Positions 1 to 25,561 of a DNA stretch of 25,561 bases are shown piece by piece. The notes beneath the pieces are model-generated. The model made no database searches and had not been told where the DNA came from. It saw only the letters and a list, made by a program, of their open reading frames with translations. Within the stretch, counting starts at the first letter, position 1. Every line of letters begins with the position of its first letter. Source of the stretch: a virus; IMG/VR virus record IMGVR_UViG_3300046355_000034, positions 1 through 25,561 of that record. The stretch is one strand, 5' to 3'. A program made the position numbers and the translations under genes.

Positions 1-22
1 AGCCAATAATCACATCTTTCAT
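1..22 (-). CDS. 5' end of an unidentified gene cut by the window edge
   Basis: An ATG at 20-22 on the minus strand opens a frame reading MKDVIIG before the window ends. A Shine-Dalgarno-like TGAGGA lies about 7 bases upstream. It follows the 57-aa gene after 21 bases and continues the same transcription unit. Seven residues are too few to identify a family. Confidence 0.5.
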
Positions 23-43
23 AATATATCCTCAGTTGTTACA

Positions 44-217
44 TTATTTAGTTCGCTTCTTAAAGTCCTTAAACTTCATTACCTGACCTGGTGTGTCATT
101 CATATATGTCTTTACCAATTCATCGGTACCCCATGCACCTGCACCAGATTTCGGTAAAATATCAGGTTTAATATTCTTAGATTCTTTAATTAATTTTACA
201 AGTTTACCTGCTTTCAT
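44..217 (-). CDS. small conserved-type phage protein, 57 aa, unknown function
   Basis: This frame encodes 57 residues from MKAGKLVKLIKES to FKDFKKRTK. It is lysine-rich and has no membrane segment or cysteine motif. Its ATG overlaps the stop codon of the preceding gene in a TAATG junction, the same coupling used by the next three genes upstream, which is the main argument that it is real. The order (ligase-like, 93-aa protein, this protein) suggests a single late operon. I do not recognise the family. Confidence 0.7.
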   Translation of the reverse strand: MKAGKLVKLIKESKNIKPDILPKSGAGAWGTDELVKTYMNDTPGQVMKFKDFKKRTK

Positions 218-498
218 TAACCCCTCGTCAAATTTAAAATCTTTTGAATCTGTGCTTCTAATACAGGTTTGCGATTAGGCCACTTGATGATTGGTTGGTC
301 TGCTGTCTTTAACAACTTAGTTAAGAAAGGAAGAATAATCTTTTCCACTTGTTGTAGTCTTTGTTTATATTCTTCAGCAGTTTCTTCTTTCTCAGCAATA
401 ACAGAAGTATATTCTTCTTCATCAATTGCGGAAAAACCAAAGTCATCATCACCGTATTCGGAAATAATTGCATTTAAGTCGTATTTAATATCAGCCAT
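217..498 (-). CDS. small acidic phage protein, 93 aa, unknown function
   Basis: The start is placed at 498 (MADIKYDLN) rather than at an ATG 12 bases upstream. GGAG lies 6 bases before it, and the ATG overlaps the stop of the ligase-like gene as TAATG. The N-terminal third is very acidic (YGDDDFGF, then DEEE), the middle is predicted helical (KEETAEEYKQRLQQVEKI), and the C-terminus carries IKWPNRKPVLEAQIQKI. From memory, similar small acidic proteins with a WPNR segment occur in marine T4-like phages, but no function is known to me. The acidic head and helical tail would suit an adaptor role; that is inference only. Confidence 0.8.
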   Translation of the reverse strand: MADIKYDLNAIISEYGDDDFGFSAIDEEEYTSVIAEKEETAEEYKQRLQQVEKIILPFLTKLLKTADQPIIKWPNRKPVLEAQIQKILNLTRG

Positions 499-1730
499 TA
501 TTTGCTCCAATTTTTAGCAGCGGTAAAGTTAGCAAGACTGAATTCTAATCTGTCCACCAGTTTAACTGCATTACCTTTTAGTTTGTCTACAGCCACAAAA
601 CCCTCAGGATTTGTAACTTTGAAACCATCATCAGTCTTTAAGAATGAACCTGTGACTTGACGGAGTTGTTGTAATTTACCAATAATCATATTCTTTGAAT
701 CAACAACATCATTCTGCAAATCGAATATCTTTCTCAATTCACCTGCATTTTGACGGAAGAATCTCATCAATTCATTCTTCTCTTGTTGTTTCTTCTGCTT
801 AGTCTTTTCCATTTTGGAAGCAAGAATTTCTTTATTTAATTTATCTTCAATCCATCTAATCAATTGAACTGTATGTAACTTAGTATCTTTAATTGCTTCA
901 CCAGCACGAACTTTGGTGTTATTGAATGTTTTAATGTATGTTAATATTACATCAGAAGCTGCGATTCTATTCAAAGTCATAGGATTGATTGTTTGAAATA
1001 ATCTACCAGCATCAGCCAAAATACCAGTAATTTGTTTTGTTTCTTGTTCAGTAAACGTGGCAGTACCAGAAGCATCAACAAAGTATGCATCACGGAACCA
1101 AACATCTTTGGTGTTGGTTAAGTGGTTGATATCAATATTGAATGATGCCTTCATGTCGGCTAACTTTTTGCCGGTGTATGAAGTGTGAAAAACAACCCCA
1201 AGTTGTGCAGCAAGCATGGCACTAGCCAATTTACTGTCAGAAGGTACTGCATAAACGATAGTATTAGGTTGAAAAGTAATATAAGAAGTTCCATCAATCA
1301 CCTGTTTTTGAATATCACCCTTAGTGAACATCATGTCACCTTGTAAAACTCCTTTAATACCTAACTTAGGTAAATATCTTAATGCAACTTTTAATTTACC
1401 ATTAAGACCGGGATTTGGGTGGTTGTTATCGATATCCTCATCTGTGTAATTCAATTTAGCATTAGCATTGAATACAGATTTGGTGCCTACGAAGAACTTA
1501 CCATTCTCCGGATTAATACCAGCAAAAATGGCAGGAGCTCCATCCCACTTTGTTGTTAGATTGACATTGGACTCTGAATTGCCAGCCAACATATCTCTGA
1601 GTGAACGGAGGAAATTAATGGCATCACGAGCACCATTAACTCCACGGTTCAATACCTCATCTTCAATGTGTTCAAGATGAACGTTCTTGCCTTCTTTTGT
1701 TGCTTCGGTTAAAAATTCTTTAAATTTCAT
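498..1730 (-). CDS. nucleotidyltransferase/ligase-like phage protein (DUF6267-type)
   Basis: This is a 410-residue protein of a family seen in marine T4-like phages and usually annotated as hypothetical (I recall DUF6267). Several segments match the motif series of covalent nucleotidyltransferases (ATP-dependent DNA/RNA ligases): K61-W-D-G like motif I, FFVGTKS at 79-85, LQGDMMF at 129-135 like motif III, TIVYAVP at 157-163 like IIIa, PEGFVA at 375-380 like motif IV, and AVKLVDR at 388-394 like motif V. If the reading is right, K61 would be the adenylated lysine. The stretch of about 200 residues between IIIa and IV is longer than usual and holds a charged helical region (about 290-355). The start overlaps the upstream stop as TAATG, so it should be made together with the nuclease-like protein. 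Ligase chemistry is inferred from motifs only; a structural role is possible. Confidence 0.85.
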   Translation of the reverse strand: MKFKEFLTEATKEGKNVHLEHIEDEVLNRGVNGARDAINFLRSLRDMLAGNSESNVNLTTKWDGAPAIFAGINPENGKFFVGTKSVFNANAKLNYTDEDIDNNHPNPGLNGKLKVALRYLPKLGIKGVLQGDMMFTKGDIQKQVIDGTSYITFQPNTIVYAVPSDSKLASAMLAAQLGVVFHTSYTGKKLADMKASFNIDINHLTNTKDVWFRDAYFVDASGTATFTEQETKQITGILADAGRLFQTINPMTLNRIAASDVILTYIKTFNNTKVRAGEAIKDTKLHTVQLIRWIEDKLNKEILASKMEKTKQKKQQEKNELMRFFRQNAGELRKIFDLQNDVVDSKNMIIGKLQQLRQVTGSFLKTDDGFKVTNPEGFVAVDKLKGNAVKLVDRLEFSLANFTAAKNWSK

Positions 1731-3061
1731 TAGGATACTTTTACAAAAAATGAACTTTGGTCTGTGTTTGAAGCCGCATAACGGAAAAAGTCCGTTGCGA
1801 TTTTATTTCTTTTATCAGCACTAACACTTAAAAAGATATCAATAAATTTCATATTCATATACTTGGAGAACAAATAACCTTTCGATTCTTTTTGTTTTTC
1901 TTTTGCATAGAATTCAAAATCGTTAAATGACAATATTGTTCCTTGAAAATGTTTCTTATATAAATCATAAAATTCTTTCATAAAATCTTTTCTTTTAGTG
2001 AAATTCACAACTTCACTTTCACTATCATCAAATATACCTTTACCTGTATATTTTTTTAAATAGAAATTGACATTACCGCCACCAATTTTACCACCAGCAG
2101 CAGTTTCAGCTTTAATTTCTCCTTGCCAACCTTTTTCTCCATCGGTTGCACGGAATTGAATTTCTCGTCCACTAACTTTCATATACAAATCAATAGAATT
2201 GAAAAATGGTGGTAAAGGTCCACGTTCTGTGGCTGAAGAAACTCTAAATCCTTCATATCTATATGATTTAGTTTCTTTTCTGGTTGGTTCGTTATATTCT
2301 TCAAAGTGAGCAACATTACCAACTTTTTTCAAAGAAACACCAATCATTTTTCTTTTCTTAGCCCACTCATAGATATCTCTATTCAGTGATGCCCAATCAG
2401 CTGTGCTTATTTCGGGAACACTCCTCAAAGTTGTCATCCAAATATCACCTGGATTCCACTTATCATCAGAGAATGTTCCTGGTGCCTGTTGATTGTCACT
2501 TTTCTTATCAGCATCAAAAACAACTTTTTTAGCCTTATAAACACCACTCATAAAGTCCGAACCACGATGAAAATATACAGGACTTCCTGACATTTTATAA
2601 TTTGTATATGTAATGTTGGCAGTTTTTATGTAAGACTGCACCCACTCTGGAGTAGATTTTTCAATAACTTCATCCAAAGAAATATCTGTTGAACAATAAT
2701 GTCCAGCTTTCGTGAGATTCTCTAAAGTTAAATCTTCCCATTCAATTTTTCTTTTTAATACATTATAAGCAATAGAACTCACAAAACACTGGCCACATTC
2801 CGTGATTGCTGTTAAATCCGAACCAGCACCAGAACCACCACCACCCATATCAGAATCTTTTTTAATCTGAGCTAGTGATATTTTTCTAGTGCCAACATAT
2901 AACGTTTTAGTTACTTCGTCCCATTTTGTTGCAACAACTTTTTGACCATTAGACAATGTGAATGGAGATTTCTTACCAATCTTCATTCTGAAGATATCAC
3001 CTCTTGATAATCCTTTATAAGGTCCTTTACTTGCAAGTTTTTGTAAATCTGCTGGTGTCAT
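1730..3061 (-). CDS. unknown phage protein, possibly nuclease-like, 443 aa
   Basis: The protein starts at an ATG with GGAG 6 bases upstream and is the first gene after a late-type promoter box. Residues 1-65 look like a small separate domain (SRGDIFRMKIG, then FTLSNGQKVVATKWDE). A Gly-rich linker (DMGGGGSGAGSD) follows, then a CGQC pair near residue 90. The central part contains DKWNPGDIW and, about 45 residues later, MIGVSLKKVG. This D...D-I...S-L-K-K arrangement recalls phage proteins with a restriction-endonuclease-like core (PD-(D/E)XK variants). I cannot align the full catalytic set, so nuclease activity is a hypothesis. It is coupled by TAATG to the ligase-like gene. Confidence 0.8.
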   Translation of the reverse strand: MTPADLQKLASKGPYKGLSRGDIFRMKIGKKSPFTLSNGQKVVATKWDEVTKTLYVGTRKISLAQIKKDSDMGGGGSGAGSDLTAITECGQCFVSSIAYNVLKRKIEWEDLTLENLTKAGHYCSTDISLDEVIEKSTPEWVQSYIKTANITYTNYKMSGSPVYFHRGSDFMSGVYKAKKVVFDADKKSDNQQAPGTFSDDKWNPGDIWMTTLRSVPEISTADWASLNRDIYEWAKKRKMIGVSLKKVGNVAHFEEYNEPTRKETKSYRYEGFRVSSATERGPLPPFFNSIDLYMKVSGREIQFRATDGEKGWQGEIKAETAAGGKIGGGNVNFYLKKYTGKGIFDDSESEVVNFTKRKDFMKEFYDLYKKHFQGTILSFNDFEFYAKEKQKESKGYLFSKYMNMKFIDIFLSVSADKRNKIATDFFRYAASNTDQSSFFVKVS

Positions 3062-3085
3062 CCAACGCTCCGTTAATTTATCAAG

Positions 3086-3093
3086 TATTTATC
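3086..3093 (-). promoter_or_regulatory. late-type promoter box GATAAATA
   Basis: The minus strand reads GATAAATA in the 41-base gap before the 443-aa gene, about 25 bases from its ATG. This fits the NATAAATA form of the T4 late box (TATAAATA in T4) and would drive the nuclease-like, ligase-like and small downstream genes. The position is good, but an 8-base match in AT-rich DNA is modest evidence. Confidence 0.5.
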
Positions 3094-3102
3094 CTAACAC
3101 AA

Positions 3103-4218
3103 TTACCTTATAATGTCAATAGGTTTACCACTAGTCCAGACTTCTATTTCACTCCTCAAACGACCCTCAGACTTTAATGTATCATAACGATTGGATGCTT
3201 TATTCTTCCACCAGGTGATAATATTGTCTAAATTGTGTTTCTCGTAGTTTTCTCCAAGAACATAATCAACATCTTTTCCAAGAACAATATCTTTATAATT
3301 ATCAATACCATAGTTGCAGTAGTAATATCGTTTTCTCTCTGTCAAACCTTTGGCTTTCTCGATGGTTGACATGAACTTATCATAATCTTCTTTATATGGT
3401 TTCAATACAGCCTTGGTCATTGAAATAATAGTGTTACTAATCTTCAACTTACGACTAGAAGCATCTTCAGGAACAAATGCACCGCCATGTATTTCTTCAA
3501 CATAGTTCTTCAAATCATCATATGGTTTGCCGTGCATCATTGGAAGAAAATCAGATTCAGTAATACCACCAAACCGAATAAATGGCTTCATGCCATCATA
3601 TTGAGATACAGATTTAGATGAGCCATACAATGATGTGGTTTCAAACAAACACATATTCATATCATACTTCTCATCCAATTTCTTACGAACTTCATGTGAA
3701 CAACAGATTGCCGCAAGTAGTTTACCGCCAAGGTAATTATACCCAAATGGTTGCGATGGTACGATTACAAAACCCATCGCAGCCGCTTTGTTGAATGATT
3801 TGGTCGTTGCCGTTTCGTTTGTAATAACACAACCAAGCATTTCGTTACGAGGCTTCATCATAATCGTTGGAGAACCAATCCTGATAAATCCAACCCACTT
3901 GCCTGTGTTCTTTTCTTTTACAGCCAAACGAATGTTGCGACCAGGTGAAGATAGATTATTGTGTGATGAAATGATATCAAGGTAACGTTGCCATCTTGAT
4001 GCTTCCAATTCAACCAACTCAAAGTCCATATCATTAGGATGTATATTGAAATCTGAGAATAAATCTTCTTCAGGTCCACAACCAGGCAAACTAAATGGTA
4101 ATTCTGCCAATGAGTTTAGTTTTTGCTCTCGCATATATTGGTCAATACGGTCAAAGTTACCAAAGTAATCTTCGAACTTCTGAGCAACATAGTTAGCCTG
4201 TTCTCTATTCAATTTCAT
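3103..4218 (-). CDS. DruA/DUF4338-like protein, copy A
   Basis: This 371-residue protein shares a motif series with the Druantia DruA/DUF4338 family as I remember it: WVGFIRIGSP (108-117), MKPRNEMLG (121-129, cf. LAPRDRWIGW), FVIVPSQPFGYNYLGGKLLA (150-169, cf. FLILPWVRVPHLASHLLGRA), LFETTSLYG (191-199, cf. LLETFVD..RFRGT) and SQYDGM (205-210). The same series occurs in the gene at 24449, so the two are paralogues. DruA belongs to an anti-phage system of unknown chemistry; here the gene is in a phage. The N-terminal 90 residues and the C-terminal 150 are not shared with short DUF4338 proteins. Its ATG overlaps the stop of the HExxH protein (ATGA), and 41 lies just upstream, so it is probably expressed with the replication genes. 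The family assignment is from memory of consensus residues. Confidence 0.8.
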   Translation of the reverse strand: MKLNREQANYVAQKFEDYFGNFDRIDQYMREQKLNSLAELPFSLPGCGPEEDLFSDFNIHPNDMDFELVELEASRWQRYLDIISSHNNLSSPGRNIRLAVKEKNTGKWVGFIRIGSPTIMMKPRNEMLGCVITNETATTKSFNKAAAMGFVIVPSQPFGYNYLGGKLLAAICCSHEVRKKLDEKYDMNMCLFETTSLYGSSKSVSQYDGMKPFIRFGGITESDFLPMMHGKPYDDLKNYVEEIHGGAFVPEDASSRKLKISNTIISMTKAVLKPYKEDYDKFMSTIEKAKGLTERKRYYYCNYGIDNYKDIVLGKDVDYVLGENYEKHNLDNIITWWKNKASNRYDTLKSEGRLRSEIEVWTSGKPIDIIR

Positions 4219-4805
4219 AATGTAATTCTATTCTCAAATTTATATTTTCGTTTCAGAAATTTATTATATACTTTGTTATCTCTCTCAGCAAATAACTCTT
4301 TATATTTAGCCTGAATAAAACCAGTTTTGTGTAATCTATCTTCTATTGCTGATTCTAAAGCATAAGCATCAAGTTCATCGGGGTCACCATAATAATTTAA
4401 ATCCTTCAACAAACATTCATCTTCAATCTTTTTGAAATGTCGGTAGATAGGACCATAAACATTACCTCGCTGACGGCATTGGTACTTGTGGCGTTTCTCA
4501 TGCACATAAGTGGTAAACAATTCATTAACAAATACATCCAATTCAGCCAAACCAAAGAATACAGTTTCACAATTTGAACCGAACATAATATAAACTTCTA
4601 CATCTTTATCTTCTTCGGGGTCAAAATGTCCACCAATGGTAAGACCAGACCAACAAGTATTGGTTGGGTCACGCATCAAACTGATTTTCGCTCTAGGATT
4701 ATCAATCATTCTACGAGCCCAATATACAACTTGTCTTGGTGTTTTATCACCTAGTAATTTGTGTTTATAATTGTTGATTTGATTGTAGAGAGTTTTATAT
4801 CTCAT
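4215..4805 (-). CDS. putative zinc metallopeptidase-like protein (HEKRH)
   Basis: The 196-residue protein has a zincin-type motif, VHEKRHKYQ, with H102, E103 and H106. A second acidic motif, DPDELDAYA (141-149), is about 38 residues later and could give the third metal ligand (E144 or D143). Phage proteins with HExxH followed by an E-x-x-A-Y-A-like stretch are generally taken to be small metalloproteases; the substrate is unknown. No signal peptide or membrane helix is visible, so it should be cytoplasmic. It is coupled by ATGA overlaps both to 41 upstream and to DruA-like copy A downstream. Peptidase activity is inferred from the motif only. Confidence 0.8.
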   Translation of the reverse strand: MRYKTLYNQINNYKHKLLGDKTPRQVVYWARRMIDNPRAKISLMRDPTNTCWSGLTIGGHFDPEEDKDVEVYIMFGSNCETVFFGLAELDVFVNELFTTYVHEKRHKYQCRQRGNVYGPIYRHFKKIEDECLLKDLNYYGDPDELDAYALESAIEDRLHKTGFIQAKYKELFAERDNKVYNKFLKRKYKFENRITL

Positions 4806-6202
4806 ACTTTCAAGCCACCAAATTTATTGAATTTACTTTCACGATTACCAAAAGTATTCAATGGTACATCAGGTGTATCTTGACCAGAATCGGAGATATC
4901 TACTTGAGCAGAAGCTTCAGCATCATACAATCTCATCTTAGCTCTATCAACACCAATCACAAACTTCTTATTAAAGTTAGGGTCACCATAACGATTCTTC
5001 AACTGTTTAACCATAATCTGATTGAGTTGTTGTAGTTCTTCAGTAGAAATCAAAGCAAACATAAAGTCAGCAGTTGCAGGTAGACCAAACGATTCACTAG
5101 TATCTTCAAGGCCAACATCCGAGTTACTGAAACCACTTCTCGTTGTCTGTGTTGCAGAAACGATAGGTACACTAAACTCAACGGCAAGACCACGGAGTTC
5201 TTCAGCAATTGCTTTGATGTATGTGTAAGAGTTTACAGAACCGCCAGCCTTCATACGACTAGAACAACAAATATTCAAATAGTCAATGAAGATAATATCT
5301 GGTCTGAAATTCTTTTTAAGATTCAACTCATTCAACAAAGCACGGAAATGACCAGCGTGTGCAGATGCAGTTGGGTATTCTTTAATGATTAGTTTACCTT
5401 GAACTTTGTTCTTCAAAGCTGAGAACTTTCTGTCATAGTCAGCCTTTGGTATTACATGAAGTTCATCCATAGTCACATTCAATGTATTTGCATCGATACG
5501 CTCAGCAATTCTTTCTTCAGCCATCTCAAGTGAGATATACAGAACATTCAAACCTTGACTGATGCAAGAGGCAGCACAATGACACATGAACAATGACTTA
5601 CCAACACCAGTACCAGCCAATGCGATGTTCAATGTTTTCTGTGGCAAACCACCTTTTGTAATCTTGTTGAAGAAGTCTAGGTCAAATGGTATACGTTTCT
5701 CTTTACGATGATAGAATTCAAAGCGAGAATCAGCATCATTAATATAATCGTGACCAATGTTACTATCAAATGAAACACCAAGAGCATCTGCCAAGAGTTG
5801 AGGAATTTCACCTTTAGATTTGTTACCATTCTTATCATCAAGTATTGAAACTGATTCCATGATGGCATTATAGATTGCCTTGTCTTGACAGAACTTTTCA
5901 GTATGTTCAACAAGCCATTGTGTTTCAGTGGGCTCATTCTTAGCATCATCAATTTCTTTGAGTAATCTTACCGCAGACTTGACTTGCTCTTCGGTGAGAT
6001 TCTTTTTCTCTGTGAAATTAATCACCAACGCTTCATGTGTTGGTAGTGTTTTATATTCATTAACAAAGTCACTGACTTCTTTGAAAATGTTTTTCTCAGT
6101 TACATCCGAGAAATATTCCGATTGAATGAATGGTAATACCTTACGGGTATATTCTTCATTGTAAATCAGGTTCTTCAGTATCGATTGTTCTAGTCTGTCC
6201 AT
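4802..6202 (-). CDS. 41: replicative DNA helicase gp41 (DnaB family)
   Basis: This 466-residue protein aligns throughout with T4 gp41, the hexameric 5'-3' helicase that unwinds the fork and binds primase gp61. The N-terminus (LIYNEEYTRKVLP) matches the T4 start. The Walker A is AGTGVGKS at 196-203, followed by NVLYISLEMAEERIAERID (219-237), and the Walker B region is IIFIDYLNI at 303-311. The downstream GLPATADFMFALISTEEL matches T4 almost exactly. It is close to T4 gp41 in length. The ATG at 6202 has a GAGAGAG sequence about 10 bases upstream and lies inside the 3' end of the preceding small gene. No gene 61 is seen in this window. Confidence 0.97.
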   Translation of the reverse strand: MDRLEQSILKNLIYNEEYTRKVLPFIQSEYFSDVTEKNIFKEVSDFVNEYKTLPTHEALVINFTEKKNLTEEQVKSAVRLLKEIDDAKNEPTETQWLVEHTEKFCQDKAIYNAIMESVSILDDKNGNKSKGEIPQLLADALGVSFDSNIGHDYINDADSRFEFYHRKEKRIPFDLDFFNKITKGGLPQKTLNIALAGTGVGKSLFMCHCAASCISQGLNVLYISLEMAEERIAERIDANTLNVTMDELHVIPKADYDRKFSALKNKVQGKLIIKEYPTASAHAGHFRALLNELNLKKNFRPDIIFIDYLNICCSSRMKAGGSVNSYTYIKAIAEELRGLAVEFSVPIVSATQTTRSGFSNSDVGLEDTSESFGLPATADFMFALISTEELQQLNQIMVKQLKNRYGDPNFNKKFVIGVDRAKMRLYDAEASAQVDISDSGQDTPDVPLNTFGNRESKFNKFGGLKV

Positions 6203-6503
6203 TAATTAATAACTCTCTCAATATATCTCCAATGATTGTAACAAATTCATCATCAGATTGCAAGCCTTCAATCGTGTGATTGCCTGGATTAATTACATTA
6301 TAATTAAACTGTAATGAGGCAACTACACCTTTTTCTTCAATACCAACTCTGCCATACAAATAAATTACCCCACGGTAATCGCCAGTTAAGAGGCGAATAC
6401 CAGTGAGGTCACTTTCAGGTAAGTTGTAGAATTGATAATCTTTATTCAGAATCGGATTCTTCGGCTTCTTCCAAAATAGGATCCTCTCCCATAAGGCTGC
6501 CAT
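6156..6503 (-). CDS. conserved small phage protein between uvsX and 41, start uncertain
   Basis: The recognisable part runs from NKDYQFYNLPESDLTGIRLL to RTIDTEEPDLQ, about 94 residues. Small proteins with a similar LPE(T/S)DL(S/T)G(I/V) start follow uvsX in aquatic T4-like phages; no function is known to me. The frame ends 47 bases inside gene 41. No ATG, GTG or TTG with a ribosome site lies near the expected start just after the uvsX stop. The nearest in-frame ATGs (6503, used here, and 6530) are inside uvsX and lack a Shine-Dalgarno sequence. Translation may start at a rare codon (ATT or CTG near 6447-6453). Residues before NKDYQF are probably not part of the protein. Confidence 0.7.
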   Translation of the reverse strand: MAALWERILFWKKPKNPILNKDYQFYNLPESDLTGIRLLTGDYRGVIYLYGRVGIEEKGVVASLQFNYNVINPGNHTIEGLQSDDEFVTIIGDILRELLINGQTRTIDTEEPDLQ

Positions 6504-7506
6504 AAGCAATCGTATATTTTGACTTAACATAATCTTTAAATTCCTGATTGTTTAAAATAGAATCCCAGAATTCGGCACATAACGTATCTGCCATTCTTTT
6601 CTTCTCACCAATTTCACCTGTGTCTTTATCAACTTTAGCGAACCATCCATTTGATGGTTTAGTTACAAAGCCACCTTCAAGTGCAATCTCCATCAAACCA
6701 GAATATTTCTGAATACCACCTTCAAATGTTACCAAGAATGGGAATTTAGATTTCTCACGGACAAAACGGGACTTCTCAATGTTGATTGTGAAATTCCAAC
6801 CAACTAAATCAGTACCATCTTTTTCTTGTGCTTTACCGATAATGAATACTTGGTTAGCAGAATACATACCGCCTGTACCACCAGACATAACAGACTTACT
6901 AAACATTTCCATAGTTTGGTAAGTATGATTAACTGCGATACAAGGAATATCTTTTGTTGTTAAATGTGGTGTAACGATACGCCACAATGATTTCATAACA
7001 CGAGCTCTTGACATATCAGCAACTGATTTTTCATCAAGTGCATCTTCAACTTCTTTCTTAGAAGCCAAATTACCAACTGAATCTATGAAGATGATTACTT
7101 TATCACCACGTTCAATTGCCTCTAATCGTTTAGAGATATCAAACTTTAATTGTTCTAAGTGTTCGATAGGAATATGTAAAACTCGGTCTGTGTCGATGCC
7201 GTTGGTTTTAATATAGTCTGGTGTAATACCGAATTCTGAATCATAGAATAAACAGATGGCATCTTTGTATTTGTCCATATAGGACTTTACCATAATTAAA
7301 CCAAGGAGAGATTTGAAGTGTTTTGATGGACCGGCTAGAAAGGTAAGACCTGATACTAAACCACCATCTACTTCACCAGATAATGCCAAATTAATAATAG
7401 GCACTTCGGTTGGTACGGATTCTTTCTTGTTAAAGAAAGTTGATTCACTTAGTAGTTCTACCGATTTGATAGAGCCCACTTTACGCATTTTTTCTAATAA
7501 ACTCAT
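6442..7506 (-). CDS. uvsX: UvsX RecA-like recombinase
   Basis: The 354-residue protein is the T4 UvsX orthologue, the strand-exchange protein for recombination-dependent replication and repair. The Walker A is the UvsX-specific AGPSKHFKS (58-66), followed by CLFYDSEFGITPDYI and the Walker B region KVIIFIDSVGNLASKKE. The L1/L2 region (NHTYQTMEMFSKSVMSGGTG) is conserved. The C-terminus is acidic (EEAEESDSE), as in T4, though the tail is shorter than in T4 UvsX (about 390 aa). AAGGAG lies 7 bases before the ATG. It stands between the 43 terminator hairpin and 41. Confidence 0.97.
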   Translation of the reverse strand: MSLLEKMRKVGSIKSVELLSESTFFNKKESVPTEVPIINLALSGEVDGGLVSGLTFLAGPSKHFKSLLGLIMVKSYMDKYKDAICLFYDSEFGITPDYIKTNGIDTDRVLHIPIEHLEQLKFDISKRLEAIERGDKVIIFIDSVGNLASKKEVEDALDEKSVADMSRARVMKSLWRIVTPHLTTKDIPCIAVNHTYQTMEMFSKSVMSGGTGGMYSANQVFIIGKAQEKDGTDLVGWNFTINIEKSRFVREKSKFPFLVTFEGGIQKYSGLMEIALEGGFVTKPSNGWFAKVDKDTGEIGEKKRMADTLCAEFWDSILNNQEFKDYVKSKYTIAYGSLMGEDPILEEAEESDSE

Positions 7507-7538
7507 TATTACTCCTTTTTGTTGTTGATTATTTTAAA

Positions 7539-7557
7539 GTGGGGAACTACCCCACTA
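7539..7557 (-). terminator. terminator-like hairpin after gene 43
   Basis: AGTGGGG and CCCCACT form a perfect 7-bp stem with a 5-base loop, 8 bases after the gene 43 stop. On the minus strand it is followed by TTTAAAATAAT, a weak T-tract. It probably ends or attenuates 43 transcripts before uvsX. Confidence 0.6.
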
Positions 7558-7564
7558 ATTTTAT

Positions 7565-10102
7565 TTATGCAAAGAAACTATCCAAAGAACTCACCTTCTC
7601 ATGGTTCCAGCCAATACAACCCAAAATGATTTTAACTGGATCTAAGTATGCCTTATCAAATTGCATATCATAGTCAATAAAATCATGTATGCCAAATTCT
7701 TTAGGCAGACGAACTGGATATGAAATCACCGTGTCTTTAAAAGGATTAGGCTGTTTCAAGTATGTAAACTTCAACTTCTCACCTTCTTGAATTAACGGGT
7801 ATTGCTTTGTTAATCCTTTCTGTTTCAGATAATGATTATAGAGAATAGCACCCTTAACATGAATTGGTGTGCCTTTCTTATACATCATCACAGAATCAGA
7901 ATATTCTTTAAGACCATTGAGACCACGAGGGAAACTAATTTCTTCTGGCGGTAAAGTCTTAAACTCTTTACGGAATTCTTCGATGAAGTTTTGAACATCA
8001 TCTTCTGTGCCACGAAGCATTAATCTAATAGTTTCTTTCATCTTCTCACGAATAGCACTAGGTGTTGAAGATTTAACCATCTCAAGACCCATTACTTTCA
8101 TTTCAGGTTCGGCATACTGAACGCCTTCATTGTTATATACGTTTAGAATATAACGTTTCTTGGCAGTCCAAATACCTTTATCTGAAAGACCTTCACGTTT
8201 CATTTGCATTTTTTGTTCAAATGCTTTAACGTATTCAGCCAACTCCTGATAACTCGTATCAATGAACGGTTGAATCTTCTGCTCACATATCTTATCCATG
8301 ATTCCGATGGTTTTTGTTGTAGAGTCCAGTTTATCGTAACCAAACTTACTGACAAGCTCTCCAAGGCGTAGATAGATACTGTCAGTATCACTCGCAATAA
8401 CATAGTCAACATTCTTACTTCCTATTAAATTGTTCATAAACCGATTCAATTTATTTTCAATCCAGCGAATTGATAATTGACCAGCTGTAGTGACACCGAG
8501 AGCCTGTCGCAAATCATAGAATCGGAAATATTGTGAACCCATTGCACCGTAAGCTGAGTTTAGAGAAACTTTCTTCGCTAACTGTAGGTTATCGTAACGA
8601 GCAACTCTTTTCTTGATTTCATACTTCTTCGCTGGGTCGCTCTCTTTTTCGTATTCGGCCTTTGCAGCCAACATCTTCTTCTTATAAACTTTTCTATCTT
8701 CATACATTTCCTGCAACATTCTAGGTAAGAAGCCTTGTTGTTCAGTCCGGAAGAATTGTCCATTTGGTGTTAATGTAACGCCTTTTAGACCAGACAAGTC
8801 AACTTCTTTGTTTAACATCTTTTCAACAGAAATACCACGTTGAATAACCTTACGCATTTCATCATCATAGTCAGCAGGTTCTACAATCATTTCGGGTGAA
8901 ATATTATACTGCATCATTAAATGAGGATACAATGAGTTTAAATCAAATGAAGCGACCCAATCATGTCTACCGACTTGTGGGTCTTTCACATAAGCACCCT
9001 CAAATCTATCATCTTTTTGACTGATGATTTTAGGTGGTACAACAATGTTCTTCTCAATCAGGTAAGAATAGATTAGAGAATCCCACATTCTTGTTTGAGC
9101 AAAGATATCTTCATAGTTAGTTTTGGTATCATAAGCTAGAGTTAAACCCAACTCAAACAATTTTAACTTCTCATCAAGGCGTAAAATCAAATCAACGTCT
9201 TTGATGTTATATTCAATAAACTTCTGATAGTTTAAACGATATAGTGCGTGTAAGTTATCATACTCATCATAAGATAGTTTACTCTCACCAATCTCTACGT
9301 TAGCAATATTATCCAACTTATACGATTCTTGTGATTTACCACCTGGCGCATACCATCTGTATAGTTCGATATAGTCCCATGTTGCAACACCCAACATCTC
9401 GTAAGCAATATTCTCACGACCCATCGCCATCACTTTGCGTTGATTGACAATGTTCCAAGGAGATAACTTCTTAGCTTCATCTTCACCCAACAAACGAGTG
9501 GTGCGATTGTAGATATATGGTATATCAAAGAACTTAATGTTCCAGCCAGAAATAATGTCAGGACATTTATCTTGCCATAACTGAAAGAACTTTTTGATTA
9601 GTGTAGTTTCATCTTTACATTGGATATAGATTTCATTACCTTGTTTTTCATAATCACCACAACCAAAGACAATAGTTTCACCACCAACATATTTGATACA
9701 AATAGCTGTGATAGGTTCTTGTGCGATGTAAGGGTCAGGGAAACCATTTTCAGAACCAACCTCAATATCGATTACTGCGGTAGATATTAAGTCTTGGTCC
9801 CACTCAACCATACCTTTATGTTCATCAGCAATAAAGGCATAAGGGAAATTCGAGTTACCATAAATTTTGAAATTACCAACTTCTTCATACCGTTTATTGA
9901 AATCACGGCATTCACGGATGTTTTCAAACTTCATGGGCTCAAGATATTCACCAAGAAGGGATTGGAATTGTGTTGGTTTCTTAGAAGGTAAATACAAAGT
10001 CGGCTCATAAGCAATTTTCATTTTTATCTTACGGCCGTCTTTAATACCACGATAAAGTATGTTATTACCAACACATAAAACATTTGTATAAAACTTAGTC
10101 AT
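7565..10102 (-). CDS. 43: DNA polymerase gp43 (family B)
   Basis: This 845-residue protein is the replicative polymerase with 3'-5' exonuclease. Exo I residues D112 and E114 (AVIDIEVGS) have the same numbers as in T4 gp43. Later exonuclease motifs include GWNIKFFDIPY (186-196) and the YNIKDVDL region (298-305). Polymerase motif A is SFDLNSLYP (385-393), motif B is KKVSLNSAYGAMGS (510-523) and motif C is ASDTDSIYL (570-578). The C-terminal SSLDSFFA resembles the clamp-binding peptide of T4 gp43 and should contact gp45. It is somewhat shorter than T4 gp43 (898 aa). The Shine-Dalgarno is weak (GAAAG). A GIY-YIG gene on the opposite strand lies directly upstream. Confidence 0.98.
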   Translation of the reverse strand: MTKFYTNVLCVGNNILYRGIKDGRKIKMKIAYEPTLYLPSKKPTQFQSLLGEYLEPMKFENIRECRDFNKRYEEVGNFKIYGNSNFPYAFIADEHKGMVEWDQDLISTAVIDIEVGSENGFPDPYIAQEPITAICIKYVGGETIVFGCGDYEKQGNEIYIQCKDETTLIKKFFQLWQDKCPDIISGWNIKFFDIPYIYNRTTRLLGEDEAKKLSPWNIVNQRKVMAMGRENIAYEMLGVATWDYIELYRWYAPGGKSQESYKLDNIANVEIGESKLSYDEYDNLHALYRLNYQKFIEYNIKDVDLILRLDEKLKLFELGLTLAYDTKTNYEDIFAQTRMWDSLIYSYLIEKNIVVPPKIISQKDDRFEGAYVKDPQVGRHDWVASFDLNSLYPHLMMQYNISPEMIVEPADYDDEMRKVIQRGISVEKMLNKEVDLSGLKGVTLTPNGQFFRTEQQGFLPRMLQEMYEDRKVYKKKMLAAKAEYEKESDPAKKYEIKKRVARYDNLQLAKKVSLNSAYGAMGSQYFRFYDLRQALGVTTAGQLSIRWIENKLNRFMNNLIGSKNVDYVIASDTDSIYLRLGELVSKFGYDKLDSTTKTIGIMDKICEQKIQPFIDTSYQELAEYVKAFEQKMQMKREGLSDKGIWTAKKRYILNVYNNEGVQYAEPEMKVMGLEMVKSSTPSAIREKMKETIRLMLRGTEDDVQNFIEEFRKEFKTLPPEEISFPRGLNGLKEYSDSVMMYKKGTPIHVKGAILYNHYLKQKGLTKQYPLIQEGEKLKFTYLKQPNPFKDTVISYPVRLPKEFGIHDFIDYDMQFDKAYLDPVKIILGCIGWNHEKVSSLDSFFA

Positions 10103-10117
10103 TCAATCTTTCATAAT

Positions 10118-10125
10118 TATAAATA
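10118..10125 (+). promoter_or_regulatory. T4-type late promoter box TATAAATA
   Basis: An exact T4 late consensus lies 68 bases before the start of the GIY-YIG gene, just ahead of the shared hairpin leader. A transcript starting a few bases downstream would contain nearly the whole leader. The second endonuclease has the related ACTAAATA in the same place. Confidence 0.6.
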
Positions 10126-10128
10126 GGT

Positions 10129-10181
10129 GTAGGTCACGGGACGGCAATCCCCACCTACTCTAATGATAAAAAAGGAATCAT
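10129..10181 (+). promoter_or_regulatory. two-hairpin leader of the first GIY-YIG gene
   Basis: Hairpin 1 pairs GTAGGT (10129-10134) with ACCTAC (10153-10158) and inside it GGGA (10138-10141) with TCCC (10148-10151), loop CGGCAA. Hairpin 2 pairs ATGAT (10163-10167) with ATCAT (10177-10181) and shows the ribosome site AAGGA in its loop, followed by the ATG at 10186. The leader at 16916 has the same layout with different bases in the inner stem and in hairpin 2, so the pairing rather than the sequence is kept. Confidence 0.65.
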
Positions 10182-10185
10182 CAGC

Positions 10186-10677
10186 ATGAATATTTATTAC
10201 ATCTATCAACACCGAAGAAACGATACCGGTGAAATCTTTTATGTAGGTAAAGGCAAACATAAGCGTTGTTTTGAAACTACAAATAGAAATCCACATTGGC
10301 AAAATATCACTAATAAAACAGATTATTCAATAGAACTATTATACGAGAATTTAACAGAGGATGTGGCAAACCTTGTTGAGATTGGTTTGATTACCAAATA
10401 TAAACATGAAGGTGTAAATCTCTGTAACATTACTATTGGTGGTGAAGGCTCATCAGGACATAAACATTCTATTCAATCTAGGAAAGTTATGTCTGAAAAG
10501 AAATTGGGTAAAAAACTTACTGATGAACATAAACAAAAAATAGGACAATCACAAATAGGTAAAGTGATTACTGAAGAACAAAAAAAGAAAATAAGTCAAA
10601 CCCTAAAAGGAAGAAAGCTCTCTGAAGAACATAAGAGAGCTATCCGTTTAGGAATGAAAGCTAAACTTAAATCTTAG
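10186..10677 (+). CDS. free-standing GIY-YIG homing endonuclease with NUMOD3-like repeats
   Basis: The 163-residue protein opens with a GIY-YIG nuclease domain: YYIYQHRR (YIY for GIY) and EIFYVGKGKHKRCF (YVG for YIG, with the following Lys/Arg). A conserved Glu (VEIGLI) and N-L-C-N-I-T-I-G-G-E-G-S complete the domain, about residues 1-95. The C-terminal half consists of NUMOD3-type DNA-binding repeats: KKLTDEHKQKIGQ, KVITEEQKKKISQ and RKLSEEHKRAIRL. Such enzymes cut a related genome lacking the insertion and spread by repair. It is one of two plus-strand genes, sits between the 98-aa gene and 43, and its last 11 bases overlap the 98-aa gene tail to tail. Start chosen by AAGGA 9 bases upstream. 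Confidence 0.92.
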   Translation: MNIYYIYQHRRNDTGEIFYVGKGKHKRCFETTNRNPHWQNITNKTDYSIELLYENLTEDVANLVEIGLITKYKHEGVNLCNITIGGEGSSGHKHSIQSRKVMSEKKLGKKLTDEHKQKIGQSQIGKVITEEQKKKISQTLKGRKLSEEHKRAIRLGMKAKLKS

Positions 10678-10963
10678 GTATTGAACTGGCAATTTCAATA
10701 CCACTGCCGAATAAACGATTGTATTCGTTTTCTAGTTCTCTAACTGGTGTATTGATTGTTAGAATATCCGATTTATTGAATGAAATACCATTCTTAAATT
10801 CTTCGGTATACTCCAAGAATGGAACAAAACCCATCATGGGTTGACCATTCTGTGGTTGAACTACCACTTGAACGGTTTGTTTTGCATTAACTGTATCACC
10901 TTGTTCGGTAACTTCAGCCATGATGGTTTGATTTGTTTTAAATGTAATTAATTTTATTGTCAT
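10667..10963 (-). CDS. conserved small phage protein upstream of 43
   Basis: The 98-residue protein reads MTIKLITFKTNQTIMAEV, then QVVVQPQ, VPFLEYTEEF and ISFNKSDILTINTPVRELENEYNRLFGSGIEI. I recall close relatives next to gene 43 in cyanophage-type T4-like genomes, annotated as hypothetical. The pattern of short beta strands (a TNQTI turn, then VQVVVQP, then FNKSDILTINTP) would suit a small Sm/SH3-like barrel; this is inference. Its ATG overlaps the stop of the 74-aa gene (ATGA). It would be co-transcribed with 43 if the endonuclease had not been inserted between them. Confidence 0.85.
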   Translation of the reverse strand: MTIKLITFKTNQTIMAEVTEQGDTVNAKQTVQVVVQPQNGQPMMGFVPFLEYTEEFKNGISFNKSDILTINTPVRELENEYNRLFGSGIEIASSIPKI

Positions 10964-11184
10964 AATTTTACCTTATAAGAAGCATCAACAACACCGATTG
11001 TTATCCACTTTTTAGGGAACAACATCTCACGGCCTTGAAAATCCTTCATGTCATAATTAGGGTCATCAACCAACCCAACAATTTCTACCTGATTATCAAA
11101 CTCACGTAGAAACAAATCATACTTAACTGCACGTGGCAATTTAAGTTCTTCTGCAATTTGTTTAGCTAATCTAAACGTATTCAT
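10960..11184 (-). CDS. small phage protein, 74 aa, unknown function
   Basis: The start at 11184 (MNTFRLAKQIAEELKLPRAV) is chosen because TAGGAG lies 5 bases upstream; two in-frame ATGs further upstream lack a ribosome site and overlap the MazG-like gene. The N-terminal part looks helical, the middle acidic (VGLVDDPNYDMKDFQGRE), and the end beta-like (WITIGVVDASYKVKL). I do not recognise the family. It is coupled by ATGA to the 98-aa gene and lies 7 bases after the MazG-like gene. Confidence 0.75.
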   Translation of the reverse strand: MNTFRLAKQIAEELKLPRAVKYDLFLREFDNQVEIVGLVDDPNYDMKDFQGREMLFPKKWITIGVVDASYKVKL

Positions 11185-11191
11185 ATAACTC

Positions 11192-11542
11192 CTAAACATA
11201 ACCGTCAAGTTCTGGTGGTTTCCAACCTTCCGGTTTTAATACCTTACCATCTTCACGTTTATGAACTTTACCAGTTGCGGTATCAATTTTCGCAAGATTG
11301 GAACGAGCAACTTCATTCCATGCGGCATCAACTTTGTATCCTTTCATGTGAGCATAACCTAAGATAACCCAAATCATGTCCATGCAAGCATCTAGTTGTT
11401 CTACTTCATCATTCTCCCTACGAGCAACACAAAACTCCTCAAATTCTTCTTTGATTAGTTTAGCATACAACTCTGCGTTTTCTGGAGATTTTTCTTGGTC
11501 ACAAGCCTTTAGAAAGACTAGTACATCCAACGTCATACTCAT
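11192..11542 (-). CDS. MazG-like nucleotide pyrophosphohydrolase
   Basis: The 116-residue protein has the all-alpha NTP pyrophosphatase pattern: KLIKEEFEEFCVAR (about 28-41) with the EExxE metal motif, and LDACMDMIWVILGYAHMKG (about 49-67) with the second acidic motif. The C-terminal KVHKREDGKVLKPEGWKPPEL is typical of the phage and bacterial short form. Such enzymes hydrolyse (d)NTPs to monophosphates, in phages possibly to clean the nucleotide pool or alter alarmone levels. AAGGAA lies just upstream of the ATG. The tRNA-Met gene ends 14 bases before the start, so tRNA and mRNA are probably cut from one transcript. Confidence 0.85.
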   Translation of the reverse strand: MSMTLDVLVFLKACDQEKSPENAELYAKLIKEEFEEFCVARRENDEVEQLDACMDMIWVILGYAHMKGYKVDAAWNEVARSNLAKIDTATGKVHKREDGKVLKPEGWKPPELDGYV

Positions 11543-11555
11543 AATATTCCTTTGT

Positions 11556-11632
11556 TGGTTGCGGGAGAAGGATTCGAACCAACGACCTATGGATTATGAG
11601 TCCATCGCTCTACCAGACTGAGCTATCCCGCT
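11556..11632 (-). tRNA. tRNA-Met (CAT)
   Basis: On the minus strand the gene starts AGCGGGATAGCTCAG and ends in an encoded CCA at 11556-11558. The D-arm is GCTC/GAGC. The anticodon arm is ATGGA-CTCATAA-TCCAT, giving anticodon CAT. The T-loop is the standard TTCGAAT. Two oddities: the acceptor has an A1-A72 mismatch, and the T-stem (GTTGG/CCTTC) has two internal U-U mismatches. The 1-72 mismatch is a feature of bacterial initiator tRNA, but the anticodon stem lacks the three G-C pairs of an initiator. An isoleucine tRNA with modified C34 cannot be excluded. Confidence 0.9.
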
Positions 11633-11634
11633 AT

Positions 11635-11681
11635 AAAAAGAACCGAAACGTGATTGGTTAATTACGCCTCAGAGGTTTCGG
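11635..11681 (-). terminator. terminator or attenuator hairpin just before tRNA-Met
   Basis: CCGAAAC and GTTTCGG form a 7-bp stem around a 25-base loop containing a small CCTC-TGA-GG hairpin, followed on the minus strand by TTCTTTTTAT directly against the tRNA 5' end. A promoter lies about 15 bases upstream of the stem, so the signal would end a transcript of about 50-60 bases or attenuate tRNA expression. Confidence 0.5.
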
Positions 11682-11691
11682 CCGTGTTATA

Positions 11692-11721
11692 ATTATATAG
11701 TAAATAACCACTGTTTGTCAA
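11692..11721 (-). promoter_or_regulatory. sigma70-type promoter TTGACA-18-TATAAT
   Basis: The minus strand has a perfect -35 TTGACA (11716-11721) and a perfect -10 TATAAT (11692-11697), 18 bases apart, downstream of the rubredoxin stop. It points at the hairpin and tRNA-Met. The -35 sits inside an inverted repeat. Confidence 0.7.
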
Positions 11722-11729
11722 TGGTTATT
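11703..11729. repeat. inverted repeat overlapping the -35 box
   Basis: AATAACCACTG (11703-11713) and CAATGGTTATT (11719-11729) are complementary at 10 of 11 positions with a 5-base spacer. The repeat follows the rubredoxin stop by 13 bases. It could be an operator or the end hairpin of the rubrerythrin mRNA. Confidence 0.6.
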
Positions 11730-11742
11730 CTCCATTACTACC

Positions 11743-11871
11743 TTACTCAATTACTAATTCGTAATCTTCTTTTGATACACCACATTCAGGGCAACCTACT
11801 GAATCTGGTAATGAATCATAATCTTCTTCTGATAAAATGTGGCCACAAACCACGCAACGATAATATCTCAT
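11743..11871 (-). CDS. rubredoxin-like iron protein, 42 aa
   Basis: The frame encodes 42 residues with two C-x-x-C-G knuckles: RCVVCGH (C6, C9) and CPECGVSKEDYE (C27, C30), the four-cysteine iron site of rubredoxin. The SLPDSVGCPECGVSKEDYE part is very close to rubredoxin's LPDDWVCPxCGVxKDxFE. It is shorter than free rubredoxins (about 52 aa), about the size of the C-terminal domain of rubrerythrin. Its ATG overlaps the stop of the rubrerythrin-domain gene (TAATG), so the two are translated together and probably act as an electron-transfer pair. Predicted cytoplasmic. Confidence 0.88.
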   Translation of the reverse strand: MRYYRCVVCGHILSEEDYDSLPDSVGCPECGVSKEDYELVIE

Positions 11872-12329
11872 TATACTCCCTCCAAAACTTGTTTATAGGC
11901 ATTAGCGTGTTTCTCTTCCACTTTCTTCAAAGCAGCAAACCGTTTCTCTGCTTTAGCAAGAACGGCAGCAAACTGCTCAGCGTGTTCTTTTGATTCAGCA
12001 ATTTGTTCATCAATTTCTTCAATGATACCTGCAGCCAACAAGTTGCCTTCTCTCTCAGCATCAGCTCGCATAATTGGATACATATGCGTAAACTCATGTG
12101 TTTCACCATCGATTGCCGCTTGTAAAGATTCTTTGACTGATGGTTTACCAATCAATAACTCAAGATGCCCCCATGCGTGTAGAATCTCTTGGTCTGCCGT
12201 GTGTTCAAAATGTTTAGCAACATCTTCGTAACCTTCTTCACGAGCCAACTTGGCAAAATAACGATACTTGATGTGTGCCATGCTTTCACCAGCCAATGCA
12301 CTTTCAAGGTTCTTAATTGTGATACTCAT
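11871..12329 (-). CDS. rubrerythrin-type diiron protein
   Basis: This 152-residue protein is the ferritin-like four-helix domain of rubrerythrin, a peroxide reductase of anaerobes and microaerophiles. Metal-ligand positions are E15 (LAGESMAHIKY), E48 and H51 (DQEILHAW), and E76 and E79 (GETHEFTHMYP). The last helix reads IAESKEHAEQF: H116 is present, but three residues before it, where the second ExxH needs Glu, there is a serine (E112 is four residues before). The diiron site may therefore be altered. Unlike classical rubrerythrin, the rubredoxin domain is a separate overlapping gene. The ATG has TAGGAG 7 bases upstream. Confidence 0.92.
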   Translation of the reverse strand: MSITIKNLESALAGESMAHIKYRYFAKLAREEGYEDVAKHFEHTADQEILHAWGHLELLIGKPSVKESLQAAIDGETHEFTHMYPIMRADAEREGNLLAAGIIEEIDEQIAESKEHAEQFAAVLAKAEKRFAALKKVEEKHANAYKQVLEGV

Positions 12330-12376
12330 ATAATCTCCTAGTTAATAGTAATAATCTAATAGTATTACTTATTCAT

Positions 12377-12405
12377 AGTTTATCACTATTTCACTTATTT
12401 GTCTA
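12377..12405 (-). promoter_or_regulatory. possible promoter of the rubrerythrin gene
   Basis: TAGACA (12400-12405) and TAAACT (12377-12382) are 17 bases apart on the minus strand in the 86-base gap after cd. Both boxes deviate from consensus, so this is tentative. Confidence 0.35.
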
Positions 12406-12415
12406 ATGATATTTT

Positions 12416-12859
12416 TCAATCGATGTTATCAATTTTTTCTATATCAACTCCACACTTACCTAAAAAATCCAACCCACTTGTATCACGGTAAGTATTACGA
12501 TAGTATACCTTTTTTATACCAGCAGTAAAGATTTGTTTAGCACAATGTATACAAGGTGCATGAGTAAGGAACATTTCTGAACCTTCACCAGCTTCGGTAC
12601 TTCGTGCTAACTTAGCAATAGCATTTGCCTCAGCATGAATCACCTCATCTTTGGTTCTAGTTACTTGGCCACCATCTTCATGCTGTTCAATAACTTCTTC
12701 ACACTCATTAGTCCAACCGGCAGGCATACCATTGTAACCCAAAGATATAACTCTATCTTCTTTTACAATGATAGCGCCTACTTGTAAACGCTTAGCTGAA
12801 GATTGTTTTGCAACCGTTTCAGCAATTGACATATACATCGGTATGAACTTAGGTTTCAT
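12416..12859 (-). CDS. cd: dCMP deaminase
   Basis: The 147-residue protein belongs to the zinc deoxycytidylate deaminase family, which converts dCMP to dUMP for dTMP synthesis. The zinc and catalytic motifs are VIHAEANAI (H75, catalytic E77) and APCIHCAKQI (C103, C106). The N-terminal GYNGMPAGW segment is typical of dCMP deaminases. It is shorter than T4 gpcd (193 aa) and lacks the extra T4 N-terminal zinc insert. The ATG overlaps the stop of the 55-aa gene (TAATG). Confidence 0.95.
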   Translation of the reverse strand: MKPKFIPMYMSIAETVAKQSSAKRLQVGAIIVKEDRVISLGYNGMPAGWTNECEEVIEQHEDGGQVTRTKDEVIHAEANAIAKLARSTEAGEGSEMFLTHAPCIHCAKQIFTAGIKKVYYRNTYRDTSGLDFLGKCGVDIEKIDNID

Positions 12860-13026
12860 TATTCACCTTTTGTTTTTGCTGGTTTCGCCAACTTAGCCTT
12901 GGCAAAAGCAACCTCAGCATCAATCATCTGATGTTTGAAATCAACAGCTTCTTGACCGAACTTGGTAGCAAGAACACGTTTAGTTGACTTACTCAAGTTA
13001 AATGTTCCATTAGTTTTAGGTTTCAT
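12859..13026 (-). CDS. small basic phage protein, 55 aa, unknown function
   Basis: The frame reads MKPKTNGTFNLSKSTKRVLATKFGQEAV and ends KLAKPAKTKGE. It is strongly basic, with a helical middle (DFKHQMIDAEVAFAKAKLA). The start overlaps the phosphoesterase stop (TGATG), and the stop overlaps the cd start (TAATG); this double coupling supports a real gene. The charge suggests nucleic-acid contact, which is inference. No family is recognised. Confidence 0.75.
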   Translation of the reverse strand: MKPKTNGTFNLSKSTKRVLATKFGQEAVDFKHQMIDAEVAFAKAKLAKPAKTKGE

Positions 13027-13958
13027 CATATCTCCATAAATTTTAATTCAAATAAATCTGCTTGTCTTTCGTGGCCATGATAACCACGAGGATTACAGAC
13101 AACTCTGGTACTACCAATCATATAATCAAATGGGTCATGTGTGTGACCGTGAACCCATAACTTAATTTGTGGTCTATCTAAAATGAACTCAGACAAATCA
13201 CTACTGTATGCACCGTTCATCAATGTATCTTCTTTGTATCGAGGATGTGTTGATGCTTTACTTGGTGAATGGTGGCCAACCACAACATACTTCTGTGGAT
13301 TTGCAAACATACCAGTTACAATTTTGATATAGTCGACCATCTTTTTGTGATACTCAACCGTATCTTCTGGATGAAGTTTACTAGGTTCTTCTTTGGTCTT
13401 TTCACCAATTTTGTTATAGTATCCATTCTCATCAATTTTATACATTCCACCATTACGACCATCAGGTGTGTAATCAGGATTCAATTCATACAATGGAACT
13501 TTTTTCTGTATCATACGGTGACTATTTTCTGTTACATGATAGTCACTCATTCTACTACGCATATGAAACAAAGTCAAAGCATCTTCTTTGTTCATATCAG
13601 TCCACAAAGTACCACCAATAAATGTTACATCACCCAATGTAAAGGCTTCAGTATCTAAGATAACCAAATTAGGTAAATAACTCAACATTCTTTTCAAATG
13701 TGATACTGTATATTTAAAGTCACCATGATAGTGTTCATGGTTACCAACCACATAGATTACATGAGGAAATTGAAAGCAACATCTTTTGAAGAAATCGTGG
13801 AGTCTCCGTGATTTTTCAGCAAATGCAGCTCCGTCTTCCATCAAATTATGGGCAACACAAATATCACCAGCTAAAAGTAATACGTCAGCACCATCAGTAT
13901 TTTTCAATAAGATGTCGGCAAATTCTAAATGGAGGTCAGACGCTAAAGCAATTTTCAT
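13026..13958 (-). CDS. calcineurin-like metallophosphoesterase
   Basis: The 310-residue protein has all the metal-binding motifs of the family: D8 and H10 in ASDLHLEF, GDI (31-33), GNHEH (72-76), VVGHHSP in the C-terminal half and HGHTHDP near the end. An extra region of about 40 residues (TPDGRNGGMYKIDENGYYN and following) separates the halves. Substrates range from phosphoproteins to nucleotides and RNA ends, so the target is open. It is the first gene of the phosphoesterase/55-aa/cd unit. The ATG has no obvious Shine-Dalgarno; TATAAT-like DNA lies 5' of it. Confidence 0.93.
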   Translation of the reverse strand: MKIALASDLHLEFADILLKNTDGADVLLLAGDICVAHNLMEDGAAFAEKSRRLHDFFKRCCFQFPHVIYVVGNHEHYHGDFKYTVSHLKRMLSYLPNLVILDTEAFTLGDVTFIGGTLWTDMNKEDALTLFHMRSRMSDYHVTENSHRMIQKKVPLYELNPDYTPDGRNGGMYKIDENGYYNKIGEKTKEEPSKLHPEDTVEYHKKMVDYIKIVTGMFANPQKYVVVGHHSPSKASTHPRYKEDTLMNGAYSSDLSEFILDRPQIKLWVHGHTHDPFDYMIGSTRVVCNPRGYHGHERQADLFELKFMEI

Positions 13959-13983
13959 AATATAACTATTATATCATAGTTAA

Positions 13984-14010
13984 GGTGTGGATGCGGCAAA
14001 CATCCACACC
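13984..14010 (-). terminator. hairpin between hsp20 and the phosphoesterase
   Basis: GGTGTGGATG and CATCCACACC form a perfect 10-bp stem with a 7-base loop, 7 bases after the hsp20 stop. The following minus-strand bases are TTAACTATG, not a real T-tract, so it may terminate weakly or protect the hsp20 mRNA 3' end. Confidence 0.6.
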
Positions 14011-14017
14011 ATTGAGG

Positions 14018-14476
14018 TTACTCAGTCAAGAGTTGTTTCTTGCCCGCTTTGGTGATTGGAATCTTCTTAGGTTTCTTTTCTTCAGGAATAATATTCTGTA
14101 AAAATAATCTAAGAATACCATTTTCTAAAACAGCATCATCAATTTCAATTGTATCAGCTAATTGAATTGTTTTATGAAAAGAACGGGTCGCAATACCACG
14201 ATGTAAATATTCAAAATCTGGATCCAGTTCTTCTGCTTTATCACCACGAATGTGTAGAACATTCTTTTCAAGTTCAATAGAAATATCTTTATCATCGAAA
14301 CCAGCTACTGCCAATTCTACAAGATAAGTTTCTTGACCTGTTTTAATAATATTATGATGGGGATATGTTGATTTTTCTGCAACCATATTTTCAAATACAT
14401 CGAACATACGGTCAAAACCAACGGCTTGTTGTGCAATACGGTTTAAATCATTTGCAACAAATTTATGAAATGTCAT
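14018..14476 (-). CDS. hsp20: Hsp20/IbpA-type small heat shock protein
   Basis: The 152-residue protein carries an alpha-crystallin domain: PHHNIIKTGQETYLVELAVAG, then DISIELEKNVLHIRGDK, FEYLHRGIATRSFHKTIQL and the ENGILRLFLQ strand. A helical N-terminus with RMFDVFENM is as in IbpA. It is an ATP-independent holdase found in many aquatic T4-like phages, perhaps aiding capsid assembly; I infer that role. The start at 14476 (MTFHKF) is chosen because AGGAG lies 7 bases upstream; a GTG start further up has none. The 5' side is the structured non-coding stretch. Confidence 0.94.
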   Translation of the reverse strand: MTFHKFVANDLNRIAQQAVGFDRMFDVFENMVAEKSTYPHHNIIKTGQETYLVELAVAGFDDKDISIELEKNVLHIRGDKAEELDPDFEYLHRGIATRSFHKTIQLADTIEIDDAVLENGILRLFLQNIIPEEKKPKKIPITKAGKKQLLTE

Positions 14477-14507
14477 GTTAAATCTCCTATTAAGCGAGTT
14501 AAATTTT

Positions 14508-14678
14508 ACCACCCATAAGGCGTGGTGAGGGACTTCTTGTGTAGGTGTCCCGTAACCTATCCCTCGGAGTATTAAGTCGCAGTAGGACCGAGTTCCACTT
14601 TTGACTGCCAGTTACGAGCTCTGGCGCTACCCTATCGTTGTAGCCGTTTTATCCACGATACGTTACTTAGCGGTCCTA
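14508..14678 (-). ncRNA. candidate structured RNA in the hsp20 5' region
   Basis: About 200 bases before hsp20 hold no gene but fold well. Domain 1: TAGGACCG (14671-14678) pairs with CGGTCCTA (14583-14590) and encloses two hairpins, TATCGT/ACGATA (14655-14660 with 14633-14638) and GCCAG/CTGGC (14621-14625 with 14607-14611), a three-way junction. Domain 2: GAGGGA (14560-14565) pairs with TCCCTC (14527-14532). Domain 3: a 7-bp hairpin with one bulge and a 4-base loop (14508-14526). The stretch is less AT-rich than its surroundings. It could be a leader (thermosensor or riboswitch-like) or a separate RNA. No known family is recognised; the strand is assumed from the neighbours. Confidence 0.45.
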
Positions 14679-14852
14679 AGGTGTATCCGTTACAATTTCA
14701 AAGGCCTCTTTATTAACTAAAAAAGTCCTTTGACTATGTTCTTCTTTGAATACGGTAATAAATTTAGTACCGTTAGCTTCTGTAATATTATTTAAATCAT
14801 TACAGAACACTATTTCTCCGTTGAATATATTTTTTAATTTCACAGTTTTCAT
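14676..14852 (-). CDS. small phage protein, 58 aa, unknown function
   Basis: The frame reads MKTVKLKNIFNGEIVF, NDLNNITEANGTKFITVFK and ends AFEIVTDTP. Alternating hydrophobic residues suggest a small beta-rich fold. No strong Shine-Dalgarno lies before the ATG. A TATAAATA late box ends only 6 bases upstream, so a late transcript would be nearly leaderless. It lies between regA and the structured RNA candidate. No family is recognised. Confidence 0.65.
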   Translation of the reverse strand: MKTVKLKNIFNGEIVFCNDLNNITEANGTKFITVFKEEHSQRTFLVNKEAFEIVTDTP

Positions 14853-14858
14853 AATAAT

Positions 14859-14866
14859 TATTTATA
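14859..14866 (-). promoter_or_regulatory. late-type promoter box TATAAATA
   Basis: An exact T4 late consensus on the minus strand, between the regA stop and the 58-aa gene. It could drive the 58-aa gene, the structured RNA and hsp20 late in infection. The very short distance to the ATG weakens the case. Confidence 0.45.
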
Positions 14867-15271
14867 TCAATAATCGGTTTTTTTCTTACCAATATTATAT
14901 TTACTGATTAATTCCCACTCATCCTTTTCACGATATGAAATGATTTTAATCTGATGAATAGGTGCGATGTTGTCAACCATAATTTGTGGGTTAATAATTG
15001 TAACCAATCCCCATTCTTCCAACAGGTTTGCAATAGCATTTCTGCGTTGAATATCATTCTCAGATATATTAGAAGGCTTACCATCTAATGCAAATAATTC
15101 TTTAAAATGAACAATGTAATATTGTCCTTGTTTGTGAAGTATATGACAAGACTGGTATAATACCTTTTCTTTGCGTGATGATACACCGATACGGGTCAAA
15201 GTTTCACGTACCTTTAAAAAATCATCTTGTTCATTTAGTTTCACTTCAACGAAAGTTGATAGGTCTACCAT
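14867..15271 (-). CDS. regA: RegA translational repressor
   Basis: The 134-residue protein matches T4 RegA (122 aa) along its length: DDFLKVRETLTRIGVSS, KVLYQSCHILHKQGQYYIVHF, RRNAIANLLEEWGLV and EWELISKYNIG. RegA binds ribosome sites of early phage mRNAs and blocks their translation; in T4 it also represses its own message and those of clamp-loader genes. As in T4 it lies directly after 62, with one base between stop and ATG and GAGG upstream. The C-terminal GKKKTDY is a short extra tail. Confidence 0.97.
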   Translation of the reverse strand: MVDLSTFVEVKLNEQDDFLKVRETLTRIGVSSRKEKVLYQSCHILHKQGQYYIVHFKELFALDGKPSNISENDIQRRNAIANLLEEWGLVTIINPQIMVDNIAPIHQIKIISYREKDEWELISKYNIGKKKTDY

Positions 15272-15272
15272 G

Positions 15273-15659
15273 TTATTTCCTCAATCCACCGACATCGGTT
15301 TTTTCTTTTAATTTTTGGATTTGTTCATCACTTAGTAGGCGTAAAGCATCACGAGCTTTGGAGTCTGAGAAACCATAGACTTGTTTGATACATGATAAAT
15401 CATCGTTTTTCTCAGGTTTTGCCCACTTCGCAAAAGGTCGTTTCTTTGACCTTACTGTATTTAGTAAAAAATCGAACTGCATTTTCTTGTCTATAAAGTG
15501 TCTGCGGTTCATCTCATTTGCGAAAGCAATCGTGTCCATATGGTAGGATAGACTACGATTTACTAAGAATGAAACATAGGCTGCCTCAGTGGCATCATCG
15601 ACCATCATCTGTGTTTTGTTTTGTAAAATTGAATTTACATAATCAAATGGATTACTCAT
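15273..15659 (-). CDS. 62: clamp loader small subunit gp62
   Basis: The 128-residue protein matches the short cyanophage-type gp62: MSNPFDYVNSI, FLVNRSLSYHMDTIAFANEMNR, KKMQFDFLLNTVRSKKRPF and KWAKPEK. With gp44 it loads the gp45 sliding clamp. It is shorter than T4 gp62 (187 aa). Its ATG overlaps the stop of the membrane protein gene (ATGA), and regA follows at once. Confidence 0.95.
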   Translation of the reverse strand: MSNPFDYVNSILQNKTQMMVDDATEAAYVSFLVNRSLSYHMDTIAFANEMNRRHFIDKKMQFDFLLNTVRSKKRPFAKWAKPEKNDDLSCIKQVYGFSDSKARDALRLLSDEQIQKLKEKTDVGGLRK

Positions 15660-15940
15660 AACATTCTCACCAATCCAATAGTATCGATAGTGGTTAACAA
15701 GACATAGTTAGCCAACATCCCAAACGATTTCCTAGTATAAGCAGCCCAAGCATACATGGCGCAGCCAGAAATCCAAATAGGATAGAGAACCAAAAGTGGT
15801 GGGTTGGGCACGGTAAGCGCCATCGTAATACTACACCCAATACTAATAGCCCAAGCAAGCAACTCAATAACAAAACGGAAGCGATTAGAATTCCAGTCAT
15901 CTTTAATCCATGAAAAAGTATTTAATATTAAATCAATCAT
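15656..15940 (-). CDS. small membrane protein between 44 and 62
   Basis: The 94-residue protein has two or three hydrophobic helices: about 24-43 (VIELLAWAISIGCSITMALT), 48-67 (LLVLYPIWISGCAMYAWAAY) and a weaker one near 74-92. The start is soluble with W-I-K-D-D-W-N-S-N. I recall relatives between 44 and 62 in marine T4-like phages, without known function. ATGA overlaps join it both to 44 and to 62, so it is made at replisome-like levels. It might link replication to the inner membrane; that is inference. Confidence 0.88.
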   Translation of the reverse strand: MIDLILNTFSWIKDDWNSNRFRFVIELLAWAISIGCSITMALTVPNPPLLVLYPIWISGCAMYAWAAYTRKSFGMLANYVLLTTIDTIGLVRML

Positions 15941-16875
15941 TTAAACTCCACAGATACCATCAACTCAGTTAAACAAGCTACTGTATTGATTTCTTGGTCA
16001 GCAACAAACGCTTGTTTATATTGATAGTCAGCCAAGATTACAACTGCCTGTGGAATAGATTGAGGTTTCAATACATCATAAAGATTGTCATAGATTTTAC
16101 GATATAGTGTAGTAGCATCTACATCTGTTGTTGCAACCCATTTACGAATGGCACCAAAGTCTTTTTCTTTGAGGTGTTTTACGATTTCAGAAATAGATAC
16201 ATCACCGATTTGTGAAAGTACATTGGTATCAATCTTACCAAACTTGGAGAATCTTTGCAACTCATTAATCACTCTACGAAAATCTGGAAAGTGTTTCTTA
16301 ACAAGTTCAGCAATTACCTTAGGTTCAAACTCAACTTTTTCAGTTTGCAAAATACCACTAACACGTTTAAAGAATTGACCAGCCATCTCAGACTTCTCAT
16401 CATTCTTCAAACCAAAATCAATCACAGCACAACGACTGTGTAGTGGGTCAATAATACGATTCTTGAAGTTACAAGTAAAAATGAATGAACAGTTACTTGC
16501 GAATTCTTCAATCGCATTACGCAAAGCAGGTTGAGTTGAATTAGGATTTAGATAGTCTGCCTCATCGATGATGATAACTTTACGACCACCAGATAGTGAC
16601 ATACTAGAAGCATATGTTTTAATCTTGTTGCGGAAAGTATCAATACCAGATTCATCAGAACCGTTGATGACCATATAATCACAACCAATCTCCTCACACA
16701 TGGCTTTGGCGACAGTAGTTTTACCTACGCCGGCGCCACCTGCAAGAAGAAGATTGGGAATATTTTTTTGATTGACGTATTCCTGAAACGGTTTCTTTAA
16801 CCGTTCTGGTAGAATACAGTCAGCGATAGTTTTAGGCCTGTAATGCTCAGTCCACAAAAGGTGTTCAACAGTCAT
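15937..16875 (-). CDS. 44: clamp loader large subunit gp44 (AAA+)
   Basis: The 312-residue protein is the ATPase of the gp44/62 complex. The N-terminus (WTEHYRPKTIADCILPE) is typical of clamp loaders. The Walker A is GGAGVGKT (46-53), the Walker B IIIDEAD (101-107), and the arginine-finger motif S147-R148-C149 is present. The tail (FPDFRRVINELQRFSK, then KPQSIPQAV) matches T4 gp44. GAGGAAC precedes the ATG. A GIY-YIG gene on the other strand separates it from 45. Confidence 0.97.
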   Translation of the reverse strand: MTVEHLLWTEHYRPKTIADCILPERLKKPFQEYVNQKNIPNLLLAGGAGVGKTTVAKAMCEEIGCDYMVINGSDESGIDTFRNKIKTYASSMSLSGGRKVIIIDEADYLNPNSTQPALRNAIEEFASNCSFIFTCNFKNRIIDPLHSRCAVIDFGLKNDEKSEMAGQFFKRVSGILQTEKVEFEPKVIAELVKKHFPDFRRVINELQRFSKFGKIDTNVLSQIGDVSISEIVKHLKEKDFGAIRKWVATTDVDATTLYRKIYDNLYDVLKPQSIPQAVVILADYQYKQAFVADQEINTVACLTELMVSVEFK

Positions 16876-16904
16876 AATATAATGTTCCTCAAATATAAAA
16901 AAAT

Positions 16905-16912
16905 ACTAAATA
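16905..16912 (+). promoter_or_regulatory. late-like box ACTAAATA before the second GIY-YIG gene
   Basis: ACTAAATA lies in the same position relative to the shared leader as the perfect TATAAATA at 10118. It matches the late consensus at 6 of 8 positions; conserved placement is the main support. Confidence 0.4.
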
Positions 16913-16915
16913 GGT

Positions 16916-16965
16916 GTAGGTCGCCAGATTGCAGTCTGCACCTACTCTAACATTGAAAAGGAATG
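16916..16965 (+). promoter_or_regulatory. two-hairpin leader of the second GIY-YIG gene
   Basis: Hairpin 1 pairs GTAGGT (16916-16921) with ACCTAC (16940-16945) and inside it CAGA (16925-16928) with TCTG (16935-16938), loop TTGCAG. Hairpin 2 pairs CATT (16951-16954) with AATG (16962-16965) and carries the GAAAAGG ribosome site in its loop. Compared with the leader at 10129, two inner-stem pairs changed on both sides (G-C to C-G and G-C to A-T), and hairpin 2 is rebuilt with different bases. Confidence 0.65.
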
Positions 16966-16970
16966 CCAGC

Positions 16971-17543
16971 ATGGTTATTTATCAAATCACCAACACAATA
17001 ACATCCGATTTCTATATCGGTAAAACTAAAAATCCAAAAGATAGATTTTACAAGCATAAGTATAACTCATTAAAACATAAAAGTGAGGCATATTTACATA
17101 GAGCTATGCGTAAATATGGTACCGAAAACTTTACCTTTAAGATATTGGAGGAAGTCAATCAACATGATTCCAATTTACGTGAAATGTTTTGGATTGAAAA
17201 ACTTTCTCCAAAATACAACATGACAAGAGGTGGTGATGGTGGTGACACATCTTCTTCTCCAAATTATAAATTAGGTATACAAAAAAGAGACCAGTCTGGT
17301 TCAAAAAATGGTATGTATGGTAAAAAAAGACCTGATGCTGTAAATTATCTACTACTAGGCAAAGATAAAATGATACAAGCTAATCGTTGTCCCGTATCAT
17401 GTGATGGTGTAATATACAATTCTGTTGGTGAAGCTCAGTCTGCTTTTCCCGGAATAAGTATCAGGAAAAGGTTAGATAGTGAAAAATATCCAACCTTTTT
17501 CAGACTAAGACCTAAAACCAATCGTATTCAACGATTCAACTGA
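16971..17543 (+). CDS. free-standing GIY-YIG homing endonuclease with NUMOD motifs
   Basis: The 190-residue protein begins with a GIY-YIG domain: MVIYQITN and DFYIGKTKNPKDRFYKH, a central AMRKYGTENFTFKILEE and EMFWIEKLSPKYNMTRGGDGG with the catalytic Glu (W-I-E). GSKNGMYGKKRP is a NUMOD3-like element, and PVSCDGVIYNSVGEAQSAFP followed by ISIRKRL is a NUMOD1-type DNA-binding motif. The start at 16971 is preferred (AAGGA 8 bases upstream) because a TTG start 42 bases earlier would put the conserved leader inside the protein. It lies in the 44-45 region on the opposite strand and overlaps the FlbD-like gene tail to tail by 16 bases. Confidence 0.92.
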   Translation: MVIYQITNTITSDFYIGKTKNPKDRFYKHKYNSLKHKSEAYLHRAMRKYGTENFTFKILEEVNQHDSNLREMFWIEKLSPKYNMTRGGDGGDTSSSPNYKLGIQKRDQSGSKNGMYGKKRPDAVNYLLLGKDKMIQANRCPVSCDGVIYNSVGEAQSAFPGISIRKRLDSEKYPTFFRLRPKTNRIQRFN

Positions 17544-17707
17544 CCTTGAACGATACCTACAACATTGAGATAAGATTCAGTAACCTTAGTGGTACCACCA
17601 TCAGACATCATAATGTTAGTACCACTCTTGGCTTCTTCAATCATCATAACAAATTTAGGATTAATTGCAACTACACCTCCGGAATACTTCTGAAAGGTAA
17701 CTAACAT
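17528..17707 (-). CDS. FlbD-like small protein after gene 45
   Basis: The 59-residue protein reads MLVTFQKYSGGVVAINPKF, VMMIEEAKSGTNIMMSDGG and TKVTESYLNVVGIVQGQ. The layout (short strand, V-x-I-N-x-x-x-V-x-x-I-E, then T-x-I-x-x-x-D-G, then V-x-E-S) resembles FlbD, a small protein of flagellar operons. I recall such a protein between 45 and 44 in other aquatic T4-like phages. The start is placed one base after the 45 stop; longer readings overlap 45. Function is unknown; the position suggests a link to the clamp. Confidence 0.8.
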   Translation of the reverse strand: MLVTFQKYSGGVVAINPKFVMMIEEAKSGTNIMMSDGGTTKVTESYLNVVGIVQGQLNR

Positions 17708-17708
17708 A

Positions 17709-18389
17709 TTAAGCCTTGCTGTAAGTAGAACCAGCTTCTGTTGTAATCCAATATTGTAGGTCTTTTGCTTTGTTACGGAAATGTGAAACACCCTTCGATG
17801 AAACATGTACATCATATGAACCAGGAATCATCTTTAATGCTTCAGTTTTGAAAATCATCTTGAAACGGTCACCGTTACCATCAGTAACATCAAGTGTGTT
17901 TGTTGAAGCTGCATCATTGGTCGCATCAAAACATTGTAGAGAAATCTTTGAACCGTCAGATACGACAGCGATGTTCGGTGAACTCAATACAGATGATGAA
18001 CGAATCACCCACTCTAAATCAGAATCAGACAATTCAAATGCAATTTCTGAATCAGGCATAGCGATTGGTTTCGCAGGAGGTGCAACTACCATTGTAGGGT
18101 CACAGAAACGATAGTTAAGTTTACTACGACCAGATAGGCCAGAGATAACAGCCATCTTATCACCAAAGTCAATGACTGGTTCTTCTTTGTGTAGTGATAA
18201 TACTGTTAGAAAGTTATTTAAATCATAAACACCAAATTCCACTGGAATTTCTTCAGCGATGGTGGCTTCTGCAAGAATGTTCTTGTTACCGGAAATTGTT
18301 TTAATTGTCTTGCCTTGATGAAATACGATGCCTGTATTAATACTAGCAAAGTTTTTCAAGATGTTCAATGTATCGTTAGATAGTTTCAT
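17709..18389 (-). CDS. 45: sliding clamp gp45
   Basis: The 226-residue protein has the length of T4 gp45 (228 aa) and its pattern: MKLSNDTLNILKNFASINTG, then GVYDLNNFLTVLSL and LNYRFCDP. The trimeric ring tethers gp43 and, in T4, activates late transcription with gp33 and gp55; the late boxes in this window fit that. The ATG at 18389 is chosen: TTGGAG lies 7 bases upstream, and the alternative TTG start is inside that ribosome site. A sigma70-type promoter precedes it. Confidence 0.95.
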   Translation of the reverse strand: MKLSNDTLNILKNFASINTGIVFHQGKTIKTISGNKNILAEATIAEEIPVEFGVYDLNNFLTVLSLHKEEPVIDFGDKMAVISGLSGRSKLNYRFCDPTMVVAPPAKPIAMPDSEIAFELSDSDLEWVIRSSSVLSSPNIAVVSDGSKISLQCFDATNDAASTNTLDVTDGNGDRFKMIFKTEALKMIPGSYDVHVSSKGVSHFRNKAKDLQYWITTEAGSTYSKA

Positions 18390-18416
18390 AATATACTCCA
18401 AGTTAAATTCATAATA

Positions 18417-18445
18417 ATTATACTACATTATCGAATGAACTGCAA
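18417..18445 (-). promoter_or_regulatory. sigma70-type promoter of gene 45
   Basis: TTGCAG (18440-18445) and a perfect TATAAT (18417-18422) are 17 bases apart. The -35 lies in the 3' end of the dNMP kinase gene. It gives 45 its own early or middle transcript. Confidence 0.6.
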
Positions 18446-19054
18446 CAGCTCATTCACTTTATTGCCTAAATCTGTAATTGTGCCGTCATTTTCAATTACA
18501 TAATCAAAATCGGAACCTATCCAATCGGTTTCAGATTGGTGTATACCCAATTGTTTTAGATTATTTTTACTGAGGGAATAACTCATATTTTTTGTACCAG
18601 CTTTGACATTTAAAGCGTCTTGGTACCAAACAGGTTCATCACCACGTTTCACACGAATAACAATACCACCGTTATCTTGTATGAATTTAATTTCATTTTG
18701 GAATCGCACATCAGTAACCACAACATCTCTACCTTTAGAACGGTTCAATAGTGAAATAACCCATATATCTTTGTGAAATACATTTCTGCCGGCTTCAGTT
18801 CCCATCAGTTGTAGGGCAAGGCGAGGAGAGAACTCTTTGCCAAATTTTTCACTCCAGTAAACATCTGGTTCTTCACGCCACTTACGAGATACTTCGGTAT
18901 CACCCTCAAGCATCTCTCGTGGCCAACCAAACATAACTGAACAGGCATCTTTCAATGGTTTGGCAAAACTATCTTTGATAAATCCTTTTTGTTCAAGAAT
19001 ATCACCAACGGTTCCTTTACCAGAACCGATAAATCCTACCAATCCAATAATCAT
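18428..19054 (-). CDS. 1: deoxynucleoside monophosphate kinase (T4 gp1 type)
   Basis: The 208-residue protein phosphorylates dNMPs to dNDPs for phage DNA synthesis. The P-loop is VGFIGSGKGT at the N-terminus, followed by FAKPLKDACSVMFGWPREML, a match to the T4 gp1 family. Further conserved parts are RLALQLMGTEAGR and DVVVTDVRFQNEI. It is shorter than T4 gp1 (241 aa). The ATG overlaps the glycosyltransferase stop (ATGA). Confidence 0.92.
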   Translation of the reverse strand: MIIGLVGFIGSGKGTVGDILEQKGFIKDSFAKPLKDACSVMFGWPREMLEGDTEVSRKWREEPDVYWSEKFGKEFSPRLALQLMGTEAGRNVFHKDIWVISLLNRSKGRDVVVTDVRFQNEIKFIQDNGGIVIRVKRGDEPVWYQDALNVKAGTKNMSYSLSKNNLKQLGIHQSETDWIGSDFDYVIENDGTITDLGNKVNELLQFIR

Positions 19055-19866
19055 AGTTTACCTGTGTACTGTGCAATCTTAGGCATATTACCAGTAAAGG
19101 CATATGTACCAATGTGTTGTGTTTTCATCCATGGACATAAGTAAATTTGTCCACCAATCTTACGCCACATCTGACAGAACATATAATCTTCACTCAGGTA
19201 ACGGTCAGAACCACCACCAGTCATACTATCAACAGTATCAATCACTGTATCAAAGTAAGCATGAATATAACGAGAACCATCAAAGTTGGCTTGGCCAACA
19301 TGGTCTGGTTTATAACGAATTAACGGATAAGCTTCTTCCATTTTACCAAACACTTCACGTTTAATCAACATGAAACCTGTACCAATTTCTAAAACCTCTA
19401 AAGGTTCTGTAACAGAAAATTGCGATGTACCTTTAACTGGATTAAAAACATATTCACCAACTAAGGTTTCCAGTTCTCGTGGTTCGATGTCAGGATGTTT
19501 TCTTGCTGCTGAAGCAACTGCCTCCCAATTGATTGCTTTTTTGGGATAAGGTGCACCAATAACATCTTTGTCTAATGCCATTAGAGCAATAACATCTTGC
19601 GGATTAAAATGAATGTCGGAATCGATAAACAACATATGTGTACAATCCGAACGGAGAAACTCATCAACCAGATAGTTACGAGCTCGTGTGATTAGTGATT
19701 CATTGAACAAGAAAGAAAACTTCACTTCAACACCATAACGTGTTAAAATGTTTTGTAAATCTAAACAAGACTTCATATACATACCGTGATTCATACCACC
19801 ATACATCGGTGTAGCCACGAATAGTCTATTAAGTTTCAAATCATCAACTTTGACTTTGATTTCCAT
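19051..19866 (-). CDS. GT-A type glycosyltransferase-like protein
   Basis: The 271-residue protein has the plan of a GT-A glycosyltransferase: LFVATPMYGG at the start, RARNYLVDEF, and HMLFIDSDIHF with D82-S-D84 as the DxD metal site, followed by VIGAPYPKK. The C-terminal half has GTGFMLIKREVF and YLSEDYMFC (acidic catalytic region). Similar genes are common in cyanophages; the acceptor could be DNA, a virion protein or host glycan. The ATG follows a weak TGGG site just after a strong terminator hairpin. Confidence 0.85.
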   Translation of the reverse strand: MEIKVKVDDLKLNRLFVATPMYGGMNHGMYMKSCLDLQNILTRYGVEVKFSFLFNESLITRARNYLVDEFLRSDCTHMLFIDSDIHFNPQDVIALMALDKDVIGAPYPKKAINWEAVASAARKHPDIEPRELETLVGEYVFNPVKGTSQFSVTEPLEVLEIGTGFMLIKREVFGKMEEAYPLIRYKPDHVGQANFDGSRYIHAYFDTVIDTVDSMTGGGSDRYLSEDYMFCQMWRKIGGQIYLCPWMKTQHIGTYAFTGNMPKIAQYTGKL

Positions 19867-19882
19867 AGTATACCCATTAAAT

Positions 19883-19919
19883 AAAAAAGAGGAGAGATAC
19901 TAATATATATCTCTCCTCT
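19883..19919 (-). terminator. rho-independent terminator after the HTH-like gene
   Basis: AGAGGAGAGAT and ATCTCTCCTCT form a perfect 11-bp stem with a 10-base loop, followed on the minus strand by six T and TATTTAAT. This is the clearest terminator in the window and isolates the 90-aa gene from the glycosyltransferase unit. Confidence 0.88.
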
Positions 19920-19939
19920 ACTAGTAAAACGCCTCTAAA

Positions 19940-20212
19940 TTAGGCGAATGTTGCAACACCGTGTTGACGTAGTGCCAAGATACCAGCGGCAACGATACGC
20001 TTAGTTGGTGTGCCTAAACGGTAGAAAGAAATCTTCTCACCATTGGCATTAATACGTGAATTCAAATAGATAGCGTGACCTTCTTTACGCAACGTGTCGA
20101 TTGTTGCTGAAGGGTTCTGAACACCAAACATAGATTGCATTTTAGCAGCTGTTAGTGTGTTATAAGCGCTGTCCTTTGAAAGGTAAGCTAATACTTTAGA
20201 TTTTGCAGACAT
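19940..20212 (-). CDS. small winged-helix-like protein, 90 aa
   Basis: The protein starts MSAKSKVLAYLSK with GGAG 7 bases upstream; a longer reading from 20269 lacks a site. SKVLAYLSKDSAYNTLTAAK, then MQSMFGVQNPSATIDTLRKE and GHAIYLNSR, then ISFYRLG looks like helix, helix-turn-helix and a beta wing. The C-terminus GTPTKRIVAAGILALRQ is basic and helical. It may be a DNA-binding regulator. Comparable proteins occur in aquatic T4-like phages. It has its own strong early promoter and terminator, so it is a single-gene unit. Confidence 0.82.
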   Translation of the reverse strand: MSAKSKVLAYLSKDSAYNTLTAAKMQSMFGVQNPSATIDTLRKEGHAIYLNSRINANGEKISFYRLGTPTKRIVAAGILALRQHGVATFA

Positions 20213-20285
20213 TGTAAAACTCCATAAATTAAATGAACTACTTTCAAAAGAATCTAAGGTGTAGTCCAAACCTCAGATATGTATA

Positions 20286-20314
20286 ATAATAACATTATTA
20301 CATGAGTATGTCAA
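20286..20314 (-). promoter_or_regulatory. early promoter TTGACA-17-TATTAT
   Basis: A perfect -35 TTGACA (20309-20314) and TATTAT (20286-20291) are 17 bases apart. The 5' end of the transcript would contain CTGAGGT and ACCTTAG, a possible 7-bp hairpin near 20257-20279. The -35 box overlaps one arm of an inverted repeat. Confidence 0.7.
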
Positions 20315-20337
20315 GCGTTTTAAGGCAGACATACTCA
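20303..20337. repeat. inverted repeat at the HTH gene promoter
   Basis: TGAGTATGTC (20303-20312) and GACATACTCA (20328-20337) are perfect 10-base complements with a 15-base spacer. The repeat starts 8 bases after the CobS-like stop. It lacks a T-tract, so it is either a hairpin ending that mRNA or an operator overlapping the -35 box. Confidence 0.65.
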
Positions 20338-20345
20338 CATTTGCC

Positions 20346-21566
20346 TTACATTGTAATTGCGTTATCCTGTTCGGTAACTGGTTCAACATTACTTTCGGCA
20401 GTCTGAGCCATGATTGTTTCAGTATTGGCACCAGCATCAACTTTGGTATACAAATCAAGGAAACTTGCCTTAGTATCATCATCAAAACGATTCAAACACA
20501 ATTCAATTGCCTTCATTCTAGTACCAAATACACCATAAGTTTTTGCAATATGAACCAAACGGCGGGTAGAAATCACTTCATCAACACCACCCTCAACAAA
20601 GGTTTTGCGAATCACATCAGCCCAAGTAACAAGCTTCTCAGCAAATTCATCATCAGTCTTGCCATGATTAGTCAATTCTTTTTTGATAATCTTACGCTCA
20701 ATAGCAACTGGTGGCCAGTCTTGTTCATAAGTGTTTAGGAATCGTTCCAAGAAGGCTTCGTTAAGTACATTAGTAAACATATAACGACCATCATCAGAAC
20801 CCTTACCTTTGGTATTGGCAGTGGCGATGACAGTGAAACCATCAGCAGGTACAACCATCTCATTCTTTTTCTTCAACAAGAATGGTTTACCTTCAAGAAC
20901 ACGCTGTAGGCAAGATAAGTTTTGAGCACCATAATCAATCTCATCAATACATAATACAGCACCTTGTCGAGCCGCAACAGTAACGGGACCATCACGCCAT
21001 TCCATCTGACCATTAATCAATACAAAGTTACCAAGTAAATCTGATTCATCGGTTTCAGGTGTCATGGATACGCAAACGAATTTACGACCAAGTTTAGCAC
21101 AAGCTTGCTCAGCAGACATTGTTTTGCCGTTACCAGAATGTCCAGTAATAAAGATAGGGTAGAATTTTTTACTTGCAACAATTGAAACCAAATCTTCAAA
21201 GTTACCAAACGGTACATAATTCTTATAGATTTTAGGAACCAAATCTTCAGTTTCTAAATCAGTTACGACATTGGTAATACGATTACCGTGGGATATTTTT
21301 TCACTTGGCATTTTCATAACCTGAGCAGTCATATTAACAGTTTCAACAACAGGTGCAGGTGTAGAAGCACCAGATACTAATTCAGTAGGCACACGATACA
21401 AACCACGACCAGCACGATAAGACATATCCTTAGCATACCATTGTGGGAACTTTAAATCGTTTTTATCACATAAGGCATGAAGCTCTTGTAAAGTTAAAAA
21501 TTCTTTACCAGTCTTAACAGCAACCTTAACAAATTTCTCACGAGCAGACAAATTCACATTACGCAT
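20346..21566 (-). CDS. cobS: CobS/MoxR-like AAA+ ATPase
   Basis: The 406-residue protein is called CobS in many T4-like phages because of similarity to the cobaltochelatase ATPase. The Walker A is GHSGNGKT (142-149), the Walker B VLCIDEID (204-211), followed by FTVIATANTKGKG (sensor 1) and LNEAFLERF (arginine finger region). An N-terminal domain of about 60 residues (AREKFVKVAVKTGKEFLTLQ) precedes it. No other cobalamin gene is seen, so it probably works with the adjacent VWA protein as a MoxR-type remodelling machine. ATG at 21566 is chosen; an upstream GTG overlaps the GGAG site. Confidence 0.9.
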   Translation of the reverse strand: MRNVNLSAREKFVKVAVKTGKEFLTLQELHALCDKNDLKFPQWYAKDMSYRAGRGLYRVPTELVSGASTPAPVVETVNMTAQVMKMPSEKISHGNRITNVVTDLETEDLVPKIYKNYVPFGNFEDLVSIVASKKFYPIFITGHSGNGKTMSAEQACAKLGRKFVCVSMTPETDESDLLGNFVLINGQMEWRDGPVTVAARQGAVLCIDEIDYGAQNLSCLQRVLEGKPFLLKKKNEMVVPADGFTVIATANTKGKGSDDGRYMFTNVLNEAFLERFLNTYEQDWPPVAIERKIIKKELTNHGKTDDEFAEKLVTWADVIRKTFVEGGVDEVISTRRLVHIAKTYGVFGTRMKAIELCLNRFDDDTKASFLDLYTKVDAGANTETIMAQTAESNVEPVTEQDNAITM

Positions 21567-21601
21567 AATATATAAAACTCCATTTTTCACTAGATACTAC
21601 C

Positions 21602-21630
21602 ATTATAACACAATTAATACCATTTGGCAA
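21602..21630 (-). promoter_or_regulatory. early promoter TTGCCA-17-TATAAT
   Basis: TTGCCA (21625-21630) and a perfect TATAAT (21602-21607) are 17 bases apart, and TGT before the -10 makes it an extended -10. The flanks (TTGCCAAA, TGTGTTATAATGGTA) are the same as at 24024. Confidence 0.75.
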
Positions 21631-21636
21631 CCAGCT

Positions 21637-21662
21637 AAAAAGCTCTTGAAAATCAAGAGCTT
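21637..21662 (-). terminator. rho-independent terminator of the VWA gene
   Basis: AAGCTCTTGA and TCAAGAGCTT form a 10-bp stem with a 3-base loop; the stem includes part of the stop codon. On the minus strand it runs into TTTTAG. It separates the VWA gene from the CobS-like gene, which has its own promoter 7 bases on. Confidence 0.75.
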
Positions 21663-23991
21663 AGGCAGCAATACCATCTATGAACCGTGATACCATCACA
21701 CGGGAAAATTGTTTTTTCTTGTTCATTTTCATAAAGGCATTTTTCAATTTACTTGCCGTAACCGTACCATTGATAACCAATTCATCATTTTCAATTGACA
21801 AATCAGAACCACCAGGCATAATAAAGAATGATTCATAGCCTTTATTATATGATTGAATGAATTTATTTTCACGCATTTGATTTACCAATTCTTTAACATA
21901 TTCACTTTTACTATAATTGATATATCTATAATTGTTTACACCTGATTCACTAAATTGTTTCTTCACAATTGAATAAACTGTTTGGCCATTTTCATTAACA
22001 AACCTTTGAGTTACAGAATCACGTTGACGGTATTTGTCACCAGCAATAAAGAAACCAAAAATCTTAGCACCAGTTTGTTTCTTGAACCAGTCAAATATAG
22101 CAATACGCATACCATCATCATAATTGTAATGGTCGTGCATAACTTTATTAACTTTCAACTGTTGTTTACCATGATTGATAATTACATTAGTCTCATCCAA
22201 CCAGAATCGCTTAGAGCGCAATACATTAGATTCAGGTGTAATATCATTATCAGTCATATAGCTGCATGAGTTATCAGCATCACCATCATGTACTACAACC
22301 AAGTTAATTAAATCTAAATTGTTCACTTTGCGGAACTGATTAACAATTGGTTCTAAAGCAACCATCGCTTCATTTAATGGTGTATTAGATAATGTTTCAT
22401 TTTCTGGACGACCAAAGTAACGCTGTTCATATGACATCTTCAATGCAATCATGTTACGCAAAGCTTTATTGTAATCAGCACCACTCATTTTAGAATTAAG
22501 GTACTCACGCAAGTAAACATTATCAAAGGAAAATTCATTAAGATTTTCAGTAAAACATTTTTTAGAATACTCATCTTTACCATAGTCATGCATACGACCA
22601 TCAACCGCATTACCAAAACCATATACTACGAAAGGAATGTTCACTTTGCGACAGAAGGCAGATAACACCAAAATCTGTTCGATAGAACCAGCCATGTTAT
22701 TGACCATAGAACCGGAACGGTCAAGTAACAACACTAATCCGTGTGATTTACCTTTAGGCACACGCATTGATTTACGGAAGATATTATCGTCAACTTGGTA
22801 TTTGTATAGACGGTTGATATCAATATCACCAGTGTTTGACACTTTAGCTTTCGCATATGCCTTAGCTGCTTTCTTCATTTCAAATTCTTTGGCAAGTAAA
22901 CTGATATAACGGTCATTCTTGCTCTTGAACTCAGCAACAGCCTTTTCAATTTGAGTTTGACGACCTTCATTGTCATAATAATTACTTAGAATTCGTTGAA
23001 CATCTTTAACTGGTGTAATAATGTTTTTTAGAATAGGAGTAGGCAACTTCAAATACAAATAAGGTTTACATTGTTCATCTAACAAGGTGCCTTCGTTTTT
23101 ACGGAAAGACTTATCAGTTTCACAAGTAGGTTCAAAGTTTGTTTGGTCAACAAATGAGTTTGATGAATTTTTATAACGATATATTTGAGAATCTTCATCT
23201 TCTTCATCAGAATCACCATCATCTTCTTTTGATTTACCAGAAACTTGTTTTTCTTCGCCTTCATTACCGTTATCGGATGGTTTTCTTTGTTCACCAACTG
23301 ACTGTGTACCTTCTTCATATTCTTCACCGTCAGATTCACTATCAAATAAATCATCAGAATCAAATTCTTCACCACGGTCAGCCGCATCTTGCATTTGAGA
23401 GGCAATTAGTTTTTGTAGTGTTTCATATTGTTCTTCTTTTGAATATGAGAAGATAGCTTCAGTAACACGAAGCACATCATTCCATGTTTCGCAAGATTCA
23501 ACTTGTTTCAATAAGTCTTGTTCTTCACCTTCCGCAAATTTGATATCAACCAATGAACCAAGTTTAGTATGCACATTAACACGGTCAATAAAACACAATT
23601 CATTTAAATCACGACCTTCAACATCAAAAAAGTTGTTGTCGATTAATGATTGATAACCTTTAACGAATGAGTTACGGAGACCAGGATATTTTCTACGAAT
23701 TTTCTTCTCGATACGGGCATCTTCAACTACATTCAAGAAGCCTTTGAAATTGGCACCACGATTTGATATAGCATCATGCCAACCTTCGGCAGGAGTATAC
23801 AGAGCATGACCAACCTCATGACCCATTAATAAGTCATACAGTGAGCCAGACATATCTTGCCAAATAGGACAATAGAGAATACGATTCTTAGGGTCAAAAG
23901 AAGCCGTTGGAATCTTTTGGTGTTCGATTGTAATATTTTCAGTAGCAAGAAGCTTTGCTAATTGAGATTTTTGTTCAACTGTAAATGTCAT
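21661..23991 (-). CDS. VWA-domain protein with HExxH motif, CobT-like partner
   Basis: The 776-residue protein has an N-terminal zincin-like part, LLMGHEVGHALYTP (H58, E59, H62), followed by VVEDARIEKKIRRKYPG, where E90 and D91 could complete the metal site. A very acidic stretch (about 205-270) comes next. The C-terminal half is a von Willebrand A domain with MIDAS motif LLLDRSGSM (D424, S426, S428). CobT, the partner of CobS, has the same order of acidic linker and MIDAS-VWA. Together with the next gene it should form an AAA+/VWA pair that remodels or cleaves a protein complex. The Shine-Dalgarno is weak. Promoter and terminator are its own. Confidence 0.88.
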   Translation of the reverse strand: MTFTVEQKSQLAKLLATENITIEHQKIPTASFDPKNRILYCPIWQDMSGSLYDLLMGHEVGHALYTPAEGWHDAISNRGANFKGFLNVVEDARIEKKIRRKYPGLRNSFVKGYQSLIDNNFFDVEGRDLNELCFIDRVNVHTKLGSLVDIKFAEGEEQDLLKQVESCETWNDVLRVTEAIFSYSKEEQYETLQKLIASQMQDAADRGEEFDSDDLFDSESDGEEYEEGTQSVGEQRKPSDNGNEGEEKQVSGKSKEDDGDSDEEDEDSQIYRYKNSSNSFVDQTNFEPTCETDKSFRKNEGTLLDEQCKPYLYLKLPTPILKNIITPVKDVQRILSNYYDNEGRQTQIEKAVAEFKSKNDRYISLLAKEFEMKKAAKAYAKAKVSNTGDIDINRLYKYQVDDNIFRKSMRVPKGKSHGLVLLLDRSGSMVNNMAGSIEQILVLSAFCRKVNIPFVVYGFGNAVDGRMHDYGKDEYSKKCFTENLNEFSFDNVYLREYLNSKMSGADYNKALRNMIALKMSYEQRYFGRPENETLSNTPLNEAMVALEPIVNQFRKVNNLDLINLVVVHDGDADNSCSYMTDNDITPESNVLRSKRFWLDETNVIINHGKQQLKVNKVMHDHYNYDDGMRIAIFDWFKKQTGAKIFGFFIAGDKYRQRDSVTQRFVNENGQTVYSIVKKQFSESGVNNYRYINYSKSEYVKELVNQMRENKFIQSYNKGYESFFIMPGGSDLSIENDELVINGTVTASKLKNAFMKMNKKKQFSRVMVSRFIDGIAA

Positions 23992-24023
23992 ATTTTCTAT
24001 ACTTTTCCACTATAATAATTACC

Positions 24024-24052
24024 ATTATAACACAAATATCACTGTTTGGCAA
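24024..24052 (-). promoter_or_regulatory. early promoter TTGCCA-17-TATAAT
   Basis: TTGCCA (24047-24052) and TATAAT (24024-24029) are 17 bases apart with TGT before the -10, as at 21602. The -35 lies in the 3' end of the 62-aa gene. It drives the VWA gene. Confidence 0.75.
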
Positions 24053-24227
24053 GCCACTCTCTAAGCTGTTGTTTCATAACGGTATTTTTAGATACCTCAT
24101 TGAGGACATGGTCTACTCCGTGAGTTTTAAAGGCATCCAAGACATCGGCAATACAAGAATAAAAGTGCATTTCTTCTTGCTCGATAAGGGTATGGGAATA
24201 ATCTTCGATTAATTGGCCATCATACAT
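24039..24227 (-). CDS. small phage protein, 62 aa, unknown function
   Basis: The frame reads MYDGQLIEDYSHTLIEQEE, MHFYSCIADVLDAFKTHGV and ends QLREWLAKQ. It appears all-helical and acidic. AGGAG lies 6 bases before the ATG, which decides the start. It stands alone between the tRNA-like terminator and the VWA gene. I recall similar small helical proteins in T4-like phages but no function. Confidence 0.8.
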   Translation of the reverse strand: MYDGQLIEDYSHTLIEQEEMHFYSCIADVLDAFKTHGVDHVLNEVSKNTVMKQQLREWLAKQ

Positions 24228-24251
24228 ATTATTCTCCTATTCAAAGAAGAT

Positions 24252-24275
24252 AGTATAACACAACTGGTATTTATT
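24252..24275 (-). promoter_or_regulatory. possible promoter of the 62-aa gene
   Basis: The minus strand has AATAAATA (24268-24275, late-like) followed by TGTTATACT with TATACT at 24252-24257 (extended -10, sharing TGTGTTATA with the promoters at 21602 and 24024). No -35 at 17 bases is seen. Either or neither may be used. Confidence 0.3.
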
Positions 24276-24287
24276 TGAGGCAATAAA

Positions 24288-24313
24288 GAAAAACCCTACC
24301 GAAAGGTAGGGTT
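24288..24313 (-). terminator. rho-independent terminator of the tRNA-like gene
   Basis: AACCCTACC and GGTAGGGTT form a perfect 9-bp stem with a 4-base loop, followed on the minus strand by TTTCTTTAT. It begins 8 bases after the encoded CCA. Confidence 0.85.
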
Positions 24314-24320
24314 CAGAATT

Positions 24321-24388
24321 TGGAGCGGTGTCTTGGATTCGCACCAAGCAAGTAGATTGGACACCTACTCTAGTCTGTACTACACCGC
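24321..24388 (-). tRNA. short tRNA-Gly(TCC)-like gene with reduced D region
   Basis: The minus strand has a perfect 7-bp acceptor stem (GCGGTGT/ACACCGC), U73 and encoded CCA (24321-24323), as in bacterial tRNA-Gly. The T-stem CTTGG/CCAAG is perfect, but its loop is TGCGAAT instead of TTCGAAT. Between acceptor and T-arm only 33 bases remain. The best anticodon arm is GTAGG-TGTCCAA-TCTAC (G33 instead of U33) or AGTAG/CTACT with a 9-base loop; both centre on TCC. A normal D-arm then cannot form. Length is 65 nt plus CCA. Its own promoter and terminator suggest it is expressed. It may be a functional minimal tRNA, a decoy or a decaying gene. Confidence 0.65.
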
Positions 24389-24397
24389 ATTGATATA

Positions 24398-24426
24398 ATT
24401 ATATAGGACTTTTTTATTAAAATCAA
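24398..24426 (-). promoter_or_regulatory. promoter TTGATT-17-TATAAT of the tRNA-like gene
   Basis: TTGATT (24421-24426) and a perfect TATAAT (24398-24403) are 17 bases apart, ending 9 bases before the tRNA-like 5' end. Confidence 0.65.
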
Positions 24427-24448
24427 GCCCTTTTCGAGGCAATTGTTT

Positions 24449-25561
24449 TTATCTACCGACTTGCCCTAAGTATTTTGCCTTGGTCTGTTCCCAATCCAAA
24501 TATATGAGGTCATCATAAAATAAAACTTCACTTGATACTTTATCTTTCTTCTTTAGAAAACCAATTCGGCCTCTAGCGTGTTTCTCTTTCCAAATCTTGA
24601 CTAGGGATTCGTATGATGTATCAAAAGATTTTACCAATTCAGTTTCTTTAATCTCACCTCGCAAGAATTCATAGGAGTTGTCGTATAACGGGCTAAAGTA
24701 TATACCTCTTGCGTGTTCGGTTCTGATTAGTTCTTTTGGCACACTCATCTTAGAGTATGTAAACGCTAGAGACCGATTCTTATGGTCACGTTTGTGTGGT
24801 TGTCCTGAAGGCTTCTTCGCAACATACCACTCAAAGTATTTTCTTGTATGATTAGCCTTTAACCATTCACGAATCTTATAACGAGTATCACGTTCTGGTT
24901 CAAATGATACTGAACCACTTGTGAATCCCATCGGTTGCCAATGGTCAAGGTTATCATACTGAGAAAGACCACCAGCTTTAGTTTTGCCATACAATGATGT
25001 TGTAGTTACACCGATAAGTGTATCACCATATTGTTTCTTCCAAAGATTTTGCACTTCATCTGAAAGGCAAAGTAAAGCTAGTAGTTTACCACCCACATAG
25101 TTATAACCTAGTGGTTGGAATGGAACAATAGTAGAACCAATAGCAGTGTGATTAATCATACCGCCAGTAGTTTTCAAATCTCTTGGCCAACCAATCTTGT
25201 CATCACGTGGAGTTAAATCAAGAAAGTCTGATGAGATACAAATCACACCAAGATATTTACCTGTTTTATTATCTTTAACGATAAAGTTTAGATTACGGCC
25301 AATATTACTATTGTTCTTCATTGTAGAAATAAAGTTTCTGATAGTATTCCACTTTTCAGGTAGTTCTTTATTTCGTTTTCTGTCAACCTTAACCTCTGTG
25401 CCGTCAACTGCGATGCGAGTTGTTTCACCAGAATCGTCTGTATATTCCAATACAGGCTCTAAGTCAAGGTAAGAATCTGGATTCTGTGGAACCCAAATGT
25501 TACTCTTTACCTCATCAACAAGTTTCTGTTGTGATGGGTCAACAAGGAATACTTCTTCTTC
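24449..25561 (-). CDS. DruA/DUF4338-like protein, copy B (5' end cut by window)
   Basis: The frame stays open to the window end: 370 residues are visible and no ATG start is seen, so the protein is partial at its N-terminus. Numbered from the first visible residue, it has YLGVICISSD (103-112), LTPRDDKIGW (116-125, nearly the LAPRDRWIGW I recall for DUF4338), IVPFQPLGYNYVGGKLLA (145-162), TTTSLYG (186-192) and SQYDN (200-204). These blocks are shared in order with the gene at 3103, while the ends differ. A TTG-initiated start at 25450 would remove conserved N-terminal sequence and is rejected. It is followed by the tRNA-like unit. Role unknown; see the paralogue. Confidence 0.78.
   Translation of the reverse strand, partial: EEEVFLVDPSQQKLVDEVKSNIWVPQNPDSYLDLEPVLEYTDDSGETTRIAVDGTEVKVDRKRNKELPEKWNTIRNFISTMKNNSNIGRNLNFIVKDNKTGKYLGVICISSDFLDLTPRDDKIGWPRDLKTTGGMINHTAIGSTIVPFQPLGYNYVGGKLLALLCLSDEVQNLWKKQYGDTLIGVTTTSLYGKTKAGGLSQYDNLDHWQPMGFTSGSVSFEPERDTRYKIREWLKANHTRKYFEWYVAKKPSGQPHKRDHKNRSLAFTYSKMSVPKELIRTEHARGIYFSPLYDNSYEFLRGEIKETELVKSFDTSYESLVKIWKEKHARGRIGFLKKKDKVSSEVLFYDDLIYLDWEQTKAKYLGQVGR

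Follow-up and report, generated by a model that had tools for sequence, protein, structure and literature searches.

A leader shared by two endonuclease genes

Homing endonucleases are abundant selfish genes, and what has been learned of their regulation in phages comes, to our knowledge, from a few T4 examples, all of them sense-strand hairpins. The stretch of virus DNA analysed here (the window; 25,561 nucleotides of IMG/VR record IMGVR_UViG_3300046355_000034) raises the question of what kind of element stands at the start of two of its homing endonuclease genes, and which strand of that element is selected. Endonuclease 1 (10186..10677, plus strand; 163 amino acids) is GIY-YIG-like with NUMOD3 (PHROG 314 homing endonuclease, 5.9e-22), and endonuclease 2 (16971..17543, plus strand; 190 amino acids) is a GIY-YIG protein (Pfam GIY-YIG, 1.1e-9; PHROG 314, 4.9e-31). 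The first-pass annotation, made from the sequence alone, called their coding regions quite different, in agreement with BLASTP of endonuclease 1 against endonuclease 2 (E = 0.023 for this single pair), and reported that both genes share a leader with the same spacing. Each leader indeed contains AAATAGGTGTAGGTC and, downstream of it at equal spacing, CACCTACTCTAA. The leaders had been placed at 10129 and 16916; they are present, though those coordinates are 8 nt off, the 15-mer AAATAGGTGTAGGTC being located at 10121-10135 and 16908-16922. Two exact copies of the 15-mer in the window, against a mean of 0.76 matches in 100 shuffles with up to three mismatches allowed, place the leader repeat above chance.

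On the gene strand, copy 1 begins with a putative late promoter, TATAAATA (10118..10125), which is an exact T4 late consensus, and copy 2 has the late-promoter core TAAATA (16907..16912) within ACTAAATA, which starts at 16905. The ribosome-binding site AAGGA is at 10172..10176 for endonuclease 1 and at 16958..16962 for endonuclease 2. As had been noticed, the inner stem differs yet stays paired (GGGA/TCCC in copy 1, CAGA/TCTG in copy 2), and the second hairpin of the gene strand is altered on both sides (ATGAT/ATCAT versus CATT/AATG) with AAGGA held in its loop.

Distribution and linkage of the element

The same leader was found on more than 100 IMG/VR contigs, and more than 100 further distinct IMG/VR copies have the outer stem changed on both sides as well; the family comprises more than 200 sites in IMG/VR, with up to 13 per phage contig. 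The carriers are uncultivated aquatic T4-like phages. All 228 matches to the covariance model R1 were inspected, and every one lies opposite the start of an endonuclease gene or a remnant of such a gene (216 intact orfs and 12 broken or truncated ones); no solo element without an endonuclease or remnant occurs among them. Within the 149 downstream proteins, the domains identified at the threshold used were NUMOD3 (67), GIY-YIG (31), SegE_GIY-YIG (15), HNH (7), HNH_3 (6) and HNH_5 (5). The IMG/VR family thus bears out the first-pass proposal that a covarying structure under selection accompanies different and partly unrelated endonucleases, and copies that break both stems, named there as contrary evidence, are absent among the 228 covariance-model matches.

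The copy 1 leader has no covariance-model match in Rfam at E values up to 5, and the whole window searched at gathering thresholds yielded only a tRNA, with no match for the element. R1 matched none of 14 whole records of isolate phages, namely ten phages with related endonucleases together with HK022, T4, S-PM2 and HTVC008M, the best chance match having an E value of 1.45. The element was not found by blastn of the leaders against phages, nor did bacterial genomes match two exact patterns, which represent only two stem types. Considered as an RNA family, the element has no Rfam counterpart, yet it is common among uncultivated T4-like phages of aquatic origin.

The conserved fold is antisense to the endonuclease gene

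Read antisense to the gene, the structure is G-[CUG hairpin UAG]-A-[hairpin with two bulged Gs]-A. In copy 1, to which R1 aligns at 10118-10185 of the minus strand (74 bits, E 2.4e-15), hairpin I (10160..10184) has CUG..UAG closing pairs and the stem ATGAT/ATCAT, and a single unpaired A (10159; T on the sense strand) links it to hairpin II (10129..10158), which consists of stem P1 (GTAGGT/ACCTAC, 10153-10158/10129-10134), an R-Y pair (10152/10136), bulged Gs at 10137 and 10135, and stem P2 (10138-10141/10148-10151). In copy 2, aligned at 16907-16970 of the minus strand (75.6 bits, E 9.3e-16), hairpin I (16947..16969) has the CUG/UAG closing and a GCATT/AATGT stem that ends in G·U, and hairpin II (16916..16945) has P1 at 16940-16945/16916-16921, the R-Y pair at 16939/16923, bulged Gs at 16924 and 16922, and P2 at 16925-16928/16935-16938. 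Both hairpins are defined by covariation, hairpin II also by the R1 alignments, and the linking A by conservation of UAGA, present in 197 of 203 distinct elements. Changes on both sides occur in 16 of 16 model pairs, and 94% of cells are paired, versus 71% in shuffles and 32-45% in slid controls. The RNAalifold consensus pairs UAG with CUG, and the closing G·U is retained in 200 of the 203 distinct elements. A further closing helix, P0, between TAAATA and TATNTAT was rejected because its own-partner score (7.09) equals that of swapped partners (7.05 ± 0.07). The U-content after hairpin II is moderate (5.7 of 10).

Departures from Watson-Crick pairing reveal the selected strand. Over P1, the R-Y pair and hairpin I pairs 1-3 of the 203 distinct elements, the antisense strand has 202 G·U and 7 A·C pairs: 1193 Watson-Crick, 22 G·U and no A·C in P1; 141, 61 and 1, respectively, for the R-Y pair; and 119 G·U with 6 A·C in hairpin I pairs 1-3. 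Sense-strand G·U in P1 was seen in none of 195 copies. Since departures on the endonuclease strand are A·C and almost never G·U, the wobbles belong to the opposite strand and the selected structure is antisense. The folding energies agree (-19.1 kcal/mol antisense versus -13.1 sense), the antisense strand folding better in 201 of 203 copies. It is therefore well shown that the conserved fold is on the strand opposite to the endonuclease gene.

The first-pass annotation had treated the leader of the sense mRNA as the selected fold and placed the ribosome site in a loop, a reading that the wobble asymmetry and the energies do not support; the sense loop around the ribosome site mirrors the loop of antisense hairpin I. 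Accordingly, it is improbable that hairpins of the sense mRNA mask or expose the ribosome site and thereby make endonuclease translation late, as for I-TevI, segB and mobE, even though a late-promoter box stands at the 5′ end, the ribosome site is looped and hairpin control of T4 homing endonucleases is known (PMC2988022): the A·C departures break the sense RNA pairs, the sense strand lacks G·U in P1 and folds worse, and the I-TevI stem covers a ribosome site that here lies in the loop. Of the suggested control of translation timing, sense hairpins as the cause are contradicted by wobble asymmetry and folding, while timing may yet be achieved through a late promoter and antisense pairing.

An antisense fold might instead serve transcripts that run antisense to the endonuclease, as a cis element for processing, mRNA 5′ protection or put-like action on RNA polymerase that spares the gene beside it. 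Most copies run against their flanking genes (both opposed at 84 sites, both co-oriented at 33), gp43 and gp44 are opposed in the window, and two hairpins about one nucleotide apart recall put of phage HK022 (PMC9378689). However, the structure is as pure beside co-oriented genes, where no opposed gene needs it, as beside opposed ones (bad pairs 0.19 versus 0.18), which assigns the element to the endonuclease unit rather than to any neighbouring gene; moreover, HK022 has no R1 match, and an antiterminator at the far end of the untranslated antisense stretch would be transcribed only after the stretch that it should protect. We regard this explanation as unlikely. A leader of the opposed neighbour (gp43, gp44), appealing for the window itself, was rejected as a general function, copies beside co-oriented genes being equally kept. 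The idea that the endonucleases all lie in the late-gene direction was not supported either, gp59 and other replication genes being found on both sides.

A box conserved within the first codons

The first endonuclease codons contain TATNTAT (TATTTAT in codons 2-4 of endonuclease 1), which the antisense strand reads as ATAAATA at 10191..10197 in copy 1 and 16976..16982 in copy 2. Ile-Tyr near the start is encoded by TATNTAT in 59 of 60 cases, internal Ile-Tyr in 10 of 72; TATNTAT is conserved at the nucleotide level, so that an MxIY N-terminus is forced on unrelated enzymes. One locus (L097) retains TATNTAT in a different reading frame, and an HNH homologue in an isolate phage that lacks the element also lacks the IY insert (MIKHIHHIVPRHAGG versus MTIYHKHHIVPRHIGG). 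TATNTAT is missing, with the fold still kept, from about 5 of 66 start-unbiased copies, and the spacing between box and hairpin changes with the start codon. The antisense reading, ATANATA, is late-promoter-like, faces the endonuclease's own TAAATA and matches the late promoter consensus used for comparison, NATAAATA (PMC2984593); it is a candidate convergent promoter identified from sequence. On the other side, 203 of 230 candidates carry TAAATA, itself a search condition and a sequence match only, at a spacing of 3 or 5 nt to P1.

A proposed antisense RNA

The preferred model, to which we give about an even chance, is a two-faced control region with a cis-encoded antisense RNA that restrains endonuclease synthesis in the manner of IS10 RNA-OUT. 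Ribosome site, start codon and a promoter of late type (TAAATA) would lie on the gene strand, and the other strand of the same DNA would encode a folded RNA, about 60-70 nt long, that consists of hairpin I, a single A and hairpin II and is probably transcribed from a convergent box, also of late type (ATANATA), within the first endonuclease codons. We infer both transcription and function of this antisense element: the RNA, once made, would pair with the mRNA across its start codon and ribosome site, thereby lowering endonuclease synthesis. In copy 1 the loop of antisense hairpin I is complementary to the ribosome site of the endonuclease. Across copies, the sequences of stems and loops vary freely, and loops occur in both orientations (81 of 118, versus 45.8 ± 6.6 in the null), as a complementary-strand partner would lead one to expect.

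A plain antisense inhibitor has no obvious need for invariant bulged Gs, CUG/UAG with its G·U, or the single A. These invariant features suggest a protein or tertiary contact. They imply a partner common to all copies, which would also fit an antisense RNA acting in trans on host or phage RNA polymerase, a nuclease or a translation factor, its overlap with the endonuclease start being mere packaging. Against such a role, which we consider very unlikely, the stems and loops drift freely, and the element always adjoins an endonuclease or remnant, though the first scan set no such condition.

Alternatively, the bottom strand might function in single-stranded DNA form, providing a recombination site or a hairpin end by which unrelated endonuclease genes spread as interchangeable cassettes. 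The bulged bases are restricted to one strand, unrelated endonucleases share one module, insertions occur in both orientations, the insert at an empty site begins near the element, and loop inversions are typical of DNA hairpins. This possibility is doubtful, as the left-boundary spacing is variable (mostly 3 or 5 nt), insertion ends are ragged with right ends inside host DNA, no matching right-end structure was seen, and frequent, even invariant, G·U is more RNA-like. Precise transposon ends were not supported, right ends in empty/occupied pairs being ragged. Somewhat less doubtful, if still speculative, is that the bottom-strand hairpin, as RNA or single-stranded DNA, is the working part of a mobile cassette, read by a common phage factor via the invariant bulged Gs and CUG/UAG, so that unrelated endonuclease genes are acquired, moved and silenced interchangeably.

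Comparison with known systems

In IS10/Tn10, the antisense RNA-OUT limits transposase synthesis (PMC5006887). RNA-OUT/RNA-IN resembles the proposed system in having a structured antisense RNA of about 70 nt over the ribosome site and start of the nuclease gene that the mobile element itself carries, with convergent promoters (PMC5006887), those here being candidates; here too the folded, conserved strand lies opposite to and overlaps the endonuclease start. RNA-OUT differs in having one long stem in place of two hairpins with invariant bulges, and the present, putatively transcribed element is found on many unrelated phage homing endonucleases; kinship in sequence between the two would not be expected. 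CfrI of cyanophage S-PM2 is likewise antisense to a free-standing homing endonuclease gene of a T4-like phage, but is about 225 nt long and links psbA and the endonuclease (PMC2984593); the R1 match in S-PM2 is no better than chance (best E 1.45). The I-TevI, I-TevII, I-TevIII, segB and mobE genes of T4-type phages also combine a late promoter with an RNA hairpin at the endonuclease start (PMC2988022), but there the sense mRNA folds to sequester the ribosome site, whereas the element described here is antisense, common to several families, and has the ribosome site in a loop and A·C that breaks the sense pairs; T4 has no R1 match. HK022 put is similar in size (about 70 nt), with two hairpins about one nucleotide apart and bulges in stem II (PMC9378689), but works near early promoters, on the same RNA polymerase by which it was transcribed, and HK022 yielded no R1 match at E values up to 10.

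The element suggests that a family of antisense RNAs linked to mobile endonuclease genes has so far gone unrecognised. If the model is true, one regulatory module, patterned like the antisense RNAs of transposons, would be common to GIY-YIG, SegE-type and HNH mobile genes; it would explain the MxIY N-terminus common to unrelated enzymes, and the control of free-standing endonucleases would become directly testable.

A leader at homing endonuclease genes of a T4-like phage

The window belongs to a T4-like phage: its gp43 is approximately 50% identical over its full length to Synechococcus phage polymerases and gp44, gp45, UvsX and RegA are also encoded; a tRNA-Met (cat) gene is located at 11556-11632 on the minus strand. 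Both two-hairpin leaders reported in the first-pass annotation are present (approximately 10118-10185 and 16907-16970; its coordinates were 8 nt off). The genes they precede, endonuclease 1 (10186-10677, plus strand) and endonuclease 2 (16971-17543, plus strand), show very little similarity to each other; both nevertheless match PHROG 314, homing endonuclease. Each gene terminates inside an oppositely oriented neighbouring frame, in the 3′ end of that frame (10667-10677 and 17528-17543). At the gp43 site, the endonuclease stop codon falls in sequence that aligns with the empty site, and therefore the C-terminus is partly built from target DNA. In relatives, the locus of the first window copy is empty in two phage loci (L234, L236) and occupied in two others (L235, L237). 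Upstream of gp43 in relatives without the insert (L234-L313), a tightly kept start region, TGATATAATNNNTGAATGA, is possibly gp43's own promoter; insertion leaves this putative promoter in place, with TATAAT retained in the window.

An exact-arm pattern that required neither promoter nor gene matched at least 118 stretches of IMG/VR, and all but four of the matches listed have TAAATA and both hairpins, together with the start of an endonuclease gene or a remnant of one. The exceptions (loci L030, L047, L093 and L096) belong to a different, unrelated inverted repeat of 43 bp, AGGTGTAGGT...ACCTACTCTA, which has neither promoter box nor endonuclease. A further scan that required just the ribosome site and start codon found more than 100 distinct copies with the outer stem altered on both sides (GTAGTT/AACTAC, GTCCGT/ACGGAC, GTGAGT/ACTCAC, GCCTGT/ACAGGC and others); therefore, the covariation first noticed between the window copies extends to the outer stem, which is invariant between those two. 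All copies were found on contigs of uncultivated phages. The 14 isolate phage records searched gave no match, nor did bacterial genomes searched with two exact element patterns. Copy counts, which are not counts of independent events, reach 13 per contig; the contigs G001 (360 kb, 13 copies) and G007 (142 kb, 12 copies) carry an unusually heavy homing endonuclease load.

Strand and structure of the fold

The hairpins had been read as a sense mRNA leader with the ribosome site in a loop, a reading that is not borne out by their mismatches. Among 195 non-redundant copies read on the endonuclease strand, A·C occurs 17 times in the outer stem and G·U never, and the internal R/Y position is G/C in 105, A/C in 59, A/T in 31 and G/T in 0; pairs 1-3 of the ribosome-site hairpin have 108 A·C versus 3 G·U. 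Each such A·C becomes a wobble pair when the opposite strand is read. In 203 distinct elements, the antisense strand has 1193 Watson-Crick, 22 G·U, 0 A·C and 3 other pairs in the outer stem (P1), 141 Watson-Crick, 61 G·U and 1 A·C at the R-Y pair, and 119 G·U and 6 A·C in hairpin I pairs 1-3, for summed departures of 202 G·U versus 7 A·C (sign test 8e-51, although the copies are related by ancestry). The first filter for matches counted sense G·U as paired and sense A·C as unpaired, and thus worked against finding this asymmetry. In 201 of the 203 copies, the antisense strand has the better fold.

The antisense order is G, hairpin I, one A, hairpin II, A. Hairpin I consists of CUG plus 5 bp, and its loop is the complement of the ribosome site of the endonuclease, RNAalifold adding invariant closing CUG/UAG pairs; hairpin II consists of 6 bp, a bulged G, the R-Y pair, a bulged G and 4 bp, with a loop mostly of six. 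Invariant parts in the 203 copies are GCTG (200), TAGA (197), GCG or GTG (200) and the A after P1 (195). In an antisense alignment of 49 sequences, 94.3% of pairs are standard, all 16 pairs vary on both sides, and 179 cells carry such two-sided changes, versus 44.6 in shuffles and 8-37 when slid by 1-3 columns. A covariance model built from this alignment gave 228 matches in 196 loci, all with E <1e-5 and none between 1e-5 and 0.1; since most loci had already been gathered by pattern and the 49 sequences built the model, it is this gap, not the number of matches, that is informative. Hexamer loops of hairpin II across all copies are TTNNNG (46) and its reverse complement CNNNAA (40) at near-equal frequency, which suggests loop inversion within hairpins.

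Genomic context and a candidate promoter

All 228 matches lie opposite the start of an endonuclease frame (216 intact or running off the contig, 12 broken or truncated) or remnant. Pfam assignments of 149 distinct proteins include NUMOD3 (67), GIY-YIG (31), SegE_GIY-YIG (15) and HNH types (about 18). With flanking genes called by a simple open-frame method, 84 cases have both neighbours opposed and 33 have both co-oriented. Structural purity is equal in the two settings, evidence that the element works for the endonuclease unit rather than for the neighbour gene. Loci L033, L114 and L115 keep the element with only a C-terminal endonuclease remnant, most of the gene being deleted.

TATNTAT occurs in the first codons of 61 of 66 distinct endonucleases gathered without any condition on that region. 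Ile-Tyr is spelled TATNTAT in 59 of 60 cases near the start versus 10 of 72 elsewhere in the same genes, and locus L097 retains the string in a different frame. An isolate homologue without the element starts MIKHIHHIVPRHAGG; L075, with the element, starts MTIYHKHHIVPRHIGG. A closing helix between the TAAATA and TATNTAT boxes was unsupported. On the antisense strand TATNTAT is ATANATA, facing the endonuclease's own TAAATA and similar to NATAAATA, the late promoter of cyanophages (PMC2984593).

Proposed mechanism

An antisense RNA would be transcribed from this candidate convergent late-type promoter and would pair with the endonuclease mRNA across the ribosome site and start. IS10 RNA-OUT (PMC5006887) is the closest working model, and a precedent is CfrI of S-PM2, an RNA antisense to a homing endonuclease gene of that phage (PMC2984593). 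Stems and loops drift freely and loops are found in both orientations, as would fit a partner that is no more than the complementary strand. Pairing alone does not account for the invariant bulged Gs or the closing pairs, which suggest a protein or tertiary contact. From these sequence patterns, we infer that a cis-encoded antisense RNA may be made and may affect the endonuclease.
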